The notes under the pieces: model-generated
What the model was told of the DNA's origin: nothing
Databases searched by the model: none
The model's input: the letters and a program-made list of their open reading frames with translations, nothing else
In this document: positions 1-64,000 of the stretch, piece after piece
Layout: each line of letters starts with the position of its first letter
Position numbering within the stretch: the stretch's first letter is position 1
Position numbers and translations under genes: made by a program
Assembly: GCA_000307935.1 (NCBI GenBank)
Contig: AMWX01000002.1
Coordinates: forward strand, 186,001-250,000
Length of the DNA stretch: 64,000 bases
From: SAR86 cluster bacterium SAR86E
GTDB lineage: Bacteria; Pseudomonadota; Gammaproteobacteria; Magnimaribacterales; D2472
Direction of reading: 5' to 3'

Positions 1-164
1 AATTAAGTCAAAGTCAAATAAGTGAGCTCTCAAACGGTTACAAAGGAAGTAATGAATTTTTTCATAGGAGTAAATTAGATCAATGGATAGAATTCATTGA
101 TTACTTGAATAAAATCTGGGATATTTCTGTGCAAAAGATTGTGGAAAATCTTGAACTAAATTAA
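1..164 (+). CDS. C-terminal fragment of an unidentified protein, possibly ArsR-type regulator
   Basis: An open frame enters from the left edge (first full codon at base 3) and stops with TAA at 162-164, giving about 53 residues. The tail has alternating tryptophan and hydrophobic residues (WIEFIDYLNKIW, then a final VENLEL). This resembles the C-terminal helix of ArsR-family winged-helix regulators, where a W..Y...W pattern precedes the last short helix. No DNA-binding helix is visible because the gene is cut, so the family is a guess. It runs in the same direction as the FKBP gene 33 bases downstream. Confidence 0.5.
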   Translation, partial: LSQSQISELSNGYKGSNEFFHRSKLDQWIEFIDYLNKIWDISVQKIVENLELN

Positions 165-197
165 TGTCTCTAGCCAGAGTTTTGGCATAATTAAAAT

Positions 198-677
198 ATG
201 AAAAAAATATTCATACTTTTATTTTCAGTAATCTTAATTTCTGCATGCGGGGAGAAATCAAATTTAGAAATGAATTTACAAGAAAGCGAAATTTTTTTAG
301 AGCAAAACTTATTAAACTCAAACGTCATCCAGGTTGAACCGGGTCTTCAATATATAATTTTAGAATCGTCTCAAGCTAGCGTTCCCAGTCCAAAGCTCAC
401 AGATACAATCACGGCAGACTTTCATGGAACGTTAATGGATGGTTCTGTTTTTTGGAGCTCTGTCGAATTAGGTGAGCCCCTGACTATACAGCTTGCACAA
501 CTAATTCCAGGATGCCAAAAGATTATTTCTATGATGCAAGAAGGTGACTTTTGGAGAGTCTTTATTCATCCAGACATGGCATATGGGGAGGCGGGTAGGC
601 CAACCATACCTCCTAACTCTGCTCTTACATTTGATATAAAGCTGCATGCTGTTGAGGAAAGTCAATTTTCAAAATAA
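198..677 (+). CDS. FKBP-type peptidyl-prolyl cis-trans isomerase lipoprotein
   Basis: A 159-residue protein with a lipoprotein signal: a charged MKK start, a hydrophobic stretch and an ISAC lipobox with the cysteine near residue 17. It is therefore expected to be anchored facing the periplasm. Residues about 75-150 form one FKBP domain, with the family landmarks DGSVFWSS, IPGCQ, GDFWRVFIHP, YGEAG, IPPNSAL and FDIKL. FKBPs isomerise Xaa-Pro bonds and help fold exported proteins. The N-terminal part (about 20-70) is too short for the FkpA dimerisation domain, so this is a minimal periplasmic FKBP. Substrates are unknown. Confidence 0.88.
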   Translation: MKKIFILLFSVILISACGEKSNLEMNLQESEIFLEQNLLNSNVIQVEPGLQYIILESSQASVPSPKLTDTITADFHGTLMDGSVFWSSVELGEPLTIQLAQLIPGCQKIISMMQEGDFWRVFIHPDMAYGEAGRPTIPPNSALTFDIKLHAVEESQFSK

Positions 678-716
678 TAATGACAAAATGTCATTTTTAG
701 GTTCATAATACTAATA

Positions 717-914
717 ATGCTTATTGAAAAAATATTAAATCACATTTCAAATTGGGGAAAAGTTTGGTTTGGTTTAATTTTTCTTGGTAGCATTTTTAAT
801 GCAACTTTTGAAAAAATTTCTCTGTTAAGTGATATGCCTTATATTTCAGTTTTTGCTTTTGGATCAGGCGCCTTGATTGGTTTTTTAGCAAAGATGAGGG
901 GGGCTTGGTTATGA
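717..914 (+). CDS. small membrane protein coupled to the desaturase gene
   Basis: A 65-residue protein with two probable membrane segments (about residues 15-30 and 42-58). I do not recognise a family. Its stop TGA overlaps the ATG of the next gene in an ATGA arrangement at 911-914. Its last codons carry the purine-rich ribosome site (a run of G at about 899-903) used by the desaturase. This translational coupling argues that it is a real gene acting with the desaturase, perhaps as a membrane partner. That role is inference from position only. Confidence 0.6.
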   Translation: MLIEKILNHISNWGKVWFGLIFLGSIFNATFEKISLLSDMPYISVFAFGSGALIGFLAKMRGAWL

Positions 915-1804
915 CTAATATTTCAGAAATCTCTTCAGAGTTTTCATTTGAAAAAGAAAAAGCTATAGCTAGAACCTTTTCTAAACGATTTCAGTGGGAG
1001 ATGATACTGATGGGTTTGGGGCAGGCAACTATTTGGCTTTCATTATGGCCATTGGTGCTTAACGGTTTTTTAAATTTATGGGTAGGGTTTTTAATAGCAA
1101 GTCTATGTGCATGTTTTGCTTATCTCCCTTCTCACGAAGCCCAACATGGCAACTACTCTAGAGGCAATTCCAAGTTAAGGTGGTTAGATGGCTTGGTTGG
1201 CCATATCACTCTTATTACCCTTAAGTTTCCTTACCACATGCTAAGAATTACTCACATGAAGCATCATGCCTACACAAACAATCCAGAAAAAGATCCTGAC
1301 TATCTAAATGCACATACTAATTCTTTGTTGGGGGTTATCAAAAATGTTCTAGATGGCACAACCTTACAATTTGAAAAGTATCTTGATGTGTTTAAGGATG
1401 ACAAGGCTTTTATTAATTCATTCCATAGAGCAATTCCATTAGCACTATTTTATAAACTCGCGCCGTTGGTTTTAGTTGTTATTTTTCCATTGGAAACTTT
1501 ATTGCTGTGGTGGTTACCTGCTAAGCTAGGCTCGGTATATACCACAGTATTCTTCTCTTATTATCCTCATCTTGGCACCTCAACTGGAAGATATAAAGAT
1601 ACTAGATTTTGGTCTCATTGGATGCCGAGATATCTCAATCATTCAATGCAACTGCATTTTATCCATCATTTACATCCAAGTATTGGACATTATGATGAGC
1701 CAAGAGCTATAGAAGCTTTAAAGCCTTTTCTTCAAGCAAGAGGTGTGCCAGGTGCAGATGAGATACCTGATCGTGTATCATATAATCCTTTGATCAAAAT
1801 TTAG
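911..1804 (+). CDS. membrane fatty-acid desaturase-type diiron enzyme
   Basis: A 297-residue integral membrane protein with the three histidine clusters of the FADS superfamily: HEAQH near residue 75, HMKHH near 115 and HFIHH near 250. These bind the diiron centre that inserts double bonds or hydroxyl groups into lipid chains using O2. Several hydrophobic segments separate the clusters. I start it at ATG 911, which overlaps the previous stop and has a G-rich ribosome site just upstream; an in-frame TTG lies two codons earlier. Carotenoid hydroxylases and ketolases share this fold, so the substrate (acyl chain or carotenoid) cannot be fixed from sequence. Confidence 0.82.
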   Translation: MTNISEISSEFSFEKEKAIARTFSKRFQWEMILMGLGQATIWLSLWPLVLNGFLNLWVGFLIASLCACFAYLPSHEAQHGNYSRGNSKLRWLDGLVGHITLITLKFPYHMLRITHMKHHAYTNNPEKDPDYLNAHTNSLLGVIKNVLDGTTLQFEKYLDVFKDDKAFINSFHRAIPLALFYKLAPLVLVVIFPLETLLLWWLPAKLGSVYTTVFFSYYPHLGTSTGRYKDTRFWSHWMPRYLNHSMQLHFIHHLHPSIGHYDEPRAIEALKPFLQARGVPGADEIPDRVSYNPLIKI

Positions 1805-1814
1805 AGACTCAGCG

Positions 1815-2090
1815 TTGCAAAGCTCGGCATTAAAAAAATATTGGCAGTCTAATATTAAAATATTAATTTCACTATTATTCATTTGGTTTCTTTCATCATT
1901 TGGATTCGGAATTTTGTGGTCAGATACATTAGATAAAATTCAAGTTGGCGGATTTAAACTAGGTTTTTGGTTTGCTCAGCAAGGTAGTATTTATATTTTT
2001 GTGTTGTTGATATTTATCTATGTCTTTTTGATGAATAGACTCGATCAAAAATACAGCAATGAAGTCTCAAAGGATGACTCGCAAGAATGA
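1815..2090 (+). CDS. DUF4212 small subunit of sodium/solute symporter
   Basis: A 91-residue, two-helix membrane protein matching the DUF4212 pattern: a KKYWQSN start, then a GFKLGFWFAQQGSIYIFV core and an MNRLDQKY end. This family almost always precedes an SSS symporter of the VC_2705 type and is regarded as its small partner. Here its stop overlaps the symporter ATG (ATGA at 2087-2090). No ATG is available near the N-terminus, so TTG at 1815 is taken as the start; it gives a full-length family member. Confidence 0.85.
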   Translation: MQSSALKKYWQSNIKILISLLFIWFLSSFGFGILWSDTLDKIQVGGFKLGFWFAQQGSIYIFVLLIFIYVFLMNRLDQKYSNEVSKDDSQE

Positions 2091-3835
2091 CCACTCAGGA
2101 GCTGACATATCTATTTGTTGGCTTATCGTTTGCCTTATATATTGCCATCGCAATATGGTCACGAGCTAAATCTACTTCAGATTTTTATGTTGCTGGAAAA
2201 GATGTAAATCCGATTGCAAATGGCATGGCAACAGCTGCCGATTGGATGTCTGCAGCATCTTTTATATCTATGGCAGGATTAATTGCATTTATGGGTAAAG
2301 ATGGTTCTGTTTATTTAATGGGGTGGACAGGAGGATATGTTTTGTTGGCCTTGTTGCTTGCACCTTATTTAAGAAAGTTTGGCCAATTTACGGTTCCAGA
2401 TTTTATTGGAGCAAGATATTACTCTAAAGCAGCTAGATTGGTTGCCGTCCTGTGTCTTATATTTATTTCATTTACCTATGTCGCAGGTCAAATGAGAGGG
2501 GTGGGAATTGTTTTCTCTAGATTTCTTGAGGTAGATATTAATCAAGGAGTCATTATTGGAATGATTATTGTTTTTTTCTATGCAGTATTAGGTGGGATGA
2601 AGGGCATAACATATACTCAAGTTGCTCAGTATTGTGTTTTGATATTTGCATATCTTGTTCCTGCAATTTTTATTTCTATTCTGATTACCGGAAATCCCAT
2701 TCCACAACTGGGATTTGGAGATACTTTAATCAATAGTTCAACGTACCTATTAGATAAGTTAGATAATGTAACTGAAGAACTTGGATTCCTGCCATACACT
2801 GAAAGTGTGAAAAGCAATATTGACGTTTTTTGTATTACTGCAGCTTTGATGTTTGGAACTGCGGGATTGCCGCATGTAATTGTTAGATTTTTTACGGTTC
2901 CAAAAGTAAGCGATGCAAGAAAATCCGCTGGTTATGCGCTTGTATTTATCGCCCTGCTGTATACAACTGCTCCAGCGGTTGGTGCATTTGCAAGAGTAAA
3001 TTTTATTGATTCTGTTCAAGGCAAAGAGTATGTCAATGCCCCATCTTGGTTTAAAAATTGGGAGAATATTGGCTTAATTTCTTGGAATGATAAAAATGCA
3101 GATGGAAAAATCCGATATGAAGCAGGGAATGTTTATATAGATGGGCGACCACAATTCATTGAGGGATCGGGAGCATCGGGAGAACGAATGACTGATAATG
3201 TCTCAGATCTATCTAATAAGAATGAAATTTATATAGATAGAGATATCATGGTTTTAGCAAATCCCGAGATTGCCAGTCTTCCTGGTTGGGTTATAGCATT
3301 GGTTGCCGCTGGCGGTCTTGCAGCTGCGCTCTCTACAGCAGCAGGATTATTATTGGTAATTTCCGCAGCTATTTCTCATGATTTAATGAGAAAAACATTT
3401 AAACCCAATATTACTGACAAACAAGAACTTTTGTATGCAAGGATTGCAGCAGCTTTTGCAATATTCATCGCTGGTCTGTTTGGAATTTATCCGCCAGGAT
3501 TTGTGGCTCAGGTAGTAGCATTTGCATTTGGTCTTGCAGCAGCAACAATTTTTCCAGCGTTGTTTTTAGGTATTTTTTCAAAGTCTATAAATAAAGAAGG
3601 TGCAATTTCTGGAATGTTAGCTGGATTAATTTTTACTTTTTTATATATTGCATACTTTAAGTTCATTAATCCCGCAATGAATTTCGAAGACAATTGGCTA
3701 TTTAAAATTTCTCCTGAAGGCATAGGATTTATTGGAATGCTGATCAATTTTTTTGTAGCTATAGTTGTAAGCCGATTCTATTCTCCTCCTCCTATTGAAG
3801 TGCAAGAGATGATAGAAACTATTAGACAGCCATAA
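2087..3835 (+). CDS. sodium:solute symporter (SSS family, VC_2705 type)
   Basis: A 582-residue polytopic protein, about 13 membrane segments, of the solute:sodium symporter family related to acetate permease ActP. Early segments contain the conserved DWMSAASFISMAG stretch, which in ActP-like proteins lines the substrate and sodium path. A hydrophilic insert at about residues 310-390, rich in aspartate and glycine, separates the middle and late helices and is typical of the VC_2705 branch. The gene is translationally coupled to the DUF4212 small subunit. The likely substrates are short carboxylates such as acetate; this is family knowledge, not proven here. Confidence 0.87.
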   Translation: MTTQELTYLFVGLSFALYIAIAIWSRAKSTSDFYVAGKDVNPIANGMATAADWMSAASFISMAGLIAFMGKDGSVYLMGWTGGYVLLALLLAPYLRKFGQFTVPDFIGARYYSKAARLVAVLCLIFISFTYVAGQMRGVGIVFSRFLEVDINQGVIIGMIIVFFYAVLGGMKGITYTQVAQYCVLIFAYLVPAIFISILITGNPIPQLGFGDTLINSSTYLLDKLDNVTEELGFLPYTESVKSNIDVFCITAALMFGTAGLPHVIVRFFTVPKVSDARKSAGYALVFIALLYTTAPAVGAFARVNFIDSVQGKEYVNAPSWFKNWENIGLISWNDKNADGKIRYEAGNVYIDGRPQFIEGSGASGERMTDNVSDLSNKNEIYIDRDIMVLANPEIASLPGWVIALVAAGGLAAALSTAAGLLLVISAAISHDLMRKTFKPNITDKQELLYARIAAAFAIFIAGLFGIYPPGFVAQVVAFAFGLAAATIFPALFLGIFSKSINKEGAISGMLAGLIFTFLYIAYFKFINPAMNFEDNWLFKISPEGIGFIGMLINFFVAIVVSRFYSPPPIEVQEMIETIRQP

Positions 3836-3865
3836 TTACAGATTTTATTTTTACAAAAAAACTAA

Positions 3866-4027
3866 TTAGTCTCTCAATTTAGCTTCTAGCCTCTCAATCC
3901 GCCTTTCAAGTTTTTCTATCTCAGCTTTCTTTACAAACCCTGAGTCATTCATAAATTTTTCCAATGCTGGTTTTAGCATTTTTTCCATACCTTTGATATC
4001 ACCAGCCATTTTAAGTGGATTAAACAT
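3866..4027 (-). CDS. short coiled-coil protein, BMFP/UbiK- or phasin-like tail
   Basis: A 53-residue minus-strand frame, ATG at 4027 to TAA at 3866. It is preceded by a good ribosome site (GGAGA seven to eight bases before ATG). The product starts MFNPLKMAGD and ends in a heptad-patterned charged helix (KKAEIEKLERRIERLEAKL). That C-terminal pattern resembles the coiled-coil end of the BMFP/YqiC (UbiK) family, but the protein is shorter and lacks the LVTREEFD motif. It is flanked by a convergent symporter end and a divergent DoxX gene. The ribosome site and heptads make a real gene likely; the function is unknown. Confidence 0.65.
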   Translation of the reverse strand: MFNPLKMAGDIKGMEKMLKPALEKFMNDSGFVKKAEIEKLERRIERLEAKLRD

Positions 4028-4120
4028 TTTTTTCTCCAATAATTATCGTTTATGGGGTCTAAATTAATTTTTACAATTCTTAACAATCAATCAGATACAA
4101 TTATATAAAAAGGAGAATTT

Positions 4121-4537
4121 ATGAGCATTTCACATTATCTTGATAGCGTTGCAAAACCTTTTGAAGGGCTAGCACCATGGATCCTTAGGCTAGTTTTAGG
4201 GGTTTCATTTATATTACATGGGTTAGGTAAATTTCCATTACCTCCAGAAAAGATGGTTACTTGGTTTGAGAGCCTGGGAATTGCTGCTCCTGAAGTAGTC
4301 ACCAGCCTTGTTGCAATCGGAGAGGTTGGAGCTGGTGCAGCTGTAATTATCGGCGGCTTATTGGGTAGAGCGGGGCATATAGTAACGCGATTGGGAGGAG
4401 GCGCTGTTGTTGTCATTATGATTGGAGCATTTTATCTAGCGCACGCAGATTGGTTTATTACACAAAAATTATTTATGAGTGAGCAGATATTTATATTTGC
4501 TTTGGGTTTATATTTCTCTATCAAAGGAAATAATTAG
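4121..4537 (+). CDS. DoxX family membrane protein
   Basis: A 138-residue protein with four hydrophobic segments and the DoxX signature near the start (LRLVLGVSFILHGLGKF). Ribosome site AAGGAG lies seven bases before ATG. DoxX-family proteins are small quinone- or redox-associated membrane proteins with poorly defined roles; some act with thiosulfate:quinone oxidation or oxidative stress defence. No partner subunit is nearby, so no specific job is assigned. The Fur-controlled receptor gene follows but has its own promoter region. Confidence 0.82.
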   Translation: MSISHYLDSVAKPFEGLAPWILRLVLGVSFILHGLGKFPLPPEKMVTWFESLGIAAPEVVTSLVAIGEVGAGAAVIIGGLLGRAGHIVTRLGGGAVVVIMIGAFYLAHADWFITQKLFMSEQIFIFALGLYFSIKGNN

Positions 4538-4557
4538 AAAAGTGTTGCATTTGTAAA

Positions 4558-4584
4558 TGAGAATGATTATCATTACCATTCTCA
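4558..4584 (+). promoter_or_regulatory. Fur box upstream of TonB-dependent receptor
   Basis: A 27-base imperfect palindrome with perfect 8-base arms (TGAGAATG and CATTCTCA). Its inner 19 bases match the classical 19-mer Fur consensus at 16 of 19 positions by hand alignment. It sits 43 bases before the receptor start codon, so iron-bound Fur would block transcription when iron is sufficient. Confidence 0.88.
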
Positions 4585-4626
4585 ATTAGGCATGGTGTCT
4601 CTTTGAGTTAATCTCAAGGAGATATT

Positions 4627-6822
4627 ATGCAAGAGCAATGGCCAAACACTCATACAAAGATTCACATTATTTTAATGGGATTGCTTTCCATTTTATTTTT
4701 CACACCTATATTTGCTGTAACCTATGATCTTGAAAGCATAGAGTCAGTTCGAATTATCGGAACGAAAGAAGATGCTAGAAAGATTGCTGGATCAGGTACC
4801 GTAATTTCAAATGAAGATCTTAAAAAGACAATTGACACAGATATTCATAAGATATTATCTGCAGTTCCAGGCGTATTTTTCAGAACTGAGGATGGTTATG
4901 GCTTAAGACCTAATATTTCTATCAGAGGCACAAGTCTAGATAGATCGTCAAAAATTACAATTATGGAGGATGGAGTTTTGGTAGCTCCAGCACCATATAC
5001 TTCTGCATCAGCTTATTATTTTCCTACAACTGGAAGAATTCATGCGGTTGAGGTTTTAAAAGGGCCGTCAGCTGTTTCTCAGGGTCCAAGTACTATTGGC
5101 GGAGCATTAAATTTAGTGAGTACTCCAATTCCGGTTGATGGAAAAGGGAAGTTAGTGCAAGAACTTGGTGATAATGGTATGACTAGAACACACCTTGTGG
5201 CTGGAGGTGATAATGGAACTTTTGGAGGAATGCTTGAGGTTCACAATCACTCATCTGATGGATTTGATTCTATTGCAAACGTTGGCGGCGATACTGGTTT
5301 TGGAAAATCTGATGTACTAACAAAATTTAGATATACCAAAGGCAATCATGAAGTAACTTTTAAATTCTTAGACTTAGATGAGGCCTCAGAACAAACTTAT
5401 GTTGGCTTGTCACAGGCTAGCTTTAATAAAAATCCAAGAATGCGATACGGCATGACTCAATATGATCGAATGGATAATGATGGCGAGCAGACATCACTAA
5501 CATACAAAGGCTCATTTGGAGATATAGATGTTATTGCAACCTCATGGAGCAATGATTATCACAGAGATTGGTTTAAAGTCGATAAAGCTAATAATGAAAA
5601 GGCATATGGCATAAGTAATGGAATTAATAATGTTATCGAAGCTGCTAATGCTGGAAATGCAGATGCTCAGGGCATATTAGATGGCACAAGGGCTGTTCAA
5701 GTTAAGCTAAAGCATAACAATAGATTTTATGGCAATGAAGGCATCCAATTTCAGATCTCTACAGAGATTGCTAATCATTCATTAACCTTTGGGTATAGAG
5801 ACATGGAAGATTATGAAAGCAGACTTCAGAATTACGAATGTTTTGATCAAAGCGTTTCAGGCACTAATTCTGCTCTTTACGCATGTAGCACAGGTTGGAC
5901 TGGAAGCAATAACAGGCTTAGAGAAACTGATGCATCGTCATATTTTCTGCAAGACCAAATTTCTCTAGACAGATTAACAGTAACCTTAGGCTATAGATCT
6001 GAAGAATATGACAAAGTGGAAAATAGGTGGAAGGATGAGAAGCCTACAAGAACTATTAAAGATTCAAAATATGATAATAAAAAATCAAGCGGCGATTACT
6101 CCACTTTTGGGATGGGCGCTACTTATGATATGAATGAAAATCTTAAGCTTGTGGCAGGTTTTCATCAAGGAATGTCTCCAGTCTTTAATGGTGATGCAGA
6201 AGAAGCAGATAATATGGAGTTAGGTTTCAGATATAACAAAGATACTACTTCCATTGAAGTAATGTATTTTGCAAGTGATTACGCAAATCTAGTTGGAGAA
6301 TGTAAGAACTCATCTGGGGGTGACTGTGATGCAGGAGATACTTTTAGCGGCGGAGAAGTTGATGTATCTGGATTGGAAATAGATGCATCGTGGCTTATAG
6401 AGAGACAGTCAGTGAGCTATCCAATTGCCATAACCCTCACTTCAACTGATGCTACATTTGAAAATAGCTTTGATAGTGATTACTTTGGAGTTGTTGCATC
6501 AGGAGATGATATCCCTTACATCCCCAGTTCAGTTATAGCTATAAGTGCTGGTTTTGTAACAGATAATGGGTGGAGTGGATATTTAAGGATGGCAGATCAT
6601 GGCAGTTCGTGCTCAACAGCTGCATGCGGAACTTTTGAAAATATTGAATCATATAGTTATATAGACCTTTCTTTGCGCAAAAAAATTAATGACAGACTGG
6701 ATGTTTACGGTGTTTTAGAAAATGTTGCCGATAATGAAGACATTGCTGCACGCGCGCCAAAGAGTGGGGCAAGATCTCAAAAACCTCAAACATATAAGCT
6801 AGGGTTTAGTTATAAATTATAA
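4627..6822 (+). CDS. FecA-like TonB-dependent iron-chelate receptor
   Basis: A 731-residue outer-membrane receptor. A hydrophobic signal near residues 12-32 is followed by a plausible TonB box (ESVRIIG). The plug domain (about 45-165) carries the FecA-type motifs IRGTSLDRSSKITIMEDGV, APAPYTSASAYYFPT, EVLKGPSAV and GGALNLVSTPIP. The rest is a 22-strand beta-barrel ending in the aromatic-rich YKLGFSYKL. This branch imports ferric dicitrate-type complexes. No FecI/FecR-type N-terminal signalling extension is evident, so control is probably by Fur alone. Ribosome site AAGGAGATATT precedes ATG. The exact ligand is not established. Confidence 0.9.
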   Translation: MQEQWPNTHTKIHIILMGLLSILFFTPIFAVTYDLESIESVRIIGTKEDARKIAGSGTVISNEDLKKTIDTDIHKILSAVPGVFFRTEDGYGLRPNISIRGTSLDRSSKITIMEDGVLVAPAPYTSASAYYFPTTGRIHAVEVLKGPSAVSQGPSTIGGALNLVSTPIPVDGKGKLVQELGDNGMTRTHLVAGGDNGTFGGMLEVHNHSSDGFDSIANVGGDTGFGKSDVLTKFRYTKGNHEVTFKFLDLDEASEQTYVGLSQASFNKNPRMRYGMTQYDRMDNDGEQTSLTYKGSFGDIDVIATSWSNDYHRDWFKVDKANNEKAYGISNGINNVIEAANAGNADAQGILDGTRAVQVKLKHNNRFYGNEGIQFQISTEIANHSLTFGYRDMEDYESRLQNYECFDQSVSGTNSALYACSTGWTGSNNRLRETDASSYFLQDQISLDRLTVTLGYRSEEYDKVENRWKDEKPTRTIKDSKYDNKKSSGDYSTFGMGATYDMNENLKLVAGFHQGMSPVFNGDAEEADNMELGFRYNKDTTSIEVMYFASDYANLVGECKNSSGGDCDAGDTFSGGEVDVSGLEIDASWLIERQSVSYPIAITLTSTDATFENSFDSDYFGVVASGDDIPYIPSSVIAISAGFVTDNGWSGYLRMADHGSSCSTAACGTFENIESYSYIDLSLRKKINDRLDVYGVLENVADNEDIAARAPKSGARSQKPQTYKLGFSYKL

Positions 6823-6942
6823 GAGATTTCTCATTGGGGGCTACCAAAAAAAGTTGTGGTAGCTTTACTCCCTGAACCCTTCAAACATGTTCCCTAAGAC
6901 GAACACAGGGTTTAAGGTAGCCTCCTCTGAGGAGCCGATCTC
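6823..6942 (+). ncRNA. candidate structured small RNA, possibly reduced 6S-like
   Basis: The 120 bases right after the receptor stop are GC-richer than the surroundings and can fold into one long interrupted hairpin. GAGAT at 6823-6827 pairs with ATCTC at 6938-6942. GGGGGCTACC (6836-6845) pairs with GGTAGCCTCC (6916-6925). CCCTGAACCCT pairs with AGGGTTTAAGG, and TGTTC pairs with GAACA around the tip. A second GGTAGC (6858-6863) can compete for the same GCTACC, giving two alternative folds. The long rod with an internal bubble and the AGGGTTTAAGG strand recall 6S RNA, but it is shorter than the usual 180 bases. The identification is a hypothesis; the strand is assumed. Confidence 0.4.
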
Positions 6943-7070
6943 AACGGGGGTTGGTAATTTGGACAAGACGATCACACTTCCCCAGCGTCCTTCCTAAGTT
7001 TAACTTTATTTTTAAACAATAGATTTTATCAACCTCTGGTGAGACCTTAGATATTTTTAAGTTACCCTTA

Positions 7071-7098
7071 TTGCACTGAAAAAGATATCTTGTACAAT
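7071..7098 (+). promoter_or_regulatory. sigma70-type promoter of tRNA-Ala
   Basis: TTGCAC (7071-7076) and TACAAT (7093-7098) form good -35 and -10 elements with a 16-base spacer. They end 13 bases before the first base of the tRNA. Confidence 0.65.
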
Positions 7099-7111
7099 TG
7101 TGACCTCGTGT

Positions 7112-7187
7112 GGGGCTATAGCTCAGCTGGGAGAGCACCTGCTTTGCAAGCAGGGGGTCCGCGGTTCGATCCCGCGTAGCTCCACCA
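7112..7187 (+). tRNA. tRNA-Ala (anticodon TGC)
   Basis: A complete 76-base cloverleaf: acceptor GGGGCTA pairing with TAGCTCC, D-arm GCTC...GAGC, anticodon stem CCTGC/GCAGG around loop TTTGCAA (anticodon TGC at 7145-7147), T-arm with GGTTCGATCC and an encoded CCA end. This isoacceptor commonly sits between 16S and 23S genes, but no rRNA flanks it here. It has its own promoter. Confidence 0.98.
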
Positions 7188-7530
7188 TTTACTTTTGTCT
7201 GAGTTTCACCATTGTCTTGATCTTAAATATTTTTTATAAATATAGCCAGCTCTTAAACCATATGGTGTCCTTAAAAAGTAGCCCCATAGCTTTTTAGTAT
7301 TTTAGTATACGGATATATGAACATACTCATTGCGGATGATTTCTTTGATATCAGGTTTCATGAGTGTTCCTCAGAGAGCCTATGCAGAAGAATGAACTTA
7401 TGAATGAGCTGGTTCCAATTCTGAACCATTAGCTCCACTATTCATTCTTCAAAAAATTCTTTCCAAACTTGACTTACATCTAGCTCTAAGTTGTATAGTT
7501 TTGTCTATCTAAAAATATATAGACTTAAAT
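7188..7530. other. non-coding stretch downstream of tRNA-Ala
   Basis: This 343-base AT-rich stretch holds no convincing gene. The visible structure is an inverted-repeat hairpin at 7387-7450. Within it lies TAGCTCCACTATTCA (from 7430), which matches the tRNA 3' end region (from 7177) at 13 of 15 positions. A 19-codon minus-strand frame (7302-7361) with a GAGG ribosome-like site is too short to call. The start region of hchA lies at the right end. Confidence 0.6.
7387..7450. repeat. imperfect hairpin in intergenic DNA
   Basis: The outer arms GAAGAATGA (7387-7395) and TCATTCTTC (7442-7450) are perfectly complementary. The inner arm GAGCTGGTTC (7406-7415) pairs with GAACC-ATT-AGCTC (7423-7435) with a three-base bulge. 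There is no T-run, so it is not an obvious terminator. It could be part of a small RNA or the remnant of a mobile element. Confidence 0.6.
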
Positions 7531-8397
7531 ATGATTAAAAAACTTCTAGGTATAGCTCCAACACTCAACAAAGATGGTTCATTTAATCCATCTCCATTAG
7601 CCTTAAAATTGGCAACTTCTTCAAAGACTGATTACAAAGAGATAGCTTTCCAAAAATCTTATCAAGGCTCTCAATCAAGAATTATGATGATATGCACTGA
7701 AGAGAAGAATTTAACAATGGTAAACGGGAAAAATTTTTCAACAGGCAATCATCCAGTTGAGATGCTGGTTCCAATGTTGCATCTTCAAAATGCGGGATTT
7801 CATATAGATGTTTTCACTCCAACTGGTAAATCAGCAAAAATTGAAGGATGGGCCATGCCCACTGAAGATAAAAATGTTATGTCTTTGTATGCTCAATATG
7901 AGGAACAATATAATAATCCAAAGAGTTTATCTGAGTTTGTAAACCAACAAATGAATGGCAATTCAGAATACACCGCAATATTTATCCCGGGAGGACATGG
8001 TGCAATGAATGGACTACCAGAGAACCAAGACTTAAAAAAACTAGTCCACTGGTCCTTCCAAAAAGATTTACATATGCTTGCAATCTGTCACGGACCCGCA
8101 GCTCTATTGTCAGCAAATTTAAACCAAGATGGAGAATTTCTTTACTCAGGATACTCAATGGCAGTATTTCCAGACTCCATGGATAAACAAACACCTATGA
8201 TCGGATATATGCCCGGTCAATTAACTTATCAATTTGGTAGGAAGTTATCCGAACTTGGGGTCAATATTGTTAACAAGAAAGCAGATAAGACGTGCCACCA
8301 AGATAGAAAGTTGATCACAGGAGCTAGTCCTCAAGCAGCAAATGATTTCGGAATACTTTCAGCAACTGCTCTTCTTCAATCCAAAAACTTACTCTAA
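7531..8397 (+). CDS. hchA: Hsp31-type DJ-1/PfpI protein (HchA)
   Basis: A 288-residue protein closely resembling E. coli HchA (283 residues): FSTGNHPVEML near 69-79, FIPGGHGAMNGLPE near 151-164, the nucleophile elbow AICHGPAALL with Cys186, then FPDSMDKQTP and IGYMPGQLTYQFG. HchA is a homodimeric cytoplasmic holding chaperone. Glyoxalase III and protein-deglycase activities have also been described for it. The catalytic Cys and adjacent His are present, as is the Asp in the FPD motif. It stands alone, with non-coding DNA upstream and 37 bases before the next gene. Confidence 0.92.
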   Translation: MIKKLLGIAPTLNKDGSFNPSPLALKLATSSKTDYKEIAFQKSYQGSQSRIMMICTEEKNLTMVNGKNFSTGNHPVEMLVPMLHLQNAGFHIDVFTPTGKSAKIEGWAMPTEDKNVMSLYAQYEEQYNNPKSLSEFVNQQMNGNSEYTAIFIPGGHGAMNGLPENQDLKKLVHWSFQKDLHMLAICHGPAALLSANLNQDGEFLYSGYSMAVFPDSMDKQTPMIGYMPGQLTYQFGRKLSELGVNIVNKKADKTCHQDRKLITGASPQAANDFGILSATALLQSKNLL

Positions 8398-8434
8398 AGC
8401 AAAGCAAACGCTTAGTTTTAACCTGAAAAAATAG

Positions 8435-9751
8435 ATGGCTGAAAACAATAATCTAATAACGAATTTTTTTCAGATTCTTTCTAAAATTAAAGAAAGAGAG
8501 ATCAAGGCTGTAATTTTTTCATTTTTATTTGTGGTTGTGCTTATGACGGCCTACTACATTTTACGACCAGTTCGTGATGCTATGGCCAGTGACTGGACTG
8601 ACGCAGAAGTAAGCTTATTATGGACATTAAACTTTTTCATAAGCGCTGGGATTGTTGCCCTATACGGCGCAGCCGTTTCAAAGTTTCGTTTTCGACTACT
8701 AGTGCCTACTATGTATGGTATCTTTGCTTTGTCATTCGTTATATTTTATTTCTTAGGATCCATATCTGAGGATCGCATCTTAATTGATAAAGCATTTTAT
8801 GTTTGGGTGAGTGTATTTAGTCTTTTTCATATCTCTATTTTTTGGAGCTTTATGTCGGAGCTCTTTACCAAGGAACAATCAGGCAGGCTATTTGGCATCA
8901 TTGCTGCTGGCGCTAGTATCGGTGGTTTGATTGGCCCATCAATAACAGCTTTTTTTTCAGTATCTCTGGGGATAGATAGCTTAATGCTGATTGGCAGCAT
9001 GATGTTATTGATCCCAATCCCAATTATCTTCTATCTTCAATTATTAAAAACTACAGACTTAAACAATGGTACATCGGATTTGCCCCCAACAAATCAGCCA
9101 ATTGGTGGCAATCCAATTGCAGGCTTCAAAATGCTTTTTTCAAACCCTTATTTAATTTCGATTGCTTTGTTTATTTTTCTTTATACCGGCATCAGCTCCT
9201 TTGTTTATTTTGAGCTTAAAAATTTGCTGAGTAATTTAAGCCGACCTGAGCGCACTATGATATGGGCACAAATGGATCTGGCGGTTAATGTTTTATCAAT
9301 CTCTATGGGGCTTTTTATTACAGGTCGTATTGTCAGTAGATTTGGAATGTCAGTAACGATTGCACTTGTTCCAGTGATTGTATGTATTGGTTTGCTAGTG
9401 CTAGCAATCTCACCTCTCTTAGGCGTTGTCATGATTCTGCAGATCGTCCGTCGGGCTGGCAACTATGGAGTGACTAGACCTGCTCGAGAAATGTTATTTA
9501 CGCTTGTTGATCGAGAGACACGCTTCAAAGCAAAACCGGTGATTGATATTGTTGCTTATCGTGGCAGCGATATGCTCATGGCATGGCTATTCACTGGGCT
9601 TACACAGGGATTGGGTTTGGGTTTAGCAGCTGTGGCTGCTATTGGAGCGGGAATAGCTGCATTGTGGTCACTGGTAGGCATCTATCTTGGGCGGTGGTTC
9701 GAACGCGAAAACTATGACCAAGATTCAATTATATTTAATAATAATGTTTAA
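8435..9751 (+). CDS. ADP/ATP-translocase-like (NTT/TLC-type) membrane carrier
   Basis: A 438-residue polytopic protein with about 12 hydrophobic segments. The first segment region contains YYILRPVRDA, a hallmark of the NTT/TLC carriers and their MFS-like relatives in free-living bacteria; a later GRLFGIIAAGASIGGLIGPS helix pair is also typical. Obligate parasites use such carriers to import host ATP. The free-living homologues are of unknown substrate, so nucleotide exchange should not be assumed here. The text of this gene and its follower reads GC-richer than most neighbours, which hints at acquisition by transfer. Confidence 0.75.
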   Translation: MAENNNLITNFFQILSKIKEREIKAVIFSFLFVVVLMTAYYILRPVRDAMASDWTDAEVSLLWTLNFFISAGIVALYGAAVSKFRFRLLVPTMYGIFALSFVIFYFLGSISEDRILIDKAFYVWVSVFSLFHISIFWSFMSELFTKEQSGRLFGIIAAGASIGGLIGPSITAFFSVSLGIDSLMLIGSMMLLIPIPIIFYLQLLKTTDLNNGTSDLPPTNQPIGGNPIAGFKMLFSNPYLISIALFIFLYTGISSFVYFELKNLLSNLSRPERTMIWAQMDLAVNVLSISMGLFITGRIVSRFGMSVTIALVPVIVCIGLLVLAISPLLGVVMILQIVRRAGNYGVTRPAREMLFTLVDRETRFKAKPVIDIVAYRGSDMLMAWLFTGLTQGLGLGLAAVAAIGAGIAALWSLVGIYLGRWFERENYDQDSIIFNNNV

Positions 9752-9830
9752 TAATTTAAGTCAACGTAATGATGGTTCGCTTAGCCGCACTATGTTTTTT
9801 CATACTAACAATAAGCAAAGGATTAATATC

Positions 9831-10931
9831 ATGAAAAAAATATCTAATATTAAAATGTTGGCACTTTTTCTTGCCTATAGTTTTTTTGCTATGGCAGATC
9901 TTCATGCTAGCTCTGAGCATAACTTACAAACAAGATATATCAGCTATAGCCAAATCGGCAATCCTGCTGATGTGCTTGAATTAAAAACACAAACCGCTCG
10001 CACTTTAAACAGTGGTGAAGTTCGAGTTAAAGTATTAGCTGCACCAATTAATCCTTCAGATTTATATCAAATTAGTGGTAATTATGGTGTTGATCCTGTC
10101 TTGCCCGCTAGGCCAGGCAGCGAGGGTGTAGGTCGAGTTACTGAGGTATCTCCTGAGGTAAACAACCTATCAGTCGATCAGTTGGTTCTTCTTGCTAGTG
10201 GTAGCACTTGGGCAGAAGAAATAGTAGCTCCAGCTGAAGGGTTTTTACCATTGCCTAACCTTGGCCCCATCAGCGCTGAGATAATTGAACAACTTTCAAT
10301 GTCTGCTGTTAATCCACTAACAGCATTACTAATGCTTACCTCTTATGGAGATATTAAAAAAGGTCAATGGATTGTACAAAGTGCTGCCAACTCTGCTGTT
10401 GGTGGTTATGTGATTCAGCTTGCAAAACAGAGAGGTATCAAAACAGTCAATATTGTTCGAAGAGATGGTTTAGCTGATGATTTAATATCTAAAGGAGCAG
10501 ATATCGTATTAATCGATGGGCCAGATCTTAGTGCTCAAATTGCTAAAGCAACAGATAATGCAACAATTATGTTGGCGTTAGATCCAGTAGGCGGTGACAC
10601 CTTTGGCCGTTTAGCTGATAGCTTGGGCTATGGAGGCACAATTATTACTTACGGAGGTCTTTCAGGCAAGCCTGCATCTTTGAATACCGGAAAGGTTATT
10701 TTTAATGATACTCACGTCCGTGGTTTTTGGCTCTATAAGTGGTATCAGACAGCAACGATGCAAGAGAAACAAGCAGCTTTTGGACAAGTGATTCCTTTAA
10801 TAGTTAATGGCTCATTAAAGGCGAACATTGATTCGAGGTTTACAGTTGATCAAATTAAACAAGCTGTTACTCGTGCTTGGGAAGATGGAAGAAATGGCAA
10901 GGTTCTTATAGTATCAACCTCGCTTCTTTAA
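9831..10931 (+). CDS. MDR-family enoyl/quinone reductase with a signal peptide
   Basis: A 366-residue zinc-independent medium-chain dehydrogenase resembling trans-2-enoyl thioester reductases (ETR/MECR). It has AAPINPSDLYQISGNYG near residue 65, a PGSEGVG loop, a cofactor fold near QSAANSAVGGYVIQLAKQRG and the family ending GKVLIV. The start chosen is ATG 9831, which has AAAGGAT upstream. It also removes a long overlap with the carrier gene. This start gives a textbook Sec signal (MKK, hydrophobic core, cleavage near LHA-SS at about residue 27), which is odd for an NAD(P)H enzyme. Confidence 0.82.
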   Translation: MKKISNIKMLALFLAYSFFAMADLHASSEHNLQTRYISYSQIGNPADVLELKTQTARTLNSGEVRVKVLAAPINPSDLYQISGNYGVDPVLPARPGSEGVGRVTEVSPEVNNLSVDQLVLLASGSTWAEEIVAPAEGFLPLPNLGPISAEIIEQLSMSAVNPLTALLMLTSYGDIKKGQWIVQSAANSAVGGYVIQLAKQRGIKTVNIVRRDGLADDLISKGADIVLIDGPDLSAQIAKATDNATIMLALDPVGGDTFGRLADSLGYGGTIITYGGLSGKPASLNTGKVIFNDTHVRGFWLYKWYQTATMQEKQAAFGQVIPLIVNGSLKANIDSRFTVDQIKQAVTRAWEDGRNGKVLIVSTSLL

Positions 10932-10947
10932 GGAGGAATTATATTTG

Positions 10948-11847
10948 TTAATCTATAACCATAAGGTCCTCTGCAACAACAAAATCACCTGTAAACCTTG
11001 TTTTAATCTCACTAGCAATGTCCTCTGAGGAAGAGCCCCAAAATAGAATATGTGATAGAACCAAAAGCTTTGGTTTGGCCTTTTCAGCCAACTCTCCAAC
11101 TTCGAAAGTCGAAGTATGATGCTGTTTGTGATAAACCTGCCAATCTTTTGTTTTTTTAAGAAAGCCGCTATTTGAGTAGACCTCATGAACAAGAATATCT
11201 GCACCGTTAGCATAACCTTCTATTTTTTTTGACGGTCCGGTATCACCAGATAATACAATTACCTTATCTTGAGAAGTTATTCTAAAACCATAAGCATCAT
11301 CAAAAGAGCCATGTGGAACAAGAAATGCTTCAACTTTTATATTTTTATCCTTAAAAACTACCCCTTCATACAACTCACCAAATTCAAATTTAAATCCTGT
11401 TTTATTTGCAGGTTGAGTTCCATTAATTCGATAATCTATATCCTCTTGATATGCCTCAAGAATATTCTCAGCCATTCTCTTGAGCCCACTTGGACCAAAG
11501 AGTTTAAGTTTTTCCTCTCGACCCATAACCCATGGTGTTAGCAATAGGTCAGTTAATCCCGCAGAGTGGTCTGAATGAATGTGAGTTAAAAAAGCATGTT
11601 TGAGATTTTCAACTGCCATTGATTCAAAAGTCCCCCCCCATTCTCTAGACAATGATGCGGCACTTCTAATAACCCCAGGCCCAAAGTCAAACAAGTATGG
11701 AGTTTCATTCACTACGATTGCATAAGCCGATCCAGTTCTATTTGGATCAGGGTTAGGGGTTCCAGAACCCAAAATTATAAGTTTAGTTGAGGCGCAAAGG
11801 CTTGGTACAAGGATTAAAATAAATAATAGTTTGTATTTCATTAACAT
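10948..11847 (-). CDS. exported metallo-beta-lactamase-fold hydrolase (RNase Z/arylsulfatase-like)
   Basis: A 299-residue protein. A signal peptide (ends near LCAS, residue 20) precedes an MBL fold beginning LIILGSGTPNPDP. The metal motif is THIHSDHSAG (HxHxDH), with further ligands in SGDTG and in the final LVLSHILFWG. The GTPxP opening places it with the tRNase Z-like or phosphodiesterase/arylsulfatase branch, but the export signal argues against tRNA processing. The substrate is unknown. The start is ATG 11847; a second ATG lies two codons inside. It converges with the MDR gene across 16 bases. Confidence 0.8.
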   Translation of the reverse strand: MLMKYKLLFILILVPSLCASTKLIILGSGTPNPDPNRTGSAYAIVVNETPYLFDFGPGVIRSAASLSREWGGTFESMAVENLKHAFLTHIHSDHSAGLTDLLLTPWVMGREEKLKLFGPSGLKRMAENILEAYQEDIDYRINGTQPANKTGFKFEFGELYEGVVFKDKNIKVEAFLVPHGSFDDAYGFRITSQDKVIVLSGDTGPSKKIEGYANGADILVHEVYSNSGFLKKTKDWQVYHKQHHTSTFEVGELAEKAKPKLLVLSHILFWGSSSEDIASEIKTRFTGDFVVAEDLMVID

Positions 11848-11908
11848 ATAAGTAAAAGTATTAGAAATTTTTTAATTTAAAGAACACATTGTTAGTAAAA
11901 CACGAAAT

Positions 11909-12400
11909 ATGAAAAATTCAATATCACTGATTGGTATGGCTGGAGCAGGAAAATCAAGCGTTGGCAAGATGCTTGCGACAGAGCTGAATTTAGAATTCAA
12001 AGACAGTGATATCTTGATAGAAAGCCATTACAGAAAATCTCTACAAGAAATTTTAAACCAACAGGGATATCTTAAGCTTAGAGAAATTGAGGATTTAGTA
12101 ATTAGAAGCATCCCAATGGATTCAGTTGTTTTATCTACGGGCGGAAGTGCAGTTTATAGCAAAGCGGCCATGCAATATATTCAACAGCACTCAAATGTAT
12201 TTTACTTACAAGTGCCTTTTAATCTTATTATTGAGAGAGTGCCAAGTTTTTCAGACAGAGGTTTTGCAAAAAAACCTGAACAAACTATAGAGGAAGCATT
12301 CTATGAGAGAGAAATTCTTTATAAGCAATATTCTACATACTCTATTGATAATTCTGCAAAAATAGAGGAATGTGTAGCAAGCATCATTGACTTAATTTAA
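11909..12400 (+). CDS. shikimate kinase-like P-loop kinase
   Basis: A 163-residue protein with a Walker A loop GMAGAGKSSVGK at about 9-20, a DSD motif near residue 34 and YLKLREIE near 57 (the usual GEexFRxxE segment, with the substrate arginine kept). It also has STGGSAV where family members have GGG, and a lid arginine in SDRGFA. Shikimate kinase phosphorylates shikimate in the chorismate pathway. The altered GEE and GGG motifs suggest a diverged paralogue or another small-molecule kinase. It is a single gene, divergent from the MBL gene, with no other aro gene adjacent. Confidence 0.7.
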   Translation: MKNSISLIGMAGAGKSSVGKMLATELNLEFKDSDILIESHYRKSLQEILNQQGYLKLREIEDLVIRSIPMDSVVLSTGGSAVYSKAAMQYIQQHSNVFYLQVPFNLIIERVPSFSDRGFAKKPEQTIEEAFYEREILYKQYSTYSIDNSAKIEECVASIIDLI

Positions 12401-12432
12401 ATCAAGATACGGTATAAGAGATAATTTAAAAC

Positions 12433-13254
12433 TTATTGAGATTTCTTTAAAACCTCAATCACACCAATTACATTACCAAACTCTCGCTTATCACTATATT
12501 GTCCTTTAATTCCTGCAAGCTCCAGTCTTTCCTCAATGCCTTGAACAACCAATGAAAGATATGAAGTTCGGCCAGTAAAATATACATTTTTTGAGCCAAC
12601 CAAGATAGCATTAAGGTATGCCATAGTTCCAATCACTTCTCCAATCATATTGCACAAAGCTGCTGCAGTATTTTCCATTGTATCTGCAAAAGAAGACTGC
12701 GCCTGTCCAAAATTAACAGCTGTTATTTCAGGAGACAAGTTGCCAATTTTATTTACGACATCACCAATAAGTAAATCTAATTTATCCCTTTGTCCTTTTT
12801 TCCCAAAATCATTTATTTCGAGCCCATTTGAATTTTTGAAAAGTAGGTGCCCTAGGCCTTCTAGCATTCCACCTCCAACAGCAATTCCACCAAGGTGATT
12901 GTATGATTTGCCTTCAACATGAACACAGGCTGTTCCAGTGCCAGCACTTACTATCAAAGCTGATTCATCGGCAAGTTGGTAAAGCTTTCTTGCGCCTAAG
13001 CCAATAGCATCGATTTCATTTACTTTTATCAATTTTATTGAGTCAATATTATTTTCTAGATCTGAGGATTTTCCGCCAGTCACACCAATCACACTTATCT
13101 CTGAGAGAGATATTTTATTTTGAGAGATTATATTTTTTATTAAACCTTTGGTTAAATTCTCTTTGGGCGTTGGAATACTTAAATATTGGGTGGAACCTTC
13201 ATTATCAATAGCTATGTCAGTATTTGTGATTCCAAAGTCAAATGCTACGAGCAT
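12433..13254 (-). CDS. coaW: type II pantothenate kinase
   Basis: A 273-residue ASKHA-fold kinase matching eukaryotic and staphylococcal type II pantothenate kinases. It starts FDFGITNTDIAI (phosphate-1 loop), has VIGVTGGKS near residue 57, IVSAGTGTACV near 100 and the GGIAVGGGMLEGLG segment near 122. It phosphorylates pantothenate, the first step of CoA synthesis. Type II enzymes lack the CoA feedback typical of CoaA. Most gammaproteobacteria use CoaA or CoaX, so this is an uncommon choice. Its ATG shares one base with the preceding stop (TAATG), placing it in the BI-1 operon. Confidence 0.85.
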   Translation of the reverse strand: MLVAFDFGITNTDIAIDNEGSTQYLSIPTPKENLTKGLIKNIISQNKISLSEISVIGVTGGKSSDLENNIDSIKLIKVNEIDAIGLGARKLYQLADESALIVSAGTGTACVHVEGKSYNHLGGIAVGGGMLEGLGHLLFKNSNGLEINDFGKKGQRDKLDLLIGDVVNKIGNLSPEITAVNFGQAQSSFADTMENTAAALCNMIGEVIGTMAYLNAILVGSKNVYFTGRTSYLSLVVQGIEERLELAGIKGQYSDKREFGNVIGVIEVLKKSQ

Positions 13255-13463
13255 TATTCTCTGGAATCAGTATTAATTTCTTCAGCTTTGCCTTCTATGA
13301 TTTTTGATCCATCTCTTGAATTACGAAAAATAGTTTTTCGTCTTTTGCCCCATTTTATTCTGTCATCCCTATCCATCTGTTTTTTTGATGCCTTAACTTT
13401 TCCAAGGTTCAAAAATATAAAAAGCGAGAAGATAGCCAAAAGACTAAAAAAAATAGCATTCAT
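13254..13463 (-). CDS. small membrane-anchored basic protein
   Basis: A 69-residue protein with one N-terminal hydrophobic segment (about 3-20) followed by a strongly charged tail (KKQMDRDDRIKWGKRRK). No family is recognised. It follows the BI-1 gene directly (stop at 13464, start at 13463) and overlaps the coaW start by one base. It is therefore clearly in that operon and probably translated. Confidence 0.65.
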   Translation of the reverse strand: MNAIFFSLLAIFSLFIFLNLGKVKASKKQMDRDDRIKWGKRRKTIFRNSRDGSKIIEGKAEEINTDSRE

Positions 13464-14204
13464 TTATCTGCTTCTCAACTTCATTAATAGGCGCAAAATT
13501 TCAATATATAACCATACCAATGTAACCATTAATGAAAATGCACCATACCATTCCATATATTTAGGCAATCCTTGCTCAGCACCTTCTTCAATAAAATCAA
13601 AATCTAAAACAAGATTTAGCGCAGCTATACCAACCACAAATAATGAGAAGCCTATTCCAAATAATCCATTAGAGTGTATGAAACCAATACCAGAGCCAAA
13701 GAAAGACATTATAAAACTAATTAAATAAAGCAGGGCTATTCCCATTGTTGCTGAAAATATCATTAGTCTAAAATTTTCAGTAGGTTTAATAATTCCACTC
13801 TTATAACAGAATAGTAATGATGCAAGAATTCCAAAAGTAAGCCCAATAGCTTGTATACCTATTCCAGGATATTGCATTTCAGCAAAAACCGTTATTCCTC
13901 CAAGAGCAATACCTTCAAATCCTGCATAAAATGGTGCAGTAGCTCCTGCTTTAGAAGGATTTCTAAAAATTGTTACAAAGGCAAGAATGGTACCAATAAT
14001 CAAACCTGGCAAAGTAAGAGCAGGAAAATTCCATCCAATAAATGCTCCTCCAAAACAGAGAGCTAGCAAGATAGCCGTTTTGTTAACAGCCCCATCTAAT
14101 GTCATGCGTTCAGATTGGGGTATTGCACCAGTAGAATCAAAGTTTTTTGTAAATGCTGGATTTCCAGATCGACCGAAGGTATTTAAAGCAGAATGTTTCG
14201 ACAT
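13464..14204 (-). CDS. Bax inhibitor-1/YccA family membrane protein
   Basis: A 246-residue protein with seven probable membrane segments after a soluble N-terminus of about 45 residues. It belongs to the BI-1/YccA superfamily: residues near 37-70 (LDGAVNKTAILLALC), an acidic FDFIEEGAEQGLPKYMEWYGAF loop late in the protein, and the C-terminal segment LVWLYIEILRLL. In the family the late acidic residues sense pH and calcium flux, and YccA of E. coli restrains the FtsH protease. Ribosome site GGAG lies 9 bases before ATG. First gene of a three-gene operon. Confidence 0.85.
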   Translation of the reverse strand: MSKHSALNTFGRSGNPAFTKNFDSTGAIPQSERMTLDGAVNKTAILLALCFGGAFIGWNFPALTLPGLIIGTILAFVTIFRNPSKAGATAPFYAGFEGIALGGITVFAEMQYPGIGIQAIGLTFGILASLLFCYKSGIIKPTENFRLMIFSATMGIALLYLISFIMSFFGSGIGFIHSNGLFGIGFSLFVVGIAALNLVLDFDFIEEGAEQGLPKYMEWYGAFSLMVTLVWLYIEILRLLMKLRSR

Positions 14205-14277
14205 AAAAAATCTCCTAAGTACTCTATATTTGTTGCCTATTATGAATTATTTATGGTCTCATGGACAAATTTAAAGA

Positions 14278-15315
14278 CTAAAGTGAATTTATCCAATTTG
14301 TTATGAGTTTAATGCCAGCTTCATCAGCTAAAGCTCTGCCAGATTCAGGCATCATTATTCCTGGATCAAGCGATTTCATTCTGTACAACATTATTGATTT
14401 ATCAGGATTCCCGGGCACAATTGAGTATTGAAGATTTCCGCTCGCTCTTCCGGCTGCAACTGGCTTTTTATATATTCCCAGCTGTTCTTTATTATTTTCG
14501 GCATAGTTTAAATACAAGCCTGTAGTATCTGCTGAACCACCCGCAATATGGCAATGTCCACAATTAATATCCAAATAAGCACGCGCTCGATCATTTAGTT
14601 CAGCATTGATATCAGCATAACTAGATATAAATTGTGTTTTAATCTTCTCATTAATCCAGCCGAGCGCTGCCCAATGTAGCAGTTGATTCATTTCACCTGA
14701 AGCATATTCAACAGTTTTATTCATGTTTCTTGGTTTTGGACCAATCGGAGTCATCACTTTATTAGCTTGATGACACTCTTTACATTGATTTTGGTTAGGA
14801 GCTCGATATCTAATATCAATTATTTCTCCATCTGAACTTATAAAAGTCGTTAAAATTGTAGCTCCTGCAATTGATCGCTTAGCATCGGTTTGATCTTCAT
14901 TCCATACATAGCTCAGAGCTTTCCAACCCTCATCGGTATTAATCAGTAAACGTGTTTCTAATAATTGCTTAGGCAAAGGACCATTTTGATTAAGATATGC
15001 AAATGTTTTTATAAGGGTTGAGCCAACTGGAAAAATAAAAACTTTATTTTTGACATAGCCTAATTTTTCTCCCTCAGGAATATATACGAATCTCAGTTTA
15101 TCTGTGTGATCAGAAAATAGAGGACTTACAAGTGAATAGGGATGAACTCCTTTGACAGGAATTTGATTGCGCAAGTCAGAAAAAAAACCGAATTCAGATA
15201 GATGTAGTGGGAATTTTGTAAAGTTATTTTTTGAAATATTCTGAGCTGTTATTTCAATACAGCTTAATAACAAAATAAAAAAATAAAATTTTTTAAAAAT
15301 TTTCATTAAATTCAA
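14278..15315 (-). CDS. SO2930-family diheme cytochrome c
   Basis: A 345-residue periplasmic protein with an N-terminal hydrophobic signal. Two c-type heme sites are visible: CKECH near residue 190 and CGHCH near residue 254. Between and before them lie the family features VSPLFSDHTDKLRFVYIP and PVGSTLIKTF; the C-terminal part (IMLYRMKSLDPGIMMP) looks like a cytochrome heme-ligand region. The founding members sit next to a parallel beta-helix protein, as here (TIGR03806/TIGR03805-type pair, from memory). No enzymatic role is known; electron transfer or peroxidase-like chemistry is possible. Last gene of the three-gene operon, overlapping the previous gene by 23 bases. Confidence 0.83.
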   Translation of the reverse strand: MNLMKIFKKFYFFILLLSCIEITAQNISKNNFTKFPLHLSEFGFFSDLRNQIPVKGVHPYSLVSPLFSDHTDKLRFVYIPEGEKLGYVKNKVFIFPVGSTLIKTFAYLNQNGPLPKQLLETRLLINTDEGWKALSYVWNEDQTDAKRSIAGATILTTFISSDGEIIDIRYRAPNQNQCKECHQANKVMTPIGPKPRNMNKTVEYASGEMNQLLHWAALGWINEKIKTQFISSYADINAELNDRARAYLDINCGHCHIAGGSADTTGLYLNYAENNKEQLGIYKKPVAAGRASGNLQYSIVPGNPDKSIMLYRMKSLDPGIMMPESGRALADEAGIKLITNWINSL

Positions 15316-16531
15316 CTTTTGCCAGTGGTGTCACCACTCCATCAAACTCGGTAATATCGAGAGTTGCTGGCTCAAGAAATGGAAGCATGAAGCCTATTGG
15401 CTTAATTGCAAGCACTGTTGCATCTCCATTGTTTGTAATAATTATTTTTTCTTCATCGGGTTGGCCTAAGATGATCTGGGAGAGAGGCACTAGTCCATCC
15501 CAAAAAATATCTGGCATGTTTCCATTAGATAGATCATAAAGAATTTGCGCTAGATCACCTTTGCTGGTGTCAGGATTATATCCAGTGTGCCCAAATATAT
15601 TGCCATGTATCTGTATTGATTTCGGGTGAGGGTAGTAAGTCTTATCATCTGTTTCATTAGCGTATGTTACAACTGCAATATTCACAGTATCATTATCACC
15701 AATTTCATTATTAAAAATTTCTACATCAGAGTTTGCCTGAATAATGATCCCGGTACCTCTTGGAACTTCACCTACAATATTTCCTTCAGGTGCAAAGTTA
15801 TCTGTATTGTTTCCAATCGAACGATTGTTAAATACCCTGACATGATGACCACCCTGTTGTGGCAGTCCAGGTAAATCAAAAACTAAGATACCGCCTGTAT
15901 TGTTAGTGGCAAGATTATTATATACATCTGCAAAATATGAATTTTCGATCTCAATTCCAGCCACGTTATATTCAGCTCTACTATTCCGCACAATAATATT
16001 CGTTGATTGACCAACATAAATTCCTGCATCAGAGGCTCCAATAGCAACGCAACCATCAATGAGAACATTGGTAGATTCAACCGGATATAAGCCATAGGCT
16101 CCATTTTCTGGCTTGGGTCCATCAGTCCATTCTGTTTTTACTCTTAAAAATTTTATGTTAGTGACGCCCTTAACTTTAATTGCGTCTCCCTTTGCATTTT
16201 GGACTGAAAAGTCTTGAAGAGTGACGTTATTAGAAGTAACACTTAGTCCCTGAGCACCACTTTGTTGATTACTAAAGTCAAGGATTGTCTGGTCCATTCC
16301 TTCACCCTCAATTTGCACATTAGGCACGTCCAATGAAAGTGAATCTTCAAGTTTAAATATTCCGGATGTTAACCTGATAACGTCACCAGGTTCAGCGAGG
16401 ATCAGAGCTTCTTGAATCTCCTGGTAGGCATTTTCAGTAGGCTCAATAATTTGAACAGATGCATATAAGCATCCACTACAAAGTAGAGATACAACTAAAT
16501 ATTGCTTAGATAGCTTGAGGAATTTCACCAA
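15293..16531 (-). CDS. exported right-handed parallel beta-helix protein
   Basis: A 412-residue protein with a signal sequence (ends near LYAS, about residue 25) and then repeated beta-helix rungs. These show recurring N-x-x-x-x-N ladders such as NIIVRNSRAEYN, DVYNNLATNNTGG and VEIFNNEIGDNDT between residues about 60 and 300. Such folds occur in carbohydrate-active enzymes and surface proteins, but this branch pairs with SO2930 cytochromes and has no assigned activity. Start codons are weak: TTG at 16531 or GTG at 16528. Both lie inside the end of the upstream gene, so translation is probably coupled. Confidence 0.8.
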   Translation of the reverse strand: MVKFLKLSKQYLVVSLLCSGCLYASVQIIEPTENAYQEIQEALILAEPGDVIRLTSGIFKLEDSLSLDVPNVQIEGEGMDQTILDFSNQQSGAQGLSVTSNNVTLQDFSVQNAKGDAIKVKGVTNIKFLRVKTEWTDGPKPENGAYGLYPVESTNVLIDGCVAIGASDAGIYVGQSTNIIVRNSRAEYNVAGIEIENSYFADVYNNLATNNTGGILVFDLPGLPQQGGHHVRVFNNRSIGNNTDNFAPEGNIVGEVPRGTGIIIQANSDVEIFNNEIGDNDTVNIAVVTYANETDDKTYYPHPKSIQIHGNIFGHTGYNPDTSKGDLAQILYDLSNGNMPDIFWDGLVPLSQIILGQPDEEKIIITNNGDATVLAIKPIGFMLPFLEPATLDITEFDGVVTPLAKVEFNENF

Positions 16532-17612
16532 ATTTTTCTAAAGGCTTTTCAAGTTCATCCCAGTCACACTCAAAATCATCTGGAGCATTTTCATACTCTA
16601 GTAATCCTAGGGCTTCAAATTTTGGTCTTACTTTATCAGTTAGCAACCCAATTCTAGAAAGGTTTGGCATGATTCTTGAAAATAAGAAATTTCTAAATGT
16701 TGTATTAGCAGAAGTGGACAATGCAAATTCTCTTGCCTCATCTTCTGACATTTTTAAGTATTTTTGCATGGCTTTAGTGTTAATTAACCTTTCTCTTGAA
16801 ATTACACAAGCCTCATATGCAAATTCAGCTCTATCTTCAATTTCTTCAGGACTTAGTGTTTTGATGAAATCCTCTAAATAGTTGATTCCAAATGTTACAT
16901 GTCTGGCTTCATCCCTAATAACATAATGAAGTAATTGCGTAAGCAATGGATCTTTTGACAGGCCCTTAAGCATTTGAAAAGCAGCCAGAGCAAGCCCCTC
17001 AATAACAATTTGCATTCCAATGAACTTAAGGTCCCATCTCTCATCGGTTAGGATTTTATCCAAAAGGAGTTTTAAATTTTTGTTGATAGGGTAGTGCATA
17101 CCTATTTTTTCTTGAAGATATCTATTAAAAACTTCAACATGCCTAGCTTCATCGAAAGTCTGCGAAGCGGCGTATAATTTTGCATTATATGTAGGTGCAC
17201 ACGAGGTTAATTGAGATGCTACAAGCAGTGCTCCTTGTTCTCCATGAAGAAATTGACTTAATAGCTCTGCTGCATCATGACGATCAAACTCAATCTTTTC
17301 TTCTTCACTAAGGCTTTCATATGCTTCTAAAGTTTCATGAGGCAACTCTTCATCAGCCTGCACGATTCTCTCATTAGCTGGATGATTGTAATCCCAATTG
17401 AGATCTATTGAACCATTCCAATTTAGCTCTTTACCAAGTTCATAAAGTTTCTTTATCCTGTTGTCTGCTACAGTGTAATCCCAGTTATAAGCTCCTGTTA
17501 ATGGAGTATTAAATATTTCCGCTACATCTTCGACTTGCTCTGAAGTTAGATTTAACTCATTTTCAAAATATAATATATCTTTTGGCGGCCCTTCAGCTTT
17601 TGTAATTTTCAT
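16506..17612 (-). CDS. ferritin-like diiron protein, first gene of cytochrome operon
   Basis: A 368-residue, largely helical protein. Two E-x-x-H pairs (DEARHVEVF near residue 165 and DEARHVTFG near 242) plus single glutamates in HGEQGALL and VIEGLALAAF supply the six ligands of a carboxylate-bridged diiron site. This is the R2/acyl-ACP-desaturase/AurF type. Such enzymes activate O2 for hydroxylation, desaturation or N-oxygenation. It has no signal peptide, whereas its two operon partners are exported. The start ATG 17612 is preceded by TGAGGT and by a 21-bp palindrome overlapping the promoter. The substrate is unknown. Confidence 0.85.
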   Translation of the reverse strand: MKITKAEGPPKDILYFENELNLTSEQVEDVAEIFNTPLTGAYNWDYTVADNRIKKLYELGKELNWNGSIDLNWDYNHPANERIVQADEELPHETLEAYESLSEEEKIEFDRHDAAELLSQFLHGEQGALLVASQLTSCAPTYNAKLYAASQTFDEARHVEVFNRYLQEKIGMHYPINKNLKLLLDKILTDERWDLKFIGMQIVIEGLALAAFQMLKGLSKDPLLTQLLHYVIRDEARHVTFGINYLEDFIKTLSPEEIEDRAEFAYEACVISRERLINTKAMQKYLKMSEDEAREFALSTSANTTFRNFLFSRIMPNLSRIGLLTDKVRPKFEALGLLEYENAPDDFECDWDELEKPLEKFGEIPQAI

Positions 17613-17632
17613 ATTTACCTCAAAATCTTAAA

Positions 17633-17653
17633 AATGTTTACAGTGTAAACATT
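17633..17653. promoter_or_regulatory. perfect 21-bp palindromic operator of ferritin-like operon
   Basis: AATGTTTAC-AGT-GTAAACATT has perfect 9-base arms around a 3-base centre. On the minus strand a perfect TATAAT -10 (17658-17663) lies four bases upstream of it, so transcription would begin inside the palindrome. This geometry fits a dimeric repressor, for example of the TetR type (inference). A degenerate copy occurs at 36489-36509. Confidence 0.78.
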
Positions 17654-17672
17654 AGTTATTATAAGCTTTTTT

Positions 17673-19442
17673 TTAGCCATTGAATAGATCGGTTAATTTT
17701 TCGAGAAGGGCCTCTGCCAATTCTTCCGCTCTATTAATGGTTATCGACTTCTCATAGTATTTAGTAACATCATGCCCAATGCCAATTGCTAGAAGCTCAA
17801 CATTACTTTGTGTTTCAATAGATGAAATGATTTGTCGTAAGTGATTATCTAAAAAAAGGCTATGATTTGTTGAAAGTGTGCTGTCATCAACAGGCGCACC
17901 ATCAGATATTACAATCAAAATTTTCCTTTCTTCATTGCGTTTAATTAATCTTTGATGAGCCCAAGCCAAAGCTTCACCATCTACATTTTCTTTTAAAAGA
18001 CCCTCCCTCAACATTATCCCAAAGCTTTTTCTTGCTTTTCTAAAACTGTCATCTGCTGATTTAAAAATAATATGCCTAAGGTCATTCAATCGACCAGGGT
18101 TTGATGGACTCCCTTGATTGACCCAAGCTTTTCTTGAGTCTCCTCCTTTCCAATGTTTTGAAGTAAAGCCTAGTAGTTCTGTTTTGACGTAACATCTTTC
18201 TAAGGTGCTCCCAATAATATCTCCACATATAGCAGCAAGGGTCATAGAACGCCCCCTCATAGAACCAGAACTATCTACTAATAAAGAAACTACTGTATCT
18301 TTAAATTTACTTTCGCTTTCTTGTTTAAAACTTAATGAATCACCCGGCTTTGTTATCACTCTATGAAGCTGAGCCGTATCTAATAAGCCCTCCTCTAGGT
18401 TGAAGTTCCAACTTCTATTTTGCTGAGCTTGAAGAAGGCGCTGCAATCTATTAGCTAATTTTCCTATGGTGGTTTGGTGTGGCGCTATTAATTGATCAAG
18501 CTGTAATCTTAATCTATTAGCTTCTTCTGGAGTAGCCAGCTCAATAGCATGAATGATTTCATCAAACTGAGTGGTAAAAATTCTGTAATCTTCATGAGCT
18601 GTTGAATCAAGATCTTCACGAAAATTTCTAGTTAGATCTATTTCTTCATCAATTGAGGTAGAGTCAATTGGAACTTGTGATTCCTCAAGCATATCATTCT
18701 GCTCATCTTCTTGACCCTCAGCTTGAGCTTCTATTACTTGATCGTCATTGTTTTGATCAGGGTCTTCATGTTGACTGTCTGAGCTTTGCTCTTCTTCTGG
18801 TGAAGGTTCATCCTGCTGTGATTCATTATCTCCTTGAGTCTCAGGTTCATGCATTAAATCTAGGTCCTTCATTAGTTCTAGAGCAATCGACTGGAAATCT
18901 TGTTGAGAATTTTTGACCGCAAGGAGCTTTAATCCTGCGTTGTCAATTTTTACAGGGATAGATGCAAGAAAAGCATTTACAGTTGACTCACTTTCTTTGG
19001 ATAGAGTTTCGCCATTAAGTTTTTTTAACCATAAATTAGCAGCCAAAGGATTTAAGGCTGGAATTTTATTATCCATACCTTTCTTTGCTTGCGTTTCTAA
19101 ATATGCATTGAGATTTTTCTTGGCGCCAGGGAAAGCGTCTCCACCAAGAATTTCAACTCTTGATAACTCAAGCTCCATGAAAAAGTCTCTAGCATTTTTT
19201 GGCATTTTGAGAGTTGGATATTCTTTATGATGCGTGTGCCAAAAAATTTGAAAATCTGACTCACCTCTCCATGAATCAACATGAGAAGATGATCGAGGTG
19301 GATAATGTAAAGCAATTTCAGACTGAGAGGGAGGCCTGCTTGAGGCTTGTGATGAACTGTTTAGATCTGATTGACCAGATATCGCTTTAGCGGTTGCAAG
19401 GACAGCTTGCTTAAATTCCTCCCTATTTTTAACCCAACTCAT
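17673..19442 (-). CDS. cobT: CobT-like cobaltochelatase subunit with VWA domain
   Basis: A 589-residue protein. The N-terminal third is CobT-like. The middle (about residues 210-270) is a highly acidic glutamine/glutamate/aspartate-rich linker. The C-terminal von Willebrand A domain carries a MIDAS motif (DSSGSMRG). CobT and CobS form the ATP-driven chaperone of aerobic cobaltochelatase CobN, which inserts cobalt in B12 synthesis. No CobN is in the window. ATG 19442 is preferred over the TTG one codon earlier. It lies 3 bases after the cobS stop, so the two genes are co-transcribed. Confidence 0.85.
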
Positions 19443-19445
19443 CAA

Positions 19446-20429
19446 TTAGGTTTCTGGATTATGACTTTCTAGAAGATCTTCTCCAAAACACCTTTGAAAA
19501 TACTCAGCTACTATTGGTCTTTCTGCTTCATCACACTTATTAAGAAACGATAATCTAAATGAATGTTGAATGTCATTAAAAATAATATAGTTCTGAGCCC
19601 ATGTAATTACAGTTCTCGGAGACATTAATGATGATATATCATCATTTACAAAACCCTGTCTAGTTAAGTTGGCGAGCTGAATCATACTCTTAATAAGAGC
19701 TTTGTCCTTTGCTGCTTTTAGCTCAGGGACCTTACCAATGACAACATTGAGTTCGTGGGAGCCTTCAAGATAGTTCAGTGTTGACAATATGTGCCATCTA
19801 TCCATTTGCCCTTGATTAATTTGCTGAGTTCCATGATAAAGGCCTGTTACATCTCCCATGCCAACAGTGTTCGTCGTAGCAAAAAGTCTAAAACTTGAAT
19901 GAGGAGAGATTACTTGATTTTGATCAAGTAGAGTCAATTTACCTTCCACCTCAAGAATTCTTTGAATAACAAACATCACATCTGGTCTGCCAGCATCATA
20001 TTCATCAAAGACAATTGCAACTGGATTTTGAATGGACCAAGGTAATATCCCTTCTTTAAATTCAGTAATCTGTTTTCCATCCTTTAAAACAATTGCATCT
20101 TTTCCAAGAAGATCAATTCTACTGATATGACTGTCTAGATTGATTCGAACACAGGGCCAATTCAATCGCGCCGCAACTTGTTCAATGTGAGTAGATTTTC
20201 CAGTGCCGTGATAGCCTTGAATCATAACCCTGCGGTCATGTTCAAACCCAGCTAAAATTGCAAGAGTAGTGTCTCTATCAAAGATATAGGTATTATCTAT
20301 AGTTGGAACCCATTCTGTCTTTTCTTTAAAACCTTTGACCTCAAGATCAGATTCAATGCCAAAAGTTTTTTTAACATTAAATTTTTGATCAGGCTTTTCG
20401 GGCAGGGATATTCTTTCAGAATTAATCAT
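19446..20429 (-). CDS. cobS: CobS-like AAA+ cobaltochelatase subunit
   Basis: A 327-residue AAA+ ATPase: Walker A GYHGTGKST near residue 73, Walker B VAIVFDEYDAG near 138 and sensor-1 LFATTNT near 185. The N-terminus resembles CobS (a short basic leader, then VPTIDNTYIFD). With CobT it forms the ring ATPase that drives CobN. A closely related MoxR-type role with a VWA partner on another target is possible because CobN is not seen nearby. Divergent from tesB across 113 bases that must hold both promoters. Confidence 0.88.
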   Translation of the reverse strand: MINSERISLPEKPDQKFNVKKTFGIESDLEVKGFKEKTEWVPTIDNTYIFDRDTTLAILAGFEHDRRVMIQGYHGTGKSTHIEQVAARLNWPCVRINLDSHISRIDLLGKDAIVLKDGKQITEFKEGILPWSIQNPVAIVFDEYDAGRPDVMFVIQRILEVEGKLTLLDQNQVISPHSSFRLFATTNTVGMGDVTGLYHGTQQINQGQMDRWHILSTLNYLEGSHELNVVIGKVPELKAAKDKALIKSMIQLANLTRQGFVNDDISSLMSPRTVITWAQNYIIFNDIQHSFRLSFLNKCDEAERPIVAEYFQRCFGEDLLESHNPET

Positions 20430-20542
20430 GATATTTTTTTTAGTTATCGGATGACTATGCTAACTTTTGCAAGGATAAAGTTCTAGTTTTTATTGAATCA
20501 ATGTAAGATAAATTTTTATTAAATTACACCTTTTTTAAAATC

Positions 20543-21403
20543 ATGGGCAAAGCGCTTAAAAATACTCTCAAACTTTTTGATCTCACCAGGATAGATAGAG
20601 ATTTATATTCTTGGACCGGCCAAAGTGTTGGCTTTCAAAGGATCTTTGGTGGCCAAATCATGGCGCAATGCTTAATTGCAGGCTATCAAACTGTAGAGAA
20701 AGGAAGAATGGTTCATTCTTTTCATTCATATTTTCTTAGACCTGGAGATTTCAAGCAAAATATCATATTTGAAGTAGATAGAATTAGAGACGGTAAGAGT
20801 TTTACTACAAGAAGAGTAAATGCAATTCAAAATGGAGAGGCAATTTTCAGTTGTTCTATATCTTTTCAGAAGAGAGAAAAAGGTCTGAGCCATCAAATCA
20901 AAATGCCTAAGATTGAGGGTCCAGAGAATTTAAAGAGCGATTTGGAGCTAAGAAAAGATTTACAATCAAAAATACCGAAAGATTATTTACCAATGTGGCT
21001 AAGGGAGAGAGAGATTGAAACAAGGCAAGTTGAGCCTGTTGACCTGCTAAAGGCTGAAAAACTCCCTCCATACAGAAGCACTTGGATGAAGCCAACAGGA
21101 AAACTGCCGGTAGATGAACGAATTCACCAAGCATTGTTATTATATGTTTCTGACATGGGGCTTCTCGGGGCAGCGGTTAACCCCCATGAGGTAAATTTTA
21201 TGTCTAAAAAATTTCAGAGCGCAAGCCTAGATCATGTGATGTGGTTCCACGGAAAAGTCAATTTTAATAATTGGATTTTGCATCACATGCATAGCCCCAT
21301 ATCACAAAATGCAAGAGGATTTTCTCGTGGATCAATATATACAAAGACTGGAAAATTAGTTGCATCAACTGCGCAAGAGGGATTAATGCGTATTTGGGAT
21401 TAA
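20543..21403 (+). CDS. tesB: acyl-CoA thioesterase II
   Basis: A 286-residue double-hotdog thioesterase of the TesB family. It opens LKLFDLTRIDRDLYSW, then has GQSVGFQRIFGGQIMAQ and the repeat-end motifs SFHSYFLRPGD, VNAIQNGEAIF and LDHVMWFHG near 230. The predicted catalytic triad lies across the second hotdog: the Asp in YVSDMG near 205, a downstream Ser/Thr and a Gln in the final STAQEGLMR. It hydrolyses medium- and long-chain acyl-CoA to free acid and CoA in the cytoplasm. Length matches E. coli TesB (286). Confidence 0.94.
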   Translation: MGKALKNTLKLFDLTRIDRDLYSWTGQSVGFQRIFGGQIMAQCLIAGYQTVEKGRMVHSFHSYFLRPGDFKQNIIFEVDRIRDGKSFTTRRVNAIQNGEAIFSCSISFQKREKGLSHQIKMPKIEGPENLKSDLELRKDLQSKIPKDYLPMWLREREIETRQVEPVDLLKAEKLPPYRSTWMKPTGKLPVDERIHQALLLYVSDMGLLGAAVNPHEVNFMSKKFQSASLDHVMWFHGKVNFNNWILHHMHSPISQNARGFSRGSIYTKTGKLVASTAQEGLMRIWD

Positions 21404-21464
21404 TGAGTCTCTTGTAATTTTCTAGCTAGGAAAGGAAATTTAGTATCGACTTTTTATACCGGCT

Positions 21465-22388
21465 TTAATGGGGTGGGGATGCAAGGTGTAAGTGATCTAG
21501 CAGATCCTTTTCGAATTGAAGAAGAATTTCTGGTTCAATCAAGTGCCTCATATTTTCAATAATTTTAAGCTTGCTATGTGGTATCAGTTTATGCATTTTA
21601 TAAGCATTCTTTGGCCGTATCATGGGATCATTTTTACCGTGAATAATTAAAGTTGGCGCTTTGATCTTCTGTATTTTTTTTAGCCTATCTTTTGAGGCTA
21701 GTATTGATAATAATTGTCTTGCATAACCAGAACCGTCTTGTGCTCGCTTTAAATTTTGAATTGTTTCTTTCCTAAATTCTGGAGTATCAACCACTCGACC
21801 TTCCATACCAATGAGGGTAACAATTTTTATCTCTCTTTTAATGACTTCTTCGACTGATGCATTAGGATTTTTTGATCTTTCTAACATAAGGTCTCTAACT
21901 GATTTTGTAGGAGCATTCATTGGACTTGGGGTAGAGGCTGTTGAAGCAATCAAGGTGAAGGATTTAACTTTATTTGGATATTGAGCGCTGATAATTTGTG
22001 CAATCATTCCACCCATTGAGGTACCTATGACATGCGCTTGATTAATGCTTAATTTCTCAAGAAGCTTGATCCCATCTTCAGCCATGTCATCAATTGTATA
22101 TTCTGAATTAATTGGCAATCTTAAAAAGTACTTTATGTAATCCAGAATAAAAGATGGAGTGCCTGAAAACCTTGAAGACAAACCAACATCTCTATTGTCA
22201 TAGGTTATAGGCCTGAAATTGTGGTCCTGCAAAAACTGAATTAGGTGTGGCGGCCAATGTACCAGTTGAGCCCCCAATCCATGAACCATGAGAACAGGAT
22301 CTCCCTCAGCAGGACCATAGTCACGATAAAAAATTTTTACCCCATTATTCTCAGCGAAGCCTTCAGAATATTCTGTATTCTCCCTCAT
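21465..22388 (-). CDS. alpha/beta-fold hydrolase
   Basis: A 307-residue soluble hydrolase. The oxyanion region is MVHGLGAQLVHW near 29-40, the nucleophile elbow GTSMGG near residue 122, the acid in HGKNDPMI near 250 and the catalytic His in MRHLIEPE near 280. There is no signal peptide. The arrangement resembles the haloperoxidase/esterase branch of the fold, but the substrate cannot be named. It faces the GPH symporter gene head to head across 96 bases. Confidence 0.85.
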   Translation of the reverse strand: MRENTEYSEGFAENNGVKIFYRDYGPAEGDPVLMVHGLGAQLVHWPPHLIQFLQDHNFRPITYDNRDVGLSSRFSGTPSFILDYIKYFLRLPINSEYTIDDMAEDGIKLLEKLSINQAHVIGTSMGGMIAQIISAQYPNKVKSFTLIASTASTPSPMNAPTKSVRDLMLERSKNPNASVEEVIKREIKIVTLIGMEGRVVDTPEFRKETIQNLKRAQDGSGYARQLLSILASKDRLKKIQKIKAPTLIIHGKNDPMIRPKNAYKMHKLIPHSKLKIIENMRHLIEPEILLQFEKDLLDHLHLASPPH

Positions 22389-22484
22389 ATATCTTTAAAT
22401 TTTTACAATAAGTTTGTTTTTATACTAATGCACTCATCAAATTTTACCAACAAGAGATAAGACTGTTATAGTCAATAAATATTT

Positions 22485-23837
22485 ATGATCTCAAACTCAG
22501 TTTCAAATAAAGTTAGAGCGGCATATGGTATTGGAGACTATGCCATATGCTTATATTGGAGTGGGGTAGGTTTGTATCTACTTTATTTCTATACAGATGT
22601 GGTTGGCATAACTCCATTATTAGCAGGATGGATATATGCCCTTGGTATTGCTTGGGATGCAGTTACAGATCCATTTATGGGGTATCTTGCAGAAAGAACG
22701 CGAACCAAAATGGGTAGCTATCGACCTTATATTTTTTATGGGTCAATTCCATTAGCCTTATCATTTATATTACTTTTCTGGGTCCCTCCATTTGAAGGGG
22801 CGGTGCTATTTATTTTCTTGTTAACAGTTAATTTGGTTCACAGAACATGCTTTACGATTGTTAGCGTTCCATATTCCTCTCTTACTGCAAGAATTACTGA
22901 TGACAGTGATGAGCGAACAAAACTTACTACAGCTCGTATGATTGGAGCTTCATTTGGCACTCTTTCAGTCTCAGCTTTAGGATTTCCAATTGTTTTGTGG
23001 TTTGGGGGAGGCGATGAAGCGATAGGCTTTATTTTTTTCGGAATGGTCTGCGGGCTTGCAGCAATTTTAGTCTTAAGCATCACCGTTCGTTTTGTTCAAG
23101 AAAGGGAATTTAATTTTAGCCCATCTCTGATACCAAGTTTTTCAAAAGTATCCAAATCAGTTGCAAAAAATTATCCATTTTGGATTGTGTTTGGATCAAT
23201 CTTAATACTTGGATCTACCTCTATTATGTTCAATAACAACTTAATTTATTTTGTTAAGTACTCTTTAGACCTTCATGAATATCAAGGCTTAATCCTAGGA
23301 GTTAGCAGTGGAGCAGCGCTTCTAGCTATACCTTTTTGGGCATATGCTGCACTAAAGATTGGTAAGAGAAATTCTTGGATGGCTGCAATGGCATTGTTGT
23401 TAGTGGGCTTTTTAGTTTTTTACTTTTACCCAATTAGCTCACTAAATGAGTTGCTTATTTTGTTAGGATTTATTGGAATTGGAAATGGAGCGACCGGAGT
23501 TTTATTTTGGTCGATGCTTCCAGATACTATTGAGTATGGGGAATGGAAAACAGGAGTTAGAACAGAGTCATCTTTGTATGGCTTTATGACTTTTGCTCAA
23601 AAGGGAGCTATAGCATTCGCAGCGCTTCTTCTGGGTATGGCATTGACCCAAATTGGGTTTGAGCCAAATCAAATTCAAACTGAGGAAACCTTATCTGGAT
23701 TAAAATTTATTATGACTTGGATACCTTTAACAGGAATTTTTATTAGCTTTATTTTGGTTTCTTTTTATCCAATAGACAGAAGCTTTCATCAACAATTAAT
23801 CCAAGAGATAAACTTAAGAAAACTAGACAATGCCTAA
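22485..23837 (+). CDS. GPH-family sugar:cation symporter (MFS)
   Basis: A 450-residue, 12-helix transporter of the glycoside-pentoside-hexuronide:cation family, related to MelB. Landmarks are YGIGDYAICLYW at residue 14, FYTDVVGITPLLAGW near 36, DAVTDPFMGYLAERT (the conserved helix-2 aspartates) and GYG-like NGATGVLFWSMLPDTIEYGEW near residue 330. It would import a sugar, glycoside or uronate with Na+ or H+. It overlaps the next gene by 8 bases. The locus context, with GH3 and sugar oxidoreductase genes, supports a glycoside substrate. Confidence 0.87.
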   Translation: MISNSVSNKVRAAYGIGDYAICLYWSGVGLYLLYFYTDVVGITPLLAGWIYALGIAWDAVTDPFMGYLAERTRTKMGSYRPYIFYGSIPLALSFILLFWVPPFEGAVLFIFLLTVNLVHRTCFTIVSVPYSSLTARITDDSDERTKLTTARMIGASFGTLSVSALGFPIVLWFGGGDEAIGFIFFGMVCGLAAILVLSITVRFVQEREFNFSPSLIPSFSKVSKSVAKNYPFWIVFGSILILGSTSIMFNNNLIYFVKYSLDLHEYQGLILGVSSGAALLAIPFWAYAALKIGKRNSWMAAMALLLVGFLVFYFYPISSLNELLILLGFIGIGNGATGVLFWSMLPDTIEYGEWKTGVRTESSLYGFMTFAQKGAIAFAALLLGMALTQIGFEPNQIQTEETLSGLKFIMTWIPLTGIFISFILVSFYPIDRSFHQQLIQEINLRKLDNA

Positions 23838-25833
23838 AATTAATTGGGGGATAATTGGGCCAGGCTCGATTGCCAATGCATTTTCTTATTCAATTAAAAA
23901 TGCGAAAAACTCAAAACTCATCAGCGTTTATGGAAGAGATCCATGCAAGACTGATAATTTTGCTGATAAGTTCAATATAGACTCGTATCATCAGCTGGAT
24001 GATTTTTTGTCTCACAAAGACTTAGACGCTATTTATATCGCAACCCCTCATAGCGAACATTTTTTTTATGCATTAGAAGGGATCAAAAATAAAAAACATG
24101 TCCTTTGTGAGAAGCCGTTTACGATGAATGCCTTTGAAAGCATGGTTTTATTAGATCTTGCTAATTCAAAAAATGTTTTCTTGATGGAGGCTTTTATGTA
24201 TAGAACACACCCGCAGACAAAAAATATTTTAGATAATTTAAATTTTTTATCAGATGCAAAAGCAAAAATTATGATAGAGGCTTCTTTTGGGTTTAAAGCG
24301 GATGTTCCTTCAACACACAGACTCAGAAATCCTGAGTTAGGTGGTGGAGCAATATTAGATGTTGGATGCTATCCATTAACAATGGTCAAATTAATAGCTG
24401 GTCAATTGCAGGGACTTGCTTTTGCAGATCCAAAAAGTCTTTCTGCAACCGGTCAAATAGATGAGACGGGAGTCGATCTTCAATCACATGCGCATTTGAT
24501 TTTTTCTGATTTGATTGAAGCAAAAATTAGTTGCGCCATTAATGAGGACTTTTCAAACAATCTTGTAATATCAAATGGTAAATATTCTATTTCTATTTCT
24601 GATCCATGGCATTGTGGGCAGTTTCATGAGGGCATTTCATCCATTCATCTATCTCACGAAGGCAGGAGTAGCAAAGAAATTAAATGCATTGATGAGACTG
24701 GTTTGTTTTCAAGAGAGATAGAGCATGCTGCTAAGTGTATTTTAGAATCCAAAATAGAATCGAAACTTATATGTCATGCTGAAACTCAAAGCAACATGTT
24801 CTGGTTAGATCACTGGCGACAAGAAATGAAGATTGATTGCCCCAAGGCTCAAATTAAAAACTCACCAATTTTGCTATCAACAGCATATTTACTTCAAGAA
24901 TCCAATCTTGAAAAATATGTCCTCCCGGGACTAATCAAACTCGGTTCAAGACTAGCATTAGGTTGCGATAATCAGACCTCTGATCTGCATGCATTTACTA
25001 TGTTTGATCATTTTTATGGATCTGGAGGCAGAATTTTTGACACCGCTTTCATCTACAACCACGGAATGGGTGATAAGTATCTTGGTGATTGGATCAATGC
25101 TAGGAACGTTGAAAAAGATGTAATAGTTCTTGGTAAGGGAGCTCATACACCTGAGTGTGAGCCCAAGTATATTCGCCCTCAAGTTCTCGAGTCTTTGGAC
25201 CGTCTGCAGATTTCAAAGCTTGATATTTTTTGTTTGCATAGAGACAACCCAGATATTCCAGTGGATGAATTTATCGATGCGTTAGCTGAAGTAAAAAATG
25301 AAGGTTTGGTGAATCTAATAGGAGCTTCGAATTGGGAGATGGATAGATTTTCAGAAGCAAGAAATTATGCTGTTAAAACAGCAAAAGAACCTTTTACAGT
25401 CCTCAGCAATAATTTTAGTTTAGCTGAGATGATTGAACCGGTATGGCCCGGTTGTGTTGGTGTTAATGATCAATATTTAAAATACCTTCTTGATGAGCAG
25501 ATCATATTATTTCCATGGTCATCTCAAGCTAGAGGTTTTTTCATTAAGAAAAAAGAGATTATGTCGAATGAGCATTTCTCAAATCCTACCCTAGATGAAG
25601 AAATGAGAGTTTGGCACCATGCAAAAAATTTACAAAGAAGGCAGGTGTGTTTTGAAATGGCAAAAGAAAGAAATGTGCAGCCTATTCAAATTGCTCTAGC
25701 TTATGTATTAAAAACATCTGAGCTAATTTTCCCTTTAATTGGACCTAGAACAATCTCTGAATCTAGCAGCTCTATTCAAGCCACTCAACTTGAATTAACT
25801 GCTAGCGAACTTCAAGAGCTTGCTCAAGGTTAA
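23830..25833 (+). CDS. fused Gfo/Idh/MocA dehydrogenase and aldo/keto reductase
   Basis: A 667-residue two-enzyme fusion. Residues 1-335 are a Gfo/Idh/MocA oxidoreductase: Rossmann GIIGPGSIA at 7-15, CEKPF at 93-97 with the catalytic-type lysine, and GGGAILDVGCY near 171-181. Residues about 348-667 are an aldo/keto reductase with the whole tetrad visible: Asp404 and Tyr409 (FDTAFIY), Lys436 (GKG) and His470 (CLH). Both halves use NAD(P)H on sugars, so the fusion may channel an oxidised sugar intermediate from one site to the other. It overlaps the end of the GH3 gene by 32 bases, tail to tail. The fusion has no internal stop or frameshift. Confidence 0.87.
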   Translation: MPKINWGIIGPGSIANAFSYSIKNAKNSKLISVYGRDPCKTDNFADKFNIDSYHQLDDFLSHKDLDAIYIATPHSEHFFYALEGIKNKKHVLCEKPFTMNAFESMVLLDLANSKNVFLMEAFMYRTHPQTKNILDNLNFLSDAKAKIMIEASFGFKADVPSTHRLRNPELGGGAILDVGCYPLTMVKLIAGQLQGLAFADPKSLSATGQIDETGVDLQSHAHLIFSDLIEAKISCAINEDFSNNLVISNGKYSISISDPWHCGQFHEGISSIHLSHEGRSSKEIKCIDETGLFSREIEHAAKCILESKIESKLICHAETQSNMFWLDHWRQEMKIDCPKAQIKNSPILLSTAYLLQESNLEKYVLPGLIKLGSRLALGCDNQTSDLHAFTMFDHFYGSGGRIFDTAFIYNHGMGDKYLGDWINARNVEKDVIVLGKGAHTPECEPKYIRPQVLESLDRLQISKLDIFCLHRDNPDIPVDEFIDALAEVKNEGLVNLIGASNWEMDRFSEARNYAVKTAKEPFTVLSNNFSLAEMIEPVWPGCVGVNDQYLKYLLDEQIILFPWSSQARGFFIKKKEIMSNEHFSNPTLDEEMRVWHHAKNLQRRQVCFEMAKERNVQPIQIALAYVLKTSELIFPLIGPRTISESSSSIQATQLELTASELQELAQG

Positions 25834-28249
25834 TATTGGCTTGTAAAAGTATATTTTCTGAGGAGGATCCAATTAGGATTTGATATGAGCCCTCTCTTAT
25901 TTGCCAAGCATTAGTCTCCACCGACCAAAAAGAAAAATTTCTTGGCCCTAGTTTAATCTCTACTTTTTTAAGCTCATGGGCACCAATTTCTTCTTTAATA
26001 AAACCCTGCAAAGTCTTGCAAGGTTCACCGGGAATAGGGCTTGCAGGGCCCACATAACATTGCGCTATTTCTAACCCAGAAATATCCCCAGTATTCTGAA
26101 TTTCAAACTTACATGTGACGACAAAATCACTACCGGTAGCAACTTCTAGATTTTTATAATTGAAACTTGTATATGATAATCCGTGACCAAAACAAAATAA
26201 TGGCTTGATTGAATTTGCTTCATACCATCGATGACCAACTAAAAGTTTTTCTTCATAGTTCATCTGTAAATCTTTTCCAGGATAGTGTTTATATGCAGGA
26301 GTATCTTCTATTTTAACTGGAAAGGATGTTGGTAATTTACCCGATGGGTTGACTTCTCCCGATAAAATATCAACCAAAGCATTTCCAAACTCTTGTCCGG
26401 CAAACCATGTTTGAATGATAGCTTTTGCTTTCTTTTCCCATGGCATATGAATCGGAGAACCGGTATTGATCACAACGATTGTGTTTTGATTGGCTTCTAA
26501 TATTGCTTCAATTAATTTATTTTGATTTGCAGGTAAATTGAAATCAGCTCTGTCATTTCCCTCTGTTTCCCAGTCCGAATTAGTTCCAACAATCAAGATA
26601 ACTTCATCTGCATTAGAAGCTGTTTCTAGAGCCTCTTGAAAAATATCTACCTCATCAGGAGTTTGGCATCCTATATAAACTGCTGGAAAATTTCCTTCAA
26701 AATTATACTGAACCTCAATTTTATAAGTTTCTCCTTTTTGTAAATTTATGACTCCTTTTTTTGAAGCAGAGCCAAAGGTAAAAAATGCCTCGCCAGGATC
26801 CATGCTAGTCCAATTATCAATTAGCTCATTCCCATCAATCAATAAACGACATTTTCCAATGCCAAAAATTTCAAATTCATGCAAGCCAGAAATATCAGGC
26901 TTATATTTACATGAAAACTTTACTGAGATATTTGGTCTTTTTTCATTTGAAAGCACATCTTTGGCAAAACCTTCAAAAACCCAAAACTTACTACCTGTTA
27001 AGTGTTCCTCTAAAATTAAATTCTTATCAAATTGATTTCCATCAAAGTATTCAACCAAGAAACCGTCTTTTTCTTCCATGAGCTCTTCATTTATTTTTGG
27101 AAGATACTTGTGAGTATGGCAGCCCTTTGAATATAGAATTTCTGCCTCATGCCCAAGTCTTTCTTGCACTGCTTCAAGTGGGTGAATTTGATAATGCGGC
27201 CTTAAACTTGCACTACCTCCACCAATGATTTGAGCCTCCAAGGCATTTGGTCCAATCACAGCTAATTTTTTAATATTTTTTTTCAAAGGCAGCGAACCTT
27301 CGTTTTTTAATAAAACCATCCCATCAGCTGCCGCTTTTCTTAACAGTAATCTATGTTTAGGTTGATCTATAGCTTGCTCGGCTTTAATTTCTGGTTTTTG
27401 AAATCTATTTGAGAACTCAGCCACAGTTAAAATTCTTTTAACTTTGTCATCTATCAATTTCTCAGAAACCTCACTGATTCTCACTGCATCAATTAATGCT
27501 TTGCCCCAGACATTACTGGGTCCAGGCATTTCAAGGTCTAAACCACCATTGGCATTTTCGATAGTTTCAAGCGCTGCTCCCCAATCGCTAACTACATACC
27601 CATCAAAACCCCATTCTTCTTTTAAGATCTTGATTAACAGATCTTGATGCGAACTACAAAAAATATTATTTAATTTGTTATATGCACTCATTACAACTTT
27701 TGCATTGCCTTCTTTGATACCCATTTCAAATGGCAATAAATAAATTTCTCTTAAAGTCTGCGCATCTATATTTGAGCTTATGGAGTGACGTTCATACTCA
27801 GTATCATTTCCAACAAAATGTTTTAAACAAGCTGCTACGTTTTTAGATTGGACACCCTGAACGTAATTGGTTGCAATTTTTCCAGTCAAAAATGGGTCCT
27901 CAGAAAAACTCTCAAAATGTCTTCCTCCCAAAGGATGCCTATGAATATTGATAGTAGGCCCCAATAGAACATCCACATCTTTTGCCTGCGCTTCTTCACC
28001 CAATGCAATGCCAATATCCTTGATTAGAGATAGGTCCCACGTAGAACCTATTGATATTGCGCAAGGAAAACAAGCTGAAGATTTGCCCGAATTAGAATCG
28101 CCTCGAACTCCGTTAGGCCCATCTGACATTTTTATGCTTGGAATATTCTTTTTTTCAATCTTGTTGGTATACCAAGAATTAAATCCACTTAATAAGGAAA
28201 CTTTTTCATCTAGAGTTAGTGTTTTTATGATCTGATCTATATTTTTCAT
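25802..28249 (-). CDS. glycoside hydrolase family 3 with PA14 domain (beta-glucosidase-like)
   Basis: An 815-residue GH3 enzyme. The TIM-barrel domain (about 1-290) has KHFVGND at 143-149 and the nucleophile in SDWG (Asp222). A PA14 sugar-binding domain (about 395-525, LVEYFDG to AVYIGCQ) is inserted in the second alpha/beta sandwich domain, and a fibronectin III-like domain ends the chain. This architecture is that of PA14-bearing beta-glucosidases such as Kluyveromyces BglI. No signal peptide is present, so it acts in the cytoplasm on imported oligosaccharides or glycosides, consistent with the GPH symporter nearby. The exact sugar is unknown. Confidence 0.92.
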   Translation of the reverse strand: MKNIDQIIKTLTLDEKVSLLSGFNSWYTNKIEKKNIPSIKMSDGPNGVRGDSNSGKSSACFPCAISIGSTWDLSLIKDIGIALGEEAQAKDVDVLLGPTINIHRHPLGGRHFESFSEDPFLTGKIATNYVQGVQSKNVAACLKHFVGNDTEYERHSISSNIDAQTLREIYLLPFEMGIKEGNAKVVMSAYNKLNNIFCSSHQDLLIKILKEEWGFDGYVVSDWGAALETIENANGGLDLEMPGPSNVWGKALIDAVRISEVSEKLIDDKVKRILTVAEFSNRFQKPEIKAEQAIDQPKHRLLLRKAAADGMVLLKNEGSLPLKKNIKKLAVIGPNALEAQIIGGGSASLRPHYQIHPLEAVQERLGHEAEILYSKGCHTHKYLPKINEELMEEKDGFLVEYFDGNQFDKNLILEEHLTGSKFWVFEGFAKDVLSNEKRPNISVKFSCKYKPDISGLHEFEIFGIGKCRLLIDGNELIDNWTSMDPGEAFFTFGSASKKGVINLQKGETYKIEVQYNFEGNFPAVYIGCQTPDEVDIFQEALETASNADEVILIVGTNSDWETEGNDRADFNLPANQNKLIEAILEANQNTIVVINTGSPIHMPWEKKAKAIIQTWFAGQEFGNALVDILSGEVNPSGKLPTSFPVKIEDTPAYKHYPGKDLQMNYEEKLLVGHRWYEANSIKPLFCFGHGLSYTSFNYKNLEVATGSDFVVTCKFEIQNTGDISGLEIAQCYVGPASPIPGEPCKTLQGFIKEEIGAHELKKVEIKLGPRNFSFWSVETNAWQIREGSYQILIGSSSENILLQANINLEQALEVR

Positions 28250-28290
28250 GTGTTAATCTTAATTCCTTTATAGTTAAAACACACTCTTAT

Positions 28291-29004
28291 ATGTCTTTAG
28301 AGTTCATAAGTTTTTTTGCCGCTCTATCTTTTGCAACCTCTTTGTTAACTTCTATATTTAGTGTTGGAGGGGGAATAATTATGCTTGTTGCGTTAGCACA
28401 ATCTTTTTCTCCTGGAACTCTTATTCCCTTGCATGGAGCGATACAATTATCAAATAATTTATCAAGGACATTCGTATATAGAAAATTTTTTAAATGGCAT
28501 TTAATTCAAAATATCCTTGTTGCTACCACCGTTGGGTCCGTTGGAGGAATATTATTATTTGGAGCTATATCAGAGCAAGTACTCATATGGTTGATTGCAG
28601 GAACAATCTTATTTTTTACTTGGGCGCCATTAGATAATTTTATACTTTCAATCATGAAGAATGATTGGTTCTGCGGACTGATTTCGGGTTTTGCTGGTAT
28701 TTTTATCGGTGCAAATGGCCCCTTGGTTACAGCCTACATGCGTTCAAAGAACTTAAATCCTGAATCACTAGTTGCAAATCATGGTGCTGTCATGATTTAT
28801 CAACACTCTATAAAAATCCTTTTATTTATGTATTTTTTTGGATTTTCAATTGGAGAATACCTATTCTTTATAATAATTTTAGCTATTGCTGGATTTGCAG
28901 GCGCAGTATTAGCTAAAGCTATAATCTCTTTAATCCCTTATGAAAGTTTTAATATTGCATTGAAGATACTTCTATCGTTTCTTGCTTTGATTCTAATTTT
29001 ATAA
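28291..29004 (+). CDS. TauE/SafE-type sulfite/anion exporter
   Basis: A 237-residue membrane protein with about seven hydrophobic segments in two repeats. The first repeat has SIFSVGGGIIML near residue 23 and the second GFAGIFIGANGPL near 130, the glycine-rich loops characteristic of TauE/SafE. Members export sulfite, sulfoacetate or other small anions. It is divergent from the GH3 gene across 41 bases, so both promoters overlap. A link to sulfated-sugar breakdown is possible but unsupported, since no sulfatase is in the window. Confidence 0.82.
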   Translation: MSLEFISFFAALSFATSLLTSIFSVGGGIIMLVALAQSFSPGTLIPLHGAIQLSNNLSRTFVYRKFFKWHLIQNILVATTVGSVGGILLFGAISEQVLIWLIAGTILFFTWAPLDNFILSIMKNDWFCGLISGFAGIFIGANGPLVTAYMRSKNLNPESLVANHGAVMIYQHSIKILLFMYFFGFSIGEYLFFIIILAIAGFAGAVLAKAIISLIPYESFNIALKILLSFLALILIL

Positions 29005-29063
29005 ATTGTAATTATGTTCATTAAAGTGCAATAGATGAAAAATATTCGTACAATCAAATAAAA

Positions 29064-29966
29064 ATGGTCAGTTCTATGAAGTTAGTTTTAGGTCTTTTTG
29101 GGTTGGAAAATTTTTATGGTGGAGATATTTCATCATATATTGAAATTTCTCAGATGGGTGAGGAGCTAGGTTTTGATTCAGTGAGTGTTACAGATCATGT
29201 GGTAATGGGAAAAAATCTTCATAAATATCCATTTGGAAAATTTCCACTCCCATCTGAGGCTCCTTGGTTCGAACCATTATCTTTGCTTACGATGATTGCC
29301 TCTAATACATCTAAAATTAATTTGGCAACTGCAATCCTAATTGCACCATTAAGAAATCCAGCCCTTCTTGCTAAGACAGTCGCCACTTTAGATACTATTT
29401 CCAAAGGTAGATTGGAGCTTGGAGTGGGTTTGGGGTGGCAAAAAGAAGAATTTGATGCAGCAGGAGTGAGTTTTGATGACCGCTCTGAAATATTTTGGGA
29501 AACTTTAGATATATGTAAATCTCTTTGGCAAGATAGCCCAATTTCTTTTCATGGGAAACATTTTAATTTTGATGATATTTGGTGCCACCCCCTTCCAGTC
29601 CAAGGTCAGGATTTACCCTTGTTATTTGGTTTAAAGATGACACATGAGAATGCCCAAAGAATTGCAAAAGTAGGGCATGGCTGGATTCCTATTAAGACCA
29701 GCCGAGACTTTATTTCAGCAGGAAGAGAAATTCTATCTGAAGCCTTTATAACAGAAGGCAGAAAAGATCAGCCCAGAATTCGAGGTCAACTTCCTACATG
29801 TGTTGATGAGAATGGAGCGCCGAATATAGATTTAACGCTTAAAGAATTAGAAAAATCCATGGCTGCCGGCCTTGATGAGGTAGAAGTTTTTCCAATTAAT
29901 TTTGTTCAAGCGCCTGATGATATCTATAAGGTGTTAAGACTTATTTCTGAAGTTAAAAAATCATGA
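29064..29966 (+). CDS. LLM-class (luciferase-like) flavin/F420 oxidoreductase
   Basis: A 300-residue TIM-barrel protein of the luciferase-like family, close to the TIGR03619-type F420-dependent group: GFDSVSVTDHVVM near 35, PLSLLTMIASNTSKINLATAIL near 75, KTVATLDTISKGRLELGVGLGWQKEEFDAAGV near 110-140. It would use FMN or F420 with O2 or a reducible substrate. A second in-frame ATG lies four codons inside, and neither has a strong ribosome site. Its TGA overlaps the next ATG (ATGA at 29963-29966), coupling it to an NTF2-like protein. Confidence 0.84.
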   Translation: MVSSMKLVLGLFGLENFYGGDISSYIEISQMGEELGFDSVSVTDHVVMGKNLHKYPFGKFPLPSEAPWFEPLSLLTMIASNTSKINLATAILIAPLRNPALLAKTVATLDTISKGRLELGVGLGWQKEEFDAAGVSFDDRSEIFWETLDICKSLWQDSPISFHGKHFNFDDIWCHPLPVQGQDLPLLFGLKMTHENAQRIAKVGHGWIPIKTSRDFISAGREILSEAFITEGRKDQPRIRGQLPTCVDENGAPNIDLTLKELEKSMAAGLDEVEVFPINFVQAPDDIYKVLRLISEVKKS

Positions 29967-30379
29967 GAAAAGATTTGATCCCATCCAAACTATCAAACTT
30001 ATATGCTTCCATTATTGATCAAAGAAGGTTTACTTCATTGAGTTCAATTATGTGGGAGGAATTTTCAATGCTAGGTGAGTTTGAAATTATTGGTTTAGAA
30101 AATTTTATAATTGCCATGAAGCAGCTTGAAAATTATCAAAGTACCATGCATCAAGTGATGAATGTTCAAGGTGAATGGGACGAAAATATTTACAAGGGAG
30201 AAACATATTGCATTGCAAGTCACATGTTTGATCAAGATAACAAACCTTATAAATTAGATATGGGCATCATTTACTCTGATGTGATTGAGATTAGGGAGGA
30301 GGCTGCTAAGTTTATCTCACGAACTTTTTCACTCAAATGGAAAAAAACAGATATCTTAGATCTCCCCGAGCAGAATTAA
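29963..30379 (+). CDS. NTF2/SnoaL-like small protein
   Basis: A 138-residue protein with the pattern of a SnoaL-like NTF2 fold: a helical N-terminus (LSNLYASIIDQRRFTSL), a single W-containing strand (IMWEEFSMLGEF), a helix and a terminal sheet. Such proteins act as isomerases, cyclases or hydratases on ring compounds, often beside oxidoreductases. It is coupled to the LLM gene and shares a TTAA with the oxyR stop, tail to tail. No active-site residue can be assigned with confidence. Confidence 0.7.
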   Translation: MRKDLIPSKLSNLYASIIDQRRFTSLSSIMWEEFSMLGEFEIIGLENFIIAMKQLENYQSTMHQVMNVQGEWDENIYKGETYCIASHMFDQDNKPYKLDMGIIYSDVIEIREEAAKFISRTFSLKWKKTDILDLPEQN

Positions 30380-31278
30380 ACTTGATCGAATTCTTTTAAG
30401 GATTTACCAAAGAAATCTATAAGTAGCCCAACACTTTCCATTCCTGCATAATTTGGTCTAGTTATCAAAGCAATCTCACGATGCGGCCCAGGCTCAGCTA
30501 AATGAGAAATAGATAAGTCTTTTTTATTTCCGACCAATTCTTTTAAAGCCATTTCCGGAACCAAGGTTGTTCCCATTTTACCTTTCACTAATTGAATAAG
30601 TGTATTTAAGCTTGAGGCTTTGAGGGAATATTGAGATGAAGAGGAAATATTGCATGCGTCTAAAATATGATCTTTTAGGCAATGACCATCTTCAAGAAGC
30701 ATAAGTTCTGAATGCTCTAGTTCCGATGCTCTTATTTCAGATTTTCCAGCATTCTTATTAAGACTATGTGAAACCCAAAAAAAGTCCTCTTCCCAAAATT
30801 TAAAGCTTAGGAGGCCCTGAACATCGTATGGTAAAGCCAGAATGGCCATATCCAACTCACCTTCCTTCACCCTATTAGTAAGAATTTGAGATTGACCTTC
30901 CTCTATCTTTAATTTCAGATTAGAGAATTCCTTTTGAAGTTTAGGCAGAACAATTGGAAGAAAATATGGACTAATTGTGGGAATGATACCAATTGATAGA
31001 GAGCGGCTAAGACCCGCTGAGTTATGCTGCGCAAGTTCATGAATATTGTGGACTTCTAATTTTATTTTTCTTGCTTTAGCTAATATCTCCTGCCCAAGAT
31101 TTGTTACGATAACTTTCTTATTGCTTCTTTCAAAAATTTTTACACCCAATTGAGCCTCTAATTCACTAATGGCATTGCTAAGGGTTGAAGGTGAAATAAA
31201 ACATTCCTCGGCAGCTTTTTTAAAATGTAGATTCCTTGCAACCGCTAAAGCATAATCAATTTGTCTAAGAGTAAGCAT
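30376..31278 (-). CDS. oxyR: peroxide sensor OxyR (LysR family)
   Basis: A 300-residue LysR-type regulator: an N-terminal winged helix (TLRQIDYALAVARNLHFKKAA) and a C-terminal sensor domain. The two redox cysteines are both present in the OxyR spacing: Cys200 in LLEDGHC and Cys209 in ILDACN, nine residues apart as Cys199 and Cys208 in E. coli. Peroxide joins them in a disulfide, which turns OxyR into an activator of katG, ahpC and similar genes. It is divergent from katG, a classic arrangement. Confidence 0.94.
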   Translation of the reverse strand: MLTLRQIDYALAVARNLHFKKAAEECFISPSTLSNAISELEAQLGVKIFERSNKKVIVTNLGQEILAKARKIKLEVHNIHELAQHNSAGLSRSLSIGIIPTISPYFLPIVLPKLQKEFSNLKLKIEEGQSQILTNRVKEGELDMAILALPYDVQGLLSFKFWEEDFFWVSHSLNKNAGKSEIRASELEHSELMLLEDGHCLKDHILDACNISSSSQYSLKASSLNTLIQLVKGKMGTTLVPEMALKELVGNKKDLSISHLAEPGPHREIALITRPNYAGMESVGLLIDFFGKSLKEFDQV

Positions 31279-33550
<2,272 letters not shown>

Positions 33551-33570
33551 TCAGCATCAATAGTTTGAAA

Positions 33571-33595
33571 AAGGGGGCTGAAAGCCCCTTTTTTT
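33571..33595 (+). terminator. rho-independent terminator after katG
   Basis: AAGGGGGCT (33571-33579), a three-base loop and AGCCCCTT (33583-33590) form a GC-rich hairpin with one bulged G, followed by a T-run. The A-run on the other side makes it usable from both directions, which would also end the small minus-strand gene. Confidence 0.9.
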
Positions 33596-33603
33596 ATTTA
33601 ATA

Positions 33604-33786
33604 TTAATAGTGGGGAGGCTTTTCATAATCTATAGGCGGGAAAGATGGTTTTTTATCTTCTATCCGATACTCTTTTTTTTTGTTTGAGTATTTTGACATT
33701 ACATCAGCGGCATCATCTACTGCAGATGGAGTTTTAGTTTTTTGAACCTTTTCCAGGTTGCTAGTTCTATTTTTTTTGCTTTCCAT
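33604..33786 (-). CDS. small charged, probably disordered protein
   Basis: A 60-residue lysine- and serine-rich frame between the katG terminator and coaD, with a PSFPPIDYEKPPHY end. It has no recognised family, no membrane segment and a weak ribosome site. It is kept because it fills the gap exactly and is followed by the shared terminator, but it could be a chance frame. Confidence 0.45.
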   Translation of the reverse strand: MESKKNRTSNLEKVQKTKTPSAVDDAADVMSKYSNKKKEYRIEDKKPSFPPIDYEKPPHY

Positions 33787-33851
33787 TGAGGATCATTTTA
33801 CATAATCTACTAATATTTTGATGAATTAAGAATGTTTAGTATGATTCGATA

Positions 33852-34334
33852 ATGAAGACAGCAATTTATCCAGGTTCTTTTGATCCAATTACCTTTGGTC
33901 ATATAGATATTGTTGAAAGAGCCGCTGCATTATTTGATAAAGTCATTCTTGGAGTTGCTGAGAGCCAGTCCAAGAATCCAATGTTTAGTGTAGAGGAGAG
34001 AATCGCACTTATCTCAGAAATTTTTAAAGATAATCCTAAGATTGATGTATTGGGATATTCTAGAAAATTAACTGTAGATTTGGCAAGAGAGAATGATGCA
34101 ATTGCAATTATTAGAGGTCTTAGAGCCGTTGCTGATTTTGAATATGAATTCCAGTTAGCAACCATGAATAGAAGTCTTGCACCAGATATTGAAAGTATCT
34201 TTTTTACTCCCAAAGATACTTTAATTTATGTCTCATCTAGCTTGGTCAAGGAAATTGCAACTTTTGGTGGAGATGTTTCTCGTTTTGTTTCACCGAATGT
34301 TAAAGCGGCTCTTATAAAAAAGATATCTGATTAA
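33852..34334 (+). CDS. coaD: phosphopantetheine adenylyltransferase
   Basis: A 160-residue nucleotidyltransferase of the CoaD family. It starts YPGSFDPITFGHIDIVERAA, containing the TxGH motif, and has IIRGLRAVADFEYEFQLATMNR near 88-110 and the ISSS-like YVSSSLVKEIATFGGDV end. It transfers AMP to 4'-phosphopantetheine to give dephospho-CoA, the penultimate CoA step, as a hexamer. Length equals that of E. coli CoaD. It shares a TTAA with the mutM stop. Confidence 0.97.
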   Translation: MKTAIYPGSFDPITFGHIDIVERAAALFDKVILGVAESQSKNPMFSVEERIALISEIFKDNPKIDVLGYSRKLTVDLARENDAIAIIRGLRAVADFEYEFQLATMNRSLAPDIESIFFTPKDTLIYVSSSLVKEIATFGGDVSRFVSPNVKAALIKKISD

Positions 34335-35143
34335 GTCTGACATTTACGACAATAAAATGTTGCCCTTTGTGATTGAATAATTCTTATAATTGATTCTTTT
34401 TTACAGTTCTTACACTTTTCATTCGCTCGATCATAAACAGCTAGGTCTATTTTGAAGTAACCCTTATTCCCATCGGGTTTATAAAAATCTTTAAGGGTTG
34501 TGCCCCCAGCTTTTATGGCAATCTTCAAGATTTTTTTAGCTGATTCAGCAATCTTGTTATGTTCTTTTTTTGTAATTGTTTTACTTTTTCTCGTAGGTCG
34601 AATCCTGGCATCAAATAATATTTCATTTGCATAAATATTTCCTATCCCCACAACATTTTGCTGATTCATAAGTGCATTTTTTATTGGCGATAAAGATTTT
34701 TTAATTTTTTGAAAGAAATACTCTCCATCAAATTCTCTTGATAGAGGTTCTGGACCAAGTTTATCTAATAAAAAATGCTTACTTGGCTCTCCAATGAGAT
34801 GCATTGACCCAAACCTTCTTGGATCATTAAATATTAGTTTTCCTTTTTGAAAAATAAATTCAATATGATCATGTTTTTTATAAAAATTAGACTTTTTGTT
34901 TGCAATTCTCAGGGTGCCCGTCATGCCTAGATGAATAAGTATCTGCGATTTTTCAATATGCAGGAGTATATATTTTGCTCTTCTATTAATTTTGTTAACT
35001 TTGAGTCCAAACAGCTTTTTAAAAGATTTACTGTCCACTTTCCATCTTAGGTTTGGATTATATATTTCTATAGATTCTAAGCTTTGATCAGCGAACTCTT
35101 GAATTGCTTGAACCGAAGTTTCAACCTCTGGCAATTCAGGCAT
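34331..35143 (-). CDS. mutM: formamidopyrimidine-DNA glycosylase
   Basis: A 270-residue Fpg/MutM repair glycosylase. The N-terminal PELPEVE gives the catalytic proline and Glu3. Later motifs are VGIGNIYANEILF near 165 and the C-terminal zinc finger with four cysteines (CKNCKK and CRKC) ending at the C-terminus. It removes 8-oxoguanine and cleaves the strand. It commonly sits beside coaD in gammaproteobacteria, here convergent with it. The usual GRGTT/TRGG N-terminal continuation is altered to TSVQAI, a modest divergence. Confidence 0.95.
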   Translation of the reverse strand: MPELPEVETSVQAIQEFADQSLESIEIYNPNLRWKVDSKSFKKLFGLKVNKINRRAKYILLHIEKSQILIHLGMTGTLRIANKKSNFYKKHDHIEFIFQKGKLIFNDPRRFGSMHLIGEPSKHFLLDKLGPEPLSREFDGEYFFQKIKKSLSPIKNALMNQQNVVGIGNIYANEILFDARIRPTRKSKTITKKEHNKIAESAKKILKIAIKAGGTTLKDFYKPDGNKGYFKIDLAVYDRANEKCKNCKKESIIRIIQSQRATFYCRKCQT

Positions 35144-35146
35144 GTC

Positions 35147-36478
35147 TTATCCGAGCAAATTATTTATTTTAATAAGATCTTCAGGACTTAGTGTTCCAGC
35201 AGCCAAATGCAGGCGAAGTGTTGTAATTAAGTAGTCATATTTTGCATTAGAGAGGTTTCGCTCAGCACTATAAAGATTTTTTTCAGCTTGAAGTAAGTCA
35301 ACTATATTTCTAGTCCCCACCTCATAACCAACTTTTGTAGCCTCAAGAGCGCTTGATGCCGAAACAACTGCTTGTTTTTGAGCTCTAAGATTTGCAACTA
35401 ATGTAACGACATTAGAATATTGACTTCTAACATCTTGTATAACGCTTCTCTCTGTAAAAAGAGCATCTTCTGATGATTTGTTCGACTCAGCATATGCCTG
35501 TTTAGTTCGTGAAATTACAGCGCCACCTTGAAATATTGGCATGGAAAGTTGCAGGCTATATGTATCTCTTTGTGTTTCATCTGGAACAGTAATATCAAAT
35601 AAGCCGCCAGTATCAAAACCATCTACACCATATTGATTGGTTTCAGATTCTGTTGAGTTGCCAACAATATCAACTTTAGGAAGGTGGTTAGATGCCACGC
35701 TCCTTGCATTATTTTTTGCGGCACTTTTTCTTAGATTTGCTGCTTTAAGTCTGAAGTTATTTGCAACAGCTTTTCTTGCCCATTCCTCTTTTGAGGCTGG
35801 CACTGGATTAGTAACATTTAAATCATTAACGAGACCGTCAAGTGAAAAGATCTCACGACCGACTAAAGCATTAAGAGATTCTTTCGCAGTATAAACTTCT
35901 CCTTCTATTCTTGTTCTTGCTGCAAGACTTAAATCAAAAGAAAGTTGAGCCTCTTGGACCTCTGTTACTGCAGCAAGACCGACTTCATATCTCTGTCTAA
36001 TTTGATCCAATTGTTTTTTGATAGCTTTTTCTTCAGATCTAGCTGCACTTAAATTATCTATTGCGCGCAGGACATTAAAATATAGTTCAGCAGTCCTTAC
36101 AATTAAGCTTTGTTGTGAGTAGGCAAAGTCAGCCTCAGCAGCATCTGTCAAAAACTTAGATTGTCTATATTTAAACCATGCATCCAGCCTTAACAATGGT
36201 TGGGTTAAACGTGCAGAAGTACTAAAATTATTATATTCGCTCTGTAAATTACCATTTTGATAATACTCATTCCAGTTTGTTTGAGCGCTTAAATTTATAT
36301 TTGGAAGTAGAGCAGCCCTTCCTTGAACTTTAATTTCTTTTCCTGATAAGTAAGAAAATTCAGCTGATCTATATTGAGGATCATTTTCTAACGCGTCATT
36401 GTAAATATCTAATAGGCTATCAGCCGATATATTTAAACTAATGGCAAAGAAAGAAATGGCTAGAATTTGTTTTTTCAT
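35147..36478 (-). CDS. tolC: TolC-type outer-membrane efflux protein
   Basis: A 443-residue outer-membrane factor. A signal peptide (ends near ISADS, residue 20) is followed by two internally similar halves, each a coiled-coil helical hairpin plus beta strands. Typical signatures are LLDIYNDALENDPQYRSAE at the start, the first-half end YEVGLAAVTEVQEAQ and the second-half YEVGTRNIVDLLQAEK. It forms the trimeric exit duct for type I secretion and multidrug pumps. No pump or adaptor gene is adjacent, as is usual for a shared TolC. A sigma70 promoter overlapped by a palindrome precedes it. Confidence 0.92.
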   Translation of the reverse strand: MKKQILAISFFAISLNISADSLLDIYNDALENDPQYRSAEFSYLSGKEIKVQGRAALLPNINLSAQTNWNEYYQNGNLQSEYNNFSTSARLTQPLLRLDAWFKYRQSKFLTDAAEADFAYSQQSLIVRTAELYFNVLRAIDNLSAARSEEKAIKKQLDQIRQRYEVGLAAVTEVQEAQLSFDLSLAARTRIEGEVYTAKESLNALVGREIFSLDGLVNDLNVTNPVPASKEEWARKAVANNFRLKAANLRKSAAKNNARSVASNHLPKVDIVGNSTESETNQYGVDGFDTGGLFDITVPDETQRDTYSLQLSMPIFQGGAVISRTKQAYAESNKSSEDALFTERSVIQDVRSQYSNVVTLVANLRAQKQAVVSASSALEATKVGYEVGTRNIVDLLQAEKNLYSAERNLSNAKYDYLITTLRLHLAAGTLSPEDLIKINNLLG

Positions 36479-36488
36479 ATTTAAAATT

Positions 36489-36509
36489 AATGTTTACACT
36501 GCATACATT
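36489..36509. promoter_or_regulatory. degenerate palindromic operator at tolC promoter
   Basis: AATGTTTAC-ACT-GCATACATT is a 21-base dyad with 7 of 9 arm positions complementary. Its left arm is identical to that of the 17633-17653 palindrome. It lies over the start point and the -10 (36507-36512) of the tolC promoter on the minus strand, a position expected for a repressor. Confidence 0.6.
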
Positions 36510-36536
36510 AAAACTCTTATTGGACACTGTTGTCAA
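36507..36536 (-). promoter_or_regulatory. sigma70 promoter of tolC
   Basis: On the minus strand a perfect TTGACA (36531-36536) is followed after 18 bases by TTTAAT (36507-36512), 28 bases before the tolC ATG. Confidence 0.7.
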
Positions 36537-36678
36537 GTTTGCTTTACACCGAAATACAATAAATATATTTTAATCTATTGTTAAACAATCTCCTAAAATC
36601 TCTCAAATTAATAGCTTTCTTTTAATTTACTTAGAGTAGAATACTAGTTAAAAGTTCATCAGTATCAGGAAGTATTAA

Positions 36679-38568
36679 TTGGCTAAAAATTATGATTCAG
36701 AGTCGATAGAGGTCCTATCAGGCTTAGATCCAGTCCGCAAAAGACCTGGGATGTATACCGATACTTCTTGCCCAAACCATCTTATTCAAGAGGTACTTGA
36801 TAACTCAATTGATGAAGCTTTGGCTGGTCACTGCTCCAAGGTTAAAGTTACCCTCTTTAAAGATGCGGCAATTGCTGTTGCGGATGATGGAAGAGGGATG
36901 CCTGTAGACATTCATCCTGAGCACAAGGTTTCAGGAGTAGAATTAATTATGTGCAAACTTCATGCTGGAGCAAAATTCTCGGGCGAGGATTACAATTTTT
37001 CTGGTGGCTTGCATGGGGTGGGAGTTTCCGTAGTGAATGCTCTGTCAAAAAATTTGTCTGTAGAAATTAGACGAGACAGTCACAAATTTGAAATGAGTTT
37101 TGAAGGCGGTGAAAAAACCTCAGATCTTAAGAAAGTTGGAGATATTGGTCCCAGAAATACAGGAACCTCAATTAGCTTTGTTCCTGATTCTCAATATTTC
37201 GAAACAACAAATATTGATACAAAAAACCTGAAGCATTTGCTAAAAGCTAAAGCAGTTTTATGTCCAGGTCTAAGTATTGAATATTTTGATGAGAAGAAGG
37301 GCGAAAAGATTTCTTGGAATTATGAAAATGGTTTAGTTTCCTATTTATCTGAATCTTCAGAAAACATCGAATTACTCCTTGAGGAATCAATTTCTTGTAG
37401 CAAATTAGGAAATGACAATGCTCTTGATTTTGTTTTAAATTGGTCAACTAAACCAGCAAAAAATCTTATGAATGAATCTTATGTAAATCTTATTCCAACT
37501 GCTCAAGGTGGATCTCATTTAAATGGGTTTAAAGCGGGTTTACTAGAGTCAGTTAAGGAGTTTTGTGAATTCAGAAATTTAATTCCAAAGGGCCTAAAAA
37601 TTACTGCCGATGATGTTGTGCAGCATAGTACCTTTGTTATCTCTTCAAAGTTAACAAACCCCCAGTTTGCTGGCCAAACAAAGGAGAGGTTAGATTCAAA
37701 AGATCATCAGGGATTTGTAAATTCTACAACTAAAGATGTTCTAAGTATTTGGTTTAACCAACATACAGAGGAGGGGGAAAGGTTGGCTGAGTTGGCTATT
37801 GCATCCGCTCAGGCCAGAGTCAAGGAAACAAAGGTAGTAGATAGAAAGAAAACTTTTCAAGGCCCAGCACTTCCTGGAAAATTGTCGGATTGTAATAGTA
37901 CTGATTTGCAAGAGACTGAATTATTTTTTGTAGAGGGAGATTCCGCAGGTGGATCTGCTAAACAATCAAGAGAACGTAAGTTTCAGGCTATCATGCCGCT
38001 TAGAGGAAAAATCTTAAACACCTGGGATTTAGAAAGCTCAGAGATTATGAAATCTGCTGAAATAAAAGATATTTCTACAGCAATTGGCGTTAACCCTGGA
38101 AGTCCAGATCTGAGCTCTTTGCGATATGGAAAAATATGTATTTTAGCTGATGCTGATTCTGATGGGCTGCATATTGCTACATTACTATGCGCTCTCTTTC
38201 TTCGTCACTATAAACCATTAATCCAGGCTGGACATATATTCGTAGCAATGCCGCCACTATTTAGAATAGATTGTGCTAAAGAGGTTTTTTATGCGCTTGA
38301 TGAAAATGAAAAAGACTCAATCGTTAAAAAATTAAAAGCAAAACCTGGCAAACCAAAAATAGATATTCAGAGGTTTAAAGGACTTGGAGAGATGAACCCA
38401 TCTCAGTTGCGCGAAACAGTAATGGACCCTAAAACACGAAGATTGGTTCAGCTTACCATTACCCCTAGCGATAATGTTAATAGCATGATGGATCTATTGC
38501 TTTCTAAAAAGAATGCAGGAGCTAGAAAAGAGTGGCTCGAAAAACGAGGCAAGATAGTAACAGTTTAA
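36679..38568 (+). CDS. parE: DNA topoisomerase IV subunit B
   Basis: A 629-residue GHKL-ATPase topoisomerase subunit. The ATP site is visible in [21 protein letters not shown] and [15 protein letters not shown]; the TOPRIM domain has [21 protein letters not shown] and DADSDG. Length and lack of a GyrB insertion identify ParE. It decatenates daughter chromosomes with ParC. The start is TTG at 36679, which alone gives the standard N-terminus and has an AGGA ribosome site upstream. ParC follows two bases after its stop. Confidence 0.96.
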
Positions 38569-38570
38569 TT

Positions 38571-40853
38571 ATGAATAAAAATCTTAGTTCTATTAGCTTA
38601 AAAGAATATGCAGAGGAGTCTTACCTTAACTACTCAATGTATGTCATTTTAGATCGAGCACTTCCTCATATTGGAGATGGCATGAAGCCAGTTCAAAGAA
38701 GAATTTTATATGCAATGAGTGAGCTAGGATTGAATGCTAGTTCAAAATATAAAAAATCTGCTAGAACTGTTGGAGATGTTATTGGTAAATTCCACCCTCA
38801 TGGTGACAGCGCGGCTTATGAAGCTATGGTGCTCATGGCGCAAAATTTTTCATTTAGATATCCCTTGGTAGATGGTCAAGGAAATTGGGGTACGCAAGAT
38901 GACCCTAAATCATTTGCTGCAATGCGCTATACAGAATCAAAACTTACAGGATTTGCTGACTTGCTTCTGTCTGAATTAAAGTTGGGAACTGTTGATTGGC
39001 AGCCAAACTTTGATGGTTCGCTTCTTGAGCCAACCATTTTACCCGCAAAGATACCCAGCATTCTTCTTAATGGAACTACGGGCATCGCGGTGGGTATGGC
39101 AACCGATATTCCTTCTCATAATATAAATGAAGTATTAGATGCATGTATTTATGTCTTGGAAAACCCAAAGGCTTCAACAAAGGATTTATTGAAATTTATT
39201 CAAGGTCCTGATTTTAGTAATCCAGCTCCAATAATCATTTCTTCTGATGAGCTTGTCGAGATTTATGAAACTGGAAGGGGTGGATTTAAGATCAGAGCTT
39301 TCTGGGATACAGAGGGTAATGATATTGTTGTAAGAGCTTTGCCTCATCAAGCCTCGGGTTCAAAAATCTTAGAACAAATTGCTGATCAGATGCAAAAGAA
39401 AAAACTTCCTATGGTTGTTGATTTAAGAGATGAAGGAGATCATAAAGAGCCAGTTAGACTCGTAATTTCTTTAAAATCAAATCGCATAAATGCAACTGAA
39501 GTTATGAACCATCTTTTTGCAACTACTGATTTACAGAAAAACTATCGAGTAAATATGAATTTAATTAGCTTGAAAGGATCTCCAAGAGTATTCGCTCTGA
39601 AAGATTTAATTGCAGAGTGGCTTAAATTTAGGCAGCAAACCGTGATGCGAAAATTAGAGCATAGACTTGATCAGGTTCACGATAGAATTCACATTTTAGA
39701 AGGTTTATTAATTGTTTATCTAGACCTAGATAAAGTTATTCATATTATAAGAAATAGCGATGAGCCAAAGAAAGAATTAATGAAAGCTTTTAAGATTTCC
39801 GAGGTGCAAACAAACGCAATTTTAGAAATTCGTTTAAGACAGCTTGCTAAGTTAGAGCAGATCAAGCTTGAAGAAGAAAAAAATACACTGGAAGTTGAAA
39901 GATCTGACCTTGAAAAAATTATTCAATCAAAGTCTAGATTGAAAACTTATATTAAAAACGAACTCAAAGAAATTAAAGAAAATTTTGGAGATGATAGAAA
40001 TTCTCCAATTGAATCCTCTTCTGAAGCCAAAGCTTTTTCTGAAGAAGAAGTTGTGACCTCAGAACCGGTAACAGTTATTCTATCTAAGGCTGGATGGATA
40101 AGATCAGCAAAAGGCCATGATATAGATCCAACCAGTCTAGCCTTCAGGGGAGATGATAAGTTACAGCATTCTGCACAAGGTAGAAATAATCAAACCACTG
40201 TTTTTTTTGACTCTGGCGGCAAAGCATTTTCATTACCTGCTCACTCTCTGCCATCTGCTAGAGGAATGGGCGAGCCTATTACCGGAAGAGTCACAGCAGA
40301 ATCAGGTGTTACGTTTGAAGGAGTCGCAATTGGAACCGAGGAATCAAAGATTTTAATTTCTAATTCTGCTGGATTTGGCTTTATTAGTAATTTATCTAAT
40401 GCAATTTCAAATCAGAAAAAAGGCAAGCAGTTTATGAAAACCCCTGAGGGAGCTAGTGTTATTTCTCCAATTGCTATTCATGAGAGTCATAAATTTGTTG
40501 CAGCTACTTTTTCATCGCAAGATAATAAAGGAAAGGTAAGCAATAAAATGCTAATTTTTCCTATAGATGAATTGCCGGTATTGCCAAAGGGTAAAGGTAA
40601 TAAGTTAATAAGTATTTCTACTAAATCTTTTAAAGAGAAATCTGAATTCATGATGGATGTCTGCTGTTTAGCAGAAGACAGCAAACTTCATATTCATCAC
40701 GAAGGTAAAACTGGTGGGAAGACATGGACTTTAAAAGAACTCGAGGAGTATGTTTCTTCTAGAGCAAAGCGAGGACGAGTTTTGCCTGCTGGATATAATG
40801 GCAGGATTATGCTCGAAGAGATTTCAAAATCTAGTGATGCTGCTCCTGAATAG
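38571..40853 (+). CDS. parC: DNA topoisomerase IV subunit A
   Basis: A 760-residue type IIA topoisomerase A subunit. The winged-helix region has [11 protein letters not shown] and [15 protein letters not shown], and the catalytic tyrosine lies in AAMRYTE (near residue 122). A long coiled coil follows near 370-490, then a beta-propeller C-domain that lacks the GyrA box. Of the two possible starts, ATG 38571 is chosen because it begins [17 protein letters not shown], the normal ParC N-terminus. The quinolone-region serine (GDSAAYE) is the usual wild-type residue. Ends overlapping argD by 23 bases. Confidence 0.96.
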
Positions 40854-42039
40854 CCTCTCTTAATATTTTTAGACCTTTCAGTATTACTTCATCTTCAATA
40901 ATTAAACTCGGTGCTATGCGAATCGTGTTGTTATTTGCTTTTAAAATCATCAACCCTTTTGCATAGCAAGCCTTCATCATCGTATCTAAGTTAAAGCTTT
41001 TTGTTACATTTAATTTACATCCTATCCATAAACCCGAGCTTCTAATTGCACCAAAGCACTTAAATTCTTTATTGATACTCTTCAGTTCATCTAAAAATAA
41101 TTTTTCTTTTTTCTTAACCCCATTAAGCAATGATTTTTTAGTTAGCATAGTCATGACCTGTTCAGCAACAGCACAAGCTAGCGGATTCCCACCAAAGGTT
41201 GATCCGTGAGAACCAAGCTGCATGCATTCAGCGATTTTTGTTGACGTAAGTATTGCGCCTATTGGAATTCCACCGCCGATACCTTTGGCACAGCACATGA
41301 TGTCTGGTTTAATCCCAAATTGCTCATAGGCAAATAAGGTTCCAGTTCGCCCCGCCCCTGATTGAACCTCATCAACAATGATAAGCGCTTTATTTTTCTT
41401 ACATAACCTTTTAATTTTTTGAATGAAGTCTTTTTTTGCTTTTATAATTCCAGCTTCTCCTTGAACAAGCTCGATAATAACAGCCGCAGTTTTTTTAGTG
41501 ATGACTCTTTCGAGATTTTTTATCTCATTAAATGGATGATGTTTAATTCCTCCAGGCATAGGCCCAAACCCTTCAATAAACCTATCTGATCCATTTAACG
41601 CAATAGTCATCATTGTGCGCCCATGAAAAGCATCTGAAAATGAAACTATTTCATTCTTATTTTTATTTATATTGGTGTATGCATATTTTCTGGCTGTCTT
41701 TATTGCTCCTTCGACAGCTTCTGCTCCTGAGTTAGAAAAGAATACTTTTTCAGCAAATGTGTATTTACAAAAAATTTTAGCCAATCTAAGAGCTGGCTCA
41801 TTTGTAAGCAAATTTGAAAGATGCCATATTTTTTTTGATTGATCTGATAATGCTTTATTTAATATTGGGTGGCAGTGACCCAGGCTAGAAACCGCTATTC
41901 CAGATGCAAAGTCAATATATTTTTTATTTTTTTTATCCCAGACCCAAGACCCTTTAGCCTTGGAAGGAACAAACTCAGCCGGTTTGTATGTCGGCATCAT
42001 ATATCGGTTAAAATCTGTTCTAGTGACCATATAAACCAT
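40831..42039 (-). CDS. argD: acetylornithine aminotransferase
   Basis: A 402-residue class III PLP aminotransferase. It has [22 protein letters not shown] near the start, [17 protein letters not shown] (phosphate contact) near 99, the DEVQSG motif with the cofactor aspartate near 218 and [13 protein letters not shown] with the Schiff-base lysine near 247. It exchanges the amino group of glutamate with N-acetylglutamate semialdehyde in arginine synthesis; dual use in lysine synthesis is common. Alternative start ATG 42030 is equally plausible. No other arg gene is adjacent. Confidence 0.88.
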
Positions 42040-42045
42040 TGTAAT

Positions 42046-42537
42046 ATGATTAGGATTGAAGAAACTACAGAAAATAATTTTTTAATAGAGATTTCTCCGA
42101 ATTACTCGTTAAGAGGTTGGAGCCGAGTCATTTTTTTAAGCAGCTTAGCTTTTATTTGTTTAGCTATTGGTGTTTTTTTTCTTTTTATGGGTGCCGCACT
42201 AATCCTTCCATTTGCAGGTTTAGAGCTAATCATTGTTCTTATATGTTTTTACATTAGTTTTCGCTGGAGTCAGCAGAAAGAAATTATTTATATTTCAAAT
42301 GAAAAGGTTAAGTTAGAGAAAGGAAGGTTAATTAAAGAAAAGAGCTGGGAAGAATTTCGAAGCTTTGTTGTCTTTGAGGTAGAAACTGACCATTACAACT
42401 CCAATCAATTTTGTTTTCAATCGAAAGGGCAGAGGTTCTACTTTGGATCATTTCTAAATGAAGAAGATAAGCTTATTCTAAAAAATGAATTAAAAAGAAT
42501 TATTATTCAGCTTAATGCATTATCTCCAGGCATGTAA
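42046..42537 (+). CDS. DUF2244 membrane protein
   Basis: A 163-residue protein with a soluble start, two adjacent membrane helices (about 28-75) and a cytoplasmic tail containing WEEFRSFVVFEVE, fitting DUF2244. In proteobacteria such genes often sit beside cytochrome oxidase assembly genes, but not here. The start ATG 42046 is used because longer extensions would run into the divergent argD gene; the two starts are seven bases apart. It overlaps the phosphofructokinase gene end by 18 bases. Confidence 0.78.
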   Translation: MIRIEETTENNFLIEISPNYSLRGWSRVIFLSSLAFICLAIGVFFLFMGAALILPFAGLELIIVLICFYISFRWSQQKEIIYISNEKVKLEKGRLIKEKSWEEFRSFVVFEVETDHYNSNQFCFQSKGQRFYFGSFLNEEDKLILKNELKRIIIQLNALSPGM

Positions 42538-43761
42538 TTTTTTAGTAACCATTTCCATTTTTCCAGCCTTGTATTGAGTATTTTTGATTTCAGGCAGCTT
42601 TCCTTCAATGAGAGGTTGAAAGTAGCCTCGTGCTTTTTTTGTCATTCCCATTCCATCTTTTGAAATAAATCCAGCAGGCAGTTTTTTTTCAACATTCGCA
42701 ATTTTTGTTAGTGGCGCAGCAACAACTTCCCACTTATAGGGTAATGAGCTTTTGCGCTTGATTATTGGCATAACTCCATTTAATCCCTGTAAGGCAAATT
42801 GCACAGCTTTTTTACCCACTTCATAGGCATGAGCTCTATCTATCCCGGACGATAGGTGGCTTGCACTTCTTTGGAGATAATCAGCAACGGCCCAATGATT
42901 TTTGAGATTTAATTTTGTGTTAATTAGATCAGAAAGTCGCGGCGCAACACCTCCAAGTTGGCTGTGGCCAAATGCATCTTTTGAATCTGACTCAGCTATG
43001 AATTTTCCTTTGGAATTTTTTATTCCTTCTGATGCAACAATCACACAAAAACCTTGTTTTTGCACTGTTTCTTTAACCTTATTTAAAAACTTTTTCTGGT
43101 TAAAGGTTACCTCAGGCAACAATATTATATGAGGTGCTCCTGGATGGCTATCCTGAGCCAAGCAGCTTGCTCCAGTTATCCAACCTGCATGCCTACCCAT
43201 AACCTCTAGGATGAAAACTTTTGTAGAGCTTTCGTGCATTGATTCCACATCCAGCGCTGCTTCAATTGTAGAGGTAACAACATATTTAGCCACTGATCCA
43301 AATCCTGGACATGAGTCTGTAACTGCAAGATCATTGTCCACTGTTTTAGGTATGGCAATGCATTGCAAAGGATAGCCAAGCTTGTTACTTATTTGAGAAA
43401 TTTTTAAAGCAGTATCAGCAGAGTCATTCCCGCCGTTGTAGAAAAAGTAACCAATGTTATGCGCTTTGAAGACCTCAATCAGTCTTTCGTACTCTTTTAA
43501 ATTTTCTTCTATGCTTTTAAGCTTATATCTGCATGAGCCAAATACTCCGCCAGGCCTAAATTTTAGACTTTCAATAAATGCTTTTGATTCTTTTGAGGTA
43601 TCTATTAACTCTTCTCGTAATGCACCCAATATTCCATTCTTACCTGCATAAACTTTTCCAATCTTAGAAGATTTTTTTGCTTCTAGTATTACAGCACTCG
43701 CAGAGGCATTGATAACAGATGTTACACCACCAGATTGAGCATAAAAGGCATTTTTTTTCAT
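42520..43761 (-). CDS. pfp: pyrophosphate-dependent 6-phosphofructokinase
   Basis: A 413-residue phosphofructokinase of the PPi-using type. It starts AFYAQSGGVTSVINASA, has FYNGGNDSADTA where ATP enzymes have GGDGS, PKTVDNDLAVTDSCPGFGS near 138-157 (the lysine linked with PPi use) and MGRHAGW near 190. It converts fructose 6-phosphate and PPi to fructose 1,6-bisphosphate reversibly, so one enzyme can serve glycolysis and gluconeogenesis. No ATP-PFK or FBPase is in the window. Cytoplasmic. Confidence 0.9.
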   Translation of the reverse strand: MKKNAFYAQSGGVTSVINASASAVILEAKKSSKIGKVYAGKNGILGALREELIDTSKESKAFIESLKFRPGGVFGSCRYKLKSIEENLKEYERLIEVFKAHNIGYFFYNGGNDSADTALKISQISNKLGYPLQCIAIPKTVDNDLAVTDSCPGFGSVAKYVVTSTIEAALDVESMHESSTKVFILEVMGRHAGWITGASCLAQDSHPGAPHIILLPEVTFNQKKFLNKVKETVQKQGFCVIVASEGIKNSKGKFIAESDSKDAFGHSQLGGVAPRLSDLINTKLNLKNHWAVADYLQRSASHLSSGIDRAHAYEVGKKAVQFALQGLNGVMPIIKRKSSLPYKWEVVAAPLTKIANVEKKLPAGFISKDGMGMTKKARGYFQPLIEGKLPEIKNTQYKAGKMEMVTKKLHAWR

Positions 43762-43821
43762 TAGTTTATAAATTAATTAATTTCGTCTATGGTAACAAAT
43801 GTTATCGACAAATATTTAAAA

Positions 43822-45123
43822 ATGAAAATTCACATATTAGGCATTTGTGGCACCTTTATGGGCGGCCTTGCACAGATACTCGTTGAAAAGGGTCATATAG
43901 TTTCTGGAAGTGATAAACAATTTTACCCTCCTATGTCTGAGCAACTTCATTCCCTTGGCGTAGAAATGATAGAAGGCTATAAAGAATCAGATTTACCGCC
44001 TGCTGATCTGTATGTAATAGGTAATGCGCTGAGCAGGGGCAATCCATCTGTTGAATATATATTAAATGAAAAACTAGAATATACATCTGGACCTAAAATG
44101 TTAGGTGAAATGATTCGTGATCGAACAGTAATCGCTGTATCAGGGACTCATGGAAAAACTTCAACATCATTTTTATTATGTGAAATCTTTCAGGCTCAAG
44201 GAGTTGATGTGGGGTTCTTGGTTGGAGGCGTTAGCGATGCGTTTAAAAATTCTGCGCGCCTTGGTACTTCAGAATATTTTATCATTGAAGCAGATGAATA
44301 TGACTCAGCTTTTTTTGATAAGCGATCAAAATTTATTCACTATCATCCAAATACCTTAATTATAAATAATATTGAATTTGATCATGCTGATATCTTTAAT
44401 GATTTATCGGATATTTTGAAACAATTCCATCATGCCATCAGAACTGTTCCTGCTAACGGTCACATTGTCTTTCATCAAGATGAAAAAAATATTCTTGATC
44501 TTATGGAGTTGGGGTTTTGGTCCAACCTCCATAAACTAGGTAGCGAGGGCACCATTCAACTTTCATTTGACGATGGCAGTATTAATTTTGAGAATCAGAA
44601 ATTTAGTATTGATGATCTTCCAATGCATGGAAAGCATAACCTTAAAAATGCAGTAATAGCTATGCATGTAGCTTTTTTGCATGGAATACATCCTGAGCAT
44701 TCATTTGCAGCTCTGACAAATTCAAAAGGTGTCAAAAGGAGATTTGAAACAGTGTTTCAAAGAGCTGATAAGTTGGTTATTGATGATTTTGCTCATCATC
44801 CAACTGCAATTTCACAAACTGTTCAAGCAGCAATTAATTATTTTTCTTCTAAGCGAATACTGGGCATCATTGAGTTAGCTTCTAATACTATGTCCCAGGG
44901 ATATCATGGACAGGGCCTTTATGAAAGCGCTTTAAATCTAGATAAAGTATACTGGTTAAACCTTTCGGGTAAAAAAAATCAGGAATTTGAATATGATTCG
45001 ATTGACTTACTGTTGAATGATTTGCAAAAAAAGATAGATGAATTTGATGTTATTCTAATCATGAGTAATAAGGATAGTAAAAAAATATCGGAGCCTGTAA
45101 TTGACCTCATTAAAAGCAAATAA
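43822..45123 (+). CDS. mpl: murein peptide ligase
   Basis: A 433-residue Mur ligase. MKIHILGICGTFMGGLAQ at the start is nearly invariant in Mpl, followed by the P-loop VSGTHGKTSTS near 115 and the DEYDSAFFD metal/ATP segment. It joins recycled murein tripeptide to UDP-MurNAc in cell-wall recycling. An in-frame ATG 11 codons upstream (43789) exists but adds residues not seen in the family. Co-transcribed with the LON-domain gene, which starts inside its 3' end. Confidence 0.93.
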   Translation: MKIHILGICGTFMGGLAQILVEKGHIVSGSDKQFYPPMSEQLHSLGVEMIEGYKESDLPPADLYVIGNALSRGNPSVEYILNEKLEYTSGPKMLGEMIRDRTVIAVSGTHGKTSTSFLLCEIFQAQGVDVGFLVGGVSDAFKNSARLGTSEYFIIEADEYDSAFFDKRSKFIHYHPNTLIINNIEFDHADIFNDLSDILKQFHHAIRTVPANGHIVFHQDEKNILDLMELGFWSNLHKLGSEGTIQLSFDDGSINFENQKFSIDDLPMHGKHNLKNAVIAMHVAFLHGIHPEHSFAALTNSKGVKRRFETVFQRADKLVIDDFAHHPTAISQTVQAAINYFSSKRILGIIELASNTMSQGYHGQGLYESALNLDKVYWLNLSGKKNQEFEYDSIDLLLNDLQKKIDEFDVILIMSNKDSKKISEPVIDLIKSK

Positions 45124-45700
45124 ATTGCCAGTTTTCCCTTTGGGATTGGTTGTTTTGCCTGGCACTATACAAACCCTTCAAATTTTTGAACCAAGATACC
45201 TTGCAATGGTAAAAAATTGCATGAGCACCAATACGGGTTTTGTTATAACTTTGAGTAAAAGCAATCAATCAGGCAAGAGTTTTATGTCGCAGGGAACTTT
45301 TGTTGAAATTATTGATTTCAATCAATTGCCAAACGGACTTCTTGGTATCACTGTGAAGGGATCTCAGAAAGTATCTATAAAATCTGTGGAGCAACTTGAA
45401 TCAGGCTTGCATTGTGCCTCTGTAAATCCAATTGCTGATCCAATTGTTGATGATCAAGCTGTATTAGCTCAATTTCCTGAATTAATAAATGTTCTCAGTC
45501 AACTTAAGGAGCATCCTCAGGTAAAGTCTTTGCCCCTAGAAATTGATCTTTTATCCGCTGAATCTGTGAGCTATCAATTGGCAGGTTTAATTCCAATTAG
45601 CCCTACGCAAAAACAAGCATTACTTGAAGCATTTGACGCAACCCAGAGAATGAATATTCTTGCAAAACTAGTTGATAAAATTTCAGAAAACTCTACTTAA
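45101..45700 (+). CDS. LON substrate-binding (N-terminal) domain protein
   Basis: A 199-residue protein consisting of only the LON N-terminal domain: LPVFPLGLVVLPGTIQTLQIFEPRY is the classic opening, and there is no AAA+ or protease domain. Stand-alone members are widespread and of unknown function. The TTG at 45101 is supported by a GGAG six bases upstream; the start lies inside mpl, with 23 bases of overlap. It shares a TTAA with the stop of the convergent reductase gene. Confidence 0.87.
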   Translation: MTSLKANKLPVFPLGLVVLPGTIQTLQIFEPRYLAMVKNCMSTNTGFVITLSKSNQSGKSFMSQGTFVEIIDFNQLPNGLLGITVKGSQKVSIKSVEQLESGLHCASVNPIADPIVDDQAVLAQFPELINVLSQLKEHPQVKSLPLEIDLLSAESVSYQLAGLIPISPTQKQALLEAFDATQRMNILAKLVDKISENST

Positions 45701-46704
45701 ATTTTTAACAACTGTTTGCCTTTATTTTCTCCAGTAAAAAGTCTATTTAAAGTTTGGGGACAATTTTCAATACCTTCTTGGATATCTTCTCTATGCTGGA
45801 GTTTTCCCTCCAAAACCCAGGTAGCAATCTCTTCCAATGCAGGTTGTGAGCGAGACAGGTAATCTAGGACAAGGAAACCCTGCATTGTTGCCCTTTTAAT
45901 AATTAAAGAAAATAAATTATTTGGTCCATCTGGCGGGCGAGTAGCATCATAGCCTGAAGAGATCCCTCCACATAAAAGAATTCGAGCATTTATATTTATT
46001 AGATAAAGAACTGTTTCAAGTATTTTTCCTCCAACATTATCAAAATATACATCTACACCATTTTTGGCAACCTTTGGTAGTTCTTCATGAACATTAGAAT
46101 TCTTATAATCAATTACATCATCAACGCCAACTTCTTTAAGCCAATCACACTTTTCTTTGCCTCCAGCTATACCTATTACGTGACATCCTTTCAGTTTAGC
46201 AAGTTGCACCACCACTGAACCAGTTGCACCAGCAGCTCCTGATACTAGAACAGTTTCTCCGGGCTTTGGCTCTCCAAGCTCTAGCAAACCATAGTAGGCT
46301 GTGATACCTGTTGTACCCATTACATTCAACATTGTTGGTATCGGAAGAAGTTCTGGAACAACTCTGAATCTGTCATCAGCCTCAGGCTTAGTTATGCAAT
46401 GAGTTTGCCAGCCAACAAAACCAAATGTTAAATCGCCAACTTTGTAATCTGCGTTTTTCGATTCAAGCACCCTACCTATACCGCCTGATCGCACCACCTC
46501 TCCAATCTGAACTGGTGGAAGATATCCAGGAACATCATTGAGCCATCCCCTTTGAGTAGGATCAAATGAAAGATACATATTTTCTAGCAAAATCTCCCCT
46601 TCTTGAATTTCAGGAAGGCTCTCTGTAACAAGCTCAAAATCTGAATCTTTAACCAATCCACTTGGTCTTTCTTTTAAAATCCATTTTTTATTTTCAATAC
46701 CCAT
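45697..46704 (-). CDS. NADPH-dependent MDR reductase (CurA/leukotriene-B4 dehydrogenase-like)
   Basis: A 335-residue zinc-free medium-chain reductase. LSFDPTQRGWLNDVPGYLPPVQIGEVVRSGGIG near residue 48 and the nucleotide loop VSGAAGATGSVVVQLAKLKG near 155 are diagnostic of the CurA/PTGR1 branch. Such enzymes reduce double bonds of alpha,beta-unsaturated ketones and aldehydes, often detoxifying lipid oxidation products. Strong ribosome site AGGAGATAGT precedes ATG. It stands alone on the minus strand. Confidence 0.9.
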   Translation of the reverse strand: MGIENKKWILKERPSGLVKDSDFELVTESLPEIQEGEILLENMYLSFDPTQRGWLNDVPGYLPPVQIGEVVRSGGIGRVLESKNADYKVGDLTFGFVGWQTHCITKPEADDRFRVVPELLPIPTMLNVMGTTGITAYYGLLELGEPKPGETVLVSGAAGATGSVVVQLAKLKGCHVIGIAGGKEKCDWLKEVGVDDVIDYKNSNVHEELPKVAKNGVDVYFDNVGGKILETVLYLININARILLCGGISSGYDATRPPDGPNNLFSLIIKRATMQGFLVLDYLSRSQPALEEIATWVLEGKLQHREDIQEGIENCPQTLNRLFTGENKGKQLLKI

Positions 46705-46820
46705 ACTATCTCCTATTTTAGATATAGACTCCTATATACAAAATTTTTTTTACCATAAAGAACTATACAACTTAGAGTAGGGTGTAGGTCAACAAATATT
46801 ACTTCAAAAATCCTATTTGA

Positions 46821-47264
46821 TTAATTATCAATATTTCTTTTAAGCGCCGGCTCATTTGCTCTTAACCTTATCCAATTTAAAGTTCTAAAAATTGAAGGTT
46901 TGCTAACAAGTTTTTGTTCTAACCTATATTTCCCTGGATAATTAATTAATAACAATCCTGTTACTATTGTGAGAAGTCCCTGACCTGGTAAAACTAGCAT
47001 CAATAAACCTCCAACAATAAGCAATATCCCAATTATATTTTTTACAAATATTACTACTAATCTAAGCAATGGTTTTTGGTCTCGCCATTTCGTATTTTTT
47101 CTTTTAGATGCCAAGAAGTAATCTTCTGGTATGTTTGCTACAAACCAACTAATACCCAAAATACTTAATAAAAAAATAAAAAAAGAAGATATGCCTAAAC
47201 CGACCAGTATTTCTGGACGATCAACAAACCACTGGATAAAAGAATTTAAAAAATCCATATACAT
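46821..47264 (-). CDS. PGPGW-family membrane protein
   Basis: A 147-residue protein with an N-terminal membrane helix (about 17-40) and a second hydrophobic region around the signature VLPGQGLLTIVTGLLLINYPGKY (residues about 88-112), the PGPGW family core. The C-terminus is basic. Function is unknown. It occupies the place upstream of rsfS where nadD is usually found, but on the opposite strand. Confidence 0.8.
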   Translation of the reverse strand: MYMDFLNSFIQWFVDRPEILVGLGISSFFIFLLSILGISWFVANIPEDYFLASKRKNTKWRDQKPLLRLVVIFVKNIIGILLIVGGLLMLVLPGQGLLTIVTGLLLINYPGKYRLEQKLVSKPSIFRTLNWIRLRANEPALKRNIDN

Positions 47265-47417
47265 ATCTTAATCAAAAGATTCATAGAAAGAGCATATAAA
47301 TTAGAAATATTTAATAGATTTATTCTTTTAAGTTAGATATTCTGATGATTAAGCTTGAACGTAAAATTAAACATAATTCAAACAATTTCAAAATGCATCA
47401 TAAGGTGAAAAATTGCT

Positions 47418-47756
47418 ATGAAAACTCCTGATTTAAAAACAATCTGTTGTGAAGCACTTGATGATTTAAAAGCTCAAAATATTCTCGTTTTAGATATTCA
47501 GGATATATCAGGTTTTGCTGATTGGTTCATCATAGCCACTGCATCTTCATCAAGAAATGCAAAGGCTATTTCCAATAAATTAATTGAATCACTTAAGTTA
47601 CAAAATCAACATTTAGTAGGGGTTGAGGGTCAGGATGACTCAGAATGGATCTTGGTCGATTGTGGAGATGTTGTTGTAAATATTATGCAACAAGAAACAC
47701 GTGAGTTCTATGATTTAGAAAGTTTATGGGGTGAAAAAACTCTTGTCTCCGTATAA
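47418..47756 (+). CDS. rsfS: ribosome silencing factor
   Basis: A 112-residue RsfS/Iojap protein: ALDDLKAQNILVLDIQ, FADWFIIATASSSRNAKAIS and GQDDSEWILVDCGDVVVNIM are the three conserved blocks. It binds uL14 on the large subunit and blocks subunit joining in stationary phase. Ribosome site AAGGTG precedes the ATG. First gene of the elongation operon; its stop overlaps the rlmH start by one base. Confidence 0.95.
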   Translation: MKTPDLKTICCEALDDLKAQNILVLDIQDISGFADWFIIATASSSRNAKAISNKLIESLKLQNQHLVGVEGQDDSEWILVDCGDVVVNIMQQETREFYDLESLWGEKTLVSV

Positions 47757-48220
47757 TGAAATGCAAAGTTATTAGTATTAGCCACAAGCCTTCTTCCTGG
47801 GAAAAAGAAGCTCTTCAATTTTATTTAAAACAGTTGCCCAAACACATCAAAATCTCATCAGTTGATGTCAAGCCTAACTCATCTAAATCAATGGACCAAT
47901 CCTTAATATTGGACGCTGAATGCAATGAAGTACTTCGTCATATTAATAAAACTGAATATACTATTTTGTGGGATAGGCTTGGAAAAAAAATTAGCAGCCA
48001 TGGTTTTGCTGATCTAATTCAGGATAAAGCTGATGCCGGTCAAGATATTAACTTTATTATTGGGGGAGCACTTGGCGCATCCGATCATCTATTTCAAAGT
48101 TCACAATTAGTTCTCTCTGCCTCAGACCTTACATTCCCTCACAGGCTATTTAAAATATTTCTTATTGAACAAATTTATAGAGCATGTGCTATTAAGAATA
48201 ATCATCCTTATCACAAATAA
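47756..48220 (+). CDS. rlmH: 23S rRNA pseudouridine1915 N3-methyltransferase
   Basis: A 154-residue SPOUT methyltransferase. The knot region contains WDRLGKKISS, FIIGGALGASD near 102-112 and the ending HRLFKIFLIEQIYRACAIKNNHPYHK typical of RlmH. It methylates pseudouridine 1915 in helix 69 using SAM. Length matches the family (about 155). Overlaps both neighbours by one base. Confidence 0.96.
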   Translation: MKCKVISISHKPSSWEKEALQFYLKQLPKHIKISSVDVKPNSSKSMDQSLILDAECNEVLRHINKTEYTILWDRLGKKISSHGFADLIQDKADAGQDINFIIGGALGASDHLFQSSQLVLSASDLTFPHRLFKIFLIEQIYRACAIKNNHPYHK

Positions 48221-50055
48221 TGATTTTTGAAGAGCGTCAAATTGAAAAAAATAATTTCTCTTCTAGGGCAATATTACTTTTTGGGCTAGTAATTCTAAGC
48301 TTTGTTATGATTCTAATCAAAGTTTTTTCATTACAAATCTCAGGTTATTCAGACTATCAGCTTGCTGCGTTAAAGAATAAAAATTATACAGTTCCTGTTC
48401 AAGCACTCCGAGGTGAGATCTTTGATAGAAATGGAGTTGCCTTGGTAAGAAATGATCCTACTTTTGATCTAATCACGCGACCAAATCTCATCGCAGATAT
48501 TGATAATTTTATCAATGAAATCCAAGGTGTTATTTTTTTATCTGAAAAAGAAATTTTAAATTTTAAAAAGGCCTATCAAAAAAAAGCATTTGCTAATAAA
48601 GAACTTGTTTTAAAAAAAGATCTTACTGATGAAGAGATTGCAAGGTTTGAAGTAAGAAGTTTTAATTTTTTGCATGCATTTATAGGCAAGCGTTACAGAC
48701 GAATAACTGATTATCCAACAATTTTCTCACATGTTTTGGGATATACCACCAGAAGTGAAAATGATTTCACAACCATGCCTGATATTCCTCGCAGCCATTG
48801 GAGAGATGCAGAATTGACTTACGCACATGGCTTGATCGCTGGGCAAACAGGGTTGGAGCAAGTCTACGATAATTATCTTAAAGGAAAGCATGGATCAAAA
48901 GTTTATGAGATGAATGCGAGGGGGCAATTTGTAAAACCACTTTCAATTGTCAATCCTTTCAAAGGAGCAGATTTATATACACATTTGGATATTAAGGCGC
49001 AAAAAAGTGCGGCTAAATTTATTGGCAATAGGAAAGGTGCTGTTGTAGCAATAGATTTAGAATCCGGAGGGATAAATGTTTTATACAGCTCTCCATCATA
49101 TTCAATTAATAAACTTTCAAATGGGGTGAGTGAGAGAGAATTAAAAGATCTCATTAACGATATAAATAAACCTTTTTTTAACCGTGCTTTACAAGGTAGG
49201 TACCCGCCAGCCTCAACAATTAAACCAGCGATAGGCATGTATGGTTTATCAAGCAGTATTGTCGATTGGAATTTCAAGCTTCAAGATCCAGGTTTTTTTA
49301 CATTGCCTGAGACTGGCAGAATATTTAGGGGATGGCGAGAAGGAGGGCATGGAAAAGTAGACATGCTTAAGGCAATATTGGTTAGCTCTAATACCTATTT
49401 TTTTTCTTTAGCCTATCAAGCTGATATTGATGCACTCTCAAAACATCTTTCAAGCCTGGGGTTTGGAAAAAAGGCTTGCGCTGACTGTTTCAATGAAGAT
49501 CCAGCCTTTGTGCCGACTCCTGAATGGAAGTACGGCATCATGAATGCTGGTTGGGTCAAAGGTGATACTGTAAATTTAGGGGTTGGGCAGGGCTATTTAG
49601 TTGCAACACCTATTCAGTTAGCAAACTATGCAGCAATTCTAGCTACTAAAGGGAAATTTTTTGAACCGTCAATTGTTACCTCAGGAATTATCAAAAAGTC
49701 ATTAAATATCTGGGATGATAAGAAATTTAGTAATTTAGATTGGAAAAAAATGCATGAGGCAATGCTTGGAGTTATTGAAAGTGATGCTGGAACAGCTAGA
49801 AGTATACGTTCTCTAAAAAAATTTCAGGTAGCTGGAAAATCAGGAACAGCTGAGTTGGTAAGTCTTGATAGCAAGGAAGCATATCAAGATATTAGAACAT
49901 CTGAGCTTCTCAGAGATCATTCAATTATAATCGCATTTGGGCCTATGCCCAATCCAAGATATGCTGTATCTGTTGTCATTGAAAATGGGGAGAGCGGTGG
50001 CGCAGTTGCTGGACCAGTAGCAATCGAGGTCTTAAAGAGCCTAGTTAATGAATAA
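48220..50055 (+). CDS. mrdA: penicillin-binding protein 2 (transpeptidase)
   Basis: A 611-residue class B PBP. A single N-terminal membrane anchor (about 19-38) precedes a dimerisation domain beginning VQALRGEIFDRNGVALVRN. The transpeptidase motifs are ASTIKP (SxxK, nucleophile near residue 332), SSN (near 395) and KSGTAE (near 540). With RodA it makes peptidoglycan during rod elongation. It overlaps mrdB by 8 bases. Confidence 0.96.
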   Translation: MIFEERQIEKNNFSSRAILLFGLVILSFVMILIKVFSLQISGYSDYQLAALKNKNYTVPVQALRGEIFDRNGVALVRNDPTFDLITRPNLIADIDNFINEIQGVIFLSEKEILNFKKAYQKKAFANKELVLKKDLTDEEIARFEVRSFNFLHAFIGKRYRRITDYPTIFSHVLGYTTRSENDFTTMPDIPRSHWRDAELTYAHGLIAGQTGLEQVYDNYLKGKHGSKVYEMNARGQFVKPLSIVNPFKGADLYTHLDIKAQKSAAKFIGNRKGAVVAIDLESGGINVLYSSPSYSINKLSNGVSERELKDLINDINKPFFNRALQGRYPPASTIKPAIGMYGLSSSIVDWNFKLQDPGFFTLPETGRIFRGWREGGHGKVDMLKAILVSSNTYFFSLAYQADIDALSKHLSSLGFGKKACADCFNEDPAFVPTPEWKYGIMNAGWVKGDTVNLGVGQGYLVATPIQLANYAAILATKGKFFEPSIVTSGIIKKSLNIWDDKKFSNLDWKKMHEAMLGVIESDAGTARSIRSLKKFQVAGKSGTAELVSLDSKEAYQDIRTSELLRDHSIIIAFGPMPNPRYAVSVVIENGESGGAVAGPVAIEVLKSLVNE

Positions 50056-51136
50056 ACAATTTCAGAAAATTTATTTAGACCCGTATTTATTCTTTAGTAT
50101 TTTTTTAATCTCTTCACTTGGTTTATTTTTTTTATTCTCTGCTTCTAATGGAGATATAGGCTCTGTAATTAAGCAATTAGTTTATGTGATTATTGGTCTG
50201 GCACTTATGGTTTTGATCAGTCAGCCTGATCCAGATGTTTTTCGAAGACTGTCTGGAGCATTTTTACTTTTTTCATTTTTATTGATGGGTATTACCTATT
50301 TCTTTGGACCAGAAATTAATGGTGCTCAAAGATGGGTTCGGATTGGTTCAATCTCTTTTCAATCATCAGAGTTAATGAAGCTAGCAGTCCCAATTTTTTT
50401 AGCCAGTTTTTTATTTAATAAGCAACTTCCCATTCAGCGCAAAGAAATAATGTTGAGCTTGTTAATGGTTTTTTTCTGTTTTTTTCTTGTTTATAGACAG
50501 CCTGACCTTGGAACAGCATTGATTGTTGCATGTTCAGGTCTTTTCGTATTATTTCTTTCGGGACTGAGCTGGAGTTTCATTGGAGGATCTTTTATTTTAT
50601 TAGTAATAAGCTCTCCATTTATATGGAATATTTTATTGCAACCATTTCAACGCCAAAGGATTGCAACTTACTTTAATCCAGACTCTGATCCTTTTGGTGC
50701 AAGTTGGAATATTATTCAGTCAAAAGTTGCAATCGGTTCTGGTGGTTTATTTGGTAAAGGTTTTGGTGAGGGCTCTCAAACACAGCTAAACTTTCTTCCA
50801 GAAACAGAAACAGATTTTATATTTTCTGTGATTGGAGAAGAATTTGGTTTTTTAGGTGTTCTGCTGCTCATCAGCATTTATCTATTTATTTTGCTTAGAT
50901 GTTTTTATTTGGCATTAAGCGCAAGAGATAGGTTTTGCAGGCTTGTAATAGGTGGCCTTAGCCTTACTTTTGCAGCAAATCTAATTATCAACTTATGCAT
51001 GGTAGTTGGGCTCCTGCCAGTTGTGGGCATGCCCTTGCCTTTTATCAGCAAGGGCGGATCATCATTAATGTCTTTATTTATAGCTTTTGGCATAATTATG
51101 TCTATGGGAACCCATAAAAAATTTTTACCGCAATGA
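50048..51136 (+). CDS. mrdB: RodA peptidoglycan glycosyltransferase
   Basis: A 362-residue, ten-helix SEDS polymerase. Signatures are NGAQRWVRIG near 95, QPDLGTALI near 152 and the late PVVGMPLPFISKGGSSL near 325 with GIIMSM after it. It polymerises lipid II in partnership with PBP2. Its last 4 bases overlap the mltB ATG. Confidence 0.96.
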   Translation: MNKQFQKIYLDPYLFFSIFLISSLGLFFLFSASNGDIGSVIKQLVYVIIGLALMVLISQPDPDVFRRLSGAFLLFSFLLMGITYFFGPEINGAQRWVRIGSISFQSSELMKLAVPIFLASFLFNKQLPIQRKEIMLSLLMVFFCFFLVYRQPDLGTALIVACSGLFVLFLSGLSWSFIGGSFILLVISSPFIWNILLQPFQRQRIATYFNPDSDPFGASWNIIQSKVAIGSGGLFGKGFGEGSQTQLNFLPETETDFIFSVIGEEFGFLGVLLLISIYLFILLRCFYLALSARDRFCRLVIGGLSLTFAANLIINLCMVVGLLPVVGMPLPFISKGGSSLMSLFIAFGIIMSMGTHKKFLPQ

Positions 51137-52167
51137 AACCTTTTTTTATAACTTGCCTACTTCTTTCAAATTTTATCTTTGCTGACTATTCACAACATCA
51201 AGAAGCACAAGAGGTAATAGAATTACTTGTAAGCGAACATGATTTTGATAAAAGTTATGTTGAAGCAATATTGAGATCAGCAAATAAACAAGAAAAAATA
51301 TTACAGTCAATGTCTCAGCCTGCTGAATTCACTTGGACATGGGAAAGGTATAGAAAGCTTTTTTTAGAAGATAAGCGCATTGCAAATGGTAAAAAATTTA
51401 TTCAAGATAACTCAGAATTATTTGATAGGGTTGAAAATGAATTTGGCGTGCCAAGAGAAATTATTACCTCTATTTTAGGTGTTGAAACAAGATATGGAAA
51501 GATTCAAGGAAACTATAGAGTCTTGGATAGCTTGGTCACACTTGGGTTTGATTTTCCAAGAAGGTCTAAGTTTTTCAAGAGCGAACTAATCCAATTTTTT
51601 TTATTAACAAGAGAAAATAACTTAGATATTAATTCTGTTGAAGGATCCTATGCTGGGGCTATGGGATATGGCCAATTTATCTCATCAAGTTATAGAAATT
51701 TTGCAGTGGATTATGATGGGGATGGATATGCTGATTTATTTAACTCAGTGCCTGATGCAGTTGCAAGCATAGCTAATTATTTAAAAATTCATGGTTGGAA
51801 AAGAGGCGGTGCCATTGTTACAAAAGTTGAGTTAAATAAAGTAAGTAAAACATTCAAGCATCAAGCTAATCTCAATAAATATATTCCTCTTAAATTCACC
51901 GAGGGTTTAAATAAAGAATATATAGTTCAAGAGGGAGATAGCCTGTTATCCATTGCCATTGAAAATGATTTAAATGTGAAAAACCTAATGAGTTTAAATA
52001 AAATTAAGAATAAGAATTTAATTCAGGTTGGACAAACTATTATAATAAATGTACCCAATGATTCATATTTTATGGGCGATGATAACTTTATTGCTATTAC
52101 TAAATATAATCGCAGTCATTTTTATGCTAAAGCCGTGTATGATTTGTCCTTGGAATTTAAGAACTAA
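51133..52167 (+). CDS. mltB: lytic murein transglycosylase B with internal LysM
   Basis: A 344-residue exported lytic transglycosylase of the MltB family. A short signal (ends near FADY, residue 18) is followed by the catalytic domain with the glutamate in ILGVETRYGKIQG (near 113-125), GAMGYGQFISSSYR and AVDYDGDGYADL. A LysM domain (about 255-308, from YIVQEGDSLLSIA to VGQTIIINV) sits before the final catalytic element FIAITKYNRSHFYAKAV, so it appears embedded, not appended. It cleaves the glycan strand forming an anhydro end; LysM would hold it on glycan. No lipobox is seen. Confidence 0.9.
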   Translation: MKPFFITCLLLSNFIFADYSQHQEAQEVIELLVSEHDFDKSYVEAILRSANKQEKILQSMSQPAEFTWTWERYRKLFLEDKRIANGKKFIQDNSELFDRVENEFGVPREIITSILGVETRYGKIQGNYRVLDSLVTLGFDFPRRSKFFKSELIQFFLLTRENNLDINSVEGSYAGAMGYGQFISSSYRNFAVDYDGDGYADLFNSVPDAVASIANYLKIHGWKRGGAIVTKVELNKVSKTFKHQANLNKYIPLKFTEGLNKEYIVQEGDSLLSIAIENDLNVKNLMSLNKIKNKNLIQVGQTIIINVPNDSYFMGDDNFIAITKYNRSHFYAKAVYDLSLEFKN

Positions 52168-52171
52168 TCTC

Positions 52172-53332
52172 ATGATAAGAAAAATAATTTATTTTTGTTT
52201 GGTTGCTCCATTTTGTTTTGAGAGCATGGCTCAATCTATGGTACCGAAGGCACCAAAATTAAATCTTGAGAGTTATATTTTGCTTGAAGCCAGCACAAAT
52301 ACGGTAATTGCAGAGTTTAACTCTGACAATCAGATCTCTCCTGCGAGTATGACAAAAGTTATGAGTGGGTATGTTATTGCAGATCAAATAGCCAATGGAG
52401 CTATTGGTTTAGATGATAAGGTTTTAATCAGTGAAAAAGCTTGGAAGACTGGTGGTTCTAAAATGTTTATTGAAGCTGGGAAAAGAATCCCAGTGCGTGA
52501 TCTTCTTTCTGGAATAGTTATTCAATCGGGAAATGATGCTACTGTAGCATTGGCTGAATATGTGGCGGGGTCAGAAGAGGGGTTTGTCGATTTTATGAAT
52601 GCCTATGCCTCAGAATTAGGTTTAAGTAATACACTTTTCCAAAACGCAGTTGGTTGGACAGACCCCAATCATTTTTCATCAGCCAAAGATTTAGCCAACC
52701 TCACCCAGGCACTTATAAATGATTTTCCAGATCATTACGAAATTTATAAAGAAAAAGAGTTCACATTTGGCGGTATTAGGCAATTAAATAGAAATAAACT
52801 TTTATGGAGAGACGATACCGTAGATGGAGTGAAAACCGGCCATACTCAATCAGCTGGATATTGTTTAATTTCTTCTGCCAAAAGAAATGACATGAGATTA
52901 ATTGCGGTCGTTGCTGGAAGTCCCTCTGAGAATGAGAGATTGATATCTTCGCAGAGACTTCTTGAATATGGATTTAGATTTTTTGCTACTCAAAAATTAA
53001 TTTCAAAATATACTCAAATCACGTCTGCTAAAGTTTGGGGTGGAAGAGATGATGAAGTTGCGCTGGGATCAGCTCAAGATATCTTGTTAACCTTGCCTCG
53101 TTCTGATTTCAAAAATATTAAAGCAAATTATAAGTTCAACAATAATATACAAGCGCCTATCTCTGATGGTGACGTGATTGGTGATATTGAATTCATGTCA
53201 GATAGCAGAGTGGTGCTTTCTGCGCCATTGATCGCTATAGAGTCTGTTGAAGCGAAAGGTTTTTTTGGCAGAATATGGAGCAGAATATTATTTTGGATAA
53301 TGAGCTTATTTTCCATTAGTGAAAATGAGTAA
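52172..53332 (+). CDS. dacA: D-alanyl-D-alanine carboxypeptidase (PBP5/6 type)
   Basis: A 386-residue protein. A signal peptide (ends near SMAQS, residue 21) precedes the S11 peptidase domain with SMTK (SxxK, near 59), SGND (SxN, near 122) and KTGH (near 222). A beta domain follows, ending in a hydrophobic/amphipathic anchor (FFGRIWSRILFWIMSLF). It trims terminal D-Ala from pentapeptides. ATG 52172 is chosen because it gives the signal peptide; a longer frame would run back through mltB. The next gene starts 8 bases before its stop. Confidence 0.93.
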   Translation: MIRKIIYFCLVAPFCFESMAQSMVPKAPKLNLESYILLEASTNTVIAEFNSDNQISPASMTKVMSGYVIADQIANGAIGLDDKVLISEKAWKTGGSKMFIEAGKRIPVRDLLSGIVIQSGNDATVALAEYVAGSEEGFVDFMNAYASELGLSNTLFQNAVGWTDPNHFSSAKDLANLTQALINDFPDHYEIYKEKEFTFGGIRQLNRNKLLWRDDTVDGVKTGHTQSAGYCLISSAKRNDMRLIAVVAGSPSENERLISSQRLLEYGFRFFATQKLISKYTQITSAKVWGGRDDEVALGSAQDILLTLPRSDFKNIKANYKFNNNIQAPISDGDVIGDIEFMSDSRVVLSAPLIAIESVEAKGFFGRIWSRILFWIMSLFSISENE

Positions 53333-54173
53333 AATTCATGCCATTTACCAGGGAAAGTTAAGCCCAATTGATGAAATAAAGGTTTCTCCTCTTTCTCGTG
53401 CTTACACTTTTTCTGACAGTATTTATGAGGTTATCCCATATTTTTCTGGCCAACCTCTATGTTTTAAAGAACATATTAATCGAATGCGTAATAGTGCTGA
53501 AAAAATGAATTTAAATGTAGATTTCGACATCGTGACTAATGAAATTTCAACCTTGGCAGAAGCTTTATCTTTAAAAAATGGCTATGTGTATTACCAAATT
53601 TCAAGGGGTATAGATATTATCAGATCTCATATGTATGAGGATGATATTGAAATAGAAAAATTTGGTTATGCTTTGCCAATGGATTTTCCTTCATCATCGA
53701 TAAGTGCAATGCTGTGCGATGATGATCGATGGGGTAGATGTGACATTAAATCTACTTCATTGCTTGGTAATGTTTTGTCTATGAATCAGGCTAAATCAAT
53801 GGGGTGTCAGGAAGTTGTAATGCCCCGCGACGGCATTGTTACCGAAGCGGGAGCCAGTAATGTGTTTTACTTTGATTCATCCGGCTCCATCAGAACTGCT
53901 GCATTATCTGAAAATATTTTGCCAGGAATTACTCGTGAAATACTTATTAATTCATTAAAAGGGTCTTCTTATAATGTAATAGAAGGTAATTGTGCTGTTA
54001 CTGATCTTGATGACTCTCCTTGCATATGGCTCACTAGCTCCACTAAGGGCATGCTGCCTCTGAAAAATTTGATTGGCACAAATTACAAATTAAACAAGAG
54101 TTTTAAAGGGTTTGCAGAAATTTCTGAACTATTTAGTTCTGCAATGCAGTCACATCTTGCAGCTTCAGAATAG
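53325..54173 (+). CDS. dat: D-amino-acid aminotransferase (class IV PLP)
   Basis: A 282-residue fold-type IV aminotransferase. LSRAYTFSDSIYEVIPYF near 23-40, YYQISRGID near 85, the Schiff-base lysine in DIKSTSLLGNV near 142 and EAGASNVFYF near 175 with ILPGITRE near 200 mark the D-Ala transaminase branch. It makes D-Glu or D-Ala for cell wall precursors. That job fits its place after dacA. ATG 53325 is preferred over the GTG two codons before. Its 3' end overlaps holA by 41 bases on the other strand. Confidence 0.88.
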   Translation: MSKIHAIYQGKLSPIDEIKVSPLSRAYTFSDSIYEVIPYFSGQPLCFKEHINRMRNSAEKMNLNVDFDIVTNEISTLAEALSLKNGYVYYQISRGIDIIRSHMYEDDIEIEKFGYALPMDFPSSSISAMLCDDDRWGRCDIKSTSLLGNVLSMNQAKSMGCQEVVMPRDGIVTEAGASNVFYFDSSGSIRTAALSENILPGITREILINSLKGSSYNVIEGNCAVTDLDDSPCIWLTSSTKGMLPLKNLIGTNYKLNKSFKGFAEISELFSSAMQSHLAASE

Positions 54174-55131
54174 CTCTTTCTATTTGCTCCCAAGTTTCTG
54201 CTTTTAATAAGCCTTTATTGATAAGATCAATTTTAAGAATTTCATTATTTAAATCCATAAATTCTTGAACTTTAGAATGTTTGATCAATTCTAAATAGGC
54301 AGAAATTTTTGATGACCATACTCCGCTGTTAACCAAGGCATTTTTTTTATTGGTAGATTGTATGGATGCAATACAGGAATTTATAACTTTTGCTATTATC
54401 CAAATGATGGGCGCTGAGCTCTGGGGATCATGCTCTTCCATGTATTTTACAGCGTTTAATGCTTTATTAAAATTTCTATTAATTAATAAATCTTCTAACT
54501 CAAATGCGCTAATACCTGACCCAAATACAATATGATCTGTTTTTAATTCATTGAAGTGTTCTTGATTAAGAAAGAGTAGCTCTAATAATGCAACTTCATT
54601 TTTTTGACCTAAAAGATTGGCTTCATTGTTTTGATAAATTGATCCTCCAAATACTGGCAGAAGATGATCAGGCAAGAAGCTAAGCTTTCTTTTCAACCAA
54701 ATCTTTTCTTCAACTGATTTTAGTTTATTGCAGTTAATTATCATCCCAGCATCATCAAAGTTTTTTATCCAAGAGCCACTTGTAGGTGTTTTTTCAATGC
54801 TGGATTCAATTATTATTGCAATATTTGCTGATTGAAAAATATTTTTATCCTCTAATATAAATTTAATTTTTTCAGGAAACCTTCCTGATGAATGTTTAAC
54901 ATGAAGAATAAGATTTTCCTGGAATAAAGAGCCTCCAATATTTTTTGTGAGTATTTCTTGAATTTTCTCAAGCTCATCTTGGGTAAGAGTAATTTTCTCT
55001 TTAAATCCCTTGTCTTTTAAATTTAAGTATATGCTTGAAATGGCTTCTTGCTTTAGAACTATCTCATTACCTATTAGTAAGAAGTATTGATAATCCTTTG
55101 GGTCAGAAAAATTTATAAAATTAAGCTTCAA
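54133..55131 (-). CDS. holA: DNA polymerase III delta subunit
   Basis: A 332-residue protein with the weakly conserved features of HolA: an N-terminal RFC-like domain with YQYFLLIGNEIVLKQEA (altered from the usual YLLxGxDxxL), NCNKL near 135, and the helical C-domain with WIIAKVIN. It would be the wrench that opens the beta clamp in the clamp loader. Recognition rests mostly on position after lptE, with a 11-base overlap, plus length. Divergence is strong. Confidence 0.82.
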   Translation of the reverse strand: MKLNFINFSDPKDYQYFLLIGNEIVLKQEAISSIYLNLKDKGFKEKITLTQDELEKIQEILTKNIGGSLFQENLILHVKHSSGRFPEKIKFILEDKNIFQSANIAIIIESSIEKTPTSGSWIKNFDDAGMIINCNKLKSVEEKIWLKRKLSFLPDHLLPVFGGSIYQNNEANLLGQKNEVALLELLFLNQEHFNELKTDHIVFGSGISAFELEDLLINRNFNKALNAVKYMEEHDPQSSAPIIWIIAKVINSCIASIQSTNKKNALVNSGVWSSKISAYLELIKHSKVQEFMDLNNEILKIDLINKGLLKAETWEQIERAILKLQDVTALQN

Positions 55132-55585
55132 TTAACCAGTACTCCTGCATTAATTCTTTTAGCAAAGTTAATTCAAGCTCACTAATAATCTCCTTTTGCG
55201 CCATTATTTCAGCAGAAGGATTAGTTTCGTTGGCTGGCATAAATTTTGATATTTTCAAAATTCCACTTTTATTAATATTTTGATCATAAAATCTATATTG
55301 AAGTTCGCCAATAATTTCAATTTGCTTTGTTCTGGCAGAATAGCCGCCATAAAAGTTTTTCTTTTTAAATGTGAGATTCGTAATACTTAAATTTAAACTT
55401 TTTTCATTAGGCGTTTTAATGAAATAATTTTTTGATTTTTTTTTGAATGACTCGTCTATATCATATCCAAATATAATTTCATTCAGATTAATTTGAGATC
55501 TCTCAACCCAAGAATGCTGACAGCCAGAGATTAAAATAAAAATTGATAGTATTAATGAATACTTAATGAATTTACTCTGCTCCAT
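55121..55585 (-). CDS. lptE: LPS-assembly lipoprotein LptE-like
   Basis: A 154-residue lipoprotein: MEQSKFIKYS, a hydrophobic stretch and an ISGC lipobox with the cysteine near residue 21. The mature part is beta-rich and ends in a long helix (AQKEIISELELTLLKELMQEY), as in LptE. LptE plugs the LptD barrel that inserts LPS. ATG 55585 is chosen because it gives the lipobox at the usual distance; the longer frame has no sense as a signal. Position upstream of holA supports the call although sequence identity is low. Confidence 0.8.
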   Translation of the reverse strand: MEQSKFIKYSLILSIFILISGCQHSWVERSQINLNEIIFGYDIDESFKKKSKNYFIKTPNEKSLNLSITNLTFKKKNFYGGYSARTKQIEIIGELQYRFYDQNINKSGILKISKFMPANETNPSAEIMAQKEIISELELTLLKELMQEYWLIEA

Positions 55586-56696
55586 CAAAGAAATCTTTAA
55601 AGCCTGATGGGTCATGCCTTCCAACCACTAAATTTTCTAACATGCCTATCCCTGTTTCAGAGCCTAAAGTTGCATTTGCCATTTGATGCGTATGAAAAAA
55701 AGTATAGTCTCCTGGATCAATTGATGTTAAATCCCATACCTCATATCCAGTTTCAAGCTCTCCTTTCCAAATTCCGTGCTTCCACTCATCATGTTGGTAG
55801 CCAATGCCTTTGCAAAAAAATACTGGACCAAAAGTATTTAACTTTAGATCAAACTCATCTTTATTCTTCATCTGGCCTGAAATATTTGCACCAGTTGCCC
55901 ATCTTGTTCCTTTTTGCCAATTTACTGAGTGGTGGAGGGAATGTATTGTTTCAACCTCAATCTCACCAGGAGCAAGTGTCATATCATCATATAAAGGTAA
56001 TTTATGACCAGAAATTTGAGTTGTATTGCCATCATTGTCCTGAAAAGTTCCAAACTGTGTGCAAAAATTCTTGAAGTGAACAGGAGCCCAGCACCAATAA
56101 ACTCCTGGCTCTTTATTTAGCATTCCAGGGGCTCCTCCTTCAGGCTCGCCAACTGGCCTCACACCCCAGGATCTATCTCTTATTCCATAAATCTCTGTTG
56201 GAGTGAGACTTCCTGCCTCTGTCAAGATTGTACCAGTCCATTTCCCCAGCTGAGTGAACCTAATTGTGTTCATGATGGTTCTTGTACCTTCCATCATCAA
56301 TGATCGAGGTTCTTGATGCGCAACAGAATTAGCTGAAAACTTGAGATTACAATTTAATTTATTATCGGGGTCATCCAGCACAAACGTTAGCTCATTCATT
56401 GGCTCATCAACCGTTAATGTCATTGGGCCAATCTTAATTGGGACCCTGGCTTGATCTAAGCGTTGACTGGCATGAAATGAATACTGCTTTTCCTTATAAG
56501 AAATGCTGAAGTGTGCATCAATCACATGTCTATTTGGGTAAAGTCCAATTCCTATTTCAAAAATATATTCGTTTTCCGGATCCATGCCATTAAAAAAATA
56601 TCTATCATAAAAATTTCTATCTGTAGGACCAGGTATTGTTATTGGTTCTATTGCTTGATGGATTGGGTAATCGTCAAAAGGTGTGATGTAGTTCAT
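55572..56696 (-). CDS. CrtC/AttH lipocalin-like fold protein of unknown function
   Basis: A 374-residue protein without signal peptide or membrane segment. Its centre contains GIRDRSWGVRP near 170-180, a motif characteristic of hydroxyneurosporene-hydratase (CrtC)/AttH-like double-lipocalin proteins, and many aromatic strands (VYWCWAPVHF, EVETIHSLHHSVNW). These proteins bind hydrophobic ligands; CrtC adds water to carotenoids, other members are uncharacterised. It sits between leuS and lptE, overlapping both by 1 and 14 bases, an unusual place for such a gene. The function is not inferred. Confidence 0.7.
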   Translation of the reverse strand: MNYITPFDDYPIHQAIEPITIPGPTDRNFYDRYFFNGMDPENEYIFEIGIGLYPNRHVIDAHFSISYKEKQYSFHASQRLDQARVPIKIGPMTLTVDEPMNELTFVLDDPDNKLNCNLKFSANSVAHQEPRSLMMEGTRTIMNTIRFTQLGKWTGTILTEAGSLTPTEIYGIRDRSWGVRPVGEPEGGAPGMLNKEPGVYWCWAPVHFKNFCTQFGTFQDNDGNTTQISGHKLPLYDDMTLAPGEIEVETIHSLHHSVNWQKGTRWATGANISGQMKNKDEFDLKLNTFGPVFFCKGIGYQHDEWKHGIWKGELETGYEVWDLTSIDPGDYTFFHTHQMANATLGSETGIGMLENLVVGRHDPSGFKDFFDGAE

Positions 56697-59257
56697 TAAA
56701 TTACAAAGTTAATAAGTTTTTCTTTTACATAGATTACCTTTTTTATCGGTGCATTAGCTAGAATTTTTTTAACATTTTCATTAGCTTTTGCTAATTGTTC
56801 TATTTCGGGTTGCTCCCAATCAATTGCAACTTGTTCCTTTCCTCTTACTTTTCCATTGACCTGAATAATAAGTTGAAAATCATCCAATTTAAGAAAATCT
56901 TCATCAACAGCAGGCCAATTGCTTTCAAAATCATTTCCATCAGAATCTGAATATTCTTTCCACAAGTAAAGACAGATATGAGGCGTTATAGGAGAGAGCA
57001 TTTTTAATGTGAAGCGAATAACTTCATCTAAGCAAAACTGTTGTGCATCATTAGCTTCATCTTCCTTAAAAGGTTCGGGCACAGCATTCAATAACTCCAT
57101 AACGGAGGCTATGGCTGTATTAAATGAATTTCTTTTAGCAAAATCGTTGGTCACTTTTTTTAGAGTTTGATGACTTTTTTGACGCAACATTAACTCATCG
57201 GGTTCAAAAAACTCTGGTGCATTCTTTGAGTATATTTTTCTTGAGGAGATTAAATTCCAAATCTTTTTAAGAAATCTATAAGATCCCTCAATTGCAGTAT
57301 CTGACCATTCCAAGGATTGCTCAGGAGGTGAGGTAAACATCATATAAAGCCTAACCGTATCAGCGCCATATTTTTCAATCATTATATTAGGATCTATTCC
57401 ATTAAGCTTAGACTTGCTCATTTTGGACATACCATCCTTGAATACCTCCCTACCATCATTCAGTTTTAATTGCCCATCATCACCGGTCACAAAATCTTTA
57501 TTTACCCATTCAGGATTTCCATTTAAATCTTTGGTAAAAAATGCATCTGACAGAACCATGCCTTGGGTGAGCAGTCGCTTGAATGGCTCAGATGAATTAA
57601 TTAGTTTTTGATCTCTTAACAAGAGATTAAAAAACCTTGCATAAAGAAGATGCAGGATTGCGTGTTCTATTCCTCCTATGTAATGATCCACTGGTAACCA
57701 ATAATCTGCGTCCTTGCCAAGCATTGAATCATTTGGCTGGGATGCAAATCTCGCTGCATACCAAGAACTTTCAAAAAAAGTATCAAAAGTATCTGTTTCT
57801 CTTACAGCATCCTTATTGCAATTCGGGCATTTAGTTTTTTTCCATTCATCAAATGAGCTAAGACTCATTCCTTTGGAAATATCTTCTTTAATATCCGGAA
57901 GTTCAACCGGCAGATCAGTCTCAGCAACTGGTACTTGACCACATTCTTCACAATGTATTATTGGAATAGGGCAGCCCCAATAACGCTGCCTTGATATTCC
58001 CCAATCTCGTAGTCGAAAATTTATTTCAATTTTTGCATTATTATACGCAGCCAAATCTTTTGAGATTTGCGAGAAAGCTTGCTCAGAATCAAGCCCATTA
58101 TATTCACCTGAATTTATTAGTGTTCCCTTAGCTTCAAGTGCGTGCTCATCAATATTTTCACCTGCCAAAGTTTCAATAACCTGCAAAATAGGTAGTTTAT
58201 ATTTTTTTGCAAATTCATAATCACGCTGGTCGTGACCAGGAACACACATCACTGCCCCAGAGCCGTACTCCATAAGAACAAAATTAGCTATCCAAATTGG
58301 AATCTCATCCTTTGTAATAGGGTGGATAGCTTTTAAACCAGTGTCGATTCCTATTTTTTCCTGTTTTGCAATTGCAGCCTCAGTTTTCTTATTAGTTTGA
58401 TTTTCATTTATAAACCTATTGATTGAAGCATTTTTTGTTTTCAAAGAATTTGATAACGGATGATCTAAAGCAATTGCACAGTATGTAGTGCCAAATATCG
58501 TATCAGGTCTAGTAGTGAATACTTGCAAGACCCCTTTGTTGTTTTTAATATCAAAATGAAAGCTTAAACCCTTAGATTTCCCAATCCAATTCTTTTGCAT
58601 TAATTTGACTTGATTTGGCCAGCTATCTAGTTTTTCAAGCCCAGCCAATAGCTCCTCAGCATAACTAGTAATTTTTAAAAAATACTGATTAATTTTTTTG
58701 CGTTCAATCTCAGCACCAGAACGCCAACCTTTTCCATCAATAACTTGCTCATTTGCTAATACCGTTTTATCTACAGGATCCCAATTAACTTCAGACTTTT
58801 TTCTTTCTACCAAACCTCCTTTAAGTAATTGAATAAAAAACCATTGTTCCCATTTAAAGTAATCTGGTGAAGATGTATTGATTTCTCTGCTCCAATCATA
58901 ACTTAGCCCCAAGGCATCAAGCTGTATTTTCATACTCTTGATATTTTGATTAGTCCACTCCTTAGGAGATACATTATTTTCTATGGCTGCATTTTCAGCA
59001 GGAAGCCCAAACGCATCCCATCCCATGGGTTGAAGCACATTAAAACCTTGCATTCGCTTAAATCTAGAAATTACATCACCAATTGTATAGTTTCTTACAT
59101 GACCCATATGAAGCTTTCCAGAAGGATAAGGAAACATTGATAGGCAGTAGAATTTTTCTTTTAACTCAGAAGGCTCTGCTTTAAAGGAATCATTTGCTTT
59201 CCAGAACTTCTGAATTAAATCTTCTATTTTTGTTGGATTGTATTCTTGAGAACTCAT
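56696..59257 (-). CDS. leuS: leucyl-tRNA synthetase
   Basis: An 853-residue class I synthetase. HIGH motif as HMGHVRNYT near 50; KMSKS as MSKMSKSKLNG near 610; the CP1 editing domain has TTRPDTIFGTTY near 247 and the QRD-type GHDQRDYEFAKKY near 340. Zinc-type cysteines (HCEECGQ and CPNCNKD near 430-470) are present. It charges tRNA-Leu and edits wrong residues. Its ATG overlaps the accC stop in ATGA, so it belongs to the same operon. The C-terminal domain is complete. Confidence 0.97.
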   Translation of the reverse strand: MSSQEYNPTKIEDLIQKFWKANDSFKAEPSELKEKFYCLSMFPYPSGKLHMGHVRNYTIGDVISRFKRMQGFNVLQPMGWDAFGLPAENAAIENNVSPKEWTNQNIKSMKIQLDALGLSYDWSREINTSSPDYFKWEQWFFIQLLKGGLVERKKSEVNWDPVDKTVLANEQVIDGKGWRSGAEIERKKINQYFLKITSYAEELLAGLEKLDSWPNQVKLMQKNWIGKSKGLSFHFDIKNNKGVLQVFTTRPDTIFGTTYCAIALDHPLSNSLKTKNASINRFINENQTNKKTEAAIAKQEKIGIDTGLKAIHPITKDEIPIWIANFVLMEYGSGAVMCVPGHDQRDYEFAKKYKLPILQVIETLAGENIDEHALEAKGTLINSGEYNGLDSEQAFSQISKDLAAYNNAKIEINFRLRDWGISRQRYWGCPIPIIHCEECGQVPVAETDLPVELPDIKEDISKGMSLSSFDEWKKTKCPNCNKDAVRETDTFDTFFESSWYAARFASQPNDSMLGKDADYWLPVDHYIGGIEHAILHLLYARFFNLLLRDQKLINSSEPFKRLLTQGMVLSDAFFTKDLNGNPEWVNKDFVTGDDGQLKLNDGREVFKDGMSKMSKSKLNGIDPNIMIEKYGADTVRLYMMFTSPPEQSLEWSDTAIEGSYRFLKKIWNLISSRKIYSKNAPEFFEPDELMLRQKSHQTLKKVTNDFAKRNSFNTAIASVMELLNAVPEPFKEDEANDAQQFCLDEVIRFTLKMLSPITPHICLYLWKEYSDSDGNDFESNWPAVDEDFLKLDDFQLIIQVNGKVRGKEQVAIDWEQPEIEQLAKANENVKKILANAPIKKVIYVKEKLINFVI

Positions 59258-60597
59258 TTTTTTAAAAACGATCCTTCAAGATAATTAATATTATGCTTAT
59301 TTTTGCAAAATGTTTGATCATTTAAGAGTGTTTGATGCAGCGGATGATTTGTTTTTATACCATCAACAAAAAATTCGTCCAAGGCGCTAATCATTCTCTT
59401 GATACATGATTCTCGGGTATTTGCAGTTGTGATAATTTTTGCAAGCAAAGAATCATAGTGAGGAGGCACAACATATCCAGAATAAATATGGGAATCAAAC
59501 CTTACACCAAATCCTCCTGGAGGATGCATTTTATTAATAACGCCAGGCGATGGGATAAATGTTTCGGGATCCTCTGCATTAATCCTGCACTCCATGGCAT
59601 GTCCTCTAAAAATAATTTCATCTTGATCAAGGGTCATTTTTAACCCAAGTGAAATTTTTAGTTGTGCTTTTACAATATCAAAACCTGTAATCATTTCAGA
59701 TACGGGATGCTCTACTTGAATTCTTGTATTCATTTCAATGAAGTAAAAATCTCCATCCTCATATAAAAACTCCAGCGTTCCAACACCAGAGTATTTAATA
59801 TCCACACAAAGCCTCAAGCAAGCCTCTAGCGTTTTTTTAAGAGCATCTTCATTTATATCAAGAGCAGGTGCCTCTTCGATAATTTTTTGATGTCTTCTTT
59901 GCATGCTACAGTCCCGGGTTCCAAGATGAATAGCATTACCATTACCATCTGCAACAATTTGTATTTCAATGTGACGAGGATTTTTAATAAATTTTTCAAA
60001 ATATATTGTGTCATTGCCAAATGCATTCTTAGCTTCCTGCTTTGTAAGTTGGAGCGCAGAAATAAGTTCAACTTCCTCATGAACCACTCTCATTCCTCTT
60101 CCACCTCCGCCCGCAGATGCTTTAATCATTAACGGATATCCAACATTTTGAGCTATTTGCTTGATTGCTTCTTCAGCTTCTGGAATTTGACCCTTGAAAC
60201 CTGGAACAATTGGAATACCTGATTTTTCTGCTAGACTTTTTGCAGTGATTTTATCCCCCATTTGCCTTATAACACTTGATGATGGGCCAATAAATACAAA
60301 CCCGCTAGCCTCACATCTTTCAGCAAAATCTGCATCTTCTGCTAAAAAACCATAGCCTGGGTATATTGCATTTGCTCCAGTAACTTCAGCTGCTGAGAGG
60401 ATTGAGGGAATATTTAGATAGCTTTCTAAAGGACTTGCTGGTCCAACGCAAACAGTTTCATCGGCCAATCGAAGATGTTTTAATTCTTTGTCTCCAGATG
60501 AATATATTGCAACAGTTTTTAGATCAAGTTCCTTGCAAGCTCTAAGAGCTCGCAGAGCAATCTCTCCTCTGTTGGCAATTAAGATTTTTTTTGACAT
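59254..60597 (-). CDS. accC: acetyl-CoA carboxylase biotin carboxylase
   Basis: A 447-residue ATP-grasp biotin carboxylase. KKILIANRGEIALRALRA starts it; ATP site SAGGGGRGMRVVHEE near 160, ARH-like region with EKFIKNPRHIEIQI near 205 and EMNTRIQVEHPVSE near 288. It carboxylates biotin on BCCP as the first half reaction of fatty acid synthesis. It begins within one base of the accB stop. Followed by leuS instead of the usual prmA. Confidence 0.97.
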   Translation of the reverse strand: MSKKILIANRGEIALRALRACKELDLKTVAIYSSGDKELKHLRLADETVCVGPASPLESYLNIPSILSAAEVTGANAIYPGYGFLAEDADFAERCEASGFVFIGPSSSVIRQMGDKITAKSLAEKSGIPIVPGFKGQIPEAEEAIKQIAQNVGYPLMIKASAGGGGRGMRVVHEEVELISALQLTKQEAKNAFGNDTIYFEKFIKNPRHIEIQIVADGNGNAIHLGTRDCSMQRRHQKIIEEAPALDINEDALKKTLEACLRLCVDIKYSGVGTLEFLYEDGDFYFIEMNTRIQVEHPVSEMITGFDIVKAQLKISLGLKMTLDQDEIIFRGHAMECRINAEDPETFIPSPGVINKMHPPGGFGVRFDSHIYSGYVVPPHYDSLLAKIITTANTRESCIKRMISALDEFFVDGIKTNHPLHQTLLNDQTFCKNKHNINYLEGSFLKK

Positions 60598-61028
60598 TAA
60601 TCTATAACGATTAAGGTTTGATCAAATTCAACTGGCTCACCGTCATTAATATTAATGGCTGAAACTTTGCCTGTATATTCTGATTTAATTTCATTCATCA
60701 TTTTCATAGCCTCAACAATACAAACTACGTCACCAGCATTAACATGGCTACCAATTTCAACAAAAGGTGGTTTATCAGGCGCAGGTTTCCTATAAAAAGT
60801 TCCAACAATTGGCGATTTAATTTTTGAACCTGCGTCAATGGACATTTCATCGTCTTTTTCTTCGGAGATATTAATAGAGGATTTGACTGTAGGAATAGAC
60901 TTCACCTCGATTTGTTGAGCATTTCCTCTAACAATTCTTACAGACTCTTCTCCTTCTTTAACCTCAATTTCAGTTAAGTCTGAGTCTTGAAGCATTTCAA
61001 TTAGTTTTTTTATTTTTCTAATGTCCAT
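60597..61028 (-). CDS. accB: biotin carboxyl carrier protein
   Basis: A 143-residue BCCP: N-terminal MDIRKIKKLIEML helix, an acidic flexible linker (about 45-70) and the biotinyl domain with EAMKMMNE carrying the biotin lysine near residue 109. ATG 61028 gives the standard start; it overlaps the aroQ end by 11 bases. Functions with AccC in acetyl-CoA carboxylase. Confidence 0.96.
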   Translation of the reverse strand: MDIRKIKKLIEMLQDSDLTEIEVKEGEESVRIVRGNAQQIEVKSIPTVKSSINISEEKDDEMSIDAGSKIKSPIVGTFYRKPAPDKPPFVEIGSHVNAGDVVCIVEAMKMMNEIKSEYTGKVSAININDGEPVEFDQTLIVID

Positions 61029-61467
61029 TATTTTTATCCTCACAGTTTTCAATAATATTTATCAATGCCAGCTCATATCCATGTGTACCTAGGCCGCAAA
61101 TAACTCCTTTTGCAATATCAGAAAAGTAGGATTTTTGCCTAAACTCTTCTCTTGCAAATATATTTGAAATATGAATTTCGAAAAATGGTACCCCAATGCC
61201 TAACAAAGCGTCTCGAATTGCAATACTGGTATGTGTTAATGCACCCGGATTAATAATTACAAAATCAATTTCATTCATTGAATTTTGCAGCTTTGTAACA
61301 ATTTCATGCTCTGCATTACTTTGAAATGCTTCAACATAAACTTTATGTTTTTTTCCTTTTTCCACTAACCTTTCATTAATTTCATCCAATGTTGCTGAGC
61401 CATATACCTCCGGCTCACGCACTCCAAGCAAGTTTAGATTAGGACCATGTATCACTAGTACTTTCAT
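61018..61467 (-). CDS. aroQ: 3-dehydroquinate dehydratase, type II
   Basis: A 149-residue dodecameric type II dehydroquinase: HGPNLNLLGVREPEVYG at residue 6, the catalytic tyrosine is in this VYG-like stretch, QSNAEHEIV near 50, NPGALTHTSIAIRDAL near 75 and EIHISNIFAREEFRQKSYFS near 98. It dehydrates 3-dehydroquinate in the shikimate pathway. The aroQ-accB-accC order is conserved in gammaproteobacteria. Confidence 0.96.
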   Translation of the reverse strand: MKVLVIHGPNLNLLGVREPEVYGSATLDEINERLVEKGKKHKVYVEAFQSNAEHEIVTKLQNSMNEIDFVIINPGALTHTSIAIRDALLGIGVPFFEIHISNIFAREEFRQKSYFSDIAKGVICGLGTHGYELALINIIENCEDKNNGH

Positions 61468-61509
61468 TTTTGTAGATTTTATTCTTATTTTTGATGAAAT
61501 TAAACGATT

Positions 61510-61923
61510 TTATAAACTTTTTATAATTTTTGGATAACAGTATTTTCCCTCTGCGCAACCTTGATAAGTAACTATAATATTATTATTTTTATCTGAATTT
61601 ACATGTGAAAGCTCGACTTCTACTTCTAGATTATTTTTGAAGACAATGGATTCGCCAAAAAATTCATCTGATATAGTTGATTCATTCTTTGTAATAAAAC
61701 TATATTTAGGAGTATTATCTATTGTTTCTATTGAAACAGAATTTTTATATAGATAGTATCCAGGCTTTATTTGCCATGATAGAAAAGTTTTATTATCTCT
61801 TGTGTCTGCTTTAAAGATAAATGCTTCATCAGCACTTAAAATATCTTTTTCTTGAAACTGAAAGTTTCCAAATATAAATCCTGATAAAAAAACAAACGAG
61901 TATAATAAGGCTTTGAAATTCAT
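61510..61923 (-). CDS. stand-alone DsbD N-terminal (alpha) domain
   Basis: A 137-residue exported protein: a signal (ends near FGNFQ, residue 21), then the DsbD alpha-domain signature: ADEAFIFKADTRDN, IKPGYYLYKNSVS, DEFFGES and the active cysteine pair in TYQGCAEGKYCYP (spaced six apart). Full DsbD continues with an eight-helix membrane domain and a thioredoxin domain; here the frame stops about six residues after the motif and aroQ begins 42 bases later. The alpha domain passes electrons to DsbC, CcmG or similar. Its electron source would need to be elsewhere. Confidence 0.85.
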   Translation of the reverse strand: MNFKALLYSFVFLSGFIFGNFQFQEKDILSADEAFIFKADTRDNKTFLSWQIKPGYYLYKNSVSIETIDNTPKYSFITKNESTISDEFFGESIVFKNNLEVEVELSHVNSDKNNNIIVTYQGCAEGKYCYPKIIKSL

Positions 61924-61944
61924 TGCTGCATTATAAGAGAAACT

Positions 61945-62973
61945 ATGCTCATTAAAATATTTTTAAAAATTTTCTTTTTGATTCCAGCTTGGGTTTTGAG
62001 ATGTATAACCTTGCAAAAAAGTCTTTGTATTAATAATCAAATATTAGATTTTCAGACCCAGATTTTTTTGAGCCTACAATCAATGCAAAATAATGCATTT
62101 GAAAACCTTGACTCAATACAGGCTTCTGACTTGAGGGTGCTTGTCGAGGGCGGAAGAGAGGGTCTTCCTTTGAACGCCAAATCTTCACAGGATGTAAAAG
62201 TATTAGATCATTATTTGCTGACAGAATTTGGCAGGCTGCAATTGAGGGAGTATTGTCCAGATCAAGTTTCAGTTAAGTCTTCAATTCTATATTTCCATGG
62301 TGGAGGCTATGTATTAGGAAGCATTAAAACTCATGATCCTTGGTTGCAATTTTTTGCTTCTGAGATCGGAGTTAGGATTTTTTCACTAGATTATAGACTC
62401 TCTCCAGAAAATAAATTTCCATGCTCATTGACAGATGCAAACCTTTCTTTAAATTGGCTTGTTGAAGAACTGAAAATTCCTTGTCAGGAGATTAGCCTTT
62501 GTGGTGATAGCGCTGGTGCTCATTTAGCTGCATCTTTATCTACATTCAGAGCTATTAAAAATTTAGAATTGCCTGCTTCTCAATGTTTAATTTATCCAAT
62601 GACAGATCCATCATGCAGTTCAAAATCTCATACTGACTATGCCGAAGGCTTTTTTTTGACCAAAAAAGCAATGGTTTGGTTTTGGGATCAGCTTAAAAAC
62701 TCAGATCTCGATCTAGTAGACCCAATGTTTAATTTAACAATTACTCCAAATGCAAAGCTTCCAAAGACTCTGCTGATTACTGCTGGATTTGATCCTTTAA
62801 GCGATGAGGGAGAGTCGTATGCTAGGCTTTTGCATGAGTCAGGTAATCAGGTTGAACAAATTCATTATCCCCACATGATTCATGGTTTTGTTAATATGAC
62901 TTCCTTGAGAGCAGCAAAAGTCGCAACAAAAGACCTGCTTGCTTCTTATAGAAAAGAATTATTAAATATATGA
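61945..62973 (+). CDS. HSL-family alpha/beta hydrolase (esterase/lipase)
   Basis: A 342-residue hydrolase of the hormone-sensitive-lipase type: oxyanion YFHGGGYVLGS near residue 117, nucleophile LCGDSAGAHLAAS near 184, acid in GFDPLSDEG near 284 and histidine in HMIHGFVNMT near 314. A hydrophobic N-terminus (residues 3-22) may anchor it to the membrane. It hydrolyses acyl esters of small to medium chain; natural substrate unknown. It is coupled to the ABC gene by an ATGA overlap at 62970-62973. Confidence 0.87.
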   Translation: MLIKIFLKIFFLIPAWVLRCITLQKSLCINNQILDFQTQIFLSLQSMQNNAFENLDSIQASDLRVLVEGGREGLPLNAKSSQDVKVLDHYLLTEFGRLQLREYCPDQVSVKSSILYFHGGGYVLGSIKTHDPWLQFFASEIGVRIFSLDYRLSPENKFPCSLTDANLSLNWLVEELKIPCQEISLCGDSAGAHLAASLSTFRAIKNLELPASQCLIYPMTDPSCSSKSHTDYAEGFFLTKKAMVWFWDQLKNSDLDLVDPMFNLTITPNAKLPKTLLITAGFDPLSDEGESYARLLHESGNQVEQIHYPHMIHGFVNMTSLRAAKVATKDLLASYRKELLNI

Positions 62974-64000
62974 AACCATTGCTAAAAATTTCTAACTTAT
63001 CTGTAAACTTCAAAGTAAGAAAATCTGTCTTTGCTGCAGTAAAAGATTTTAATTTAACCATACATGAAAATGAAATTGTTGGTTTGGTGGGTGAGTCTGG
63101 TTCCGGAAAATCTGTTACAGCGATGTCTATTATGAGGCTACTTCCCGAGCCTAAAGCTTTTTATGGCACAAAGTCATCAATCTTATTTGATGACCATGAA
63201 ATTCTTCAAGCAGACAAAAATTCTTTAAGAGATATTAGGGGAAACAAAATATCTATGATATTTCAAGAGCCAATGACTTCTCTCAATCCCTATCATAGAG
63301 TTGGTGACCAAATAGTTGAATCTATTCAACTGCATAAAGCCCAACCCAAAAATCATGCAGTATTAGAAGCTAAAAATTTGATGAATCTGGTAGAAATTCC
63401 AGAAATAGATAGGAGATTTTCAGCATATCCGCATGAACTTTCAGGAGGCCAGAGACAAAGAATTATGATAGCTATGGCTCTTGCCAATAAGCCTCAGCTA
63501 TTAATTGCTGATGAGCCTACAACTGCATTGGACGTAACTATTCAAGCCCAAATACTTGATTTAATGACAAAGTTAAAAAATGAAGTTGGGATGTCTATTT
63601 TATTTATTACTCATGACTTAGGTCTGATTGAAAAATTTTCTGATTCAATAACAGTCATGCAGGAAGGCGTTATAGTTGAGCAGGGCGAAACTAAATCTGT
63701 TTTTAATAATCCTCAGCACAAATACACAAAGAAATTAATTAATTCTGAGCCATCTGCAAAGCAAGATTCTCTTTTAGTTCAAGAAAACCTCATTGATGTA
63801 AAAGACTTAAATATTTATTACCCTCTACCAAATAAAAAAATTTTTCAAAAAGATTTCTTCCATGCTGTAAAAAATGTAAATTTTTCCATTCCAAAAAATT
63901 CAACAATAGGACTTGTCGGAGAATCTGGTTCAGGAAAATCAACCCTTGGAAAGGCTTTGGCAGGCTTAATTCAGTATCAAGGTTCAGTTGCCTATGATGG
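62970..64000 (+). CDS. oligopeptide/microcin-type ABC transporter double ATPase, partial
   Basis: The frame starts at ATG 62970 and runs to the right edge without a stop (343 full codons). It contains one complete ABC domain with GESGSGKS (Walker A), LSGGQRQR (signature) and LLIADEPTT (Walker B), then a second domain cut off shortly after its own Walker A GESGSGKST. Two fused Dpp/Opp-type ATPases are the YejF/DppD-DppF arrangement for importing peptides or modified peptides. Partner permease and binding protein genes must lie beyond the window. Confidence 0.88.
   Translation, partial: MKPLLKISNLSVNFKVRKSVFAAVKDFNLTIHENEIVGLVGESGSGKSVTAMSIMRLLPEPKAFYGTKSSILFDDHEILQADKNSLRDIRGNKISMIFQEPMTSLNPYHRVGDQIVESIQLHKAQPKNHAVLEAKNLMNLVEIPEIDRRFSAYPHELSGGQRQRIMIAMALANKPQLLIADEPTTALDVTIQAQILDLMTKLKNEVGMSILFITHDLGLIEKFSDSITVMQEGVIVEQGETKSVFNNPQHKYTKKLINSEPSAKQDSLLVQENLIDVKDLNIYYPLPNKKIFQKDFFHAVKNVNFSIPKNSTIGLVGESGSGKSTLGKALAGLIQYQGSVAYD

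Follow-up and report, generated by a model that had tools for sequence, protein, structure and literature searches.

NorQ, an AAA+ ATPase, and NorD, its VWA partner with a MIDAS motif, are encoded beside an iron enzyme and insert the non-haem iron of cNOR (PMC13036017; PMC9976466). CobS and CobT, whose structures have been solved, are subunits of the CobNST aerobic cobaltochelatase. The AurF and CmlI N-oxygenases, R2lox and R2 are ferritin-like dimetal carboxylate proteins, among which the AurF family is distinguished by an extra histidine ligand and by arylamine N-oxygenase activity. Finally, beta-helix proteins of family TIGR03805 and diheme cytochromes c of family TIGR03806 form a recurrent gene pair. 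Relatives of the last three groups lie side by side on the minus strand of the window, the 64,000-nucleotide stretch of the SAR86 cluster bacterium SAR86E genome that was analysed here.

The earlier note had described a three-gene unit encoding a cytosolic diiron protein, an exported beta-helix protein and a diheme cytochrome c of the SO2930 type. All three genes are found where it placed them, as an AurF/R2-like diiron protein (DI, 368 aa, 16506..17612), an exported parallel beta-helix protein (BH, 15293..16531, with a TTG or GTG start) and an exported SO2930-family diheme cytochrome c (CYT, 14278..15315), and the unit is locally operon-like and stable in six genera, but it omits two genes directly upstream on the same strand, encoding a CobS-like AAA+ ATPase (327 aa, 19446..20429, CobS_N and AAA_5 domains), which opens the conserved unit, and a CobT-like VWA protein (590 aa, 17673..19445). 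The DI/BH overlap is 26 nt as claimed, and ranges from 26 to 47 nt at 49 loci in the 32 genomes where it was measurable, with starts chosen by our own rule. The 23-nt overlap claimed for BH and CYT requires CYT to begin at TTG 15315; from ATG 15306, the likelier start, it is 14 nt. By our ORF call, 18 of the 35 same-strand neighbour pairs of the window overlap, and overlap is thus weak evidence of an operon.

Over their full length, CobS and CobT are homologous to the cobaltochelatase subunits of known structure. With profiles built from 12 relatives, solved CobS (9ujv) is matched at 581 bits and solved CobT (9uka), over positions 3-578 of the profile, at 760 bits, while the CobS profile matches NorQ (9qh4) at just 27 bits. 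The Walker A (GYHGTGKS) and Walker B (IVFDE) motifs of CobS and the MIDAS motif (DSSGS) of CobT are kept, and the two genes are contiguous, so that a Walker-intact AAA+ ATPase gene adjoins a MIDAS-bearing VWA gene, as in MoxR-type NorQD-like pairs. As in NorQ-NorD, an N-terminal part, here helical, and a flexible stretch precede the VWA part with its MIDAS motif; in the predicted CobT model, which is itself of low confidence (pLDDT 70.1, pTM 0.48), the low-confidence stretch spans residues 201-290 approximately. The locus nevertheless differs from CobNST. Both proteins score under the equivalog cut-offs (CobS, 530.7 bits against 558.55 for TIGR01650; CobT, 560 bits against 759.05 for TIGR01651), a diiron gene adjoins the motor, and CobN (PF02514) was found in just one of 150 genomes of the order, in none of the 40 whose completeness reaches 90%, and not in the SAR86E genome, which is 87.8% complete. 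With CobN all but absent from the 150 genomes, CobS-CobT cannot be a corrin chelatase, and the reading as a B12 chelatase was rejected.

DI reaches the Pfam gathering score for AurF (PF11583; 47.2 bits, cut-off 29.6), and its AF2 model has a mean pLDDT of 81.7. The diiron site described earlier, with two DEARH motifs and the extra glutamates E125 and E205, is intact: E125, E155, H158, E205, E235 and H238 are invariant among 36 aligned sequences and, read from the motif (E, ExxH, E, ExxH), these four glutamates and two histidines would be the ligands of a carboxylate-bridged diiron centre. DI has the fold and the 4-Glu/2-His set of AurF/CmlI, R2lox and R2, but is at most 20% identical to the solved structures compared, the closest being R2lox (E 8e-5) and CmlI (E 4e-4). 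DI proteins were also placed in a tree of 39 chosen sequences, which is midpoint-rooted and has several long branches. The SAR86E genome contains a second copy (DI-B, G000:C8) among housekeeping genes and without CobS-CobT; its neighbours, for DnaB, alanine racemase, CTP synthase, a DAHP-synthase-like/KdsA protein and enolase only, gave no functional hint.

The lasting partners of DI are CobS and CobT, upstream of it. Adjacency was computed from manually transcribed DI, BH and CobT positions in the 150 genomes of the order (40 of them at least 90% complete), and the DI counts are lower bounds. In at least 107 of the 110 CobT-bearing genomes, which belong to three families, no more than 2.6 kb separates CobT from DI; the others are G078, with no DI match, G132, with DI matches outside those listed, and G118, with CobT at a contig end. 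Wherever the arrangement was measured (40 loci in 37 genomes, starts again by our rule), the two genes are on the same strand and separated by 15-138 nt. CobT is uncommon in the class (7 of 141 genomes, SAR86E counted), and in one gammaproteobacterium from outside the order, G194, CobS-CobT is divergent from DI at a distance of about 530 nt. A conserved gene link between the motor and its presumed metalloenzyme client, as in NorQD-like pairs, is therefore present both in the order and in G194. For alphaproteobacterial and Zavarzinia DI genes (52-60% identity), the 13-17 kb read contained no CobS-CobT. Within the order, DI is matched in at least 19 of the 20 genomes of family f4, in one of them weakly, and CobT in none; both aligned f4 DI sequences retain all six ligands, and CobS-CobT is thus not strictly required for DI.

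Sequence patterns in the CobT-DI gap give DI a probable promoter and operator of its own in part of family f1. A perfect palindrome, TGTTTACASTGTAAACA, at 17635..17651 is the probable operator, and TATAAT at 17658..17663 is -10-like by consensus match only. Of the 35 f1 genomes checked, 20 carry the palindrome with no more than 1 mismatch, 8-32 nt upstream of the DI start, 5 more have it with 2-3 mismatches and the other 10 are without it; in many relatives it is preceded by TATAAT or a similar hexamer. It is absent from all four f2/f3 DI genes and from four other DI genes checked. A reversed-pattern control gave no match in the SAR86E genome, and none of the three palindrome sites of this genome precedes a regulator in the stretches read.

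We take CobS-CobT-DI as the conserved functional unit and propose, by analogy and at slightly less than an even chance, that CobS-CobT acts in the manner of NorQ-NorD and either loads the dimetal site of DI or activates it, so that DI would oxidise a small substrate. The AAA+ ring of CobS and the VWA protein CobT, with its MIDAS motif, would form an ATP-driven remodelling machine. CobT would dock on DI, and CobS would pull or twist CobT, thereby opening the helical core of DI so that two metal ions could be loaded or a blocked site reset. Mature DI would then use O2 to oxidise a small cytosolic substrate, while BH and CYT would be an independent periplasmic pair that in part of one family has settled permanently behind DI, where it is probably carried on the same message. 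Against this proposal stand the DI genes without CobS-CobT in f4, at the second SAR86E copy and at the alphaproteobacterial and Zavarzinia loci, the CobS-CobT genes of four other gammaproteobacteria near which no DI was seen in the stretches read, and the probable promoter and operator of DI itself. This scheme differs from NorQ-NorD in that the motors are of the CobS/CobT type and in that the presumed client, into which metal would be inserted, is a soluble diiron protein. A wider generalisation, which we consider rather doubtful, is that CobS-CobT pairs lacking CobN serve specifically to mature AurF/R2-like dimetal oxidases.

The earlier note had instead placed DI, BH and CYT in a single pathway: a small molecule would be oxidised inside the cell and then exported, and the beta-helix protein and the cytochrome would process it outside. 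That BH and CYT are a recurrent pair is borne out: BH scores 417.3 bits against TIGR03805 (cut-off 141.5), CYT, with two CxxCH heme motifs (CKECH and CGHCH), scores 355.5 bits against TIGR03806, the SO2930 diheme family (cut-off 313.3), the genes are adjacent, and BH precedes CYT in 20 of 20 contexts read outside the order. Both are typical of their families and arranged as usual, but in six genera here they have a fixed place after a diiron gene, whereas outside the order some lie near TonB-dependent receptors; the 83 neighbour proteins scanned there, of 113 called, include six TonB receptors and four AraC regulators and show no common functional theme. A lipoprotein nature of BH was considered and rejected, as the window protein does not match a simple lipobox pattern; among relatives from outside the order, some do. 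Of the order's 96 genomes with BH, at least 43 have it next to DI; these all belong to 6 of the 20 genera of family f1, and there the contiguity of the three genes, the DI/BH overlap and the single clade formed by adjacent-type BH (support 88/85; midpoint-rooted tree of 32 chosen BH sequences, several branches long) speak for a shared pathway. However, no adjacency was counted in the 53 other BH-bearing genomes, which include G028 (contig end inside BH) and G011 and G051 (no DI match), and it is 0 of 50 in g3, g5, g7, f2 and f3 among the matches listed. In four genomes outside the order with DI plus BH or CYT (G194, G755, G716 and G578), these genes either sit on separate contigs or have 1.2 Mb between them. 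The BH of g5 and g7 is of another lineage and at another place, DI persists in genus f3g16 (6 of 6 genomes) and family f4, where BH had no match, and overlaps are commonplace in the window. The gene for a Bax-inhibitor-like membrane protein (13464..14204, minus strand) directly follows DI in L085, L087 and L103, fetched genomes without BH-CYT there, and thus marks the empty site. Among the matches listed, adjacency of DI and BH is confined to part of one family, which runs largely counter to the co-occurrence expected by the earlier note; the three-gene unit is local, and BH-CYT are mostly lodgers beside DI. Nothing was found to indicate that an oxidised small molecule is exported or attached, and the proposed pathway is unsupported and very unlikely.

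It is also improbable that DI acts on a tetrapyrrole, in analogy to the Mg-chelatase motor and AcsF diiron cyclase of chlorophyll synthesis, or is a stress-linked oxidase in an efflux or stress regulon. The tetrapyrrole idea draws on a weak AcsF match, but this amounts to 15.6 bits against a cut-off of 192.5, and the near-absence of a CobN/BchH-type subunit noted above argues against it; the regulon idea draws on an outer-membrane efflux protein gene (35147-36478, PF02321) whose start is preceded, at 12 nt, by the DI palindrome with 2 mismatches. CobS-CobT and DI could, with a smallish probability, be conserved neighbours without any chaperone-client bond, the motor maturing another target and an old gene order being kept in streamlined genomes. 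The retention of DI without CobT in f4 is in keeping with this, as is the lack of DI near the CobS-CobT of four other gammaproteobacteria (G241, G199, G166 and G268) in the 9-15 kb read, G166 being near a contig end. TesB- and PanK-like genes, and in f1 also the Bax-inhibitor-like gene, stay near the unit as well, so its gene order is conservative. G194 argues the other way, since this genome from beyond the order repeats the close link with a different orientation and has no TesB- or PanK-like neighbours there. Maturation of DI by CobS-CobT is the reading that we prefer.

The role of ChlI/ChlD chelatase motors without the large subunit is called unexplored in one paper (PMC9227772), and no paper linking CobS-CobT to a diiron protein was found among the titles and abstract openings listed from an open-access library. 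The locus names a specific candidate client for such an orphan motor, which adjoins it in nearly all genomes of the order that have CobT, as well as in a lineage from elsewhere, and it turns the focus from a three-gene pathway, which the comparison fails to support. The usual view is that diiron enzymes assemble by themselves from free Fe(II). If CobS-CobT does mature DI, an ATP-driven step of loading or repair would be added to this picture; the wider generalisation, if true, would give the orphan chelatase motor a function and bring diiron proteins among the clients of AAA+/VWA metal-insertion machines.

Five consecutive minus-strand genes in the window encode, in order, a CobS-like AAA+ ATPase (19446-20429) and a CobT-like VWA protein (17673-19445), each matching its namesake family, an AurF/R2-like diiron protein (DI; 16506-17612; PF11583), a beta-helix protein (BH; 15293-16531; TIGR03805) and an SO2930-family diheme cytochrome c (CYT; 14278-15315; TIGR03806). 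The earlier note's observation of DI, BH and CYT in a row stands, these being the last three of the five. Overlaps occur in 18 of the 35 same-strand neighbour pairs of the window, so overlap alone is a weak guide to function in this genome (1.4 Mb in 13 contigs; completeness 87.8%). Genomes in the DI search are small across the order (0.7-1.8 Mb), which is probably SAR86.

Positions were compared among 150 genomes of the order, of which 141 have matches to DI, 96 to BH and 110 to CobT, with genes within 2.6 kb of DI counted as adjacent. CobT is a lasting partner of DI: the two are adjacent in at least 107 of the 110 CobT-bearing genomes (at least 74 in family f1, 16 in f2 and 17 in f3), and where both could be measured (40 loci, 37 genomes) they share a strand and are separated by 15-138 nt. 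CobT is no common neighbour in the class, since it occurs in just 7 of 141 class genomes, the present one included. CobS-CobT also neighbour DI beyond the order: in the gammaproteobacterium G194, which carries three DI copies, they start approximately 530 nt from one of these and are directed away from it. A tandem pair of diiron genes immediately follows CobS-CobT in G090 (L089 6959-9153).

BH adjoins DI in at least 43 of the 96 BH-bearing genomes, all in six genera of f1 (at least 20/21 in g1, 2/3 in g4, 12/12 in g6, 4/5 in g8, 3/3 in g9 and 2/2 in g10); a contig end inside BH makes it adjacent in the g4 genome G028 too. Among the matches listed, BH was next to DI in none of 50 genomes of g3, g5, g7, f2 and f3, and the adjacency was not seen outside f1. 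The DI search of the order gave no match in G011 and G051. A Bax-inhibitor-like gene, found downstream of CYT in the window, directly follows DI in the three genomes fetched from g3, g5 and g7 (L103, L085 and L087). Adjacent-type BH proteins form a single clade (support 88/85) and those of g5 and g7 cluster with f2 (98/96); genera with adjacent BH do not make up a single clade in the DI tree. The adjacency is probably old inside f1, some genera having lost it, though transfer may have been involved. Outside the order, DI is separate from BH or CYT in all four genomes carrying both. The three-gene unit proposed earlier is contiguous in six f1 genera and was not seen elsewhere, and a pathway in which a substrate is oxidised in the cytosol, exported and processed by BH and CYT does not follow from the observation. 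In G032 the full-length DI match is followed at once by a further, partial one, and BH is present only as a fragment; the CobT, DI and BH matches of G057 are all fragmentary; these irregularities may reflect decay or assembly error.

BH and CYT are themselves a true pair. BH lies upstream of CYT on the same strand in all 20 contexts fetched outside the order, which were chosen from family hits; the two genes frequently overlap there by 4 nt, and in L169 they are apparently fused in one frame. An f2 locus (L088) has an extra reading frame between them, and weak members of either family occur singly in L109, L113, L160 and L161. Two genes converge on BH-CYT in G194, one PQQ-dehydrogenase-like and the other for a TonB receptor (L165 1699-6038).

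Between a TATAAT and the start of DI there is a palindrome, TGTTTACASTGTAAACA, so that DI, with BH-CYT where attached, may have its own promoter. Of 35 f1 genomes checked, 20 have the palindrome before DI with 0 or 1 mismatch and 5 with 2 or 3; many of the 35 are from one genus and thus not independent. It is absent before DI in the remaining 10, in 4 f2/f3 loci and before 4 other DI genes checked. If up to 2 mismatches are allowed, the genome contains three sites; a reversed-pattern control gave no match in it. One site, with 2 mismatches (36491-36507), precedes an outer-membrane efflux gene (35147-36478, minus strand; PF02321) by 12 nt and hints at a regulator shared with DI; at 3 mismatches 0.28 sites are expected in the window by chance and 6 of 100 shuffles gave two or more, so this site may be fortuitous. 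The third (G000:C1:325737-325753; L213) has on one side the gene of a 90-aa protein that begins with a signal-like segment, and lies upstream of a rhodanese-like gene on the other.

All 36 aligned DI sequences, with identity down to 32%, share the same six presumed ligand residues. The DI model (mean pLDDT 81.7) best matches R2lox (E 8e-5) and also matches CmlI (E 4e-4); TM-scores are about 0.4-0.5. This supports a dimetal oxidase fold; the fold does not indicate a substrate. A second, 60% identical paralogue, DI-B (G000:C8:156665-157729; L101 6666-7727), sits among housekeeping genes, between those for alanine racemase and CTP synthase, and G091 has a diiron gene in the same surroundings (L096).

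The CobS-CobT motor is orphaned. Only 1 of the 150 genomes, a 64% complete assembly of f4, has a match to the large cobaltochelatase subunit CobN (PF02514); the 40 genomes with a completeness of 90% or more have none. CobS and CobT score under the NCBIfam cobaltochelatase cut-offs; their alignments to the solved proteins cover nearly the full length and the Walker A, Walker B and MIDAS (VWA metal site) motifs are retained. The CobT model (mean pLDDT 70.1, pTM 0.48) is helical in its N-terminal region, has low confidence at about 201-290 and, from 384 on, shows VWA-like strands alternating with helices; it is too weak to reveal a finger.

Two reports (PMC13036017; PMC9976466) state that NorQ-NorD is required for insertion of the non-haem iron of nitric oxide reductase, and propose that the VWA protein contacts the target and is twisted by the AAA+ ring. 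By analogy, CobS-CobT could plausibly load DI with its two metals or reset their site. For ChlI/ChlD motors that lack a large subunit, PMC9227772 describes the function as unstudied. A serious rival is that gene order is conserved without any client bond between motor and DI, as further neighbours are also kept near the unit in the order. It is also favoured by f4, where CobT has no match in 20 genomes and DI is matched in 19, one weakly, with the metal site retained in both aligned sequences. Nor was CobS-CobT found near DI-B or alphaproteobacterial DI copies, or DI near CobS-CobT of four of the five other gammaproteobacteria that carry this pair (G241, G199, G166 and G268), in the stretches read. 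Dependence of DI on CobS-CobT is therefore not strict. The finding of value is the CobS-CobT-DI unit itself, a variant of the AAA+/VWA maturation pair, for which loading or resetting of the DI metal site would be a mechanism easy to test.
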